Origin: Opeltia flavorubescens
Taxonomy: Eukaryota > Ascomycota > Lecanoromycetes > Teloschistales > Teloschistaceae
Assembly: GCA_000442125.1 (NCBI GenBank)
Contig: KE546976.1
Span: 1,469,755 to 1,533,754, forward strand
Direction of reading: 5' to 3'
Length of the DNA stretch: 64,000 bases
The translations under genes and the position numbers were made by a program. Each line of letters begins with the position of its first letter. Position 1 is the first letter of the stretch. The notes beneath the pieces were generated by a model. That model saw only the letters and a program-made list of their open reading frames with translations. It was not told the origin of the DNA and ran no database searches. This document shows positions 1 through 64,000 of this stretch, piece by piece.

Positions 1-731
1 GGTAACCAAATCCCAACCGCGCATCCTTCCCCACCGTTTTGGTTCCAGTGCCACATCCCCTTTCCGTATTGCGGGGATTGAATAGCGGTGCATAGATCTT
101 CGAATTTACATTTGCTGACGTCGAGGTTGGGCGTTGCGGAATCAAAGCTATCGTTGGAAGCGGCGGGTTTGGGTAGACATTGGACGCCGTAGTAGGATGG
201 TTCGTCGGTATACCATACAAATGGTGAACCATCTATATTTGGCGTTCCATCTTCATGTACGGTACAAGTATCCCATTCTTCACCCGTTTGTACCTTAGGA
301 CCGCAGGGGTCTGTTGGTGCAGGAAGCGCATAGGGGCCAGTTGTGGCGGTTAGTTCTGCGAGGATGGAGGATGGGATGGCAGTTTCGAGTGGGATGTCGG
401 AGATATCTGCTGTGGAGAACCAGGCGTCGATACTAGCTTCTGCGGCGGCTTCTTCTGGAGACAAGGAGTAAGAGGTTGGGGATGGGATTTCGGCGTAAGC
501 TGCGTAATCGGCTTTTTCTTGAAGGAATTCTTGTTCGATTAATTGTTGCGCTTGAGCTAGGGTATAACGATCTGTAGGTGTTGCGGCGGTATCGGCGGCG
601 ACTTGTTGAGGACGTGGAGCTGCAATTGGTGTTGAAAGGACATTTTGAGCTAAGAGGAGGATTATGGAGAAGAGTAATGAAATCATCTTGATGAAAGTGA
701 ATGATTTGACGAATGGGGATATTAGGATCAT
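1..731 (-). CDS. Secreted Cys-containing protein, N-terminal part (cut by left edge)
   Basis: Reading leftward from the ATG at 731, the frame stays open for 243 codons to the window edge, so the C-terminus is missing. A second in-frame Met lies at 686 and begins MISLLFSIILLLAQNVLS, a clear signal peptide followed by a plausible cleavage site before TPIAAPRP; either Met could be used, and both have A at -3. The mature part is first Ala/Gln/Glu/Ser-rich (about 90 residues), then holds six cysteines in the last 110 residues (contexts DPCGP, DTCTV, VQCLP, SKCKF, DLCTA, EGCAV) and a Trp/Gly-rich stretch, MWHWNQNGGEGCAVG. I do not recognise a catalytic domain. An extracellular or cell-wall role is inferred from the signal peptide and even number of cysteines. 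No intron is needed in the visible part. The next gene, at 1189, is on the same strand and upstream of it. Confidence 0.8.
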   Translation of the reverse strand, partial: MILISPFVKSFTFIKMISLLFSIILLLAQNVLSTPIAAPRPQQVAADTAATPTDRYTLAQAQQLIEQEFLQEKADYAAYAEIPSPTSYSLSPEEAAAEASIDAWFSTADISDIPLETAIPSSILAELTATTGPYALPAPTDPCGPKVQTGEEWDTCTVHEDGTPNIDGSPFVWYTDEPSYYGVQCLPKPAASNDSFDSATPNLDVSKCKFEDLCTAIQSPQYGKGMWHWNQNGGEGCAVGIWL

Positions 732-1188
732 GATAGATATTATATATCGATAAGTGAGGATATTTCGGGATTTTGCCGACCCGTCATGTATACTTTATCA
801 AGTAGATGGATCGGATATCAAATGAAACGTTCGCAGCGACGATATTAGCGCGAGGCTTTTCAAGCGGCTGTTTGTTTCTTCGGTCGCGCAAAACGTCGCG
901 GGAAGATGACATGATGGAAGATTCAGTGATTCGAGTAGAGAAGAGGGAGATAAATTTGATGGAGTTGTGTAAAGAGAAGGATTGACAGCGCTCGAAGAAG
1001 GAAACCTCACCGAGATCTCAAAACATGGAATAAGCAATATTGAACGTATTTCCATTGATAGACCATATATCCTGCCTCCTGTCCATGCCACGTAACCTGA
1101 TGAAAAGCGCAAAACATTCCGAACAAAGCGTATTGCCGTTTTACCGTGCGCATGCCATTTTCTTGTCTTTAGAAAAAAAGCGGGTATC

Positions 1189-2244
1189 TCAAAATAAACC
1201 TTTAACCATGTCAAGACAATCATCAACCGTATTTTCCAAACATCCTATTCGATTTTTGAGACTTGTATTTTCCAATTGTAATATCCCAACCAGATTCCAA
1301 GCTTCAGAGTCGACCTTTTTGGATGTTGATGAAGACTGACGTTGAGGAATCTCAGGAGAATTGAATGTAGAAACTGAAGAGACGGACATTGCTGGTGAAA
1401 ATAGACTGTCAACTTCCGAATCAACACTCATTTCACTTGCTGTACTTGTCCTACTCTTCCATGTTTTTTCAGGTTGACTCTCGATCTCACGGCGTGCCTC
1501 CTTTTCCTGAGCAAGTTGATCAACAAGATCCATCATTGCTTTATCCTGTTCCTGCATCTTGGCCGTCATATCATCCAATTGTATCTTCAAATGTCTTGTC
1601 CTCATTTCAGCTCCTTCCAACTCTTCAGCCTGAACTTCTTTCTCCGCCAATACATCATGTAATGCTTCACAGCGTTCTTTGTAGGCTGCTTGAAGCTTCA
1701 ATAGAAGACCCTCCGCGTTTTGTTGTAAATTCTTGAAGGATGATGGAGAGAATGGGTCGGCATATGGAGAATTGAGGGCGGATTTGACATCAAGGTCATG
1801 CCATTCATCGTGTGTAGTGAGTGGAGGTTTGGGAGGACTCGACTTGGTACTGAATAGAGAAAAGCGACTGGTGATTGGAGGTTTTCGAGGTTTGTCGTCG
1901 TCGGGCATGACTTCGACTGGATCTGATCGTTCTCGAGTAGGCGAAGGGATTATAGAAAACGTAATGGGCTCAGATTCACCACTGAACCAGTCGGCGATTT
2001 TGTTTGTAGGTCGTTGAGTTGGTTGAGTCTGGCTGAGATCATGAGTGATCAAGGGTGGAAGGTGACGAGTGGTTAGGACAGTAGACGACGATTGGTGTGT
2101 CAATGTCGGTGGTTTTGGCAGTTCAAGAGGACGGTCATGGTCGGATGCATAAGGAATTGAGCTGTCAGGAGGCTGAAGATATGGACTGGACTGAGATCGA
2201 GTGTGAGATTTGCGAGGTTTAGAAGGTGAGAGCCAATTGTACAT
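1189..2244 (-). CDS. Coiled-coil protein of unknown function, 351 aa
   Basis: Single-exon frame from ATG 2244 to TGA at 1189. The same frame is open upstream to about 2475 but contains no further ATG, so the Met of MYNWLSPSKPRK is the first usable start unless an upstream exon exists. Layout: residues 1-80 basic, Ser/Pro-rich; 81-105 a patch ADWFSGESEPITFSIIP that looks conserved; 106-165 charged/Pro-rich; 168-258 a long coiled coil rich in Glu, Lys, Gln and Leu (KERCEALHDVLAEKEVQAEE and on); 265-310 Ser-rich linker; 313-351 a second short amphipathic segment with three Cys-free turns ending DMVKGLF. The architecture (disordered N-terminus, central coiled coil) is seen in many uncharacterised ascomycete proteins; I cannot assign a function. 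It is transcribed divergently from the gene at 3038, sharing a 793-bp intergenic region. Confidence 0.8.
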   Translation of the reverse strand: MYNWLSPSKPRKSHTRSQSSPYLQPPDSSIPYASDHDRPLELPKPPTLTHQSSSTVLTTRHLPPLITHDLSQTQPTQRPTNKIADWFSGESEPITFSIIPSPTRERSDPVEVMPDDDKPRKPPITSRFSLFSTKSSPPKPPLTTHDEWHDLDVKSALNSPYADPFSPSSFKNLQQNAEGLLLKLQAAYKERCEALHDVLAEKEVQAEELEGAEMRTRHLKIQLDDMTAKMQEQDKAMMDLVDQLAQEKEARREIESQPEKTWKSRTSTASEMSVDSEVDSLFSPAMSVSSVSTFNSPEIPQRQSSSTSKKVDSEAWNLVGILQLENTSLKNRIGCLENTVDDCLDMVKGLF

Positions 2245-3037
2245 GGAGGTGAGGAGGTTGGTGTTCTGGAATGTGAAGTGTGGGAGTAAGGGCGAGGCGA
2301 GGCGGAGAATTGCGGTCGCAAACGGCCTGTCCTTGAGCTCTACCTGCAACTCCCTCCTTGTGATAGAATCGTCAGTGGTAAGTAAAAGCTCCGAAAGTGC
2401 AGCTTCAGGATGCAGCTCAACTACATTAAGACGACAGATTGCGAAACAGCAAAGGGGAGGTTGGGCGCCGCACAAACCCCTGTCATCCCGCGTGGTAAAA
2501 TTGTGGCGGGGTTTTCCCTCGGTCGCAAACTTCGTTCACCGGCCTGCAATTTCACTTCACTTTTCAACCACAAAAGATATCAAGACAACTCTTCGCATCA
2601 TAGATCTAAGATCGTAGTACATCATCAGCTCTTGACAAAGCGATAAGTTGTCGACGTCGCGCGGAGGCTTAACGCATAGCATTTCACTCTCTGGCCGTTA
2701 AGGTAGAGCGGAGCGGAGAGGAGAGGAGAAGCGGAGAACCGGCCATGTGATTATCTATACGGAGGGATTATTTATACGGAGGTACTTTCCCCGGAACCCA
2801 AGTCAGATGTGTGTCCGAAGAAGAACATTTCGTAGGCTGTAATTCACCAGGTGGTTGTGCATAAAGAAGCTGAGTCACCAAGCACTGCCAATCCCAGCCA
2901 CTTTGATTCCCCTACAACTAATTCACTGCTCTGGGACTCTGTAATCTCCAACCTACTCTACACTTGTTTTTTTTCTTTGTCCATTTCAATCTTCTTCTCA
3001 ATAATCATCTCATACATCTCTCTTTGACGACTAGACA
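2245..3037. promoter_or_regulatory. Divergent intergenic region with tandem 17-bp repeat and CT-rich leader
   Basis: This 793-bp gap separates two divergent genes and should contain both promoters. A purine tract made of GAGCGGAGCGGAGAGGAGAG-like steps lies at about 2706-2736. Right after it, at 2751-2767 and 2768-2784, two 17-bp units of the form TTATYTATACGGAGGNA stand head to tail, differing at two positions; they look like paired binding sites. The segment 2965-3030 is strongly pyrimidine-rich on the + strand and leads into the ATG at 3038, a common layout for fungal transcription start regions. No clear TATA box was found. Confidence 0.5.
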
Positions 3038-4270
3038 ATGCCATTCATTCCACATACACCAGAATCTCGAATCACTCGATCCGATTCCAGAGATGAAGCA
3101 ACAACATGCAAAGGCACAACCATAAATGGAAGACCATGTCGAAGAGCCTTAGATGTCCGTAGAAGCAACCATGGCGTACTTGCCGTATTACCAAATGGAA
3201 ATCCAAACGCGGACAGCGCCGCTGCATTCTTCTGTTGGCAGCACAAAGATCAAGCAGAGACTATCACGTCAACTACTCAAGCAGCACATGTCTTACCATT
3301 AAGGGGAAGAACAAGCACAGATACACTCGTTGAAAGGTTAGGATTGATCGATCTTGAAGATAGAAAACGAAAGAAGATAAAACCAATAAGAAATGAAGGT
3401 TTACCAGACAAATGGCAAGAAATACCTGGACCACTTATGACAGTATCAACATCCGGGATTCCACGACCACCAAAGCGACGTCCTCATCCACTGCTATCCT
3501 TCCTTTGCTGTGGTAGCGCAGATGAACCTGAACCTCGTCATCCAAAGCCTCGTCGGGAGATGTCGTATAATCCAAACGCATCCCTCCCTAGTCATCTTCG
3601 ACAAAACCAAATAAACCAACACAATCAACGACCACATTTACAAAGAGATCCATCCTCTCAAACCCAAGACCTACTAACCTGGATCCCAAAAACCCTCTCC
3701 CCACAAATAACATCCCTTCTTCTCGCTGAACTCGCAAAACCAATCTCCCATCACGACGAGGAAGGCTATATCTACATGTTCTGGCTAACAACGATCGCTA
3801 CATCCACCTCGGACGCTTCAAAACTACTCACCCCATCTCCAATGCCCAGTCCAGGCTCTTCTCCTCAACCAAAGTCCCACAACACTCCCAACTCAAACTC
3901 AAAGATCCTACTCAAAATCGGTCGTGCAATCAATGTTCAAAGGAGAATGAATGAATGGACTAGACAATGCGGGTATAACCTCAGTCTTATACGCTTTTAT
4001 CCGTATCTTCCGTCATCGACCCCACAATCTTTTCCGTCACGTCATGGAGTAACACAACCGGCGATGACACCGAAGAAAGTCCCACATGCGCATAAGGTGG
4101 AAAGGTTGATTCATATTGAATTGAGTGAGAAGAGAGTGAAGAGGGAATGCGAGACTTGTGGTAAGGAACATAGAGAGTGGTTTGAGGTTGAGGGGGATAG
4201 AAAAGGTGTGAAGGGTGTGGATGAGGTTGTTAGGAGGTGGGTTCGATGGGCTGAGAATACGACGAAATGA
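3038..4270 (+). CDS. T5orf172/MUG113-type GIY-YIG domain protein, 410 aa
   Basis: Single-exon gene, ATG 3038 to TGA 4268-4270. The start fits: a CT-rich leader precedes it and no earlier in-frame ATG is needed. Residues 24-72 form a Cys/His patch (TTCKGTTINGRPCRRAL, then AFFCWQHKDQ), which may bind a metal. Residues 100-215 are charged, Pro-rich linker. Residues 243-325 carry the GIY-YIG-like fold of the T5orf172 (DUF1766) family: GYIYMFWL at 243, the KIGRAINVQRRMNEW block at 293, and RFYPYLP at 319. Glu355 within HKVERLIHIEL matches the place of the conserved Glu. A CETCGKEHREWF block at 371 adds a second Cys/His group. In this family the low-complexity insertion between the two GIY-YIG strands (here about 255-288) is usual in fungi. 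Members are related to S. pombe Mug113; nuclease activity is not established, so a nucleic-acid role is inference from fold only. Confidence 0.88.
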   Translation: MPFIPHTPESRITRSDSRDEATTCKGTTINGRPCRRALDVRRSNHGVLAVLPNGNPNADSAAAFFCWQHKDQAETITSTTQAAHVLPLRGRTSTDTLVERLGLIDLEDRKRKKIKPIRNEGLPDKWQEIPGPLMTVSTSGIPRPPKRRPHPLLSFLCCGSADEPEPRHPKPRREMSYNPNASLPSHLRQNQINQHNQRPHLQRDPSSQTQDLLTWIPKTLSPQITSLLLAELAKPISHHDEEGYIYMFWLTTIATSTSDASKLLTPSPMPSPGSSPQPKSHNTPNSNSKILLKIGRAINVQRRMNEWTRQCGYNLSLIRFYPYLPSSTPQSFPSRHGVTQPAMTPKKVPHAHKVERLIHIELSEKRVKRECETCGKEHREWFEVEGDRKGVKGVDEVVRRWVRWAENTTK

Positions 4271-4538
4271 GAATCCATGAGCCATGTTTGATGTACATGT
4301 GTAGGGTATATTAAGTATGATTACGAACATATACGATAGATCAGAAATATGTATGTCAAAGATGTTTGATACATACGGAAATAAATTCCTAGATCATATA
4401 CAGTGTCTCGAATTCAAACTCGGCGAATAGCATATCTGCCAATCAGGAACGTGAAACCTTTTCATTACCCAAGACTTGTTTTCATGTTTCCTTCCTTTCA
4501 TTTCTTTTCTTTTCGTTCCATTCGATAACTTGTCTTCC

Positions 4539-4628
4539 AGGTGCGACCGCTTCGCGGAATATACTGTTCGCCTTCGGCGAAAAGATACCAGCGCCTTGCG
4601 GCGCGAGCGGACGCCTGACGGCGTCTCC
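4539..4628 (+). repeat. Cluster of four GC-rich mini-hairpins (dispersed repeat, copy 1)
   Basis: Within 90 bp, four short perfect hairpins follow one another: CCGC-ttc-GCGG, TTCGCC-ttc-GGCGAA, GCGCC-ttgc-GGCGC and GACGCC-tgac-GGCGTC. It sits just beyond the 3' end of the oxidase gene at 4713. A diverged inverted copy of most of it lies at 17851-17924, so it is a repeat and not a simple terminator. Confidence 0.75.
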
Positions 4629-4712
4629 CATACAAAACCAATCCGTCCAAACCCCCTCATCAAGGAAAACACCCACCTACCCCCATCATCCTCTTCCCTT
4701 TCACACACACCC

Positions 4713-6378
4713 TCAAAGCTTAAACCCCCCCGGCACCGCCCTCTGAAATATCCCCATCCCATCATACTTCTTACTCACACTTCTCAAACTCCCCCTATTC
4801 CCCGCTCCATACCCCCCAATCGGATCCTGTCCCGGAGCAGCATAGTTCAAATACACATACTCATTGCTCTTTCCCTCTTTTACACTCGCCTCCTTCGACA
4901 ACTTTAACCAAGTATTCGCCGCTGCTGTGATGGCTGCGTCGTCGCTTGGAGATACCCAGGATACTGTGAGTAAAGCGAGAGCGAGATTTCCATCACTAGG
5001 GTCTAGGCCTAAGGAGTTGGGCTGTCCGTTTCCGTTGGTTGCGGGACCTTTTGTATAGATGGCTACGGGGAGGGGTTGGAATGATAGTGAATATACGAGT
5101 CCCAGCGATAATTTTATGGGTTGGAGAGCTGTATCTGCTGCCTGATATATCGAAGTTAAGAGAGTGGGTGAGAGGCCGTGAGTTAGTGTTATGAATAATG
5201 CACGTTTCCCAGGCGGGGAGGTTGTGGCGAGTTCTACGGTGAAATCAGTGAGGGCGGAGGTGCGGAGGGTGTTTAGGATTTGGGGCTGGATTGAAGTGAA
5301 GGGTTGGAATGTTGATGGGTAGGGTTTTGCGGGGACGGCGGTGTAGGCATAGTGGTTTACTATTACCCATGATCCGGCTGTGAAGGCGTAGCTGTGGATG
5401 AGGGCGGCGTAGGGATCGTAGGGCTGGGAATTTGCTGTGAGACATTAGTTGAGAAGTGAGAGAAAGGGACTCGATATACCGAGATTGACAAACGCTGAAA
5501 CATGTTGTGGCATCGTTGACAGTGGATACGTGATTTGCCCTCCCCAGAATAAACCAGATTCAAAAGACTTGATCTCAAACCTTGTAACAATACCGAAATT
5601 GTTTGATCCTCCTTTTAAAGCTTTGAAAAGATCCGGTATTGAAGCATTGACATTGAGGACTTTTCCAAAAGGGAGGACGACTTCATAATTCAAGATATTA
5701 TCACAAACCAATCCATACCTCCCAGAAAAATAAGAAACTCCGCCACCTGTTATCAAACCACCTGCACCTACAATAGCAACTCTACCTCCAGGAATCCCAA
5801 GATTAATAGCATCCAATTTCGAATAAATATCTGCCCATCGATTCCCAGGTCCAATACTAACTTTCTTTCTATCAGCAGAAATATCAACTTGTTTGAAAGC
5901 AGCCAAATCAATCGTCACACCAGAAGGTTGTGTAGCGGCTCCTTTTTGAGGTGTATGACCACCAGATTTGAAACCGAATTTACATTCATCGGTGAAATTT
6001 GTGTACACATTTAAGGCGCTGAGGATGTAGACTGCTGTGGAAACATCGGCGGTGGTTGTAGGTTCAACGACACAATTTGGGGTAACGGATTGTTCTTGTT
6101 GTGACCAGAAAGAGGTTGATGTTGTTGTGTAGAAGGGGGAGACGGGGTATGCGACTTTTGGACCTAGGACATAGGATAGACCGGCGCACTAGAAAGTTAG
6201 ATTTGAAGTGGGGGAGGGAAGTGGAACGTACACATGTTCCTCCAGGTTTGTTAGTGATAGCTGCGAGGATGGTATTTAGAGATGGAAGACCAGCGGGAGG
6301 ATTTGGGAGAGCGCGGTCATGCAGTGGAGATGAACAGACATATGAGACAGCGGTAAGAAGAAACAGAAAGGGCTTCAT
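4713..6378 (-). CDS. Secreted FAD-linked oxidoreductase, berberine-bridge-enzyme type (3 exons)
   Basis: Spliced model on the minus strand: exon 6378-6232, intron 6231-6189 (43 bp), exon 6188-5480, intron 5479-5435, exon 5434-4713, giving 525 aa; frames join exactly. Residues 1-17 (MKPFLFLLTAVSYVCSS) are a signal peptide. The first junction creates GGTCCAGLSY, the paired Cys typical of these oxidases. The FAD-binding type-4 domain follows (about 85-260): TPNCVVEPTTTADVS, KSGGH at 123-127 whose His127 is the expected covalent FAD attachment site, then PGGRVAIVGAGGLITGGG and GRYGLVCDN, GGSNNFGIVTRFE. The C-terminal substrate domain ends with the BBE motif NEYVYLNYAAPGQ. At the position where bicovalent members have Cys (the G-x-C-P segment) this protein has Arg-Val, so single covalent linkage is likely. 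Family members oxidise sugars, alkaloids or secondary metabolites; the substrate here is unknown. Length is normal for the family. Confidence 0.92.
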
Positions 6379-7436
6379 GATGCGATCGTGACCACGAGAC
6401 CTCGACTTACAGAAGGATTCTCTCAACCATCATCTTATAGACTGATGTCGCATCAAAGTAAAGATACTAAACATCATCCAGGCAAAGGTCCGAAAGTATA
6501 AACATGTAGTCTTCAAACAGAACGACTAGGATATAAGCTCTAAAGAAATAGAATGATCGAAATTGGAAGTAAATTGCGATAGTCAATTGCTAGATAATGT
6601 ACCAAGTTATTAACTTGCATTAGTATCAGGGGCCGGCACATGGCTAGCGTGTGGGGAGCTGTCATTATCCAGGCACGGGATCAGCCTTCAGTCAGACTAA
6701 GAACATCCTGGTAGTAGTCTATCGGTAGCAATGAAGTACTATTGGCGCCATCTTTCTAGAATAACAGGCGGGATGATGTTTGGATCTTCAATTTGCCGTC
6801 GTGTAAACCAGAAGTCTAGACATCAAGTTCTTCCGCGACGACGTCGAAGGCTTGGGTGAAGATTGCACTAGACAAAGCTTAGCAAACAGGGACATGCAAA
6901 AATAATGAAACGTAAAATAAAAAGAAAAACCATTTGTTGAAATATACGAGAAAGTAATCGAAGTCGTGTCAGATAGATTCTGTGCGACAAGGTAGGTCAA
7001 GGAAATTGGAGGCGAATTGCCGAAGTTACGGGAAGGAGTTTCCGAGAGATTCTCAAGGGTACGGGAACACGAAGAACAAGTATGGTGTAAGCAAGTCAAA
7101 ACACACCAATTCGACGCGCAATAGTCAAGGTACAAGACTGTGATGAAGAGTGCACCAGAAACTCGACTCACAAATGGTCCATGCTAGTCAGTCAACCTGC
7201 GGTCATATCGTCAAGACGCGGAATTGCCGTTGCTCGCGCGCACCTTGAGCCCCACATCAGCACTAGCAAACCATGACCGAGGCCGAACTCAAATACGAAC
7301 GAAGAGCATCCTTTGAATGGGATTTTTGTGGGGAAAGGATACCGTGCATGGCTACTTCAATGTTACCCTCGTATCTCACCTATTTTTGAAGGACGAGGTT
7401 CTCGTATCACAGATACGTAATACTTCTGCTCCGTTC
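6379..7436. other. Intergenic region, no supported gene
   Basis: This stretch holds the oxidase promoter at its left and the promoter of the gene at 7547 at its right. An open minus-strand frame at 6788-7171 lacks an ATG at its nominal start, resembles no known protein and could not be turned into a convincing spliced gene. I see no repeat or RNA gene here. Confidence 0.5.
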
Positions 7437-7448
7437 TTTTATTTAAAC
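7437..7448 (+). promoter_or_regulatory. TATA-like AT-rich element upstream of secreted protein gene
   Basis: TTTTATTTAAAC lies about 100 bp upstream of the ATG at 7547, a normal distance for a fungal TATA-like element. Assignment rests on position and composition only. Confidence 0.35.
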
Positions 7449-7546
7449 ATCATACTCACCCCTTAGACCAAAAATCCAGAGTCAACAACACTCGTTCAGA
7501 CCCTCGATACTTAGATCCCCCTTCGGAGCCCGGAACGTTCACCAAG

Positions 7547-8380
7547 ATGTTGCACTCACTGTCTCTCTTCCTACAACTCCTTCCATTCACTCTCTCCGCA
7601 CCTACACCAGCTGACATCAACGTTGAAACTCTCAAACCAATACAAATATCGAAATTCAATTTCAACACTTTAAATACCTCTTTCAACTTCAAGAACCCCA
7701 ATACAAAGGTCAAGACAATCTGTCCACAGTCCAGACTTGAAACAGAATACACCCCATGTGCAGATCTAGCAGTGTCTTCCCATCTTACACCAGGAGATAC
7801 AGCCAGTGACTTCCACCTCTCTCTCAAAGAAACCTACACCTCTGGGGAAACCTACAACGTCGTCCTCGCCACAAAGGAAGTCACCAATTCCTTTGTATCG
7901 ACTCCCAGGAAATTCGACGTACCTATTGAATCAGTCTACACCTTCCAACCATTCTCCATACCAGAAATCTTCACATTCTCCCCTTCTGGTCGTCCAGGAA
8001 GTTCTCCATATCAGACTCTAAACTTCACCATCACAGACAACAACGACGAGGGAAAGGCGACAACGAAATGTACGACTCAATGGGTAAGTGGTGAAAAGCC
8101 CGAGGGAGAAATTCCATGCGTCGACCCGAGTTTTACTTTTCACGTCAACGATTTCAACGGAATCGGACAATTTACCCTGATGCTTAAACATACATATTTT
8201 TTGAAGGCTGGGATGGACATCTCTGCCTCAGGGGATTTGACTCTGAATAATTCGACACCAGATCCAAACTTTCAATGTACGTATGGTGCGAGTGGGGTTG
8301 AGTCTTGTGGGATTCCAGATGGGAAAGCACCGCTTAAGGCACCTATTACCTATGTCGACAACATGGATTGGTGGTGGTAA
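7547..8380 (+). CDS. Secreted protein with six cysteines, 277 aa, unknown function
   Basis: Single-exon gene, ATG 7547 to TAA 8378-8380. The start is supported by the signal peptide MLHSLSLFLQLLPFTLSA followed by PTPADIN. The mature protein is beta-rich in appearance, with alternating hydrophobic and Thr/Ser/Asn residues, several N-glycosylation sequons (for example NFT, NNST) and six cysteines (TICPQ, TPCAD, TKCTT, IPCVD, FQCTY, ESCGI), which could form three disulfides. It ends in a Trp cluster, DNMDWWW. I do not recognise the family; it resembles small secreted fungal proteins with immunoglobulin-like or jelly-roll folds only in general terms. It is followed after 404 bp by another secreted-protein gene on the same strand. 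Confidence 0.85.
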   Translation: MLHSLSLFLQLLPFTLSAPTPADINVETLKPIQISKFNFNTLNTSFNFKNPNTKVKTICPQSRLETEYTPCADLAVSSHLTPGDTASDFHLSLKETYTSGETYNVVLATKEVTNSFVSTPRKFDVPIESVYTFQPFSIPEIFTFSPSGRPGSSPYQTLNFTITDNNDEGKATTKCTTQWVSGEKPEGEIPCVDPSFTFHVNDFNGIGQFTLMLKHTYFLKAGMDISASGDLTLNNSTPDPNFQCTYGASGVESCGIPDGKAPLKAPITYVDNMDWWW

Positions 8381-8784
8381 TACTAGAATTGAGGGGAAAA
8401 TTGATGGGACGTTGTTAATGACAACGCTGAGCTGCTGGAGTCGTAAGAGGTCTCTGAGGTGTAGTGGTGTGTAGATCTCCCAGCCTTCAATATAATCTTG
8501 GCTGTTGTGGCGTTCCATCGTTCTCAATTCGGTGAACTCTCGTTACTGAATGCCAAGACTGGTCAAAGAAGGCGCCACATTACTGTTCTTCGAGAGAGGC
8601 TTGTAGAGGAATCGATTTCTTCTTTCCATCAGCAGTGGCCTTGTCATGTTAATATGAGGACCGATTTGAGAGGGTGTTGAGTGGATGCGATAGGTATAAA
8701 TACCATCCCCTTGATCGAAACCGAAATCTGTGTCCCCTGTGTATCCGTTCATTTCCGGAAATCGAAAGTCCAGTATTCTCCGTA

Positions 8785-9637
8785 ATGATCATGAAGGCCG
8801 TCGTGAAGTTGACTTCAGTACTGCTGTGCTGTGCTGTGAACCCTCTCGTATCAGCGACATGCAACACGGGCAACAAGTACATCCCCACCCCACTCACCAC
8901 AGACCCACCCCTGGCTGATGATATATACCAGCTGTTATCGAGCCTTATTCCCTTCAAACAGTCCCTCCGTATATTCCACCAATTCAGCTTTTTGTAACAC
9001 CTACACCACAACAATCAATACAATGACAACCGGTTTCCCAAACAAAGTCATCCCTCAAGGTTGTCAAACACTATCAAGTCGTATCAGCTCAGCCTGTTCT
9101 TGTAACCCAGGCTTACCTACACAAACCACAACATCATCACCATGTTCACCAACACCAGCCATCAACATTGTCAAAAACGGTGGCTTCGAATGCGGCGGGT
9201 TTGCAGGCTGGGTCAGAAACACAACCTATTTCGGTACCATAGACCTCTTCCGCGAAGGTGATCAATCACCAACTGCTGCTTATTACTCGGATGGTCTTCA
9301 TAACGGGGATCCTACTGCTTCAACTTTGAGCCAGAATATCACAGTGACGGTTGGAAAAACGTACGTCGTGACGTATAGAGTGACGCAAAATGGTTGTGGA
9401 GATGGTTATGAGGGGTTCCTTCGAGTAAAGGTAAATGGCCTGGTTGTGAGTGAGCAAGATGCTTGCAAGTTACCATTGTATACCTATACCAATTTTGCTG
9501 GGGGGTTTACTGCGACGACTAATCCGACGCTTCTGGAATTTGCGTTTTCGAATCCGGGGTTTCAAAGTTCGCCGCAGATTGTTATTGATAATGTTGTTGT
9601 TGGACCGAGTAATGCTCGATTGTACGCAAATAGGTAG
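8785..9637 (+). CDS. Secreted protein: Cys-rich N-terminal module plus CBM-like jelly-roll domain (2 exons)
   Basis: Model: exon 8785-8876, intron 8877-8931 (55 bp, GTACAT donor, CTGAT branch site, ACCAG acceptor), exon 8932-9637; 265 aa. A second Met at 8791 gives MKAVVKLTSVLLCCAVNPLVSA, a good signal peptide. Splicing restores the fungal pattern TCNTGNNCYRALFPS followed by FCNTYTTT and LSSRISSACSC, a module common at the N-terminus of secreted ascomycete proteins. A Thr/Pro/Ser linker (about 92-107) leads to a domain starting NIVKNGGFECGGFAGW and ending QIVIDNVVVGP, the sequence pattern of CBM4/9- or CenC-like jelly-roll domains. Polysaccharide binding is inferred from that pattern; the specific ligand is unknown. 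The intron is my prediction from the frame change and splice signals. Confidence 0.82.
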
Positions 9638-10199
9638 GGTTGAGTGTGGATAGAGGGTGGTGCAGGAGTCAGAGGCGTTGTTACTGCAAGCGATCCGGTG
9701 CAACGGTAGCCACTACGTTCTTTCGTCGTTGAGTCAGTTCAAAGAGGACATGTAGTCGTAGATATAGTAACAGCCCCATGTACTAGCTGTGAGTGTATGG
9801 AGTTTGGTTGGATGGTCAAGATTGAACTTGAGTTGGGTGCTGCATGATGGGCGACCATGCACCAAGTAGAATAATGGGAAGTTTTAGGCGAGATGCCGAA
9901 TTATCTGGAAGGATTAGGCGAAATCTTTTTCTCCCTCCTAATGTTAGTGATCTGCTTTCGCAATTTGCAAGAATCGACCTCAATATCTGGGACTTCCTTC
10001 TCATGCTCACTCAACCACATACCTTCCGTCAATTCACCCTCATCGCTGCCGCACTTTCCATTGGAATTTCGACAGCGAGCCAAAATCAAGATCTCGATCC
10101 AATCATACAATCGACGATCTCAATGTCCGCAACTTCCTTCTCTTGCTCGATCAACCACCCACCTGCCGCAAATTCACCTCATCGACGACGCACCTTCCA
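9638..10199. repeat. Non-coding; diverged direct repeat of about 138 bp
   Basis: After the last gene the sequence becomes repeat-like. A segment starting near 9973 (tcgacctcaatatctgggac...) recurs, diverged, near 10111, and runs up to the SINE-like element at 10200. Similar motifs with a CGAYGATGACGCGGC core precede the sister element at 27155. No gene is supported. Confidence 0.5.
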
Positions 10200-10330
10200 C
10201 CGGAGTTAGGAATTAGCGGGCCTTATTTTTTTTTTTTTTTTTACCTCCGGTATATAGGCATCGCGTCGTTCACGGAGGGTGGGTGGGTGTGGAGGCGGCG
10301 GGGTGGTGGTGGAACCAATTTTTGAAATGA
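10200..10330 (-). mobile_element. SINE-like element, subfamily 1, copy A
   Basis: Shows a 17-base T-tract at about 10226-10242 preceded by CGGAGTTAGGAATTAGCGGG and followed by ACCTCCGGTATATAGGCATC and a G/T-rich stretch. The copy at 27155 matches nearly base for base, including the T-tract length. On the minus strand this is a short body ending in an A-tract, then a conserved post-A segment. The core is related to subfamily 2 elements at 40231, 48653, 53175 and 63781 by the shared CTCCGGAG-TTAGG-WTTA block and the GGGTGG-rich body. No coding capacity. Confidence 0.65.
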
Positions 10331-12333
10331 GCATACTGGTGCACGCAGTGCACTGATTGTTGATTGAAGTAGTGCATCTTGTAGCTATTGATGGGTAGAA
10401 TACTTAGATCAAATGTATCCTGCTTGGACTGTGCATTGAAGTGCCTTTGTCGTCTGTAACGCAGGTGAACAGCCCATGAGTAGTTGAAGTCTCCAACGCA
10501 CCAACACCCAACCCACGCTCCACTGCTTGACATAGCTGACGAGACAAACATTCACATGATAGACTGAATAGACGATATACTGGTGAGGAATGACATGCTG
10601 GAGTGGTGAATTCGAAGCGGTGAGCTCTTTGTTTACAGACGGCACCCAGAGGCGTCCACCACCGGAAACGACACCACCAAACATGACAACAACTGGCGAA
10701 GGACAACTCCTACATGAACAGAGTATTCCGAGTAGATCATGTTCTCATCTTTGGTTAACGTATCTACTGACGGCAGCCACTTACACTCAACAGTATACTC
10801 ACCAGGTCACTCGACAACGCACCACAATACGACAATCTCGTTGAGAACACACCGTATAGCACATACCTACTACGGCCCTCGACTTTGGAATGACATTTGT
10901 ACAGAAGAACATCATATCTACGACCTACCAAACTCGAAACCACACCGTCCGCTGCATCTGAACCTACCTTCACCAACAACCAGCCATCCGGGTGCTCCAT
11001 CAACATTGCGACAACCTCAAATCTTCAATTCAAGAGTGGAAAAGGTCTTTGGAAGGACATGAGGCACTAAATGAGACAAGAGAGGGACAGCCGGGGTGAT
11101 AGAGGAAAAGATACCGGCCAAAAGTCTGGATTGCTCCACTGCCCTTACGGGTCCTAAGCTCACCATTGAACAGTCTGCACCGAATGTCTTGCGTTAGTCC
11201 TAACAAACACTCAACTTGCTACCGAGCTTAACTCCGATCACTGCCTACATCAAAGACGCCAATGGGAAGAAGGGGTCACATCTCGATATTGGGGGCTATA
11301 TGAGAATGGTGTTTATACTATCATCGTCACAGTCACGCATTACCAGTACCTGTCTCTGGTAGATTTCGGGTTACCGCTCCAACATCCATCTCCTTCCCGT
11401 ATGTATCTCGAACAAGGAAGCCTTACCCGCAAGGACTGGATGCCAACCAACCGACAATCTCGTCTCGGCGTGTGCCAAATGTATCAGCATAGGAAGTGCA
11501 ATGGGCACAATAAGAGGTGACAGAAGTCAAGGAAATTCACTGTCGCAACAATGGCATGCACAAAAACAATGAAGCTTGACGAATAAGAGGTGGAACAAGT
11601 ACAAGGCGGTTGGATGAACCCGAACCAAAGATATCTTTCAACCAAGCAGAAACAGCAAGAGGCCGAAGTCACATACCATGATAGACACGGACAACACATC
11701 TTCCTCCCTAGCCAAACCAAGCATTCACGCCCCGGCCATGCGAACAACCTACGGAATCAAGACGCGATTGATGGATTCAGATAAGAGGGAGATGAATGTT
11801 GCGACAACCAGAATGGCAAGATAAGCCAAGTGCGCATAGCGAATGAATGAAGGTAGGGTGCTCATTCTGTCATGTCGCGATGGTGAAGATGGACCGTCTA
11901 CGGTGGATCCAAATGCAAATCGCAGTCGACGGATTGAAGGATTCAGCTGGTGGCTAACCGGTCTCCCAGCCAATATTAACGCCACCATCGCTTAGCTTGA
12001 AAATTCAAAAACGCGACTTTACGCGGAACACTTGCGGCGTCGCGTGGACACAATTGTTGTCGAAAGAGGCTCTCGGAGTCCCGATGGGGCTTGTGCGATG
12101 AGCTGTTGAATATCTAGGGACTGAGGACAAATTGCCGGATATGTCGCATAGCAGTTTGCTAAGTCTTACGCTTTCAAATCAGAGGGGACCAGGTGCAAAT
12201 GAAACAACGTCCGTTTGACTCACCAGTGCATACTGGATGCACCAACCTATGTCGAGTGGATGCAAAAATCGAATATGGACAGAGTGGTTGAACTGCATCT
12301 GAGGCTTCAAGCGTTTACTGTGTAAAGTAAGTA
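10331..12333. other. Repeat-derived, non-coding DNA
   Basis: No coding frame with family resemblance is present. The 10.48-11.06 kb part is rich in ACAAC/CACTC motifs and looks like an old, scrambled satellite of the kind that flanks the other SINE-like copies. Between 11.06 and 12.33 kb I see only low-copy sequence with scattered short hairpins such as GCCC-ttac-GGGT at about 11141. Confidence 0.45.
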
Positions 12334-12463
12334 AATGTTTGTCCTCGAGCAGAAGCTTCGACCTGCAGCATCTGCGTTCACTTCCTCAGACCCCTGGCGG
12401 GGTCTTTCGTGTCGTTCTCTTGATGCTTTGGTCTGCGCTTCTGCTCTCGGTAGAAAAGTGATT
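12334..12463 (+). repeat. AGCAGAAGC-bounded hairpin element, copy 1
   Basis: About 130 bp. It begins TGTTTGTCCTCGAGCAGAAG and ends CGCTTCTGCTCTCGGTA, so AGCAGAAGC and GCTTCTGCT form short terminal inverted repeats. The middle holds a perfect hairpin GACCCC-tggc-GGGGTC followed by TTTCGTGTCGTTC. Copies at 12718 and 20548 share the ends and layout but carry different central stems. Confidence 0.65.
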
Positions 12464-12717
12464 GAACTCAATCTAGATAAGTTATTCCAACGTTTGTTTC
12501 TATCTCCTAGCTGTATCCTGTTGAAACAAAGTCTACTCGACTTATGTGAATACCATTCAGGGAATTTTGCAAAGTTTGCAAAGTGGCGTACGAAAGATGA
12601 ATGACGCGGTATACTCGACGACTTATATCAGTCAGTTCCAACAACCCCATCGCTCGTATAAGGTCAGCTTCGGTAAAGGCTGCCTATTAAAGGAGAGGAG
12701 GCTGATAAAGGGATTCC

Positions 12718-12832
12718 GTGTTTGTCTTGAAGCAGAAGTTTCAAACTTCGCCAACTGAGTTCGCTCTCTCCGAGCGTGGAGAGCCATTCGTACCCCATAA
12801 TTGTTGCCTCGGCCACCGCTTCTGCTCATGAC
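12718..12832 (+). repeat. AGCAGAAGC-bounded hairpin element, copy 2
   Basis: Diverged copy of the element at 12334, starting TGTTTGTCTTGAAGCAGAAG and ending CCACCGCTTCTGCTCATG. Its central hairpin is CTCTCC-gagcgt-GGAGAG, unrelated in sequence to those of the other two copies but fully paired. Confidence 0.6.
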
Positions 12833-13019
12833 GATTCCTTGTTGGTAGAATAGATCTGAAATTTATGGTAGCTATGGCATTTCAAGCAAGACCCTTTTTC
12901 TGATTGTTGAACTCGTTCCATCGATGTCTTCCGTTGACCCTGCTGTACCATGTTATATCGCTGAAGATGTAACAGCGTCTCGGGTCTAGAAATTTCCAGG
13001 TATGCAAGCTTCTTACAAA

Positions 13020-13810
13020 CTCAATCTGGGTTCCGTGTTGGTAAGCGTATGCCTCCGGCGGCCCTCCCGGGGGGGTCTTCCCAGACGGGGTGTCTTTTCT
13101 ACTGATATACTCGGTTTCGATGCTCGGCCTAACCTAGACGTAATTGTCAGTCCTAGCCTAACCATAACGACTTTTGTTTCGCCTGCGGCGACTCCTGCCG
13201 GAGGGGCCCGCCCTAACATTCCAAGCAATTTTCAGTTAATGACCTGGCTTCGAACGCGTTCTAAAAGTGTTTCACAGCTAACTCTAACACTAACTCTAAC
13301 TCCTAACCACTTCGCCTACGGCGACTCCTGCCGGAGGGGCCTTTCCTAAACCTCAATGTGCTCAATTGCCTAACCTAGCCTAACCCAGGCGTATTTCCTA
13401 ATCCCAGCTTCGAACGCGTCTGAAAGTGTTCCACCTAACTCTAACCTAACTCTAACACCTAACCGTTTCGCCTGCGGCGACCCCTGCCGGGGAGGCCTTC
13501 CTAACCCTCTCATATACTCAATCTACCATCCTAGCCTAACCCGAGGCGTTTATCTTAATCCTGGCTTCTTAACGAGTTCTGGAAAGTGTTTCACATGCTA
13601 ACTCTAACCTAACTCTAACCCCTAACCAATCGCCTTCGGCGAGTCCTGCCGGACGGGCCTTTCCTAACCCTCGAGTAGGTTCAATTGCCTAACCTAGCCT
13701 AACCCAGGCGCAATTTGAATACCTAGCCTAATTAAAACGACTTTGTTTCGCCTTCGGCGACTCCTGCCGGAGGGGCCTACTCTAATAGTGGAGGAGAATG
13801 CGGTCTTAAT
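13020..13810 (+). repeat. Telomere-like array 1 with double hairpins
   Basis: Degenerate C-strand telomere-like repeats (CTAACTCTAACC, CCTAGCCTAACCC and similar) are interrupted by a double-hairpin motif at about 13184, 13312, 13469, 13631 and 13748. Hairpin 1 is TCGCC-TNC-GGCGA; hairpin 2 directly follows as CTCC-TGCC-GGAG, CCCC-TGCC-GGGG or GTCC-TGCC-GGAC. The left edge (13020-13095) carries a different leader: TCAATCTGG, then GCC-tcc-GGC, a GGCCC/GGGGG stem and GTCT-tccc-AGAC. Unit spacing is 114-164 bp. Same orientation as array 2 at 43.7 kb. Confidence 0.85.
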
Positions 13811-14312
13811 TCTTAAGTAAAGGGGGGCGTGAGGTGAGCACTTTGACCGAGCTGGAGTCAATTAGACCGTATGATTGGAAGGATAAGGAGATCTGGTCTT
13901 GATGCTGTTTATCGTTTGGGGCGATACGCAAGGCAACCATCGTTGATTCCAGATCTCAATGCTCCAGCTGGTATGTAATCTCCACCGCTCGTCGGGGTAT
14001 TGATATCATGCCTTCGCTATCAAGACTTCCTTTTTATCGCACTGTGTCGATGTCAGCTCTACGTTGGATTATAAGTGTAAACATTCTCACCCCAGCTATG
14101 GACAGCCAGATATTGTACGGCCGCGGGCAGTCCTGTTTTGGATCTGGACTGGGTTATTCTATCCACCTCCTAATACTTTTGCGCCTTGCCTGATGCTATT
14201 AAGGAAGGTGTGATAATTCAGATGGACGTTGTCTGTATATGGCTCATGGAATACGTTGTTGGAACTTTAAGCCAAACCGAACTCAAAATATCGTATCAGG
14301 GTCCATCTGAGG

Positions 14313-14338
14313 TAGCCGAAGTTTCTCCGACTCCGCAA
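14313..14338 (+). repeat. Dispersed 26-nt motif, copy 1
   Basis: TAGCCGAA-GTTTCTCCGA-CTCCGCAA. Close matches stand at 22060, 26155, 35804 and 52520 on the + strand and inverted at 38834. Its nature (element end, protein site or remnant) is unknown. Confidence 0.5.
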
Positions 14339-14859
14339 TCTCTCCTTTGCTTCAAGTCATATTATTCCATTTCGACAGGCAATTTCCTTCGCTCCCAGGG
14401 TTTTTCAGGTGACCTGTGACTTTTGCTGTTTGGCACGATGCTCGGGATAGAACGGATCGCCAGTTTGCAAAGTCGATTTTGTCCGATAACGCACAGTCGA
14501 TGATTCGATGAATAGCGTAAACGATAGCGATAATATATTCGTTACGATAATTATAGCTTGTGCAAGGTTGTACTGAGGAGCGCTATCCCCTCTGGTCTAT
14601 ATTTGACCGGGTTAATCGAAACTTAGCTTTCCCTATCACTGCTGCCCTCGTCGACATTTATATTTGAGATTTCGATGAAAATCGTACCGCAGCGTGCCTC
14701 GTCACTATCTATATATGGAGACTTTGGTCCTCTTCTGCGATTGGGATTATTTTAGTNTAGATCAGCTAGTGTATCAAGCGCTGGAAATACCTCCAGGTCC
14801 CCTTACCTAACGAGAGCAACTTTCCGAGAACGCTACCCCGGAATGGGTGACTGGAAACA

Positions 14860-15435
14860 ATTGGACCTCTATCATAAACTCTTATTGCTTACATCGACCG
14901 AGAGACCGACAACGCTGGTGCTTAAAATGCGCCTATTGATTTATCTTCGGATAACAGCAACGATGGAAACCCTCCAAATCTTCAAAACCAGCAGCCCCAA
15001 TAACAGCAACAACGACAGCAGGCTGGTTCGACTCATCCCCCAAATATCTCGATTGAACTGGAAGATGATGTCTCTGATATCAACGCTGGTGGAGCCAATA
15101 CTTCCATTGATCTATCAAGTAAAAGCAGCAGCGACGTCAGAGATCTCAATCCTCCCATCGACCAAAAGCTTATTTATAATCTCTTGGGGGAGAACATCAA
15201 TTGACGGATGCGTATGCGTCTTCCTAAATAATCGCAATACCACCACGAACAGTATCGCTGCGACCACAAAACTCTCATTAAACTTGAAGAGCGTACGGGA
15301 GAGCTAGGGGAGCTCTAAGACCCTCGGAGGTTGAGAAGCACCAGCTTGAATACTCTGCTGGATAGCGCCGCCAAGCTTAGAGTGTACAACAAGCCAGCGA
15401 CAAAGAGGGAAGGAAAGGAAAGTGTAGAAGTCTAA
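14860..15435 (+). pseudogene. Decayed Gln/Ser-rich, coiled-coil gene with C-to-T type stops
   Basis: One frame (codons aligned to 14929) reads coherently as NAPIDLSSDNSNDGNPPNL, a Gln run QQQRQQAG, IELEDDVSDINAGGANTS, LNPPIDQKLIYNLLGEN and then a charged stretch HKTLIKLEERTGELGEL. It is broken by stops at 14875, 14923, 15001 and 15202 and two more further on. Each is TAA or TGA and each is one C-to-T change from CAA or CGA. Downstream to about 15780 the sequence remains Lys/Glu-rich and coiled-coil-like. The original function is unknown. A second, shorter relic of similar style lies at 21060-21380. Confidence 0.6.
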
Positions 15436-16265
15436 TAAGGAGATGGAGAGTTGAAAGCCGAAGTAGTCCTATCAGAACCGAAAGCTTGATGAGGACAAGG
15501 GCAATCGAAAGGTAAAATATAGCGAAACAGATCACTAAGTACAAGACAGGGCTTAAAATGATCCACTAATGAGATCCACATGGCCAGTGAGGAACAATGA
15601 TATGTATCACGGAAAAAGGAAGAGCGCGCTACCAAAAGCAAAGCAAATAATGCGCGAGTAAGAGAAAGGAAAGAGAAGAAAGTGGAAAAGCTGGAGAAGG
15701 AACTGGATACGGGAAGCGTATAGGAAGTTGATTATCATGACCAACGCGAGTCAATTGAGCTTGTGAGTGTTAGAAAAAAGTAATGATAAACACCCCCATC
15801 CGCTACAGTCTACATGGATGCCCCTTGAGGAGATGCTTAGATTTTCGCGGAATATAGGAAGTGTTATTTAGGCAGACTTGTGCAGAAAAGGGGACTCTCG
15901 ATACATTTCTTAAGGAGCCTTTGTGGAGACTGAACCCGTTGCAAAGGGGGGAGCACTGCGGTCTACCAGAGTCCATAAAGAAGAAGAAAAGTTCTCTGTA
16001 CCGACAACTGTGTATGAAATATAGGTTTAATTAGGCAACCTAAATCAGATCAACAATTGATAATTTACTAACTGGAACCTCCTAATCAAAAATATAACGC
16101 TGTGCAGTCGAATACGGTCACAAGAGAATATGGTTTATCATTCAACCATCGATAGAGTAGAATATGGGCATAACAATGCAAGCAGGAAGATGCATCAGAC
16201 CAAAACTATAGAGATGTGATAATAAAGGTATAATATACGACATGGCTATCCGCTGTCCAGCCTCC

Positions 16266-16655
16266 TCATCCCCCCCAACTCCTCAAATTTAACCAATCTT
16301 CCCACTCATACATCGGCTCGCCAGCCCCCGGGTTTTGTTGTAATAACGGCTCGTCAGCTTCCTCTGCTGTGATCTTCCATGCAATCCCAGGTAGCCCCAT
16401 CTTCGACACCTTGTTGCTTCTTAAGGTCGAGATCGTCAACGAAGTGGCTCTGGCAACGCTTGGGTTCTCTTGTAATAATGTCTCATTGGCTTCCACTGCT
16501 TTGATGCCCGGTGCAACGGCAGGCTTCACCTCTTTCGTAACGGGCGCGGTTTGAGGCTTCTTAAGATCGAGATTGACCACGATACGGGTCTCGAATTTGA
16601 TGTTCCTCTTATAATCAACGTCGAAGTTGATCTTCTTGACAGGAGAGTCGGTCAT
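16266..16655 (-). CDS. Hypothetical protein, 129 aa
   Basis: Open frame from ATG 16655 (A at -3) to a stop at 16266. The sequence starts MTDSPVKKINFDVDYKRNIK and contains two related acidic blocks, VEANETLLQENPSVARAT and AEEADEPLLQQNPGAGE, suggesting an internal duplication of about 45 residues. It ends YEWEDWLNLRSWGG. No known domain or signal peptide. It lies just downstream of a decayed tract of 90-bp coding-like repeats (16967-17290), so it may be the last exon of a larger, damaged gene. It is one of very few intact frames in this repeat-rich stretch; expression is unproven. Confidence 0.45.
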   Translation of the reverse strand: MTDSPVKKINFDVDYKRNIKFETRIVVNLDLKKPQTAPVTKEVKPAVAPGIKAVEANETLLQENPSVARATSLTISTLRSNKVSKMGLPGIAWKITAEEADEPLLQQNPGAGEPMYEWEDWLNLRSWGG

Positions 16656-16959
16656 GTTCTTGATATGTGGTCGTTTATTCTAAGACCGTGCACAGCTGAT
16701 GCGGCCTGGATTGAAAAACATTAGTCATGGCCGTACTAGAAGTAAAGCTAGCGACTTACCAACTCGAAGCATTGAATTGCTCTCCTATCACCGCGTTAAC
16801 CTATTCAATGACAAGCTTGATTCCACTTTTGTCCCCAAGATGATATGTCTGTTAGAGAACTGCCGTACGGAAAACTCTTCGTCTGCTGAAATCCTTTCAA
16901 CACTCTCCGGTCTAGGGTCAGGTGCGACTGTCGATATTTCCCCCTTCAGCTTTCTGGTG

Positions 16960-17290
16960 TTCTCTTCTTGCTTGGTTGGAGGTCTGCGGACGTATTGATA
17001 CTGTTTATATCAGTGACTGCGGCGGTCGCGACGACGAAGCTTGACCGACTCTCTGGTACGCTCGTCTTGCTTGGTGTGAGGTTTGCGGACGTAATGAAAC
17101 GGTTGTAGTGGCGGCGACGCAGGTGGCGGTAGCGATAAGGAGTCTTTGGTTTTCTGATTGTCCCTTTTTACCTGAATGTAAGGTTTGTGGGCGCAGTGAT
17201 ACATGACCACTAATTTGACTCTTGCTCCCTCTTCGGCTCTCCGGTACGCTCGTCTTGCCTAGTGAGATATTTGCGCGCGGAGTAATCACG
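16960..17290 (-). pseudogene. Four 90-99 bp repeats, remnant of a repeat-protein gene
   Basis: On the minus strand units begin near 17270, 17180, 17090 and 16990 and read as variants of a basic peptide: YHCAHKPYIQVKRDNQK, FHYVRKPHTKQDERTRE and YQYVRRPPTKQEENTRK. Spacing is 90, 91 and 99 bp. A TGA interrupts the frame between the second and third unit (about 17012). It looks like the remains of a protein with about 30-residue repeats, upstream of the intact frame at 16266. Confidence 0.5.
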
Positions 17291-17850
17291 TTGGTTCATG
17301 GGATCAAGGTGTCAAATATCTGATAGAGGGTGATCACGGGTCTCACAAAAGTCACCATTACGAAATCTCCAAAATCATTGTCAACAGTCCGACGATTATC
17401 GTGACTGCCGTCCGATTTGTGAAATATCGGCGAATTATTCACTCGCGATGGTGATTTCCAATCGTTGTTCAGTGTTTTCACCGACTACCTTCCATTGGAA
17501 TATCAAATTTTTGCCCTGTTTTTTCTTCTTTCTGTTTTTTTTCCCGCATATAGTAGACTCGCCCTGGTGCGAGATAAACAAGTTTCGTATCCTGACGTTC
17601 GCATATCATGGCAAGGTCCCTACCACCAACGAAGATGCATTGGCCGAGAACGTAGTCTTCAATCGAAACACACTGAGCAATCCCTGGGTATTCAGCAAAC
17701 GCGAACAGTAGCGGGCTAGGATAGAGACCGAGGTGCATATATTTTGACCTACCCGACTTCACTGATGTGACAAAGGATAGCTAGAGCGAGACGAGTAAGC
17801 TTTCTCTACCTTTGTCTGTTACTATGCCTAGCCCCTCTATCAATTATACA

Positions 17851-17924
17851 TCGTGTTTGCGCCGTTCAGCGCTGACTTCTTTCGCCGAAAGCGACAGTAT
17901 CTTACGTGAAGCGGTCGCACCTAG
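17851..17924 (-). repeat. Mini-hairpin cluster, diverged inverted copy 2
   Basis: The reverse complement aligns over about 70 bp with 4541-4615: AGGTGCGACCGCTT, then ATACTGT, then a TTTCGGCGAAA hairpin. Most differences from copy 1 are C-to-T or G-to-A, and two of its stems are weakened to G-T pairs. Confidence 0.6.
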
Positions 17925-18059
17925 AGAGATAAAGAGAACCATTTTATCCAAGTTTTACTCCTCTATAGCTTTAATCAGATTTTCTTCCTCTAATCGAGTT
18001 CGTAGCTTGGAATATATAAATCCGGGATACATGTGGATTGGGATTAGGTTATTCCTTTT

Positions 18060-19016
18060 GGTAACCTAGTCAGTAAAGTAATGCATTTATAACATTATAT
18101 ATTGAAAAGTATTTCCACAGACATTTGTTTGAAATAATTCGACGGAATGTTTTTTAGTACGTCGAGTGCCGAAGATTTACCCAATCCGCAATTCTAGCCC
18201 CTGAACCCTTTAACCCCTTGACCTTTTCTCCACTAAACTCTTATCGGCGCATATACCAACCAAACATTTACCTACCTCTGTTTCCAGATTTGATAGTAGA
18301 TAATTAGCGATCACTAGGTAGATTACGGCATGTAAGTACAGTCAGGGAAACATACCAACAACAATCCATTCAGACAACTCGAATCAAAGGCTCAGCTGGT
18401 CTGGTAATCACATCATGGTCGAAGGAGACAGAGGGAATTGTCGGTTATTGTCAGCGTTGCTACTTTTTGTTATTAATTACGGCTTCAAAACACTCTGATT
18501 TGATCGTCCTCCCGTCCAGCTTATCCTCCATGTCCATTGATGTGAAATGATCCGTTGTCCCCGTTTATTCCAATGCGCACTTGATACGTATCCTCGATTT
18601 TCAGCGCGGTAACAACGTTTCACTTATATTGACCTCTATATCTGACCAACCATTATATTATTCTAGTCTATTCCATCTCACTCCGCCTTCGATTGACTCT
18701 ATTACTCTTGTCTCCACGCACAGTAATTGGGAAAAGTCTATCTATCTCCGTCTTATCCTCTTTGTATTCCAGTCTTTACAACGCTGTCCTTTTTAATAAT
18801 GTCCCAGGGGTAGGTTTTGTCCGTAGTAGTCTTAGTGTCTGGATCTATTTATACCCTTTTCCATCCTTCAACACATCCAGCTGTTATTGTCTGCCAGGCC
18901 CAACTCCCTCTCTTTCGTTGCCTTCTATTGACTTCAATACCATCTATGGCCTCCGGTAAAAGTGATCTAATTTGGCTTTAATGATACTGCTTCCTGACTA
19001 GGGTAATACTTCGCTA
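18060..19016. other. Non-coding, nothing recognised
   Basis: AT-moderate sequence with no conserved frame, no clear repeat and no RNA gene that I can support. Confidence 0.4.
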
Positions 19017-19600
19017 TTACTGTTTATAATACGCTCGGTCTGCTTTCTATTTCGGCAATGTCTATTATCAACACCACTTGGCTCGTCTATCGTGCTTGAA
19101 TTTCTCCATCGATGCTTTCTTTCTCCGTTCGCTTTCTCTTCTGGCTTCTCGTGCCCGCGCTAAACCTTCAGCTACTATCCTGGCGCGGTGCTGTTTGCGT
19201 TCGCTGACTACCCAGGGATTGCTATTGTACGTATATAAGGTGATGTGCCGCATGTTTCTGGGCCTGGAACTCTACGTATAACTCCTGCGTCATAAAGGCT
19301 GGGCTCCTGAGAGATACCGCATGTGTCTCTGGTAGGTATCGTGCTGCCACGGGAGTTCTAGTTTAATACCTTCGCGGCTACTGTTTATAATACGCTCGGT
19401 ACGCCTTACGTTTCTACAATTTATCCCGGCAATATCTGCTATTAGTATAGCTTGGCTTATCTATCGTGGTTCTATGTTTACACTTCTCCGTCGGTGCCTT
19501 CTCCCTCCGCTTACGTTCTCTCCTGGCTCCTCGTACACACGCCAAACTCGGGCAGCTGTTCCAACCGTCTCTTTAGATATCCTGACATCGACTTCACTAG
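19017..19600 (+). repeat. Direct duplication, offset about 361 bp
   Basis: A segment starting TGTTTATAATACGCTCGGT at about 19019 recurs at about 19380 and stays alignable for over 170 bp (GGCTCGTCTATCGTG versus GGCTTATCTATCGTG, then a CTTTCTCTTCTGGCT-like tract). Differences are mostly transitions. A piece of the same family (GACTACCCAGGGATTGCT) appears inverted near 17680. Confidence 0.55.
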
Positions 19601-20547
19601 AACAGCCACTTGTCGCTGAAGACTTTGCATTCTACTTGTGTATTGCTCTCGAGTAAGGAACTATGATCAATCCTCCATGCCTTCGGTGGATGGTGGATAG
19701 GGTATGAGAGACGAGGCAAGATGAACTGCTGGCAATATCTAATTGTCGACAAAGCGAAGATCAATCGAACAGCTATGGATGTAGAAAATAGGAATATACC
19801 TTATAGATTGATGGCTCTCTCGTCGCATCTTTATTCACCGTCTTTATCGCTTGGTGGACGTCCCATACTCGTATAACGGGCGGTTGATAATTAGTTACGA
19901 ATGGTACTCGTGGAGTGTATTGGCCACAGGTGATGGTCGTTGGAGCGGTAAGGTACAGAAGAAACTGGACACAGCGTAGTCGTTACGTCGGCTTCAGCTG
20001 TTGTTGTTCTCCACTTCAACTACAGCGACAAAGGGTAACCGAGATATGAGAGGGGAAGGCGAGATGAGCTGTTGGTGAGGTACACTATAGTGAATGTCAG
20101 CCAGATGGTCACGGACACAAGAGATGGGTATTTGCCGTGTAGATTTATGACGGAAATGCTCCGATATGGCCTGAATGTACACCTAAATTATCGCCTGGAT
20201 TGCAAGAATTGCATATAGCTTATTAGGAATTCGTATATATACCTTTATGTTTTTTTAGGTAGGTAAAGCACTCTATATCTGTCCTTCCGATCCTAGTAGA
20301 TATTCAGGGGTTATTGACTCGTGTTGCTGGTTGGAGAGGAAGGAATCGGATGAGAGTCTTTATTGTGTCGAAAAGATCATACTACTGCAATTAACACTGC
20401 CTAGGCTTTTTACGAATGACAAGACAGCGTCTGAGTAGATGAGTCTGCATTCTTTAGATTCAATGTAATCGACCTCTCGAAATCACGGTACAATCACAGC
20501 GTCAGGTATTGCACACTGAATTGGACGCAAAAACAAAAACCAAATAA

Positions 20548-20664
20548 GTGTTTGTCCTCAAGCAGAAGCTCCGACCTTCATCAACTTCACTCACTTCCTC
20601 TAGCCCTAACGGGCTCTTCGTGCCGTTCACTTGTTGCTTCGGTCATCACTTCTGCTCTCGGTAA
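20548..20664 (+). repeat. AGCAGAAGC-bounded hairpin element, copy 3
   Basis: Starts TGTTTGTCCTCAAGCAGAAG, ends ATCACTTCTGCTCTCGGTA. The central hairpin is AGCCC-taac-GGGCT followed by CTTCGTGCCGTTCACTTG. Ends and spacing agree with copy 1 at 12334; the stem sequence differs. Confidence 0.65.
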
Positions 20665-21059
20665 TTCCTAGCCAATCAGACCACCTTGGACTGCTAGCTG
20701 AAGTCCGGACTGGGGGAAAGAGAACGGGATAACCCACGAAGAGCCCCTGTCGTCTTATGCCGAATGTTATCAGAGGACCAGGACAGCTGAAGCAAATTAT
20801 CAAAGACGAACAAGGGGGTGATACAAAATTTGGTAATAAACGGATCGTTAGAGTGCTTCCATATATATAAGGGGATTATAGAATTGCATTGTTGATCCCA
20901 AATATCTAAAAGCTCATATATTCGTAGCAAGAGCGCTGAATACATACATCGCGTCCATCTTCTCGAATGCTTTCATACTATTGCTATATATGTTCCATCG
21001 AAAGAAAGGAAGCCCATATTAATTCCAAAACTACCAAAGATCAAGATCAAGTTTAATCA

Positions 21060-21380
21060 AAGTTCATATAGTGAGAATGGAGAGGGAGACAGTAGTGGAA
21101 ATGCGCCTTTATCGACGGAACTAGATATCAAGGTCAAACAAGTCAATTAAGCTTGAAGAGAAGCGCTCAATGAGGAAGCGCATAGGTAGTTGAACCTGTC
21201 AAGAGGGCGGGAGATGAGGAACTCAGCATAGCATCATCGCAGAAGGAATTGAAGATGTAAAATCATTATTAAAGCGGCTTTGGAGTATATAAGTAGTTGC
21301 GTCGAACATGCGAAGGCGGGAAACGAGAAAGCGTATTAGCCAGAGAGTAAGCGAATGTCGTGACATTGACACGAGGACCC
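21060..21380 (+). pseudogene. Decayed coding relic with C-to-T type stops
   Basis: One frame reads SENGEGDSSGNAPLSTELDI, KVKQVN, REALNEEAHR, LNLSRGREMRNSA and AALEYISSCVEHAKAGNEKA with TAA, TGA and TAG stops between, all one C-to-T step from CAA, CGA or CAG. Style resembles the relic at 14.9-15.8 kb. Function unknown. Confidence 0.45.
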
Positions 21381-21396
21381 TTCTTCAAGGTGATTA

Positions 21397-21642
21397 ATGG
21401 AGAAGCCATGCAATTCGATAGGAGCTTGTCTCGCTGTACAATATCTTAAATAGTCCCACCATCCTTCGCTTTAAAATCGTACGCCTTACCGCTAAGTTTC
21501 TCCATCCGGTTGTTAATTAATGGAGGAGCTATATAATTCACCAGAGTCTTATCTCTCTGTGCTATATCTTAAATACTCCCACCATTCACCGCTTTGAAAT
21601 CGTACGCCTTACCGTTAAGTCTTTCCATCCGGTTGTTATTCA
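21397..21642 (+). repeat. Tandem duplication, about 122-bp unit, two copies
   Basis: Units start AATGGAGAAGCCATGCAATT (21397) and AATGGAGGAGCTATATAATT (21521), and each ends in a TTTCCATCCGGTTGTTA-like block; CGTACGCCTTACCG is shared. Differences are mainly transitions. Confidence 0.65.
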
Positions 21643-22059
21643 CAGAATTAACTTCTTAGCGAGTTAGAAATCTATAGTTGCCTTAATGCTCCGTACTAAT
21701 TGTTACGCGACTTAAATACTTATAACTCAGTTGCTTCGAAGGCATCTTGGAATGATAGGTCACGACTCAACGCATAAAAAGAGTTGATAGACTTTGGTGT
21801 TAGCTTTTATAATTGGACCTGTCGGAGTTCTCGACCTATAGCAATCGAAATTCAAGTGGGCGTTGAGACGGCAAGCAGTAGATGGATAGAGTATGCTCTC
21901 GCTGCCATTGACAACCTAGGTCAAATGTGTGTGATATGGAAGGGAAAAGAAGTTTGAAGAATGCGTGTAGATAACATGCTTGGGAATTCGACGTTTGAGA
22001 CTTGCAAGAGAAAGTCGAACTTGACGAATAAAACTTGGAAAATGAAGGTCCGAATAGAA

Positions 22060-22085
22060 TAGCCGAAGATTCTCCGATTCCGCAA
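22060..22085 (+). repeat. Dispersed 26-nt motif, copy 2
   Basis: TAGCCGAA-GATTCTCCGA-TTCCGCAA; see the copy at 14313. It lies about 250 bp downstream of the broken proline/arginine-rich gene copy at 22314. Confidence 0.5.
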
Positions 22086-22313
22086 TTTCGTCAATCTCCA
22101 CCCCATTAACTTCGATAAAAGGTATACTTATATAATTTTTGGACATTAAACCTTATTTAAGATACTCATGGTCAAAGATGGGATATTCAAAGTCAAGGAT
22201 ATGGATTTAGGATGGACATGGCAAAAAATTCATATAACATCATTATGGAAGCAAGTTTAGTCAACCAAATGGCTCAAAATTTGCCGATTAGGTCTTTATA
22301 TGTCCCGTCTACC

Positions 22314-22830
22314 CTACCTTCTCCCTACCACCTCCCTCCACAACCTATCTGATTCCGCTGCTCGAGCAGCTCGGCGGGCCACCTCATCTTCTCTCGTGAT
22401 GGGGGCTCGAGGTTGATTGGGTCTTGGGGCGGGGAGTCGAGGGCTGAGGTGACGGGCTTGGATGATTGAGCTTGGGGGAGGGGCCGTGAATTGGGAGTCG
22501 AGGAGGATGCGGGCATTGTTGGTGGGGTTGGGGCTGAGATGTCGGATCTGGACGTAGGAGCTTGGGGGAGGAATTGAGGGGCTGGCGCGGCCAGCGATGA
22601 TGGGGCTGGGGTTGGGGATTTGCGGGCGAGGTGGAGAGGGGTTGATAGTGTACGCCTGTTCTCCGGAGGCAAGCCGGGCAGCCAAGGCACGTCGTTTCGC
22701 CATTTGCGCTGGAGGGGAGGGAAGTTGAGGAGGCGAGGAGGGGATCCGGACGGTGAATATCCGTCACGGAATCTAGAACTTCTTCTCACTCTTAGAGGAG
22801 TACGGTCATTTTCCCGTAGGTACGCCACTC
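22314..22830 (-). pseudogene. Frameshifted copy of proline/arginine-rich family gene
   Basis: The minus-strand frame 22703-22314 reads MAKRRALAARLASGEQAYTI, a Pro/Ser-rich middle with two copies of a (I/V)QxRHLSP motif, and ends ARRAARAAESDRLWREVVGR. These blocks match the intact gene at 30470-31132. Upstream of 22703 the matching Pro/Ser sequence continues in another frame (SPSGSPPRLLNFPP), so a frameshift separates the N-terminal part. The 3' flank (22200-22330) also matches 30360-30480, including CAACCAAATGG and AAAATTTGCCGAT, which shows a segmental duplication and not just a shared motif. Confidence 0.65.
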
Positions 22831-22923
22831 GACGTATCGATCATTGATATCCTCTGATTTGATATACTTTGGCACAGGCTCCTTTCGCCGCTAGACCCAT
22901 CTTTGATGGCAAGGCTACCATGT

Positions 22924-23583
22924 TCAAGCCCACCCTTCGAAAATGGTTGAGGTCCGGCGACAGCGGATCGACAGGCTGGTCAGCTTCACATCGGATATAC
23001 CCAGCATCTTTATAAATAACACAATCCATGCAAGGTCCGAATATTGCCACACAGGAGAACAGCAAGCAACCACTTCACCTAATCGGTCTCCGTATAGATT
23101 GATGTTGGTCCGAGTCTCATTCAAAGTCCAGAGTCTTGCTGTAATTGTGACCATGCGACCTTCATACCAGGACCCATTTTTCAACTCGATCCAACCAGCC
23201 TTCTGATCAGAGCTATTGTTTCGCGTTCCACTTTGATATTACTCTGGAATAATGAATCTAAATCATTTCCAGTTATAGGATTCAATTCGACTTTCTGTAT
23301 CCTAGGAAATGGTTGTAGTATCACATTTCTAATGTCGATGTTGTTGAACTTTCGAGTAGTCTTGGTTCCGATCATTTAGAATGAAGACGTATTCTCGAAT
23401 CACGGATTCCCTTATGAACCCTCCACTCGCCCAGTCGATGCACAATAACCCATCTCTGTAAAGATTGATGCTGATTCGGATATCCCTAACAATAAGTATT
23501 GTGCGCTTGGATGATGGTGAGGTAAAGCAAAGCGAAATCGAGCGTTGTGATTGGGACGTCATAATATGCTCGCTTGGGTTCAA
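22924..23583 (-). pseudogene. Two related decayed frames (INLY motif)
   Basis: Minus-strand frames at 23583-23329 and 23184-22924 contain similar segments, RDIRISINLYRDGLLCIDW and NETRTNINLYGDRLGEV, about 380 bp apart, suggesting an old tandem duplication of a coding segment. Neither is intact and the family is not recognised. Confidence 0.35.
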
Positions 23584-23589
23584 GAACAG

Positions 23590-26500
23590 TTGGCCCCTTG
23601 TACTGTTCTTCAGATTGTGCAGGGCGCAGGTTGAATATTACTAGATGTTTGTCCCGTGGCTTGCGAAAGACCTGACTGACAAATTTAATTTGTTAGTATC
23701 TCACCAGTAAACAGCTGAACGGAACACCTGTCACTCTAAGCGTCACTCCGGCCACCTTTGTGTAATGCACTATGCACATTATTTTGTCCATAAGACGCTG
23801 CGAAGGGAGTGTCCGGGTTCTCGACCAGACTGACAAATTTGACTTACTGGTCTCCATTGATCTGAACGTCGAGGCACCAGTGGAGACTTCATGGCATTAT
23901 GTATGGACGATGGCTTAGATATCGATGAATGCATTTGCCTCGTAGTCTTTCTTGCCCTTTTTATCCACCTACTCAATCCTTCACTTCAATAGGTGCTTGA
24001 TTGTCTGTATTTCACCTCATTCCACTCCCCCCGTTTCCAGTCAATCGTCCTACACAATCGATACCTCTCAATTGTCTCTGCCGATCCGTCTCAATTTTCT
24101 TTCTCGCCAATTGCATCGTAATTTCTTTGCTCTTCTTTTCCAGATTCACGACCCGCTCAATTCTTTTTTACAGGTGGAGGTTTCGCGTTCCACTTGCGTA
24201 TTGTTGTCCATTCTCTTTAACTAGGTTTCTTGCATGACATCCTCGTTGACATTGAATTGACCAGCGAGCGTGTTTATCTCAGGCGGATAAGGAGTTCCAA
24301 TCATTTCTGATTATGGTATGCAAGTCGATGCGACGTAGAACCTGATTGTGCTATCTTGGTTGCAGAGGTCTTGCCCAATGGAGCTCTGAACCGCGGAGGA
24401 GGCAGCCCCCTCTTTTTGTAGAAGTCTTGCGCAAAGGAGCTCCTGACCGCCGAGGAGACATTAAAGCTGCCGAGTTGATTTGTTGACCAGACTCGAAGTG
24501 CATTTGATCTGCCTTGCTTTCGTTGTACAGAGGCTCCAATGTTGCGTTGAGGTGTACTGGAGGTGTCAAATCATGCAAGGTAATGATCCCGGATATTCTG
24601 ATTTTGATATTGGAGGGAATTGAAGTGAATTTGATTTATGTAAAGGACGCTCTGGCGTGCAGCTTATTGATTGTTGCTGGTCAGATTTGGGCTGCATTGT
24701 TGAATCTGTGTTGGATGTACGGTAGGTAGTGCAGGGAGCTTTCTCAGCTTTTTCATCTTTCACTTGTATCTTTGGAGACTGGATTACTTCCAATTTCGCT
24801 CTGGATTTGGTCTTCACCGTGAGATGAATTGTGCAAATCCCACGGGGACAAGGGTGGTATCAGTAATGGGTGGTGTGCTTGTGTAGTATTTGTGCCTGTC
24901 TTGAAACAATCACTCATTATCGCTCGGGGTGCAAAGCTGGTGTGTCTAGCTTACCACTGAGCTCATAGACCTTCAGTCGGTGCTCCAACGCAAGATTTCT
25001 GTCAGGGAATATTGTAGGTTACTGACCAAGAAGCGGCCGGTAGCTTCACACAAGTCGTGTTGGGTGGTGGGCGAAGTGAGTTGTAAGTGTTGGAGCTGTA
25101 ATGATCTGAGGATGGAGCCGCACTTTTGAATAGATATCGACCTGTCGATTCCTCGATCGCAGATTTTTCCACCTGTTCAAGATGGAATGTCGCAATCCAA
25201 AGTTCCTAATTCTAATCAATATCTATCCAACCCCAACTAAATATCGCTCTCTAATGTATAAGTCTTGTAGCAGGTCCAATACTGCATCGGATTCAATAGA
25301 GAAATTAATTACACAAAGCTTGTGTTGTCGCCCCTGATATCCCAGCCCATTCTCATTCAAATGATTGAAAGATACACGGCCCAACTCGGTCCTCGTTGAA
25401 CTCGCATTTGCCGACCGTAGTATTGCCATTAAAAGGAGCAATAGCCGTAAATGTACACCCCAACGTTGACCTCTTGAACCTTACCCAAACCCCTTTCACC
25501 CTCACCTTCCAGCGAACCAGTTGTTCCATCTTTCTTCTCCGGCCAGGTCACATCCCCTCTTCTTTTTGTATACACGGCCTCTAGCTCGGGTGTAAGTGTG
25601 GCAGGTGTTGTATCTTACGAGATGCGTGGTTCGTAATCGAGTTCCAACCTCGAGCGTATATCGGCGACTGGTCTTTTTCCAGCGATGGAGTGAATGAACC
25701 CCTCGATACTCCTTGCCCGCTCGTTAGTTCCTTCTGGACAGTAGACTGCCTTCTCTTCCCGCTCTTCATCAAGCTAAGCCAGGTACTCGGGATCTGGGAG
25801 TTTTGTCCATCTCTTACTTCCACTACTCTTGCGTGCTATTGTGGTGGAGGGATGATTGCTCTTCAGCAGGAGGGAATAAGACTGGTAACGGTCATTAGTA
25901 GTTGTACCATCAACCTGGAGCTCATTTCGAGGTCCTACCAATCTCTTCCCTCCATCCTCTTCATCAAGCTTAGTCGGGGATTCCGGGTGTCCAATCGTCT
26001 CCATATTGCAACTGAGTAAGATATCGTGCAAGGTAATTGCATTGCCGTATTTGAACGCCTTAGAAATGGAAGCTGATATCTGGCGGAACGGATGGAGGTC
26101 GGGGAGGAATTGTTGTCCACAGAGGAGGCTATGTACACTAAAGGCCAAGCTAGATAGCCGAATATTACCCGACTCCGCAAAAAATCGGAGGATCGTATTC
26201 GTTGCTTGAAACTTAAAAATTTATGGTCTTGTGCCCACAATAATCGTAATTCGGGTTACAAACAGTGAAACAAATGTCCGACAACGAGTCCTTCCTATAG
26301 TTATGCACGCCTGAATCCCCGCCACCATAATCCTCATCTCCTCATTCCCGGCCGTTGATCATTGTGTCCACCCAATCATCGTCCGACCCGATGCACAGTT
26401 TGTCCCCAGATAATTCAACCACCTCTTTCATTGACAGGTATTCCCAGAGCATGAGCCGCACGGGGTCCAAGGGTAGTTTCTTGGCAGATTCAAAGCTTAT

Positions 26501-27154
26501 CGCGCTTGTCTTAATAGCTTGTTGACATGAAGAGACTCCGTTGTTCCCCATTCCAAATGAGTCAAGTGCTTCACGATCCATGGGATGTCCAGCAACAGCA
26601 GTGTGCCCAGTATGCAAATCCGTCTGGTAAATGGTGCTGACTGGAGGTCAAGGATGGGTTTGGGAGTGTAATGATTTGTCCTGATGGTAGCAGGTTAGCA
26701 AAGTACTCCAACCACGAAATGTGACGGCTACCGCGCCCGACGATTCGAAAACTCGTGCTGCACCCGTTGTCGCAATTAGATTCGATATATCAAGGTCCTT
26801 CCTGTATCATGTGCTGTTGGCGCCAGCTCCGTGGCTCTGTGACATATTGCAAGTTCAATGAGTGAGATGGCGACACAGGTACTGATCGGACTTAGGAAGT
26901 CAACGAGAGGATAATGCACCTGCCAGACTTTGCATCCTACGTACCTTCCATGATTCTCGACGATGACGCGGCCTCATCTTGAGTACCTGCCTCCAAAGTT
27001 CAACTCTTGGCCACAGCTCGGGGTTAACGCCAGACAATAAATCGCGCAACTTCCAATTCTCTGGACCTACCTACCACCAATCTCGATGATGACGCGGCTT
27101 TAACACCAGAAGACGGCGTACCTTCCTCAATCATGGACGTCGTCGACGCACCTG
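23590..27154. other. Low-information stretch with scattered open frames and short duplications
   Basis: Nothing is firmly identifiable. A 57-bp offset duplication stands at 24360-24460 (GCAGAGGTCTTGCCCAATGG versus GTAGAAGTCTTGCGCAAAGG). Minus-strand frames at 24351-24817, 25774-26148 and 26342-26617 are moderately protein-like but lack usable ATG starts or recognisable domains. The right end (26.9-27.15 kb) holds repeated CGATGATGACGCGGC-type motifs, a satellite that borders the SINE-like element at 27155. Confidence 0.4.
26155..26180 (+). repeat. Dispersed 26-nt motif, copy 3
   Basis: TAGCCGAA-TATTACCCGA-CTCCGCAA; see the copy at 14313. Confidence 0.5.
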
Positions 27155-27290
27155 CCTCCGGAGTTAGGAATTAACGGGCCTTGTTTTTTTTTTTTTTTTT
27201 ACCTCCGGTATATAGGCATCGCGTCGTTCACGGAGGGTGGGTGGGTGTGGAGGCGGCGGGGTGGTGGAGGAAAAAATTCTTGAAATGCAC
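27155..27290 (-). mobile_element. SINE-like element, subfamily 1, copy B
   Basis: Nearly identical to 10200-10330, with CTCCGGAGTTAGGAATTAAC, a 17-base T-tract, then ACCTCCGGTATATAGGCATC and the GGGTGGGTGGGTGTGG body. Similarity drops within a few bases of the GGTGG end, where the two copies enter unrelated sequence. Confidence 0.65.
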
Positions 27291-30200
27291 GTAGTGCTGT
27301 GAATAGTACTGCAAAATGGTTCAAATGTTTTGCATTGTGTAGCCAGAGTAGTCAGTCAATCCATCAGTGCACTGGAAGTATCCAATGCATCCCATTCCAT
27401 GTGAAGTTGCTCGTTGTTCTCATGTTGGTGAGACAGTGTACCCACAACCCACGCCCGTACGATGTCCAGTGATCGTAGTGAGCAGAAAGATACCTGGTAT
27501 TAGTTGAATAGTAACTGAACTTGATTTGAAAGCCTCTAGACTTGAATCCAGTCGTGTTTGAAGTTGTGTTGACAGTACACTCCGACCCTGGGATGAGAAG
27601 GCCGGCGGCCAGAGCGGTGACCACAACAAGACAACATCACTGCTTCACAGTACCAAAAGATGCTCTGGCTCACGAAGAGTCATTCTTGAAGTCGTTTCGA
27701 TTTAGAATTGTCACATCCAGCAGGGAGATCCAGTAGTCTCGTTCACAATGTGTCCCGATCGCAAGCTGGCACGGCCGTACCTAAGACGACCACTGGCCAA
27801 GTCGTCTGTCAACTCCATGCATTCGTTTGATTGACATCCAATATTCTCGACTCTGGCTGAGCCATTCCGATGTTGTCACCGATTGCTCACACCATCATTG
27901 CACTGTCTCACCCGTCGATGGTGGATCGATTCGGACACATTTTCATCAATTGGCAATTTATTTTCCTCGTCAACTACGTGGTCATGTCCGTATTGGATAG
28001 ATGGCATTCCAATCGAAGCAAAGACTGATAGCTGTTTATGTCTGGATGGTAGATGGTATGTCTCATTGAAAAGAACATGGTTCAAGAACAAGGTGACAGG
28101 ATATAGATCAGAGACACATAAACATGAAAGGTATATGGTCCCCAAATCCAACTCATCCTCGACGGACTGTTGACACCTCCAACGGGTCACCCAGCCTCTG
28201 CTAGATCCTATCCACACTCAGCGACAAGCTTTCCGACACCTGAAAAGCGAAGTATATGGCTGGATTGTCGAGAATGTTGAAGAGGTCCGAGGTCGAAGGT
28301 CGCAGTGATGGTACACAGAGGCTGACTTCTGACGACAAGGTATTCTTCGTATGCCGAGTGTATATGAGGATGTTCGAAGTTGGTGGATTGGGTTAGGTGA
28401 ACGCGATAGAACCAGATTGCAATGATGGAGTCTAGGTAGAAGAACAGTGAGTGGGACAGTGTTGTACTCTTTGGAATGCGACAAGAACCACTTCACCTGG
28501 ACCGCATCCGTCTAGAATCGTAGTCTTGAGCCGCCGAATCAAGTTCTACAAACATGATTATGTTGGTCATTGAGTAGAAGCTGGAATGTCCATTGTGTTA
28601 TCCTGGTATGATGCTGTCGCAAATAAGTGCGGAGTATTGCGGAGATGCGCTAAAGATCGACGATCTAGACGATATCGACAAGTCGAACGTAGCTTGAGCC
28701 GCATGTACCAATTCGACTTGGCATACGACCAGCACCTTTGACCATCACATTCATACGTTGCTGCATGGCATAACCACTCCGCTCGTTGTACAAGCTATGA
28801 TATTCTTCTCGAATTGACATGAATAAGACTTTTCTACCTGGATATCACCCTCGACAACGAGATGTTTGGTGGAGTGGATATGAGATGACCAAGTTGAGAG
28901 GTTATTCTACATCCATCTAACCTTGTTGCTCTTACTAACGGTTGAATGCTTATAGGAAAACACTTCTCCGCTACACGCCTGAACAAGAAAGAGGGGGAAA
29001 ATCATAACCGAGATACATCAACAGCCAGTCGAAGCACAGCCCCTAAAGACTTGCAACTCACCACCATAACATGACTTGGAGATAAGAGGGGGATGATACT
29101 ACAAGCAGGAATGAAAGGTAACCATGAGGACGAGAGGAAATCAAGGATCAGACTAGATAGAGGCCAAGGTTGAAGTTAAAGACCAACCATACATCACCTA
29201 CCTCGTCGAGGGATCTTCGACGGCCACATCCATCTCAAGTCAACTAGCAGTCCAGCACATGTCCGAAGTCGAAAAGGACGGATCCCATTAAGCGCGTGGG
29301 CAAGGTCAGCCACCGGTGTCAAGTCGCAAAACGTACCGAACACACAAGGGAAGCTAGACGCGTCGAATTCAAGGAAGAGCTTCGTTTGCTGGCAGTGTCG
29401 TCGACATACGGTCCAGAGTACGCGATACCAAACAAGCGCCAGAGGCCATCAACGTCAACGTTACCACGGTGATAAGCAGACGGTCAAAAATCACAACAAG
29501 CATTTTCATCCCCGGGCGAACCACTGTACTTGAGATCTGGTGTGGAGCTTTCTTCGGCTGGTCTGACACGTGCGCTTACAAAGCGACCGTAATATGTATG
29601 AGTTGGGATAAAAAAAGGGTGTCTGAAGCTTTGCGACAGGATGAGAGTGTCTGGCCGAGGTAAAAACTGAACGCCGAGGTGTATATACAAGAACGCTAAT
29701 GACAATAGGCGCATAGACGACTTGGTGTGCGCCACAACCGAATAGAAACTCAACGTCGTATCGTCTTCGTACCGGAGAATATAACGGACTTACACACTCC
29801 CGGTAAAGAGGTGGATACAAGCTAGGAAGGCGATGTCAACTTTGAATTCAGACGCCGATGAAGATGGCATGGGGTTAATAAGGAGAACAAGAGCGCAAGC
29901 ACCAGAGTGAAAGAGGGATTGTTACAGTCCAGCTCTCAAGCGGATAAGACAGCAGCCATGGAGCGCATTGAGGAGTGGAGCACAACAGATACCAATCACA
30001 GGTATTCAAAACCTTGATCGGCCATCATTACAAACGTCTTCCCTTGGTCTTACATATCATCAAAGCCAGGATCCAGACGGGAAATAGGTAAAGGTGGGAT
30101 ACAGCGTTGACATTTGTATGTCATATGGATTAGACATGAGCAAGACGGGGTTTTCAAGGGAAGGTGAAAAGGTGGTAAGAAGAGAGGAAAGTGTTTTCGA

Positions 30201-30356
30201 TAAAGAATGTACAGTGAACAAGTAAGACGCAGGTCACGTTGAGATATTCCTTGAACATGATGTATCGACTACAACGTTAGCGAGACCTGACGATGAATTG
30301 CGTACATCCAGACCATACAGTCACCTAGAATGCATTGCTTTGTTAGACAAACTAGG
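27291..30356. other. Non-coding repeat-derived DNA
   Basis: No gene is supported. The sequence contains many CGAC/GTCG-rich, satellite-like phrases, decayed beyond clear periodicity, for example around 28.6-28.8 and 29.2-29.6 kb. Confidence 0.4.
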
Positions 30357-30469
30357 TCATGGATGGTTGAAGATGGGGATGAACATGGCAAGACAAGTCA
30401 CATAAGATCATGATGGAAGAAGTATGGTCAACCAAATGGTTCAAAATTTGCCGATGCGGTCTTTATGAG

Positions 30470-31132
30470 TTATCTCCCTCTCCTTCCCACCACCTCCCTC
30501 CACATCCTGGCTTGTTCCGCTGCTCGAGCAGCTCGGCGGGCCTCCACGTCGTCGATCAGGACGCGGGCACGAGGTTGGGAGGGTGTTGGGGTGGGGGGTT
30601 GAGGGCGAGGCGGAGAGGAGGTGACATTGTATGGCTGCTCACCGGCAGCAAGCCGGGCAGCCAAAGCTCGGTTTTCGGCCGCTTGGGCCAGAGGGGAAGG
30701 AGGTTGAGGAGAGGAGGAGGAGAGGCGGAGGGGCAAGGCGTTGGTGCCGCGGCCGCGACGAGGAGGAGATTGGAGAGGAGGGGAGGCGGAGCGGCGAGGA
30801 GAGGCAGAGCGAGGGCGATTGGCGGGGGCTCTGCGTCGGGGAGGAGAGGCGAGGCGAGGCGGGGAGGAAGAGACAAGGATTGGCTGCTGTTGCTGCTGCT
30901 GCTGGCCACCGAGAGGATTGGTGCCGTTGTTTAAATTTTGAAAAAGACCAGCTGCTACGGGGCGAGCAGCATATGCCCCCTGGCGTCTCGCAAGTTCAGC
31001 AAGACGGGCGCGACGATTCGCAGCTCCTCCATCGGGGAGGTATTGCTCTCTTGGGTGCTGTCGGCGGCGGAGATAGTAATCATCCTGGTCTGCTTGAGAC
31101 CAGCCGGGCCGACGGTTATCATGACGAGGCAT
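30470..31132 (-). CDS. Proline/arginine-rich basic protein, multicopy family, 220 aa
   Basis: Intact frame from ATG 31132 to TAA at 30470. A 55-bp intron lies directly before the ATG (31187-31133: GTAAGT donor, ACTGAT branch, TATATAG acceptor), so the gene has a spliced 5' leader, which argues that it is or was expressed. Layout: residues 1-60 charged, Arg/Ala/Gln-rich; 77-83 a Gln run; 88-150 low-complexity Ser-Pro-Arg; 154-167 NRALAARLAAGEQP, the family signature; 172-190 Pro-rich; 198-220 ARRAARAAEQARMWREVVGR. No signal peptide or membrane segment; probably nuclear or nucleic-acid-associated judging from charge, which is inference. Broken relatives lie at 22314-22830, 45594-46130 and 46700-46760. 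DNA is locally GC-rich and purine-repeat-rich compared with its flanks. Confidence 0.65.
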   Translation of the reverse strand: MPRHDNRRPGWSQADQDDYYLRRRQHPREQYLPDGGAANRRARLAELARRQGAYAARPVAAGLFQNLNNGTNPLGGQQQQQQQPILVSSSPPRLASPPRRRAPANRPRSASPRRSASPPLQSPPRRGRGTNALPLRLSSSSPQPPSPLAQAAENRALAARLAAGEQPYNVTSSPPRPQPPTPTPSQPRARVLIDDVEARRAARAAEQARMWREVVGRRGR

Positions 31133-31272
31133 CTATATAAACATCAGTATATTGAACATTGATGGGGTGGGGTGGATGAAAACTTACGATATTGCAAGTG
31201 ACTCGAGTATGGAGAAGGAAAGAGAAAGAAAAGTGGGAAAACTTACGTATATATGGACCTTACAAAACTTAC

Positions 31273-31455
31273 CTGGAAGGAGCGAGAGCAGTTACCTAAA
31301 ATGGAAGGTACGACAATTTACCAGGGAAGGAGCGCAGAATTCGAAATTCTAGGGAAGGAACGGTGAAATCCAACAGAAGGAACGACAATTCAAAGGAAGG
31401 TACGAAAGTTTCGAGGGAAGGAGCAAGATTTCGAAAGTAAATGGAAGGAATAGGA
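31273..31455 (+). repeat. GGAAGGAWCG minisatellite
   Basis: About seven units of 19-28 bp, each starting GGAAGGARCG or GGAAGGTACG followed by an A/T-rich ARTTCGAAA-like tail. A shorter related run lies at 35690-35790. It sits just upstream of the gene at 30470-31132. Confidence 0.65.
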
Positions 31456-32174
31456 AAAGGAAAGGGGTCAATGATATGAAAACTGGAAAGCGATGTCGTC
31501 AATTCCCCTATAATGAGTGAATGGATTGCGACCATGAGGATTAGAACGCTAATGCCTGCAACAATCAAATACGCTTGATCGCATTGCGCTGATCTAAATA
31601 GAAATAATTGAATCGGCAGAAGAGTGTTATGTTATATATAGTTAATTATTGAACCCAGCAACAACTGAACATTGCTATTATACTGGAGATTGACGACTTC
31701 ACGGACGACAGCCACAAAGGTCGAGGACAAGCCATGGCATTCATGTATTCAAGCCGTGATCCGGAGAGCAAAAAGAAAGATGCCTGAGGGACCAGTGAAG
31801 GATTCGAGAATCACCAAGTAATGTTATGAAACGAATTAACTATGCATCGAGAGCTACGATATATTTAGAGACTAGATATGGCATCTAAATAGCCACGGTA
31901 ACAATGACAGTTGAAAGTAAACCACCCCTGAGCAACAAACGATAATGGTCCAAGATGGCAGCATGGAAAGAACATCACTCGCTCCACAACTACTTCCAGA
32001 ATATTCTAAGACGCCAAATATACGGACTTCCTTCGTCTGTAATAACCTCACTGCGAGAAGACAACATAAATGTAGAGTTCGATTACTGCATCTTGTTTCG
32101 TTCGGATAGCAAGGGGTCGACATTTCGCCGATCCGAAAACAGCTTTGTAGCAAAGTGCCGGTACCGAAGCCAAC

Positions 32175-32790
32175 AACGGGTGACCGGTCGCGAACGGGCG
32201 GCGGGAATGGAGAGCGGATGAAGGGTATTGAGTAAGGCATCTTCATTGACTTTGATGTCCCTTCTTTGATTCGGATTTAACTGGTTCTGTCTTGATGGTG
32301 ATGACTTCGAAAACCATCGACCCAGAATTGCTTTATCTCGTCATCCGCAGCAACGAAGTGTATATCTCCAATCAAAGAGGACGTCCCTAACAAAACCATC
32401 GAAAAGACGCAAGCCATGGCAAGGTCTGCTCCTATAACACCGAAGAAGTCCGTACCAACAAGAAGTTCGAGACGCATTCTAACACGAACTCCATCTATCA
32501 GCAAGGACACAAACCCATGGACGCTCGCAAAGCGGCCACCAGAGACCATGAATGTGAAGTTGGTAGTGACCACAATCTCATTGAAGGAAACCCATCGTCT
32601 AGTTCGTCTGACTTTGTACAGGCAAGTGGTGGTTGACTGAGGGGACTGAAATGTGCGATTGTGATGGCAGACGGCGGGAATGGTGGGCGGATGAAGGGGA
32701 TCGGGGTACCAGTTGGGTAAAACGAGATTTTGTGAGGCATCTTCATTGACTGTGATGTCCCCTTCTTGGATTCGGATTTAGCTGATTCTG
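32175..32790 (+). repeat. Direct duplication offset about 500 bp
   Basis: GGCGGGAATGG, GCGGATGAAGGG, GGCATCTTCATTGACT and GATTCGGATTTA occur in the same order at 32198-32280 and 32672-32782. The minus-strand frame through the second copy (about 32971-32500) is Ser/Pro-rich and partly protein-like, KMPHKISFYPTGTPIPFIRP, versus KMPYSIPFIRSPFPP in the first copy. Possibly a duplicated, decayed gene segment. Confidence 0.5.
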
Positions 32791-33784
32791 TGTTCAACGT
32801 TGACGATGTTATTGGGCTAAAGGGGGCTTTGTCTGAGGAGGGCGGTGATGGCCGAAGCGCCTGCGGTGATGGAGTAAAGTCAGTCAGGTCTGGAAGAACG
32901 TTTTTTTGGGTGTGGGAGCAGGCTGGCACTGGGTTCAGAAGGTATGTATTGGGTTTTCGACTGGCGCTCAAGTACAGACAGGATTTCGACTGACTTTTTG
33001 ACCGCTTACCACTTGAAATCTCCCTTTGAGCAATAATCTGATCACCGGTAAATGCCTGGCTGTTGAGAAGTCCTCGAGATCATTATGGCCATTTGTGAGT
33101 TGTACGTGCGCGTCAAGGCGGGTAATTTGGAAAGTATTATGTTCAAGTATGCGTGAATGCTAAAGATGAAGATATTAATTGATTAGAAACACAACCTTTT
33201 CAATTCGCGAATATCAAAAGACTCTTCGGTTCTGATCTCGGTTCCCCGCTTCTACCACCCGGCATCTCTTATCCTCTTCACAGACTGCAGTCTTGCCCGC
33301 TTCCTGCTCTATCTGGCCCACTCAAAGGTCGCACGTGCAATGGCTTTCATCACGAATGTCGCCATATACTTGCTCAAAAGCGCATTCGCATGCTACAACC
33401 AGCAAAGCACCACTTGACATTGCCCTCGAGACGGCAACAAAGACATCGGTTCCACCATAGCACTACTCGAGTATTCCAAGGCGGACGGCCAGCCTTCACA
33501 TCCTCTACTGATGGTGAGATCTGCCTCAGATGATATGTCGATTGGGGAACAGGGGAATCCGACAACGGTTGTCCAGGTTCCACAACGGTGGACGTTTGAC
33601 CTTCACATCCTCTACGAATCGGGTACCCACACCGGGACAAATTCACCAAAGGAAAGGAAGACGGATGCTTCGGAATGAAGTTGGAAAGATTACAAGCCAA
33701 TGATAATATGTGGAAATTGGGTACAGGAAGTGGATTGTTGCTACCATCAAAGGCGCGAACTCCACGGTGACACCATTCTGTCGC

Positions 33785-34135
33785 TCAATGCTCCTTGAAC
33801 ACCAACTCAATGTCTCCAACCATTGACCATGCCATCCGGTTTGCAGCACTTTTCATCCTATCTATAAGCGAGTCATGTTTCTCGGAAAGGCGAGCCTCAT
33901 CTTCGTAACCAAGATCACCCAGACGTTTCACCAGCTCTTGATCAGTTCGATCAATACTCTGCTCGATCTGGAGGTAGTCTCNATTGAGATGCCCCAATTG
34001 GGTCCCTTTCATGAAGAATTTGTACTTCTCCTGGGGTGTGGAATTGCTCAAAAATTGCCGTGCCATATCCTGAGTTAGAACATTCATCGGGTTGTCAATA
34101 TGAAGGGCGAAATAGTCGCAGATTTCCTCCAGTCC
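33785..34135 (-). pseudogene. SMC6 (SMC5/6 complex) fragment
   Basis: About 117 codons on the minus strand read LEEICDYFALHIDNPMNVL, then TQDMARQFLSNSTPQEKYKF, FMKGTQLGHLN, DYLQIEQSIDRTDQELVK and finally NRMAWSMVGDIELVFKEH before a stop. This is the segment of Smc6 just after the ATPase head Walker A region and into the first coiled coil, whose known hallmark is NP-x-x-x-LTQD-x-AR-x-FL followed by KY-x-x-FMKG-x-QL. Neither the Walker A part nor the hinge or C-terminal head is found nearby, so it is a fragment, not a gene. One base (33982) is ambiguous within it. A functional SMC6 must exist elsewhere if the genome is complete. Confidence 0.8.
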
Positions 34136-34381
34136 CTGTCTGAAGCAAGTGCAATATCCATAAGACCGTCAAGTACGGCCTTGATTGTCAGAGATTTGGG
34201 CTTAAACATTGTTGGCTGGCTCATACGACTTTGTCATTCTTGACAACATTCAAGCTTCTACCAGTAGCCTCTCCCAGCACTCTTCATTATCAGTGCTTCA
34301 CCTCTCCAACTTGTCGTGGAAGAGGCGGTCATCGGATCTCCATGCCAGCTCCGAATTCCGAATTCAGCCAGCGCAAAAGAT

Positions 34382-35307
34382 TCACGACTTCCATTTCGAG
34401 ATATACCCCATATCCCCTTGAGATGAGTCTGCGGCTGTATGAAAGGAATCGAAACTTGGGGAGAACGGGCCTTGTTGATACNCANCAGGCTTCGTATCTG
34501 GCTCNGGTCGATGGATGTCTTGTTCCTTTGCTTGTTCATTTTGCCAGTCATCGGATGCTTGGGCAAGAATGGTCTCCAGTGAGGAAGGATGCGCCCTCAT
34601 AGAGGGGTTTGACCGTAGGTCTCCCAGAAATTTGGAGACTGACATTGACATGGCTGTTTTCAACCGACTTGGTTGCGGGGGATGTTGAGCTTTGGTCTTG
34701 GGGGGAAGGGAGGACAAGGGAGTGTGAGGATTGACATTCGGTCTTGAAGAGTTTGGCAGGTGGTAACTCGTAATGTGATGGAAAGGCAGCTCCTGAGACC
34801 GCCGTCGTACATGGGCTTTGAAGATGGCGAACGGACCCGGACCCATCGTACTCAGGAAAGTCGGGGATGGCCGATATGATATGGGTGACTTCATCCATTG
34901 CGACGACCGCGGCGTTCAGATTTGTGAAGGTTTTGGCGCAGACGTAGCGTTCGATGCTGCCGGAGTACAAGCTAGTCTCACACAGGCACCAAATCTTATG
35001 AACATTGCAGTCTGGGAGAAGCCAGCTCAGCTGCAGACGAAAGATCTGATCTTTCGAGAGCTGAAGCATGTTGGTCGCAGCGTCGCCATCCAACTTGTAA
35101 TGGGATGGATTGTGTCCCAGCCGAATCCTTGTATCGAAGCTGAGGCGAGGGACAGACATCGCAACTTGCATAGATAAAAGCTGTGTAGTGAGAGAGCAAC
35201 CGCCCGGAAGATGTTGAATGATCGAAGAGCGATGTGATTACTTCATGACCAGGAGCCACTATGAACCATTTGGATCCGTATCGTGGAGGAACGTCCCAGA
35301 AAGCCAT
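34382..35307 (-). pseudogene. Unrecognised coding relic in three overlapping frames
   Basis: ATG at 35307 opens MAFWDVPPRYGSKWFIVAPG and continues to about 35180; the protein-like reading then shifts to another frame (LSKDQIFRLQLSWLLPDCN, AAVVAMDEVTHIISAIPDFP) until about 34640, and again to a third (SKFLGDLRSNPSMRAHPSSL, ending ISKWKS at 34382). I found no splice sites that explain the shifts, so frameshifts or assembly errors are likely; ambiguous bases lie at 34482, 34485 and 34505. No family recognised. Confidence 0.45.
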
Positions 35308-35803
35308 CGTTTCGCTGTGTGTAGATTGCAGATTGTACCAAGCCCAATTTCTAAACTCTTTTCCAGGTCACTGTAAGAAGTAATTAGCGACGACATCAAG
35401 TGACGGGCTGATCATAATATACTTGGACCACTGGTGACGGTTGTACCAAAGGTGACGATATCCTGTGAAATCTCGGCAGACTCAGACGTCGCTGTCCGAT
35501 CCATGTGCCGTGGGTTGAAGCAGAATCTTGGACATGGACCTTGTCCTCGTTAGAATGTGTCTAGATAGCGTGCGGAGGTAGATGTACTTCACCCTCTTGG
35601 CAACTCATCACGACTATGAAAAAGTGTGAGAATGATGGATGGTGTGGATGAGGAAGAAGGAAGAAGAAAGGAAGAAGCAGGTTGTTTAAGTCTTGGAAGG
35701 AGGAGGCCAAGTAAAATCGAGAAGGAAAGAGCAAATTGAGAATAGGGGAAGGAGCGAATTCTCTCAAATGAAAGCGGAAGGTACGTACCATGGCAAGGTT
35801 TGG

Positions 35804-35828
35804 TGCCGAAGATCAGCCGATTCCGCAA
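35804..35828 (+). repeat. Dispersed 26-nt motif, copy 4
   Basis: TGCCGAA-GATCAGCCGA-TTCCGCAA. An inverted copy stands 3.0 kb away at 38834-38858, so the RecQ relics and the Gln-rich gene lie between an inverted pair. Confidence 0.5.
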
Positions 35829-35877
35829 ATTTCCCAATCTTATTCCACACAATCAATTGTCACCGCACTTCCAATGA

Positions 35878-36165
35878 CACCTCAACACCGTCTACAAACA
35901 AGGCAAGCGTTCCCTCATTGACGAAGCCAATTGTATCTCCACGACTTCCCCAGCTTATGCAGGCGGCGCAGCATCCCTCAAGTGGCTTTCTTGCCACCGA
36001 CAAGAGCGGCACTGACTCAATATCTATTGTCGATTGTACTAGCAACGACACAGAAGCAAGAGTGGACAACGACCAGACCTCCTCCTCATCGATCGCCTCA
36101 CTCCTTGCTACACCTTCCCCACCTTCCCCACCGTCCCCATAATCTGCCTCACCGCAACACGGCCT
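35878..36165 (+). pseudogene. RecQ-type helicase relic 1 (motifs II and III)
   Basis: In frame 1 the sequence reads HLNTVYKQGKRSLIDEANCI at 35878-35937; LIDEANCIS corresponds to the RecQ motif II (DEAH) with His changed to Asn. At 36124-36165, FPTVPIICLTATRP corresponds to motif III (FP-x-VPI-x-x-LTATA). Between them lies a segment (about 35953-36075) that recurs in relics downstream. The reading is interrupted by stops and frame changes. Confidence 0.65.
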
Positions 36166-36432
36166 GTAAGCTGGGTATATCATAGGTGTTTTACCCTTGG
36201 GGTAGCCATCTTCGTCGACAAGAGCAGCACTGACTCAATATCTATTGTCGATTGTACTAGCAACGACATAGAAGCATGGTGAGTGCAATGCCCCCATTCC
36301 CTTCTCCCTAAGCTTCACTAAAGTCGATTCAGTCTCTTCAGCCCCGGACCATCGTCTTCCTTCCTCTCTACTTCCATGCTTGGCGACAGATGGCTTAACG
36401 GAGCTGAGAATTGCTTATACACCTGTCGATAG

Positions 36433-36640
36433 TGTGGCCACCCACGAACCCGACTTCTCTACATTACCCCCGAGTACACACTCACCGAAAACTTTCGCAA
36501 GCACCTCAATACCGTCTACACCCAAGACGAACTCTCCCGCACCACCATTGACGAAGCCCATTGCATCTCCGACTAAGGTTACGATAAACGGCGTCCGTAC
36601 ATCCACCTCTCCTACTTCCATTCTACCTTGCTCACACCTC
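36433..36640 (+). pseudogene. RecQ-type helicase relic 2 (motif Ia-II region)
   Basis: One frame reads CGHPRTRLLYITPEYTLTEN, FRKHLNTVYTQDEL and SRTTIDEAHCISD, then a TAA at 36574 where RecQ proteins have Trp (DEAHCxSxWGHDFRP), then GYDKRRPYIHLSYF. LLYITPE matches the conserved LLYVTPE motif of RecQ. It is a broken, partial copy. Confidence 0.75.
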
Positions 36641-36859
36641 ACCACAAATCCCACCACGACCTGTACGCTGATTACATCGATTCTGGCGTCGGGTCATGAT
36701 GACCATCGATGAAAGTACCGTCAAGAGAACAACCTATCCTCTGAAGATAGTTCACAATCTACAGTTCAACATGAAGAGGGGACCATGGTATATGGGCATA
36801 TCTATTGTTATTGGTATTGATACTGATAATTCAATTTCAGTATAGTCCCCAAGACCAAC

Positions 36860-37285
36860 CTCCAATAGTTTATGCAGGCGGCGTAGCATCCTTCAATTAT
36901 CTTCCTTACCACCAACAAGAGTGGCACTGACTCAAAAATGTCGATTGTACTAGCAACTACATCGTCCTGCTCTCCTCCACCTCAACATCCCCACGTCCCT
37001 ATAATCTGCCTCACCGCAATACGGCTCCTTTACAGGAAATATCAGATCATTCTCTCTTTGGTCTCGCCGACAAGAGCGGCACTGACTCAATATCTAATAT
37101 CGATTGTACTAGCAACAACACAGAAGCAAGAGTAGACAATGGTCTCGTCGTGGTAAGCCAATATCGCTATACCCCTCCCCTTCAACAACGCTAACGCCTA
37201 CTCAGTCTCCTCGGTCATGTACCAANGCCACTTCCCCACCGTCCCCATAATCTGCCTCACCGCAATCCCGCATCAAATACACAAT
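36860..37285 (+). pseudogene. RecQ-type helicase relics 3 and 4 (motif III pieces)
   Basis: VPIICLTAI recurs at about 36993 and 37241 (the latter as HFPTVPIICLTAIP). A linking segment with GCACTGACTCAATATCTA and TCGATTGTACTAGCAAC is present here twice (36917, 37068) and also at 35998 and 36217, so fragments of the same gene were duplicated in tandem. An ambiguous base lies at 37226. Confidence 0.6.
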
Positions 37286-37737
37286 GGAACAAAACCTTGT
37301 GTGGCAGGGACACTTGGCAAAAACGTCCATACCCCATCAGGCTGAAGGAACGGATTCTTTGTGGCTTTTGTGCTTGTCGTTCTCGTGATGAGTTCGAAAA
37401 TGTTCGGGATGATCCACGAGACCAATCCCTGGATGGAGGATCTTCCACTTCGGCTTTAATATGAAGTTTCCCAACGTCTTCCTTGATGTTCAAAGGTCAT
37501 AGCAGAGGTCCGAGAAGGGGACGAGCAGGGGTCGGCAAAGTTCAGAAACTTCACTTGGGCAGTCCTCGGATGGGATTTGATACTATACCCAGAGTCAATC
37601 GCAGACCACATGTACCGAATGTCAATCCTCACACTCCTGTGCCCCAATCCCCTCAGATGAAAGCTCAACATCCCCCGCTGTACTCTCCTAGCCCTAGTCC
37701 ACAACATGGCCGAATGCCTTAGCCATCGCAAGTCACC

Positions 37738-38229
37738 ATGAACGGAGTTGGTCCTATCCCGCAAGGCAATTTCCCCCGTTACGGTGGACCATGGATGTAT
37801 TACCCTCCGTATTATGGTATAGCTTCAAATTATCCAGTCCGTGGTTTTGTCGCTGGCCGTTGGCAGATTGCCCCTCGAGCAAGCTACCATTTGCCTGGCG
37901 ACCCCGGGAGATGGACAATCGTCCGCGGTTGGCATATCCCTCGTCAGCAACTGTGGGGCGCCATGCTTCTCCAATGGCAGCGGCAGCGGCAGCAACAGCA
38001 ACAGCAACGACAGCAGCAGAATCGTGGCCATGCACCCCCTCGCCCTCGCCCTCAGCAACGCAACCAGCGCCCTCATTCTCTTCCCCAAGATCTTCTCTCT
38101 TCCTCGCCGGCGTTTCAGACGCAGCGTCCGGGGTCCTTGGCTGTAACGCCTGTAGTGAGCAGTGGTTGTACAAGTTGGGTGCAGAGCGTGGCTTCGCAGG
38201 TGTTGACGATCCGTCTCGGCCTCTCGTGA
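37738..38229 (+). CDS. Gln/Arg-rich protein, 163 aa, unknown
   Basis: Open frame from ATG 37738 (CACCATGA context) to TGA 38229. It starts MNGVGPIPQGNFPRYGGPWM, with a Tyr/Pro-rich YYPPYYGIASNYPVRGF, then a Trp-containing middle, a Gln/Arg run near residues 80-94 encoded by alternating CAG/CAA, and a Pro/Arg-rich tail. No known domain. After about 38000 a second frame on the same strand (GVLGCNACSEQWLYKLGAER) is also protein-like, so either a small intron or a frameshift may alter the C-terminus. It lies between the RecQ relics and more repeats; I regard it as a possible gene. Confidence 0.45.
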   Translation: MNGVGPIPQGNFPRYGGPWMYYPPYYGIASNYPVRGFVAGRWQIAPRASYHLPGDPGRWTIVRGWHIPRQQLWGAMLLQWQRQRQQQQQQRQQQNRGHAPPRPRPQQRNQRPHSLPQDLLSSSPAFQTQRPGSLAVTPVVSSGCTSWVQSVASQVLTIRLGLS

Positions 38230-38833
38230 TAGTGTGAGTAGAATGTCAGTACACCCGGATCAAGGAGATCACGAAGTCAGCGGTGGAAGCGTGTCGGGTT
38301 CAGGCACACTGTCTTTGGTTTGAGAGTAAACTGCTTGGTGTATGATGGTGCTGCTTAAGGTCTTCCATACGTGCAATACGTACTGGTCGCTGAGTAACGG
38401 CAGCGTTCCCACATTTGAGTCGACTGTTGTATATGAGCGTGTTGCTCTATCGTGGTGTAGGCGTGCTGGCCGGAGTATCGTGATGATATTCTTTCGTGCC
38501 TCGAGTAGAAACCATCGTAATGGAAGAGGTTCGATCCCCAAATCCCACTCAACTATGTCCTGCCAATGATTGTAATACCTGGTCCATCTCTTACTCCACC
38601 TCTTTCATTGATACCTTGCCGTGGGGCTGCTCGTCGCTTCGTGGTTTGGGGAAGTCGGGTAATTGGGAGATGTGCCATTGGTATGCGTCGGCTTGGGTAA
38701 CAGTGGTTCTGTGTGAGGCAGAGTTTCCTTCGATGAGGTGGTTCAGAGTCGTAGGATGGTTGTCTGAGTGCAGGTCGTCCAATCATGTTTGTCTCGAGTG
38801 GATGGGTCAGTGTCCAAGGTGATTGCCGTGATC

Positions 38834-38858
38834 TGCGGAGTCGGTTAATATTCGGCTA
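38834..38858 (-). repeat. Dispersed 26-nt motif, copy 5 (inverted)
   Basis: TGCGGAGTCGG-TTAATATTCGGCTA on the + strand, the reverse complement form of the motif at 26155. It precedes the gene remnant at 39018 by about 160 bp. Confidence 0.5.
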
Positions 38859-39017
38859 ATTTAATCCGCATTTTGATCAAATTTCTTTTTGGACCATCGA
38901 ATCACCACCATCACCAACTTCGACCCGAGCCCTATTTTCTACCCGACATTGAGATAACTGTTATATCTCGACTTTCTCTAGAACAATTCACACCTCGCCT
39001 CATTCAGCGATTCAGAG

Positions 39018-39529
39018 AATGAGCTTCAGATCGACAATAATCGGGAACGATCACGAAGTCCCACGAAGCGAAATAACTCGACCAATACAAGCAGAAACAA
39101 CAAGGCAAATCCGGTCTTGATAGCGAAGGCATGATCCTGGTAGATGCGATAAGAGGTGGAGATTACCGTTCCAGGATGTGGGATCAAAGGTACGCTCTAG
39201 TTGCACAAGGTCGAAATCTCGAGGACTTGAGAACTGACATGCTACTGGAGAGACAGGATTTGGGCTCCTACCGGCGAGAACAAGAAGACCACGAGCAACA
39301 GCGACATTCCGAAATCGCTTACCCCCTCGCCTTCGCTTCCTCCCTCACCCTCATCCGCTCCTTCCTCTTCATCCTCACCCTCACCTGCGCCTCCGCAACC
39401 GCCTTCGTCCTTGTCCTCCGTCACCACCTCGGAGATTCCATCGTCGCTCAAGCAAAGGAAAGAGAATAAGGGAGGGAAGAGGAAAGCGGCTCCTGCCACA
39501 CAAGATTCCGTCAAGATTGTTCGGTAGTC
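39018..39529 (+). pseudogene. Small gene or gene remnant with one frame break
   Basis: An ATG at 39018 starts a short frame. From about 39090 another frame reads QKQQGKSGLDSEGMILVDAI, RGGDYRSRMWDQRYALVAQG and RNLEDLRTDMLLERQ. From about 39265 a third reads APTGENKKTTSNSDIPKS, a Ser/Pro-rich tract, and a basic tail KQRKENKGGKRKAAPATQDS to a TAG at 39527-39529. The order (charged helix, Ser/Pro linker, basic tail) is protein-like, but the joins need introns or frameshifts that I could not place. A competing frame with a hydrophobic stretch (39131-39469) is probably an artefact of the Ser/Pro codons. Confidence 0.4.
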
Positions 39530-40230
39530 AACGGATATCAGAGGAAGAGCCAAGCATGGAGACACCTCTTTCTGTTTGAACGGCATCTACAACACGGGGT
39601 GGTGGGGCAGGTCCGCGACACCAGCACCCAATTAAAAACATAATCTACAAACTTGATGGCAACACGGGGAACGTGGAAGTCTTGGAATAGATGGACGCCC
39701 ACATCCCTCGGCGTGGGAGACAACAAAGTCGTGGACGGCACGGGGACTGTGGAAGTCAAAGATGAATTGACGCTGAAGCTACCAAATCCCTCTATATAAG
39801 CGACAACAAGTTTCCAAGACAGCCATTTTCTCTCATCTTCCCTTGATTTGTATGCGCCTCACCAAGACGACAGAAATGTAGACAGAAGGCATTCCGATCA
39901 TTCTTAGTGATGCCAATGTAGTCTTTCAGTAATGAAAGGTAAGCTTCGACAAGTTACCATCGAGGCCGCAAGTGGTAGTCATGGATTCACCAGTTCACAC
40001 CTTGGGGCTATATTGTTCCAAATCCATCTTCTTTAGTCGTGGTCTACTCTACACTCTTGTTCCCTTTTTTTCAACTCGATACGACGAAATCTCATCATTC
40101 CACGGTCTTTTAACTCAATTCCGCTTCCATAAACATTTTCATTGAGACAATCGTTTTCGAAAGGCATCAGTGGGTAGACCATTCCTTTGACCAATGACCT
40201 CGATCATCGACGACATTATTCTATCCAAGA
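39530..40230. other. Non-coding with short internal repeats
   Basis: ACACGGGG and GTGGAAGTC phrases recur (39590-39770), suggesting a worn minisatellite. No gene supported. Confidence 0.4.
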
Positions 40231-40471
40231 GTCTCCGGAGATAGGATTTAGATGGACTCTTTTTTTTTTTTTTTTTCCCCCTTCCCCTTCCCTGATCTCC
40301 AGGGTCTCGTCTCAGGGTCTCCCACCGGTCTACCCGGCACTTGGAAATACTATATATTACACAGTAGGGTATAGGGAGGGTGGTGGGGGAGGAATGGCCT
40401 CCGGCCATGACGGTGGGATTAAAAAGAACGGAGATGTAGACAAAAGCATAAAGAACAGGACCCTACCTTTG
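40231..40471 (-). mobile_element. SINE-like element, subfamily 2, copy C
   Basis: On the + strand: GTCTCCGGAGATAGGATTTA, GATGGACTC, a 17-base T-tract, then a body with TACCCGGCACTTGG, GGGTATAGGG, GGGTGGTGGGGGAGGAATGG, a hairpin ATGGCC-tcc-GGCCAT and CGGTGGGA, ending GACCCTACCTTTGG. It therefore runs body, A-tract, post-A segment on the minus strand. Flanked on the right by a 150-bp satellite (40595-41790). No open frame. Confidence 0.7.
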
Positions 40472-40594
40472 GATTCCCAGCAATGGTGTGCAGTAGTAGT
40501 GGCTTCTAGTCAGGGTAACAGTACCTTGGATAGATTGTAGACAGTAGCATTCCCAGCACGGCAAGTGTACATTGTGGGCATGCTGGAGATGGGG

Positions 40595-41790
40595 AAGCCC
40601 ACCGCTGAATCTATGGAGAATGGACATGAAGCCCGACGACCAGCAATGAATGGATGGAGGACAGACACGGCATCCACAGCTCACGATGACAGCGACAGAG
40701 TAAAGTATACTCCATTGGGAGCGAATGATCGAATCCCACTTAATGCCATGAAACAAGAACATGCTACCTGGACCTCCACGATACATCAGACACCAGGAAT
40801 GGCATCTATGGACTCAAGACGACAGTGGGGGTGGAGAAGAGACTGGAGAAGAACCCTGAGCAACAAATGGGAGTGGTCTAGTACGGCAGCATATTTTGGT
40901 GTCATGGAACGAATATTACAAGCTTTAGCCACGTCTACAATACATCTAGAGAACACATTTGGCAGCTATGGAGTCACATCGACAACAACGAGAACACCAG
41001 AGAGGACACTTCTTTGGAGGGACAGGTGGAGATAGTCTAGAGAACGATTGGATGGCATGAAACGAGCAGGGCACGAGTCTTAGAATTCTACGACGCATAC
41101 TAACACCAGATATAACATCTCCATAATCAAGGCGACGGTGACAGTGGATATGAGACGGCATCTGAGTAATGGATGGGATGGCCACACATGAGTCGACGTT
41201 ATACAACTAGTCGAGAACGCTCTACATCAAACTCTGCAACGTGTTCAGAGATCAGACATGCCATCCACAGAGCCTCAGCGGTGGTAGCAGAGGGGGGACC
41301 CTACATCTGGGCAGCAAACGGAGATGGTCGACAATGGTAGCACACGCCGACGTCATGGAACGAACGAAACACTCTACTTCGACCTCTATAATGCATCCCG
41401 AAACCACAAATGGCATTTACAGAGCCACAAAGACAGCAACGGAAGGAAAATGATGGTTTCTGACGGAAGAATGGGGATGACCCGAGCGGACGAGTCGATG
41501 CTATGAACGAACAGAACTTGGTACATCGACCTCCACAATACGTTGAGATGACGGACATGGCATTGACAGAGCCATAATGATAGTAGCAACGGAGAAGACA
41601 CTACATCTGAGCAGCAAACGGAAGTGGTTCACAGCAACAGTACACTTCAACGTTATGAAATGAGCAACACTCGCTCTACAGCAATCCCCGCGATATATCC
41701 AGAGACCAGATGTGACAGCTGCAATACCACGACCTGCTGACAGGGAACCCGGAGCCAGTCTCACCCCTGACCTGCACATAGGTCACCTGC
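40595..41790 (+). repeat. Degenerate satellite, period about 150 bp, eight units
   Basis: Units carry ATGGAACGAA or ATGAAACRAG near their start, followed by CGACCTCTATAATGCATC- and CAGAGCCAC-like blocks. Unit anchors fall at 40745, 40897, 41054, 41206, 41353, 41504 and 41654, with an older one near 40600; spacings are 152, 157, 152, 147, 151 and 150. CTACATCTGRGCAGCAAACG links 41302 and 41609, two units apart. Confidence 0.75.
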
Positions 41791-42099
41791 CTCATACAGA
41801 AACACACACGACTACAGTTTGGAGATAGCTAAATAGCTGAATTGCCTACAAGACCCACCTCGAAGAACAGCTACTACGACATAGCCATATAGAAGGTACG
41901 TTTGAGTGTGAATAAGATTGATGGTGCATTTAACCTACTAACAAGTCGTTCATAGCCAGAACTACTCCTGCAAAGAATGCTGCCTCAAATCACACGACAC
42001 CACAAGCGAACCCACGATGACAGGAGGATGGATTGGGACAAGAGAAGGAAGGACATACAAATATATAACTGCCAATTGAAAAAGGGACACAGCAGTTCT

Positions 42100-42640
42100 A
42101 ACAGGTTGACCGTGGCGACAAGCAGAGGAGCGGGAGAGCTGCAGTTGATGAGGAGGTTCACACTCAAGGATGGAGAGGCGATGAGGGTGCTGTGGAGGGA
42201 GAAAGACCAGAAGTGCAGGTCCACAACGGAACAGAAGAAGCGGGAATACATTGAGAAGCCAGAGGTGCATGGGAGTGAGAGTTGGCAGGTCGACCGTGGC
42301 GATAAGATGATATTGGGATAGCTGGAGTTGATGAAGATCTTGACACGGACGGAACAGGTTGGAGAGTCGCTGAAGGCGTTGAGAGGCTTGCGGAGTGGGA
42401 GAGACGAGGAGAGGTCGGACAAGAAGGCGGATTCCGGGTCCAGAATGGAGATCAAGAAAAATGAAAGGGAGTGCACGGGGAAGCCGCAATGGATGGGGGG
42501 TTTGACGCAGGAGAGACCGGGTAGAGAGGCGTTGAAGGCGATGTGGAAGGGGAGTGACAAGAAGTTCAGATTGGTAGAGAGCTCAGAGAAGAGAATCAGA
42601 AGTACATTGAGAAGCCAGATGTGCATGAGGGTGAGTGCCA
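42100..42640 (+). repeat. Degenerate satellite, period about 175-187 bp, three units
   Basis: RCCGTGGCGAYAAG followed by AGCTGSAGTTGATGA recurs at 42110 and 42293; TACATTGAGAAGCCAGAKGT recurs at 42248 and 42603, two units apart. The long minus-strand frame across it is a by-product of the repeats. Confidence 0.6.
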
Positions 42641-42779
42641 GCTTCGAAAATTATTGCGAATATTACTGACGAAGCCACAGACGCCGATCAGGCTTGCAAT
42701 AGAAGAGAACCCACAACAACACCTCCAGACGAAAAGGGTCATCCTAATACTACATGGTGGCCCTCGTTGAGACTGAAGA

Positions 42780-43400
42780 GTTCCATGACATACGCTATCG
42801 AGTCACCGAGAAAAGAATACTGAAGGAAATTAACGGTGCAAGTGGTACGAAGTGTCCTATCAGAGTCGACATACGCTATCGAGCCACAGAGAAAGAAGGC
42901 AGATTGAGGGATCAATTGTGCATGTGGTTGAATGGTGCGAGGGGTGGAAAGTTTGCGATCAGAGTCGGAATCTGCTGCCGTGACACCGATGCTGCTGGCA
43001 TCAAGCATCCCATCAAAGTCGACATACCGTTGTCACCACATGCACAGTCTGATCATCCAGGCCGCGCTCGGAGAAGACTTCCAGACGACAATAGCTAAAG
43101 AGCCGGAACGGAGAATCACCTGAATGGGTCAACGGTGCAAGTGGTATAAAGTATCCCATCAAAGTCAGTATACGCCACCCAGCCGTGTACCAAGAAATCT
43201 AATTAACTCGGGTCAAGTTTCGATGCCGTGTCAGGCTGCAGAGCCGAGTATGACGTCCTCGACGAGACCACGGAGGGAGAGGATTGAAAATGGTCGATAA
43301 AGCAGATTGTATTCGAAGATGTATACTATCAAAGTCGACATAGCATTATCGCAGCAAAAGCGCAGTCTGATCATTCGAGCCGAGCTTGGATTGTGCGTAT
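42780..43400 (+). repeat. Minisatellite with GACATACGCTATCGAG units
   Basis: Units beginning GACATACGCTATCGAG or a variant and ending in TCARAGTC occur near 42786, 42869, 42968, 43020, 43169 and 43337. Unit length is uneven (52-168 bp), so some units are compound or deleted. Confidence 0.5.
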
Positions 43401-43689
43401 ACGAGTCCCCACCCGCCTCAAAGCACGCCAGCTGACGTCGAGCTAGGATTACAAGGGCTCAACTTGCAGACAGATTGGAGATGAGAACAACCCGATCACA
43501 GAGACACGTGAGCCAGACAACAGCTTGAACATGGGTAGGGTACAGATTTTGAATCTAGCGAATTCCCATGGAGGAGGATCACGAGGCAAAAAGAGAAAGT
43601 CCAATCAAATAAGCATTGAAGAGTCGTTAGAGAGGGGATTGATGAGGAAACAAATTATTATTCAAGAAATAATCAGGCTCAATCTGGAT

Positions 43690-44934
43690 ACGTGTTGGTG
43701 GGTGTTTGCCTCCGGCGGCCCTTCCGGGGGAGTCTTCCCAGACAGGGCCTCTTCTCTCTATGAAGCAACGATTGATCGATACCTCTTGCACTGCCAACAC
43801 TCAATCTGGATCCCTCGTTGGCAGTGTCTGCCTCCGGCGGCCCTTCCGGGGGAGTCCTGCCGGACGGGCCGTCTTTTCTTGTAGTATACTCAATCTGAAT
43901 CCTAGTCTAACTATAACTACTGTTTCGCCTACGGCGACTCCTGCCGGAGAGGCCTGCCCTAACAGTGTCGTTGAATTCAGTCTGATATTCTAGCCTAACC
44001 CAAGTGCATCTCTTTATCCTGGCTGCTGGCGTATTGAAAGTGTTCCAACTAACTCTAACCCCTAACCCCTAACCATTTCGCCTACGGCGAGTCTTGCCAG
44101 ACGGGCCTTCCTAACCTTAGGAGATGAACTCAATTGTCAGTCCCAGCCTAACCGGTAATTCATGTCTACCATCCTAGCCTAACCAGAGGTGTTTATCTTG
44201 ATCCTGGCTGGTAATTTCTGAAAGTGTTCCACCTAACTCTAACCTAACTCTAACACCTAACCAGTCGCCTACGGCGAGTCCTGCCGGACGGGCCTTCCTA
44301 ACCAGTAGAGGTGAACTCAATCTACTAACCTAGCCTAACCCAGGCGCAATTGATAATCCTAGCCTAACCCGAAGCGTCAATCTATACTCCCTGTCTCGCA
44401 CGCGTTCTGAAAGTGTTTCACAGCTAACTCTAACACTAACTCTAACTCCTAACCAATCGCCTGCGGCGAGTCCTGCCGGACGGGCCTTTCCTAACCAGTG
44501 GAGTTGAAATTCAGTCTACCATCCTAGCCTAACCCAGGTGCATTTCTAAATCCTAGCCTAACCCAGGTGCAAATCTGAATACTAGATGAACGTATTGAAA
44601 GTGTTCCAACTAACTCTAACCTAACTCTAACCACCTAACCATTTCGCCTGCGGCGACCCCTGCCGGGGAGGCCTTCCTAACCTTTGGGGCGTTGACTCAA
44701 TCTACAATCCTAGCCTATCCCGAGGTTCAAGTCTTGATATTGGCTTGTAACGAGTTCTGAAAGTGTTTCACATGCTAACTCTAACCACTAACTCTAACCC
44801 CTAACCATATCGCCTACGGCGACTCCTGCCGGAGGGGCCTTCCTAACCTTTGGGGCATTTACTCAATTGCCTAACCTAGCCTAACCCGAAGCGCAGTTGT
44901 CATCCCTAGTCGATCCCTAGTCGATCCCTAGTCG
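43690..44934 (+). repeat. Telomere-like array 2 with double hairpins
   Basis: Same organisation as array 1. Two leader modules (43710 and 43831: GCC-tcc-GGC, GGCCC/GGGGG, then GTCT-tccc-AGAC or GTCC-tgcc-GGAC) are followed by double hairpins at about 43926, 44079, 44264, 44456, 44645 and 44811, embedded in CTAACTCTAACC and CCTAGCCTAACCC repeats. Unit spacing is 153-192 bp. Each unit also has GAAAGTGTTYCA before the CTAAC run. Second stems are CTCC/GGAG, GTCT/AGAC, GTCC/GGAC (twice), CCCC/GGGG and CTCC/GGAG. The right edge ends in three 11-bp ATCCCTAGTCG units (44902-44934). Confidence 0.88.
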
Positions 44935-45593
44935 AGAGCGTTGTTATTGGAGATTTGTCGAAGCATCATAGGTGGACCGATAATCAAAGCCCTGAATCCT
45001 TGGGGAAGGTAATGAACAAGCGAGAACAGATATATAGATACGTGTAGAGGACAATATGAGGGTGGAAGCGAGATAATTCAGAAGACCAGAACGTCAAAAT
45101 GGGGATAAAGCATGTAGATCAGCAAATGGGACAAATCTAGAGTACTGCTTGTGATACATGCTACAATGTAAGGATAGGTCCTCTTGAGAGAGGGTGGAAA
45201 TGAAACTATCTACACCAAACCCAGCTTTGACAAGCAATCTTGATCCCACATCCTAGAACACCAGCGGGTAGATAGTCTCCTCCGCTTATCAGAGCTACTA
45301 AAATCATGCCTTGACTATTAAGACCAGAATTCCCCTGTTTCGTGACCTCCGCTTTGTACATATTCACGTGTGTAGGACTCTTGTTCCCGTCTCACTCGAC
45401 CAAATACGCAAATGGACCGTACGGCCAAACATCATTGTATCGACATCTTTACTAAGTACTGCATCCACGATTCCCTCTCTGCAGTAAGGTGCATTCCGCC
45501 TCAGCTTCACCTGGCGATCCAACTGGAGAGAACGTCAGGCGAAGAGGAACAAGGTGGCAGCGGCAGTGGTGGGCGGAGAGTGTATCTGCCTCC

Positions 45594-46130
45594 TCAGCGT
45601 GGGCGACGGATGGCACCCTGACCTCGATGAAAGACCAGAGGCCAACCCCGGTCACCTCCACGCTGAGGAGGTTGTTGATGAGGAGGAGAGTCTCGTTGCC
45701 CAAATCTGATGTTGTTGAGGAGGGCGGTGGTGGTCACCCTTTCGATGAAAAGACCATTATCGGAGTCGAAGAAAGTGTAGAGAGATTCGCGTTCTTCGTT
45801 GTGCTGATCCTCCAGTAAGGTGACCAATGCTTGTAGTTCCTCGTTCTCTTGGGACAGAACCAGATCGGGCGAGGAGGAGACGTATTGATGGTGTATGCCT
45901 GTTCACCGGCAGCAAGTCGGGCAGCCAGGCTTTTCTCTCTGAAAATTTGCCAGTTCACTGGTCTTGTCTGCCTAATCTCTACTCCTGACTTCGGAACGAA
46001 TCCCAGATCCTATTCAACTCCGCCTGGTAAGCAGCGCGGCGCTCCCTCCCCTCTCCCATGTTCATGGGGGCCATTGGGGCGTTGGGTCGTGGGGCGGGGA
46101 ATTGTGGGGGGAGGTGCCGGATCTGGACCA
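45594..46130 (-). pseudogene. Broken proline/arginine-rich family copy with coiled-coil part
   Basis: On the minus strand: AARLAAGEQAYTINTSPPRP at about 45930-45869, then after a frame change SQENEELQALVTLLEDQHNE, a Gln/Pro/Arg/Gly-rich stretch and a stop at 45594. At 46130-45979 a separate frame gives a family C-terminus, RERRAAYQAELNRIWDSF. Compared with the intact member at 30470 the order is scrambled, so at least two partial copies are nested. Confidence 0.5.
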
Positions 46131-46265
46131 AGGAGGAGGGGATGTCTTCGGTGGCGATTGAGGATGGTGACCGATGCCCTACGTGGCGGATATTGATGTA
46201 GGAGCTTGGGGGGTGACCATGGGAGAGGGGGATGATGGGGTGAGTCGGGGGTGGTTGGGGGCGCA

Positions 46266-46390
46266 TCAAGTCATGACCTGTGTTTTGCCGGTACCTGGCG
46301 GACCCTGGCATAAAGATTGTCGTGCTTCGCTGAAATGTTGACTGATGTCTATAGTTATAACCGTATAGAGAGCATTCATCCTCCTCCTCT
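46266..46390 (-). pseudogene. P-loop helicase-like fragment
   Basis: A short minus-strand frame ends QHFSEARQSLCQGPPGTGKT followed by QVM and a stop at 46266. GPPGTGKT is a perfect Walker A motif, and Q-GPPGTGKT is the form seen in UPF1-like SF1 helicases. No Walker B or later helicase motif follows. It sits between broken pieces of the proline/arginine-rich family. Confidence 0.45.
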
Positions 46391-46699
46391 CGGTCAAAGC
46401 GAAACCGATCCACCCCAGAGCTTTGAGTAAAGTCGAACGCCATTGCATCCTGGATGCGGATCGGCGTATATACTTGACGGGGGAGAGGGGTTGGTGACCG
46501 ATGCCCAACGTGGCGGACCCGAATATAGGAACTTGGCGGTTGGGAGCTGAGGGCGCATCGGGGAAGGTTGAGGTTGGGAGGACCACGGTTGCTCGCCGAG
46601 GTGGCGGCGACGGAGGATTGGAAGGGTGCCAGAGGGGAGGAGGGGAGATGAGGTCGGGGTTGGTGAGGTTGGCGCTGTTGAGGAAAAGGAGGAGGTGAT

Positions 46700-46760
46700 G
46701 AGGAGACGAGTAGATGGTGTATGTCTGTTCACCGGCAGCAAGTCGGGCAATGGAGAGGGA
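46700..46760 (-). pseudogene. Fragment of proline/arginine-rich family (signature only)
   Basis: The minus strand encodes ARLAAGEQTYTIYSSP, the family signature, preceded and followed by unrelated frames. Confidence 0.45.
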
Positions 46761-47577
46761 GCGCCGTCGTTGTCTTCCTCGTTAAGGACCTTTTCTTCCC
46801 CGAGCCGGCGGATCCCTTCCTCCTCTCCTCAACTTCCGTCCCCTCGCGCCCAGATGGCAGGGGCACGAGCCCTGGCTGTCTCAGTGTCTACTCTTGCTTC
46901 TGTGTCGCTTAATAAAGCCAGGAACAGGAAAGGGATCGGCGGTGTTATTGTCGCTGTTGGCTTCTGCAGTAGAGGAGGCAGTGGCCATCGTAGTCTCAAC
47001 ATCGTGATTTCAATGGCAGCGACCGACTCCGCACTGACAGATTGACGTGGAAGAAGCGACGACCGGACATCCGGAAGATGTATGAGGAGGAGTGGGAGGA
47101 CGATTTTGAGCGTATGGCTTCGTAATAATAAAAACTGCATTAGAAGTGGATTGTTCCTGGGATGTGGCCTTTAGAGTCGATGGTTGTAATCAGTCCATAT
47201 GGTGGCGGAGTTGTTGCTGTTGTTGCTGTTGTTGTCACTGTAACAGCACTTTGTAGTGGGAAAGTAAGTCTTCGAGGGATTAGGCGGCCGAAGGGTTGAT
47301 TAATTGGTGTAAAGCCCTGAACATGCGCAGCGAGTAATGGAAACTTGAAAACTCCCCCCGTTAGATCAAGGGGATGAACGTGAGTGAAAGTCAAATTGAT
47401 ATAATCGAATGCAGTGTTGATGACTTGGGGCGTGCGTGATGTAGAAATTAAATGCTAGTAAAGCTTTGAGTATAAATGGAACCATGACTAGGTAATTTAC
47501 CAATCAAGCCTAGTCTACAAAAGGGTCCATTAAAGCAAAGAGCGACATGTGCCTGCGCTAGAACATTGACTCTATCC

Positions 47578-48150
47578 CCGCCCCATGAACAGTAACGGTG
47601 GCTGGTGACGAGGTGTCTCATGTTTGGAAAAGCCCATTCGACCTGCTATTCGAAAGAAAGGGAAAAAGGAAAATGGTTCCAGTGAGCCTCTTCAAATCTC
47701 GCCGACAAGGTGAACATTAATCTGAGTACTCAGACCCTTACGTCTGTTGCTGATTCTACGAACGTGTTTTCCTCTATTCCACAACCACTTTACACTCACT
47801 ATCGTCATCCGTATCATCGAGCTTTCGTTTACTCCGAGGCTTGCGCGGTTGACTGTCTCGTTCCAGTCTGTTTGACTCCAGCCCCGCCCCATGAACGGTA
47901 ACGGTGGCTGGTGATGATGTTTTTTGGACCATATCTGATGGCCTCTTCGATGTCTAGAAATCCCATTTCTCACCGACAAGCGAAAGAACGTTGAGATGGT
48001 CTACATAGAATCAGTACGAAGGACAGTTGCGCAAGTGACAGCTTACTTATAAGTCTCCTGTAAATCATCTTCGGTGGTCTGTGAACTCTCAGTCCTCGGG
48101 CTCTTGCGCCTGTTGCTGACTCTGCGAACGTGTTTTCCTCCGGCCCGGCA
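47578..48150 (+). repeat. Direct duplication, offset about 304-370 bp
   Basis: CCCGCCCCATGAACRGTAAC with GGTGGCTGGTGA occurs at 47578 and 47881; CTGTTGCTGAYTCTRCGAAC with GTGTTTTCCTC at 47740 and 48110. Order is kept, so a segment of over 180 bp was duplicated and has diverged. Confidence 0.6.
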
Positions 48151-48652
48151 GCCTCCATCAGGGCGAACAGACAGCACCCGGCCATCCGACGGGAGGCTAC
48201 CGGGCCGGATTCACACAGGAACAGGAAAGTGATCGGCAGTGATCGACAACATCAACGACACGGATCGCACGGAATCTGCCGATCTCCAAAGCTTGGTGTA
48301 ATGGAGAAGAAGAAAGGTCCTCGAGGATATGGGTGAGCAGTGGCGACGTCTCCGCTCAGTGCTTGATCTGTCAGCGAGATGTTAGCTTGCGAGTATGTGT
48401 CTGCGAGAGTAGATCGATTACCAAAAGCATCTAAGGCGGCTGGCGGGCAGCAGTACTGGACAGACGATTCCGATTCGGCTAGAAGCTGTAGGGTTTGCCG
48501 TCCACTGCTTTGGCCATTTTCTGATCTTTCTCTATGAAGCATCTTGATCAATCGACTGATGGAGCAGCCTTCGGACCCGGTGGAGCGTAGTCGGTGGGTG
48601 ATGAAGATGTGCTGGTTCGAAGACATCTATCTAGTGAAGATGGATCTTCAGG

Positions 48653-48701
48653 GTCTCCGGAGATAGGAATTAGGTGGACTCTTTTTTTTTTTTTTTTTTT
48701 T
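48653..48701 (-). mobile_element. SINE-like element, subfamily 2, copy D (truncated)
   Basis: GTCTCCGGAGATAGGAATTA, GGTGGACTC and a 20-base T-tract, then unrelated sequence. In element orientation only the A-tract and post-A segment remain, that is, a severe 5' truncation. Confidence 0.6.
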
Positions 48702-49259
48702 GACTAGCCTCATTGGGCGAAAGTCTAACTCGATTAGGAAATCTGGAATTTCGAAGTGGAGGATTGGGTGTGGAAGTTGAGAGATGATCCCATTTGGTAG
48801 TGAAAGCACTCGGGATGGGTGAGTAGAGAGATTGTGACAGTCGATCTCCATTTCTCCCACATCACTTCCATCACCTCAACGCCTTCCACATCTACGCATC
48901 CGATTCCAAGTGGAAGCAAATCACTACTATGATCACATCAACGAAGGTAAAGTCCTGTTCTATCCTCGAGATCTGCTTTCGATCCTGATCCTCACGCAGA
49001 CATCCGTCAATGCCTTATCTACAATATAAGAACCCACTACCATCGAATATATGATCTCCGAAAAACTCTACAAATCCTTCGACGCCATCGAGCGTAAACT
49101 CTGGCACTCCCCCGTCTTCGAGGTTATTACTACCCTGACCTGTCACCCAACCAGAGCCACCACCTATCATTGCGCACGATCTCCGCTCCAATCCACAGGT
49201 ATATAAGCAATTCTTAGCTCCGTTAAGCTGTCTGTTGCCCAGTGTCACTGTTGTCATTC

Positions 49260-51180
49260 CACCTCTTCAATGATTATCGGCGGAGTTGCGGATAAGTGCG
49301 GAATCGGGTCATCGAGGGGCTTGGAGTGGCTGGTGGTAGATTCGGACCACGTCGGAATAGTCGTGTAGTGTGCGGAGGTGTCTGGATAATAGGTGGAGTG
49401 AGGGTCCGATGACTTCGAATGGAAGATAACCAGCCGTTTACTGACTCCCTCTATCTAATACGGTTATTATCCACCTCTTCACCACCAAGCTCGATTGTCG
49501 ATGAACGCGTATTCCATGTAAGATCTACCACCGTGGCTGTTAACTTAAGACGTGTCGATTGGATCTAAGACGAACCTCGGTGTTCCATCACAAGCCTTAT
49601 CCGACCGCCTGGAGCCCTTGCCGGTGGTGTTGCTGGCACCTGGTGTGCTTACTGAAGAGCTGAGGAGTGTGAAGAATAGATCGAGATAACGTCGTATGGT
49701 GAATGTGGGTGGTAGGCAGAGTGACTGTCTAATTAACCACTCCCTCTGCTCGATCCCGTTGTAATCCACCTCTTCCCTGTTCTGATCCATTGTACCATCA
49801 AATCCATTGCTGATGATTGTGCATATTATCCAAGCCCCGCTACCATTGTTATCAGCATTAGAGGAAGGGTTCGGAAACAAGACCGACCTCATCGTATCCC
49901 CCAACCCTCCACCTCACATCGTCGGAATCTTCGCTGAGGTGTTGCTGTCATCACTGGATAGCTGGAGGGTATCAAGAGTGGACTGAGACACTGTCGCAAC
50001 GGTCGTGCGGAGAGTGGCGGAGTGTGGATGGTAGGCGGAGTCAAGATCCGATGGTACTCCCACTTCATCTGCCTGATCCTATTGTTATCCACCTCTTATC
50101 CATCAACCTCATTACTAATGATTGCGCACACCGTCTATGCTCTGCCACTGTTGTCGTCAGCATTCGGTGTGTGGATCGGGACCAAAGCTGACCTCACGTT
50201 GTTCCACCCAAACCTCCTTCTAACATCATCGAAACCTCTGCTGGGTGTGTTGGTGTCATCGCCGGTGAGCTGGATGGGATGTAGGATAGACTGAGACATC
50301 CTCGCAATGGTGGTGCGGAGAGTGGTGAGGTGTCTGCGGAGTTACCTGCGTCGACTTGCCCCACTTTATCTGTCTGATCCCGTTATGATCCACCTCTTCC
50401 TCATCAACCCCATTGTCGAGCATCATGCCACCTGAGTCTGCCACCGTTGTTGTCAGCACCTATCAGGTCGCCTGGATCAATGACCGACCTCTCTGTGTCC
50501 CACCACAAGCCCTCTCCGACCGCCTCGAACCTCTGCTGGTGGTATTACTGTCATCTGCTGAGCTCATCGACGAGCTGGAACATCGTCGCAATGGTGGGGT
50601 GGAGAGTTGTCGGTGTGGATGGCAGGCGGAGTGACGTTCCGATGGTGCTACGTTGACTTGGCCCACTTCCTCTCCAATCCTATTATCGTCCACCTGATCC
50701 TCATCTAACCCGTCACCAATGATTGCAGTCTGCCATCCACCAATATTCTCATCGAAGAGCTAGGACAACGTCGCAATGGTCAAGCGGAGGTTGTTTGGGT
50801 GTGTCTGGTTGACAGGCGGAGAGGTGGCTTGGTAGTGCAGCGTATCTACAGTACTTATTCCCTCCATTCAACCCCGTTATAGTCCACCTCTTATTCATTG
50901 CCAATGATTGCACACGTCATGGAAGCTCTGCCACTGTCAGCACCGGTTGCGTTGACTGGATCCATGACCAACCTCATTGTGTCTCCACTCAGATCGCCTC
51001 GGACCTCTCCCAGTGGTGTTGCTGTCATCTGCTGAGCTTGCTGAAGACCTGGAGAGGGTCGTCGATGAGGTGAGACTGCGTCGCAATGGTTAAATGAAAG
51101 TGGTGGCTGGCTGGGTGGAAGGTCTGCGATGGATTCTAGTAGACGATGGCTGGTTGTGGGTTGACTTGATCGACAACAGG
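49260..51180 (+). repeat. Degenerate satellite, period about 300 bp, five to six units
   Basis: Each unit carries ACCTCTTCC or ATCCACCTCTT, CCAATGATTGC, a TTGTTGTCAGCAYY end and a GTCGCAATGGTSGTGCGG block. Unit ends fall at 49860, 50165, 50460 and 50949; the last interval holds one shortened unit. All long frames here are repeat artefacts. Confidence 0.7.
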
Positions 51181-51299
51181 TTTGGATAATGTCGCAATAG
51201 TCGTATGGTGCATGGAAGGTGTTTGGATAGCAAGCCGAGCGATGGTCTGACGATTGGAGTGGATGGTGGGGTGTTGTGGGTTGAGTTGACCGACTTCGC

Positions 51300-53140
51300 C
51301 AAGATTTGTTCACTTCGCCGACCGTCTCCCACAACTCTCCAACACTCTCCGACAGCTCTCCAAGATGACCAGCCATGACTGCCTCACGATAGATTTGCCT
51401 TGCGAGTGAGCCATCGACGAACTGGAGCAACCGACAGAGGGTCTGGATGATGAGGCAATGGTGTGATGGGTGTTGACTCGACCAACTCCGCCGTGATTTG
51501 TCCACTCCGCCAACACTGTCCCACACTCTCCAACAGCCTTCCGATTTGGTCTGTCAATGCTGCTTCATCGATTGCCATGCGTTCTGGGTGAGTCAATGAC
51601 GAACTGAGGTGATCGACAGCGGGTCTGGGTGATGAGGCAACTGGCGTGCGGAGGGTGTGGGTAGCAGGTGGAATGATGATCTGAAGAGCTCGAATGGATG
51701 ATGGTGTGTTTGTGTGCTGACTCCACCGACTCCGCAGAGATCTGTCCACTCCTTTGCCTCACTCCGACAGCTTTCCAATTTAGTCCTCCATCGATGTGCG
51801 CTGTGAGTGAATCCCCGACGAATCGGAGCAGTCGACCGCAGATCTGGATGATGAGGCAACGGTCGTGCGGAGGGCATGGGTGGCAAGTGGAATGATGGTC
51901 TTGATGTGCTTGTGTGCTGACTCCACCGACTCCGCAGAGATCTGTCCACTCCTCCGCCTCACTCCGAAAGTACTCCAATCTGGTCCTCCATCGATCGACA
52001 TGTGTTGTGAGTGAGCCATCGACGCACTGGAGCAATCGGCAGCAGATCGGGATGAGGCAATGGTCGTGTGGAGGGTGTGAGTGGCAGGTGGAGTGATCGT
52101 CTCAAGAGCTTGAATGAACAATGGTGTATTGTGTGTGGACTCCGCCGACTGCGCCGACTCCGCCGACCCTCGATTGTTCCACCACCGCTCTCTGACAGCT
52201 TCCCAACATGGTCAGTCAATGGTGCTTCACCGACAGACACAGCGATGTACATTGTGAGCGAGTCATCTGAGAACTGGAGGGAATCGACCGGATGATGAGG
52301 CAATGATCGTGCGTATTGTCGAAGATGTCGTGAGTAATGATTTGACCGTTCTGTGATGACTCGGCCGAGATTCGTAGACTCCACCTATACTCTTGGTCAG
52401 TTTCCCAAATAAGCCAGTCATCGCCGGATAGTTCGTCAAAGAGGTGAAATGAGTCGATGGCAGGCATGGGGGGTGAGGCAACGGTCTTGAATGATGGTCT
52501 GATGGTTCTGTGTTGACTTCGCCGAGGATTACCCGACTCCGCAAACACTCTCCGATAGCTCTCCGAGTTGATCAATCACCATCAGATGAACCGTCGAAGA
52601 GGTGGAATGGGTCGATAGCAGGCCTGGAGGGTGAGGCATCTGTCGTGAGTGACGATCCGATGGTGCTGAATTGTCTCTTCCGACTCCGCTGACATTAGCT
52701 GACTCCGCCCATATTTTCCGACAATTGCTTCACCGACGGTCAGACATGGATTGTGAGCGAGTCATCGATGAACTGGAGGTCCGAATGGTGAGGCAATGGT
52801 CTTGGATTAATGGTCTGGTGGTGCTGTGTCGACTCCGCCGAGATTTGCTCACTCCGCTCATGTTCTCCGACAACTGCCCGACCGACCGATGGAAATGAAT
52901 TGTGAGTTGATCATCGATGAGCTGGAGGCCTGGAAGGTGAGGCAATGGTCGTGCGCATTGTGGTAGATGACTTTGGAGTGGTGGTCTGATGGTGCTGTGT
53001 TGATTCCATCGACTTCGCTGACTCCGCCGACATCTTCCCAAAGTCTTCCAATGAAGTCAACCACATGCTGCCTCACCGATGGACATGCCTGCAGTGCCAA
53101 TGAGTCGTCAGACAGTGGAAATACTCACCAGATGAAAGTG
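51300..53140 (+). repeat. Degenerate satellite, period about 150-240 bp, nine units
   Basis: The anchor TGAGGCAAYGGTC recurs at 51451, 51633, 51852, 52053, 52296, 52474, 52632, 52789 and 52938; spacings 182, 219, 201, 243, 178, 158, 157 and 149. Units also share GACTCCGCCGAGATTTG, CTCTCCGACAGCT and GTGAGCGAGTCATCGA. Spacing shortens towards the SINE-like element at 53175. Confidence 0.75.
52520..52544 (+). repeat. Dispersed 26-nt motif, copy 6 (inside satellite unit)
   Basis: CGCCGAGG-ATTACCCGA-CTCCGCAA. Here the motif is part of a satellite unit whose other copies read GACTCCGCCGAGATTTG. Confidence 0.4.
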
Positions 53141-53174
53141 CATCGTCGTCGGTGACCAAGTGTTCCATCTCATT

Positions 53175-53419
53175 GTCTCCGGAGTTAGGATTTAGACGGA
53201 CTCTTTTTTTTTTTTTTTTTTTTCTCCAATTCGATCCCTCGACATCTCCATTTCATCTGGATCTCGATGCAGGGTCCGAGGGTCCACCACATCCGTTTAC
53301 CCGGCACTTGGTTTCAGCATATACAAGACAGTGGGGTATAGGGCGGGTGGTGGGGGAGGAATGGCCTTCGGCCATGACGGTGGGACAAAAAAGATCGAGA
53401 CGGGAACCTACCTTTTGGG
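53175..53419 (-). mobile_element. SINE-like element, subfamily 2, copy E
   Basis: Full-length relative of copy C: GTCTCCGGAGTTAGGATTTA, GACGGACTC, 20 T, then TCCAATTCGATCCCTCGA, GTTTACCCGGCACTTGG, a GGGTGGTGGGGGAGGAATGG body with hairpin ATGGCC-ttc-GGCCAT, GTGGGACAAAAAAGATCGAG and an AACCTACCTTTTGG end. Read on the minus strand, the GATCGAATTGG near the A-tract resembles a Pol III B-box but is at the wrong end for a classical SINE. Confidence 0.72.
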
Positions 53420-54230
53420 TGGAGATGGATTGGATGTAGCTGTAGACATGCCAGTGACCAGTGACAGTGACCATTGCCATGAATAGACTGCCAGACGTAG
53501 AGAGAGTGCATGAGATGGTAGTGTAGCTGTGGGAGTGGATGGAACGACGGCATGAGAAGACGATGAGATGAGTGGAGAGTGCTCTGGCATGGTAGTAGAT
53601 GAGACGAGTAGATAGCTAGACCATTGAATGAGTGGACAGTAGGGTAGATGACATGGTTGGAGACATGGTGGTGGGTTGGAGAGTGGATGAGATGAGGGCA
53701 TGGATGGATGAATCTACGACGAAACAGTGCTCCGACATGCCAATGGACACAGCAATGAGATGAACAGACGAATGGATGAGTAGATGAGAGGGTAGGAGAC
53801 ATTCCAATGGATAGGTGAGTGGATGGGACGATGGTATGAGATGACCGATATTCGACCAGGCAGCCTCACGAATCGACCATTACATGAGAGGAACCTACTA
53901 TGAGAGCTTCAATGAGATGAAGAGATGACTATTTGACTACATGAATGGATAATGGAACCACACCGACACCGAACAGACCTCCACCAAACATCCACACCAC
54001 CGACGAACCACCGATAGATTATGTCATGAGAAGTGGCCAGCTACACTAGAAGATGACTATATGACAGGAAGATGGTATTTACTCGGGATGGACGATTATA
54101 CGAGTGGACGACATTGAGAGCAGACATTTCTACAGTGAGACCAGTGGGTGGCCTATTCATGGATGGACAAATGGAAAAGAGCAGGGAGTGGATGGAATGA
54201 ATGGCAGAAGAGGATAGGAATGACTCACGG
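53420..54230 (+). repeat. GATGAGATGAG-type degenerate satellite
   Basis: Rich in GATGAGATGAGTGG, ACATGCCAATGG and GACATGG phrases; the individual period is blurred. In reverse complement its style matches the array at 62800-63780, which borders the oppositely oriented SINE-like copy F. Confidence 0.55.
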
Positions 54231-54289
54231 ATGGAATAATAGTTGATATTGGATATGCAGTGGGTGCAGTCGATTTGAAAACATAAAAC

Positions 54290-54960
54290 ACGAGCGAAGC
54301 GAGTTAAGCCGCAGGTATAATTACAAGTTGATGTGGGATATTACGATGATAAAAAGAGATGGGAATATATAGAATATTAAATAATGGTTAAAGACTAGAT
54401 GGATTCGATAGATATACTATGGAAGGGGTGGATGGATAGAAAAAGGGAAAAGAGATGGGAAATTATAAATAGACGCGACGAATTAATACGAATACCGATG
54501 GTAGTAGTTATAGTTCTCGCTGTAATATCAGTGGATAGTGGGAATAACTTACGGATAAAATAATAATTGATATTAGATATATAGTGAGTACAGTTAACCT
54601 AGTAATAAGAAAAATATGAGCGAAGCGAGTCAAGCCGTAGGTATAATTATACCTAGATAGATAAAAAAAAAGAGTCGATTGAATTATTTGTTCTAAAAAA
54701 AAGAAAAAAAACGAGCGAAGCGAGTAGAGCCGAAGGCAGACACCTACAGGCCTATAGATAAAGAAAAGCGTCGATTGCTCGTATTATAAGAAAAAAGAAA
54801 AAAGGGGGAAAGAACCGAGCGAAGCGAGTATAGCCGCAGGTATAAGTATATAAGAATGGATAAAGAAGAGTTACTAAATATATTTAGTTTAAAAAATAAG
54901 AAAAATATAAGCGAAGCGAGTAGAGCCGAAGGTATATCCACGGTTGGATGGATAAAGAAA
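54290..54960 (+). repeat. AT-rich array with CGAGCGAAGCGAG GC-clusters
   Basis: The GC-rich motif CGAGCGAAGCGAGT followed by AGCCGCAGGT or AGCCGAAGGY stands at 54291, 54617, 54711, 54816 and 54909 in otherwise A-rich sequence (AAAGAAAAGAGTCGATTG). Spacing in the regular part is 92-105 bp. The last GCC-gca-GGC / GCC-gaa-GGC part can form a small hairpin. Two more copies lie at 56335 and 56468. Confidence 0.7.
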
Positions 54961-55389
54961 AGAGTTGATGGGATATATCAGGCTAAAAATAGAAAAAACA
55001 AAGTCGAGGGGGGCGAGTAGGACAGGTGTCAACACAAAGAAAAAGAAAAAAAAAATCGAAATTGGAATGGAGAAGTGAAGTCGAGGAATCGATATAGGCG
55101 GGTTGCTATATTTCAAGAAAACTGCAATTGCAGGTAGACGATTAGAAGAAGAAGCATTCTATAATAAGACCGGTGGACGATGATAAGATCAACCTACTCT
55201 TTGAAAAGAAATCTGCCTAAATCGACTCTAGACGCACTTATTCCCGACTATAGGATAGATCGCGTTGGGAAAGTAATTAAAACTTTGCACATTTCTAAAT
55301 ATCGACCTGACAAATGACCTACCACAGATAGAGAATGGTACACGTAGAGAACACTCCATCGATAGACACCTTCGACGATATATTAGAGA

Positions 55390-56230
55390 GAAAACCTATT
55401 CCAGTCGATGATCGAACGATGGGAGATATGGTTGTAGAGACTGCGGTGAAAGAGGGAATAGTCGTAGCAAAGATCGGTCGGATGCATGAAAGATTCGATT
55501 GATGGGAGGGATAAATGGAAAAGAGTCGGAAGTGGATGGAATGGAGGGATAGGAGTGTATGGGAGAGGATACACCGATACGGATGAAGAAAAAGGAGTAA
55601 AATGGACAAATATTTGGATCGGTTGATGGATAGGAGGGATAAACGGAAGGGGTTCGGGTACTGGACAGAATGAACAGCTGAAGGGTGGATAAAGGAGGCC
55701 ACACCGATATGGATGCATGGGATGAGAAAATGAAAACAATACTTGGATCGATGGATGTGGGTAGGAAAGACGCTGGATGAAGGACTGAGATATTGGCTGA
55801 TTGGGTTACAGGAGTGGAATCGACAGTGGGGTGTTACGACGATGAAGGGGAGGGTATACATGGGATATGGACTATATCCAATCGATAAAAGGAATAAGCG
55901 GAAAGGGGCGGGAAGTGGACGGGATGGAATGCTACCTGGCAGATAAGAGTGACTAGACAGATGAGGATAACCAATATGGAATAGCAAATGGATTGACCGA
56001 GTGGCAGAAAAGACGTCGATCTACAGCCCGGATTCAATAACAGGGAGTGGAAGTTGACATATAATGAAAAGTGGAGGGAATAAAAGGAATCTGGGATAAT
56101 GACTGAATATTCAATAAATTCGATGGATGAATTGAGGAGTGGGCGGATGGATGGGAGGGTAAAGGGGGAAATTACAAATGAAGATGGCAGAATACTCCAG
56201 AGATCGATGAAAGTAATTTTAACGGGCATG
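55390..56230 (+). repeat. GGATGG/GGGATAAA degenerate satellite, period about 120-130 bp
   Basis: CACCGATACGGATG and ATATTTGGATCGGTTGATGG recur at 55570-55640 and again as CACCGATATGGATG and ATACTTGGATCGATGGATG at 55690-55755. GGGATAAAYGGAARRGG also recurs. The long minus-strand Pro/Ser/Phe frames here are repeat artefacts. Confidence 0.55.
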
Positions 56231-56333
56231 CTGTGGGGTTAATGGATAGGTAGAATGACTTACGGAGGGAAATAATAACTGATTAGACAATACTATCGTT
56301 ATTGGAAAACTCGGTAGGTTGAGTTGAGAAAAC

Positions 56334-56510
56334 ACGAGCGAAGCGAGTCCAGCCGCAGGCATAATCGCAAGTCAAGGGATGAAGAAAAGAGTTGGGGGTG
56401 TAGTAGGCTAAGAAAGCAAAAGAAAAGAAAATAAAAATAAAAAAGACAAAAAGAGAAGAAAAAAAACACGAGCGGAGCGAGTAGAGCCAACGGCATGATT
56501 ATAAATAAAT
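56334..56510 (+). repeat. Two further CGAGCGAAGCGAG GC-clusters
   Basis: CGAGCGAAGCGAGTCCAGCC at 56335 and CGAGCGGAGCGAGTAGAGCC at 56468, separated by an A/G-rich stretch, just left of the MITE. Confidence 0.65.
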
Positions 56511-56545
56511 AAAAATGGAAAACAGTATTAGAAGGAACAAGTGTA

Positions 56546-57203
56546 TAGTCGCCCAGGTATGCCAGATTGCCATAACTATTGACTTTTTCACTTTTGACTT
56601 TTGACTTCAGAATTCAGGCCAAATTCACGTACGATACACGGCTCTACCTAGCTACAGCGCCACTAATACTGGTTAGATTCCTATAAAAAGTATATGCACG
56701 GAAAGCGCTCGTTACGCGCTTTCAAACGAGCTGCTTTATACTAGAACCCGATAAGGTAGCGATGTCTTATTCAACTGCGAAGTTTTATTAAAGGCTTAGA
56801 GGGGGCTTCTACTCGTAGGAGGGCTAAGCCCTAGCTGTATCTAATCGGGTTTAAAGCGCTTTGTCCCTACTATAAAAAGCTTAAACGCCAAGCTTCTAGC
56901 TCTTTACTAAGCCCGCTAAGCCCGAAGCGTCTACTAAGCCACTTCACACTATAGGCTATACAGCTTAATATCACACCGAATCCTTGTTACATCTTAATAT
57001 AAAGTATCTTATTTGGAAGCGCATCACGAGCGCTTTCCGTGCATGTAATTTTTATAGGAATCTGACCAGTATTCGTGGTGCTGTGGCTAGGTAGAGCCGT
57101 GTGGCGTACGTGAATTTTGGCCTGAATNCTGGTTTTTCAAAGGTTGTTTTGTNAAAATGAAAAAGTGAAAAAGTTATGGCAATCTGGCACACCTGGGCGA
57201 CCA
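56546..57203. mobile_element. Foldback MITE, 658 bp, TA target duplication
   Basis: The left end starts TAGTCGCCCAGGTATGCC and the right end, reverse-complemented, starts TGGTCGCCCAGGTGTGCC; the first 32 bases differ at two positions. Inverted similarity continues for about 185 bp (AATTCACGTACG, CACGGCTCTACCTAGC, ATTCCTATAAAAA, GCACGGAAAGCGCTCG). The dinucleotide TA flanks both ends (56544-56545 and 57204-57205), consistent with a Tc1/mariner-type non-autonomous element. The centre has no transposase frame but includes nested inverted segments (AACCCGAT at 56747 and ATCGGGTTT at 56843). Ambiguous bases at 57128 and 57153 lie in the right arm. Confidence 0.85.
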
Positions 57204-57359
57204 TACAAGTGAAGTCGAGGTGTCGATATCGACAGGTGGTTATAATAAAGTTTTCTTAGTGCGGCTGAAAAAAAAAAGATTTAAGCGGCCGACTTCGGGA
57301 TCCCACCCATGCACTGAACCAAATTAGTCATCGACTGATCCATTACAGAATTTGACAAT

Positions 57360-58900
57360 TCGATACGTTAAGCACCTAATCTACTCCAGCGACGCAGGCA
57401 GGTCTGATGCTGACAATAATATAAAGAATAATATCCTGATCAAATCCGAGCATAAGTGGGACCAAATCTCGATCCCTCCAAGCTACCTTCCGTGTACACG
57501 CATCGATACCAGCACCTTCTTACGAACCCGTTCCCGGATCAGTGAAGCTCTCAACGCCGGCTCCCATATACCATCCAGCATATACCGAATAATGTGAGTT
57601 GGTTTAGAAGACAATACACAGAAAAAAGGATGATATAAGAATGAATAGTTGAGATCGAATAAGAATGCCCGCGGCAATAAGAGTCCTATACAGGTGAACA
57701 TGTACAAAGTGGAGGCCAGGTAAGTGCAGCTCAACGGAACCAATATAATGACGCTGATATCGACTATAGTACGGACACCCTTTCACGAGCCTGTTTCCAG
57801 ATCGGTGAAGCTCTAAACGCCGGCTTCCTCACCCCTCTCACCCATTCCCAGAGACCAGTGGTGGGATCTACGGAATAACGCACGCCGATAGAAAAAAATG
57901 GACTGTGATTACACGGGAGGGTGGAATGGTCAGAGACGGCAACAAGAGTCCAACACACGTGAAAGTGGGGAGAGAGGGGGCAGGGTAAATGCGGTCTCGA
58001 TGGAATCAACGACACTAACATCGACAATAGTACCTACGAACGAATCCGTCGTCGGATCGGTGAAGCTCTAAATGCCGACTCCCACACTGATATTTATAAT
58101 GCACGCCGACCAAAGAAGATGGATTTTGATTGCAAGAGGGTGGAGTGGTAGATACAGTACCGAGTGAAGATGTCGACACAATGATAGAGTGGCGGGAACA
58201 GGAGTCCCACACATGTGAAGATGGAGAGGATGGAGGCAGGTTGAGTGCGGTCTTGATAGAATCAACGATACTAATATTGACAACAGTACCAGCACCTTTC
58301 GAATCCATTATCGGATCGATGAAGCTCTAAAAGCTGGCTCCGTCACCGACATCCACAATGCACGCCGACGGAATAAAATGGATTGAGATGGGATGAGCTT
58401 GATTGCACGAGGGTGGAATGGCCGACACGACATCGAGCGAGGATGTCGACACAATGAAGAGATGGCAATAAGAGTCCCACACATGTGAAATGCGGAGAGA
58501 GCGGAGGTGGGGCAACGAGACTCCTACCCACATAAACATGTACAAAGTGGAGGCAAAAGTGAGTCCGGTCTGGATGGAATCAACGACACTAACATCGGCG
58601 GCAAAACCGACACTATCCTACGAACCTGTTTCCGGATTAGAGAGATCCAAGTGCCGACTATCTTACCCACTCCACCGGCAACCAAATGAAGAGTGGGAAT
58701 TAAAGCGGAATGCGCCTCACTGTAAGGAGAGAGACAACAGCCATATATACGTGAACGTGGAACCAGAGATCCAACATACATACCCATCCATCTGCCTGCC
58801 TTTTCAATGGAAGGAAGTGCTGGCGGGAACAACAAGGTGTGCAATCAACGCAAGCAGAGAAATAGATCAGGATACTGACATCTGAGACGGCAACGATGAT
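57360..58900 (+). repeat. Degenerate satellite, period about 260 bp, five units
   Basis: Anchor GGATCGGTGAAGCTCTAAAC with GCCGRCTC at about 57536, 57800, 58054 and 58313, with a worn copy near 58633. Other shared blocks: AATCAACGACACTAACATCG, CACACATGTGAAR and GCACGCCGA. Spacings 264, 254 and 259, then about 320 where part of a unit is doubled. Confidence 0.75.
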
Positions 58901-59029
58901 AAATGCCAACAACGGCATCAACACGGACATCTCGGTATGCACACGAAACAGGATACAGTGATCGAACTCTTCGTGCGTGTCGTCTTCTCAGAGTGTCCGT
59001 TGAAGGATATGGAGTAATATTCTTGTCGT

Positions 59030-59560
59030 ATAGAGAACATCTTTTTATCCGGGAGCCGGACTTTTTTTCTTTTGTTCACGGTGTCATTGAAACTACCGAA
59101 CCCGAAGAAAGGATTCAGATCTCTGGGATCTAGATTCTAGGATCACTGGGGAGAAGGGAAAGGGAAAGATGGCGAGGATGGGCAGAGGGAAGTGTGGGTT
59201 GATCGAATCTTTTTCTTTTTTTATCTTTACTGATTTTATTATCATCAGAGGGTTGTGATTATGCCTCCGGCGGGTCCTGCCGGACTGGCCCTCCTCGCTC
59301 CGCTCGATTTTATCGTCTTTTTTTACTACCTTTTCTCAAAGATACCATTGGACTATGGAAGGGTTCAGATCTCTGAAATCTGGACTCAAAGATCTTCCTG
59401 GGTGAGTAGGGGAAGGGGAAGGAGAAGGTAGTGAGGGTAGTTGCGCGAAAGAGGGAATGAGAGTGGGTCCTCGGACTTGTTTTTTTTTTTATTTTTTTTT
59501 TTATTTTTTTTACAGTATCTTTGATACCACCGGTCCCTTGAGAAGGGCAGGATAGCGAGG
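59030..59560 (+). repeat. Direct duplication, offset about 250 bp, with T-runs
   Basis: GGRTTCAGATCTCTGRRATC followed by a GGGAARGGGAARG purine run occurs at 59112 and 59363. A partial third copy of the leading part (GATACCACCGGTCCCTTGAG) is at about 59525. Each is preceded by a T-rich tract. Confidence 0.6.
59262..59312 (+). repeat. Solitary hairpin module with GC-cluster (copy o)
   Basis: GCC-tcc-GGC, then GTCC-tgcc-GGAC, then CTCCTCGCTCCGCTCGATTT, which is the inverted form of the CGAGCGAAGCGAG cluster of 54.3-56.5 kb. It links the telomere-array hairpins and the GC-clusters into one family. Confidence 0.7.
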
Positions 59561-59859
59561 GTAGTAGGAGGACGAGCTGGGAGGAGAAGAACAGGAGGTT
59601 GGAAATGACCATCCTCAGCAATTGGGAGGCAAGTTGGGAGGATATGGGGATGGTGAAGGGCAATGTCTGCTGGTAAAAAGGGAGTCGAAGTGATTAAATA
59701 TACAGAAGAGTCAATTTCTATCATACCGATCTTTTTTTATTTACTCCTTTTAATAACCGTACTGCAAACCAAGCCCAGCCTTATTTCAATATAATTAAAT
59801 CCTTTCCAAGCTATCAATCGCTGACTATATATATGCAGACGATGAAATCAAAGACCTTT

Positions 59860-61100
59860 GAGTGATAACGACAGATGCAATTCTATACACTGAGAGTGTC
59901 CATTATATCAAAATATTGAAAACTGAAATTATTCAAATTCAATCCACTGCAGTTATAATCGAATATCCGGTCTCCTTTCGCACCTATACACCCGGTTGCA
60001 ATGTTAAAAGACGGGAAACTCGAACTGTTAAAAAGAAAGAAAAAGGAGAATTCGAGAGTCCAGATTATCAAATTAATAATAAGGTGGGAACATTCAGATT
60101 CAATCCACTATAGTTACAATTCGATATCCGGCCTCTTCTCGTGTGCACACATCCAGTCCCGATACCAGAAGACCGGGAAATTAAAAAAAAAAATCAAAAA
60201 AAAAATCGAGGAAATTGAACTGTTCATGTCGCCAGATTAATGGAAAATGGGAATATTCGAATTTGAATTTACTGTATTTACAGGCAAATACTCGGTCTCT
60301 TCTCGTGTATATACACCTGGTCTGGACGTGAAAAGAAGGGAAATTGAAAAAAAAAAAAAAAAAAAAAGGTTTCCATTGTCAAAATAGTAAAAAGTCGAGA
60401 TATTTATATTCATTCCACCACAACCACAACCTGATATTTAACTCCCCTTATATTCACACGCCAGGTCCCCAGCGTCAAAAATGCGAAGTAAGAAAAGAAA
60501 AAAAAGAGAGAAACCAAGTATCCAAAATATCAATTTGGCAAGAAATAGAAATATTCGAATTCTATCCACTGCGACTATAATAGGATATCTATGGTGTCCA
60601 GTATATGTATCCCCATCAGCAAAATCAAGAAACGGGAATATCCAATTCCCCCCCCCCCCAAAAAAAAAAGTTAAGTATCTAATTCCACTTTTCGATATTA
60701 TCAAATAGCTGACTGATCATATAGTCAGTTACACCCTCTGATATAGATCAGCCTAGTCTCGACCCCTTTTATTGAAGGAATACATGTCTCAAATTTCAAA
60801 AAAAGAAAAAAAAGAAGAAATCCACCCACTCCAACTCCCCAATATCGTCGAATAGCTAATTGATATTACGGGGATCAAGATTCTCTATCGCGAGTTACCC
60901 AGCCTTGAGGTCATTTGCCCATAGAACAGAATATCCAAATTCTTAAAAAAGAAAAAAAGAAAAAAAAGTAAAAACCTCCACTTTCCAATTCCATCGAAAT
61001 GCTAACAGTATATAGAGGGATACCCCTCGACAATAATCAATTCAAATGCTAATATTATTCTTTTCTTTATTGATCAGATTACAACAATATCAATATCTCA
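59860..61100 (+). repeat. AT-rich degenerate satellite, period about 145-165 bp
   Basis: Anchor AATCCACTG/AATCCACTA or a variant at 59941, 60102, 60266, 60411 and 60562, each followed by a GATATCCGGYCTC-like block and a poly-A/A-rich run. Spacings 161, 164, 145 and 151. Later units (to about 61100) are more worn. Includes a 24-base A run near 60343 and an 11-base C run near 60649. Confidence 0.65.
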
Positions 61101-61206
61101 ACCTGTACTGACTTGCAATTGCCGATTCTTCTATTATCAACTATTTTAATTTTCCCTTTTTTTTCTTTTTCATTCATTCAATCTGGATTCCTTATTGCTT
61201 GTGATT

Positions 61207-61268
61207 GCCTCCGGCGGCCCTTCCGGGGGAGTCCTGCCGGACGGGCCCTCCTCGCTTCGCTCGATTTT
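61207..61268 (+). repeat. Hairpin module with GC-cluster (copy p)
   Basis: GCC-tcc-GGC, a GGCCC-tt-CCGGGGG stem, GTCC-tgcc-GGAC, then CTCCTCGCTTCGCTCGATTT. The preceding TCAATCTGGAT phrase also precedes the leader modules at 13020, 43680 and 43800. Confidence 0.75.
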
Positions 61269-61749
61269 TTTTTTTTTTTTTCAATTTTCAATTTTCAATT
61301 TTCCCCGTGTCAGTCAGTACCCCTTTTTCTTCTCTCTTCCCGTCAATCTAAAGAAAATATTGATTAATTACAATAATCTACTCCATCAGTATCGATATCG
61401 TCGGTCTCATATATTAATAATATCGAAATCTCTCTTTTTTATCACATGCAGTCAAATTCCACTTACAACCCCACTCCCATAATCAATTCCAGGCACCAGA
61501 AATCCAATTCTCAATTTTCCCATTTTAAATTCCGTTTTTTCGATTATTTCAATTATCGACCTTTCCACCTATCAACGTATATTCCCATTATCCCACAGCA
61601 AATTCAATATAACTTGACTTATCGTATATACAATTCTATTAACTGCCAATACTAACAAGATTCACAACATTATCCAGCTGTATAGTATATTGATTCATCT
61701 CCTTTCCAAAATTCCCATCCTATACCCACTCCATTCATCCTATTACACC

Positions 61750-62795
61750 GTCAATTCATTATCATCTATAAGTAATTTCCATTTCATCAACTTTCAAATA
61801 TTCAAAATGCAATTTTCAAAATATTCCCCAGTAGACTTCACGTGTATATTCCATACATCCAGACGTCCAATGGGTCACTACCGTAATATCCCAACATCAA
61901 ATATCGACATTTTCCATTTATCCATCAAAATCATGACCCATTGCATCCCCAACCCATTTGTTCTATTTTGCCCTCTCCGTCCGTTTAGGCCATCTATAAG
62001 TCAACTTGCATCACCAAAGTCAGGAATACATCAACATCCCTAAACAATATCCACTTCTTCAATTGTCCAATTTTAAAAATCGATTTCCCAAATATTCTCG
62101 TATAGAGTTTACCATCCCATTCCATACACCCAAACAGTCAACAGGTCACTGCCCAGGATTCAAATATCGAATATTCCCAATTTCCATTTCTTCAGATTTA
62201 TAATTCGATCCATATCAGATTGTCGAATATCCCCCAGTAGAGTCTATCAGCCCATTCAATACACATACGGGAATGGTTGGTCACCGTCAGAGCATTCAAA
62301 TATCGAAAACTAATAATTTATATTTATTTGTCAGAATCACCACCCAATCCATCTCCATCCCATTGCTTCTATTATCTAGCATATCAAATAGATCATTCCT
62401 CATCTACTCTCGACTTCTCCATCCCAAACAATGCAATATATCAATTTCCCAGATTCCTTCATATATTTCAGCAACTGTCCAATATCCAAAATCAACTTCC
62501 CAAATATATCCAGCAGAGTCTACCAGCTCATTCCATACACTCAAACAGTCAATGGGTCACTGTCATATCATCAAAATATCGAAACATCGAATATTAACAA
62601 TTTCCATTTTTTATCAAAATCATCACCAATTCCATCTTCAATCTATTCCTACTGTTCTCTAGTATATCAAATCGATCATTCCCCATTGATTCTCACCTTC
62701 TCTATCTCAAATACTGCAATATCTCAATATTCCAAATTTCCATTCTATCCATCCACCCATCGACCTTCCATTACCACATCATCTCAAACAGCGTA
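61750..62795 (+). repeat. AT-rich degenerate satellite, period about 137 bp
   Basis: TTCCATACAYYCAAACAGTC-like blocks followed by GGTCACTGYC and AAATATCGAA at about 61849, 62122, 62254 and 62534; intervals 273, 132 and 280, that is, multiples of about 137. Pyrimidine-rich on the + strand, unlike 54-56 kb, which is purine-rich. Confidence 0.6.
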
Positions 62796-62799
62796 AGCA

Positions 62800-63780
62800 T
62801 TGAATAATCACTCTCATTCCTCTCATATCACTCCAATATAGGCCAAATATCCATTTTCCTAATATAGACGTCCTCCACCACCACAACCAGATTCCATACT
62901 ATCAACCCATCTACTCCTCCATCTCATCGAATATCATCTCATACATCGTCAAATAGTACTGTAGGTCACTCTAGAGTATCCCAAATATCCATTCCAACCC
63001 GTAAGATATCATTCCATCACTCCACCACCATGACCAGATCTCATACTATCCTTCCATCTACTCATCCATTTCATCCATATTCCATCTCTACAGCATCTCA
63101 ATCATCATTCTATAGCCCAGTCGTCACTCCAATGTCACTCCAATATATCCCAAATATCCATCCCATCACTCCATCACCATATCCAAATCTCCCACTGTAG
63201 ACCCTTCCATCCATCTCATCATCCAGTAGACCATTCCAATCATCCTATAGTCCATCGATCACTCTGATTCCATCTCATTTCACTGTCAAGTCTGTCAAAT
63301 GTCCATTTCCATCCACCAGACACCTTCCCATTACTCCNCCAGCCTATCCAGAACCCTCTCTATCATCCCATCCACTCATCTCATTATCTACTAGACTACC
63401 CATATCATCTTTCATACCATTCAAATGTACCCCAGACATCTATCCATCCACTCCAGACACCATCCAATCACTCCACCACCACTCCACCACCACAATCAAA
63501 TCTTCTCCAATCATCCCATCCACTCCTCCCATCACCCAGTAGTCTTCTCAGATCATCTCTTATCCATCCCAGCACTCTAGCAATGTTCATCTACAGTAGT
63601 CACAGTCTCTCCATCACTCCCACTGACCTCACCATCGGTCTCATCCACCCTCATTTCTCATCCACCACCCACTTTCTCATTCATTGACAGTCTTCTCATA
63701 GCTACAATCACTTCATGCACTCATTCATCACGTTCATTCTATCCATCTACAGCGACTACTACTCTCCACCACTACAGCCT
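62800..63780 (+). repeat. CCATC-rich degenerate satellite, period about 140-170 bp
   Basis: CCCAAATATCCATYCCA with CATCACTCCACCACCAT recurs at 62976, 63148, 63298 and 63436 (variants). One ambiguous base (63338). In reverse complement it resembles the array at 53420-54230, and it leads into the SINE-like copy F. Confidence 0.6.
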
Positions 63781-64000
63781 CCAAAGGTAGGGTCCTGTCT
63801 CGATCTTTTTTGTCCCACCGTCATGGCCGAAGGCCATTCCTCCCCCACCGCCCACCCTATAATCTACTATGTAATATATGTTCAGATGAAGTGCCGGGTA
63901 AACGGATGTGACGGACCCTGAGACGAAACAGGAAAGGTCCAGACCCTGCATCGAGATCCCCATTGGGATGGAGGAATCGATCCCTCGAGATGGAAAAAAA
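63781..64000 (+). mobile_element. SINE-like element, subfamily 2, copy F (cut by right edge)
   Basis: Opposite orientation to the other copies: CCAAAGGTAGGGTCCTGTCT, GATCTTTTTTGTCCCACCG, hairpin ATGGCC-gaa-GGCCAT, TCCTCCCCCACC, AGTGCCGGGTAAACGGATGT, GGACCCTG, GAATCGATCCCTCGAGATGG and the start of the A-tract at the window end. TGGCCGAAGG and GGAATCGATCCC resemble Pol III A- and B-boxes about 120 bp apart, in the right order; this is suggestive only. Confidence 0.72.

Follow-up and report, generated by a model that had tools for sequence, protein, structure and literature searches.

Compensated double hairpins with a shared DNA-type loop rule in telomere-like satellite arrays of one Opeltia flavorubescens contig

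Telomere-like satellite repeats of the ascomycete Opeltia flavorubescens carry pairs of adjacent hairpins whose second stem differs between copies, which raises the question whether its letters change only together and, if so, what keeps the arms complementary. The 64,000 nucleotides analysed (hereafter the window) correspond to C12:1469755-1533754 in a genome of 34.4 Mb in 23 contigs. Contig C12 (KE546976.1) is 1,598,914 bases long and has CCCTAA repeats in a long run at its start and a short TTAGGG run at its end. From about 9.6 kb of the window up to C12:1.5537 Mb, the limit of the sequence fetched, it is a gene desert with no stop-free frame above 250 aa, and leftward of this desert such frames are common. 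All results refer to this one genome, in which the starts of contigs C2 and C7 and the stretch following the window read N. Two arrays rich in CCTAACC and CTAACTCTAACC motifs lie within the desert, and a third follows to the right, with the hairpins of an array spaced by 118-192 bp and in one case by 259:

13130..13790, plus strand: array 1, telomere-like satellite (CCTAACC, CTAACTCTAACC) holding five double hairpins, repeated in tandem over 13247-13710 with a period of about 156
43880..44900, plus strand: array 2, satellite of the same kind holding six double hairpins, repeated in tandem over 44035-44721 with a period of about 187
C12:1541928-1542363, minus strand: array 3, three units, outside the window and past a 5722-base run of N

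Other features of the region are noted for completeness. A 410-aa open frame with a T5orf172/MUG113 domain is found at window positions 3038-4270, and a MITE-like element with inverted repeat arms of about 210 bp that are 82% alike at 56542-57207; a 44-bp relative of the latter lies close to the left end of C12. Positions 53600-64000 as well as the neighbouring loci L009 and L010 are gene-poor, with numerous weak duplications and a marked purine/pyrimidine asymmetry between the strands, the GC skew being +0.40 at 54-56 kb and -0.57 at 62-64 kb.

Each unit follows one layout, TCGCC-TNC-GGCGA, four bases, TGCC, the four complementary bases and then GGGCC or AGGCC. Ten of the 14 array units stand directly behind a CCTAACC motif. 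The five units of array 1 described in the sequence-only reading were all recovered between 13179 and 13777, and their second stems are CTCC/GGAG in three, CCCC/GGGG in one and GTCC/GGAC in one, with loop TGCC throughout; array 2 holds CTCC twice, GTCC twice, CCCC once and GTCT/AGAC once:

13179..13208, plus strand: array 1 unit a, stem 1 TCGCC/GGCGA with loop TGC, stem 2 CTCC/GGAG with loop TGCC, tail GGGCC
13312..13341, plus strand: array 1 unit b, loop TAC, stem 2 CTCC/GGAG
13468..13497, plus strand: array 1 unit c, loop TGC, stem 2 CCCC/GGGG, tail AGGCC
13630..13659, plus strand: array 1 unit d, loop TTC, stem 2 GTCC/GGAC, 5' junction 1 nt shorter
13748..13777, plus strand: array 1 unit e, loop TTC, stem 2 CTCC/GGAG
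43925..43954, plus strand: array 2 unit a, loop TAC, stem 2 CTCC/GGAG
44078..44107, plus strand: array 2 unit b, loop TAC, stem 2 GTCT/AGAC
44265..44294, plus strand: array 2 unit c, loop TAC, stem 2 GTCC/GGAC
44457..44486, plus strand: array 2 unit d, loop TGC, stem 2 GTCC/GGAC
44644..44673, plus strand: array 2 unit e, loop TGC, stem 2 CCCC/GGGG
44810..44839, plus strand: array 2 unit f, loop TAC, stem 2 CTCC/GGAG

The sequence TCGCCTNCGGCGA has 12 exact matches in the window, those of array 1 at 13179, 13312, 13468, 13630 and 13748, while the twelfth (4568) belongs to a different hairpin family, B, and not to the arrays. As 100 dinucleotide shuffles gave at most 0 matches, a chance origin of this recurrence was rejected. 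Six related modules have a first stem that is merely GCC-TCC-GGC, five of them in the window and the sixth at C12:1469354:

13050..13090, plus strand: long module, GCC-TCC-GGC, CCC-TCCC-GGG, GTCT-TCCC-AGAC
43707..43749, plus strand: long module, GTCT-TCCC-AGAC, GGGCC tail
43829..43870, plus strand: long module, GTCC-TGCC-GGAC, GGGCC tail
59262..59306, plus strand: short module, GCC-TCC-GGC, GTCC-TGCC-GGAC and TGGCC, then CTCGCTCCGCTCG
61206..61263, plus strand: long module, GTCC-TGCC-GGAC, then CTCGCTTCGCTCG

The 14 array units, which form 9 distinct rows, have standard base pairs in 81/81 pair cells. Stem 1 is identical in every unit, whereas three of the four pairs of stem 2 show two-sided changes, with no one-sided change and 0/56 pairs mispaired. 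The covariation score of this alignment was reached by 0/500 column shuffles; sliding the alignment lowered pairing from 100% to 32-54% with far lower scores, and permuting the 3' letters left all pairs intact in 0/200,000 trials. When the six modules were added (20 copies, 5 distinct rows), 20/20 second stems were perfectly paired, none with a G-T wobble, and 3/500 shuffles reached the score. That stem 2 changes only in compensated pairs, as proposed from the letters of the window, is thereby confirmed, also with the copies beyond the window included. Since stem 2 varies only in this manner, the folded form is, or was, kept or copied, and because its letters vary yet never mispair, it is the pairing that is conserved and not a word. 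What is preserved may be the folded DNA itself.

Numerous copies with mispaired second stems would speak against this, and none were found genome-wide within three mismatches of one search pattern, a range beyond which more diverged copies would escape; the two GTCT modules with loop TCCC were recovered only by a second pattern. At two mismatches or fewer the search returned 18 copies, every one paired and every one on C12, and off C12 there were 10 three-mismatch matches compared with 18 for a reversed control pattern. In prokaryote and viral collections one pattern gave 0 exact matches. All double hairpins found lie on C12 between 1.469 and 1.542 Mb, a 73-kb stretch at least 56 kb from the right end of the contig, so that calling them telomere-associated, as the sequence-only reading did, was too wide. 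A general telomere repeat was rejected on the same grounds, the double hairpin being found on C12 only and not beside the telomeres of many chromosomes. This survey covered the first 400-2000 bases of C1-C21 (C2 and C7 read N) plus four contig ends, and hairpins of the same loop type were seen beside the telomere at the left end of C20 and, weaker and judged by eye, of C12. At C20:1-130 (L047) the left telomere is directly followed by CTCGCTCCGCTCG and a hairpin with a 9-bp stem, GGCGCGCGC-TGC-GCGCGCGCC, amid CCTAACC motifs.

The loops offer a second line of evidence. Both are of the form T..C on the unit strand in 14/14 array units and 6/6 modules, and hence G..A on the opposite strand; the middle base of loop 1 is G in 5, A in 6 and T in 3 of the array units, between a fixed T and C, and in the modules loop 1 is TCC in 6/6 and the stem-2 loop TGCC or TCCC in 6/6. 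Read on the G-rich (GGTTAGG) strand, loop 1 is GNA and loop 2 GGCA, both with C-G as the closing pair except in the GTCT variant, whose GGCA is closed by T-A. Extraordinary stability has been described for DNA mini-hairpins whose loop is GNA or GNNA and whose stem has two or more G-C pairs (PMC4686876), and the present hairpins have both the loops and the G-C pairs. The likeness to d(GCGAAGC)-type hairpins comprises the G and A loop ends, the free middle and the two or more G-C pairs; as far as the same text goes, such hairpins are known from chemistry and aptamers (PMC4686876), whereas here they occur in genomic satellite.

Among TCGCC-N3-GGCGA sites a TNC/GNA loop is present in 24/24 within C12:1.36-1.55 Mb vs 5/29 elsewhere in the genome, the background count listing 50 of 53 sites and 29/29 rule sites, with the Fisher test made on the listed sites. 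The rule is obeyed by 32/39 GCC-N3-GGC cores in the desert and 11/22 in the gene-rich part, and by 13/20 GCC-N4-GGC cores in the gene-rich part (where family B is dominant) and 0/4 in the desert, compared with a chance expectation of 12.5%, which has to be read with the shared ancestry of the copies in mind as they are not independent. In the 194-kb region, perfectly paired hairpins with stems of 5 bp or more and no fewer than 4 G/C per arm follow it in 36/54 triloops and 15/25 tetraloops, and without the G+C filter in 53/199 and 27/161. The double hairpins and most other recurrent hairpins nearby thus share the loop rule of DNA mini-hairpins, which is new here. An exception is a GCTGC-TCGA-GCAGC hairpin, present as two copies in a longer repeat. 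The additional families are as follows:

4534..4625, plus strand: family B copy with four hairpins, CCGC-ttc-GCGG, TTCGCC-ttc-GGCGAA, GCGCC-ttgc-GGCGC and GACGCC-tgac-GGCGTC, with the same loop rule
17859..17915, minus strand: decayed family B copy, two mismatches in hairpin 1, a T-G wobble beside the loop in hairpins 2 and 3
C12:1362184-1474379; C11:294699 and 294790; C14:1032040: family B copies
40394..40408, plus strand: family C hairpin ATGGCC-TCC-GGCCAT
53361..53375, plus strand: family C hairpin ATGGCC-TTC-GGCCAT
63823..63837, minus strand: family C hairpin, on the opposite strand
L010:4063-9093, right of the N run: family D, seven hairpins in a GAGCG...AGCGAG-like context
54292..56500, minus strand: family F (mixed), a purine-rich stretch with six GAGCG(A/G)AGCGAG motifs

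Family B is an element of about 70-90 bp with three or four hairpins (CCGC-ttc-GCGG, TCGCC-ttc-GGCGA, GCGCC-tnnc-GGCGC), present in 14 copies (15 matches, two being parts of one copy), 11 on C12, 2 on C11 and 1 on C14. Intact hairpins number 42/46, and 41/42 of these have T..C loops, the remaining one TTA; three of the four imperfect hairpins belong to the decayed copy and the fourth is a C14 hairpin with a G-T wobble. Hairpins 3 and 4 of the family carry G-C, A-T or T-A at one outer pair, with 4/500 shuffles reaching the score in an alignment of 16 hairpins, 7 of them distinct, that includes one of the decayed copy and omits two third hairpins with triloops. In family D, GGGCC/GGCCC, AGGCC/GGCCT and GCGCC/GGCGC surround a constant GAA loop and two outer pairs change jointly; with 7 copies in 3 distinct rows, 55/500 shuffles reach the score, which is not significant alone. 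Five of the family F motifs are followed by GCCGNAGG (GCC-GNA-GGC in two, a GGT ending in three) and one by GCC-AAC-GGC, so that 1/6 sites breaks the rule, the motif that lists this family already containing it. Families A (the array units), C and D and the modules follow the rule throughout. As A and B have TCGCCTNCGGCGA in common, they may not be independent and may share a source.

Compensated pairs are the classic sign of an RNA helix, and a structured RNA or transcript processing signal kept by selection at the RNA level would explain the second stems directly. To this can be added that 7/11 C12 copies of family B, at 4 places, lie about 250 bases or less past the 3' end of a stop-free frame of at least 400 aa (by eye), and that three family B hairpins contain a single G-T wobble, which suits an RNA as well and counts against our preferred reading. 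The family B copies at frame ends, however, occur in both orientations relative to the frame, none of the 20 second stems of arrays and modules contains a wobble, and the minus-strand sequence of loop 2, GGCA in 18/20 copies, is not a GNRA loop. An Rfam family was rejected, with 0 matches at the gathering score in the window and in L009, L010, L012 and L013, so that altogether we regard a selected RNA as a rather improbable cause. Still less probable, indeed hardly credible to us, is a palindromic site in the satellite that binds a protein such as a telomere-repeat factor, requires dyad symmetry and never folds: the invariance of stem 1 and the CCTAACC directly ahead of ten units would suit such a site, but stem 2 stays symmetric through changes of its letters, C-G to G-C included, and the TNC/TNNC loop rule would be unexpected for a site bound as duplex.

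More weight has to be given to the history of the variants. Three double changes suffice to connect the four stem-2 states (CTCC, GTCC, CCCC, GTCT); a fourth change may be added by the occurrence of GTCT with loop TGCC in the array and with loop TCCC in two modules. A 5' junction shorter by one base (CCAA or CCAG ahead of TCGCC) is found in 4/4 GTCC array units and in 0/6 of the other type-II units; since GTCC always comes with its own shorter junction, it looks like one cassette that was moved around. Trees of the flanks imply 5-6 state changes vs a minimum of 3, most branches being too weakly supported for a count of independent double changes, and in the right-flank tree the two CCCC units are joined with good support. 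Left-flank and right-flank trees disagree, again with weak support, which points to exchange between units, and the array copies would be largely shuffled cassettes.

These observations suit an explanation in which a few ancestral variants were spread by unequal exchange or conversion within a satellite, the pairing being inherited and the fold no longer acted on. Against it stand the rates: in the ten type-II units left flanks differ pairwise at 10.0% of cells, right flanks at 33.9% and stem-2 arms at 27.8%, vs 0% in stem 1 (0/450 cells) and in loop 2, with the middle base of loop 1 differing at 64%. Over all 14 units the corresponding values are 22.5% for the stem-2 arms, 28.0% for the left and 42.0% for the right flank, and still no stem-2 pair mispairs. 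Compensated pairs are furthermore seen in other families too, and the origin of the compensated variants is left unexplained by inheritance. We therefore hold spread of inherited variants to be unlikely as the whole explanation, while of the alternatives considered it is the one to be taken most seriously. The proposal that the folded form is selected or copied stands as far as pairing was kept through change; the telomere link and the cruciform or transcript form put forward with it are not supported as worded, and the few events required weaken it, the objection that the classes could trace to few ancestral variants being borne out in part by the few states and their cassette-like shuffling.

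Double hairpins that insert as a unit are a further candidate, proposed for mitochondria as double-hairpin elements (DHEs). Paquin et al. 2000 is said to be a study on Allomyces. DHEs are described as potentially mobile, in mitochondrial genomes of chytrids such as Allomyces and of the three fission yeasts Schizosaccharomyces octosporus, S. osmophilus and S. cryophilus, as given in the section of the report used here (PMC10085805). According to the same section, they too consist of two adjacent GC-rich stem-loops per short unit in several copies, mostly intergenic, and unlike them the present units are located not in mitochondrial DNA but in telomere-like satellite arrays near the end of a chromosome-size contig, the 1.6 Mb C12 with its CCCTAA start and TTAGGG end. 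The double hairpins resemble DHEs in form, as judged from the description of the latter.

Insertion as a mobile unit would be in line with the varied contexts, since similar hairpins are found in arrays, in modules lacking telomere-like flanks and, as family B, on three contigs (C11, C12 and C14). On the other side, no pair of empty and filled sites was established in this one genome, and tandem duplication accounts for the array copies. Y1 HUH transposases are linked to IS200/IS605 and REP elements. A Y1-type transposon of either kind was rejected, as the genome gave 0 matches to PF01797 in a profile search that matched 5/14 genomes as control. A Helitron-like N-terminal domain was detected in a 1669-aa open frame at C8:1042205-1042744 (L069), with three further matches containing stops on C9, C16 and C19. 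The mark of Helitrons is a CTRR-type right end, and although a Helitron gene is present, family B shows no such conserved end by eye. A mobile double hairpin is thus very unlikely in our judgement.

As to the form in which the hairpins fold, cruciform DNA or a transcript had been suggested; the loops match the GNA/GNNA type of DNA better than the GNRA type of RNA and the stems are only 4-5 bp long. We infer from the DNA-type loops, and from stems that seem too weak to extrude from the duplex, that single-stranded DNA is the likelier folded form. Predicted DNA folding energies of the array variants range from -6.4 to -8.6 kcal/mol with generic parameters. The energy model gives GNA no bonus over the other listed triloops and favours GGCA over TGCC by 0.4 kcal/mol only, and folding energies tried for telling the strands apart gave no separation.

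The explanation we prefer, with slightly less than an even chance of being correct, is that the hairpins are modules of a nuclear satellite that would fold as single-stranded DNA and would be kept perfect by fold-back copying together with array turnover. The G-rich strand would fold while single during replication or resection, and the 3' end of a nascent strand would copy one arm off the other within the same hairpin in an intrastrand template switch. A mutation of one arm would in this way be copied to the other and yield a double change in one step, and exchange between units would spread the resulting cassettes. Mutation patterns consistent with template switching that produces compensatory changes have been reported, in which instantaneous compensatory changes are enriched for GNRA and CTTG loops; the pages concerned add that inversion of an exceptionally stable loop is unlikely while intrastrand switching could be promoted, and the authors themselves call the evidence for maintenance of short stems circumstantial (PMC8794818). 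Quasipalindrome or template-switch mutation, as outlined in the portions of the literature cited, likewise predicts compensated changes, perfect stems and DNA-stable loops, and is a mutation process and not an element (PMC8794818, PMC8604942); for the present arrays it would be a putative process. In the array units, with and without the modules, and at the outer pair of family B the changes leave the arms complementary, and no inverted loop occurs among the array and module hairpins. Paired stems, the lack of wobbles in stem 2, the lack of inverted loops and the DNA-stable loops thus fit template switching.

Besides the wobbles of family B, several points count against fold-back copying as we propose it. 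Plain fold-back correction leaves the invariant stem 1 unexplained, the arrays strictly require no more than three double changes, and folding is predicted to be weak, with the double hairpin as the best predicted fold in 5/8 array-variant strands only and other folds preferred by both strands of the two modules tested.

The orientation of the hairpins provides a lead. Among rule cores in C12:1359755-1553754, 41/41 to the left of 1.5235 Mb have T..C on the plus strand and 20/24 to the right have it on the minus strand, counts that have to be read with a cut chosen after viewing the data, copies sharing ancestry and single elements that can yield several cores. They omit the decayed family B copy at C12:1487613 (minus), whose cores no longer match and which is, as a single case, the sole C12 copy of its family in the opposite orientation. 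Such a polarity would agree with a process that depends on the strand, for instance through the direction of replication. A wider reading would regard the hairpins as a nuclear class of selfish or structural elements, double or triple single-stranded DNA hairpins obeying the loop rule that keep their stems perfect through fold-back copying of one strand, as set by the direction of replication, and that colonised a telomere-like satellite and sites close to gene ends of one chromosome arm; this we consider unlikely.

Comparable palindromes are described from organelles. The repetitive hairpin-forming elements of sponge mitochondrial DNA (PMC2800124) and HyLIMP of Lobosphaera (PMC4524435) have related stems that differ by complementary substitutions, as do the stems studied here; in the parts of these sources drawn on they are mostly single, longer and organellar with no GNA/GNNA rule given, unlike the present hairpins, and the sponge elements show conserved stems with variable loops, the reverse of stem 2. 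Interstitial telomeric sequences, going by the excerpt used, are similarly internal blocks of telomere-type motifs (PMC6410037), but here the satellite is degenerate with one hairpin pair per unit at the distances given above. Literature searches in open PubMed Central for hairpin repeats of nuclear or telomeric DNA gave no comparable paper by title among the matches listed, and searches with the hairpin letters no title on fungal repeats among the matches listed, many of which by title concern halophilic archaea, presumably through 16S primer text. Short hairpins of the GCCTCCGGCGGC type may be widespread in fungal genomes, in which case the novelty would be lower.

Compensated pairs are usually taken as a sign of a selected RNA, and here they are found in a satellite with loops following a DNA rule, making these arrays a natural setting for testing whether fold-back copying of DNA alone writes compensated pairs. 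If the preferred explanation is true, the double hairpins of O. flavorubescens would be a main-genome counterpart of the hairpin elements reported from organelles in the sources cited.
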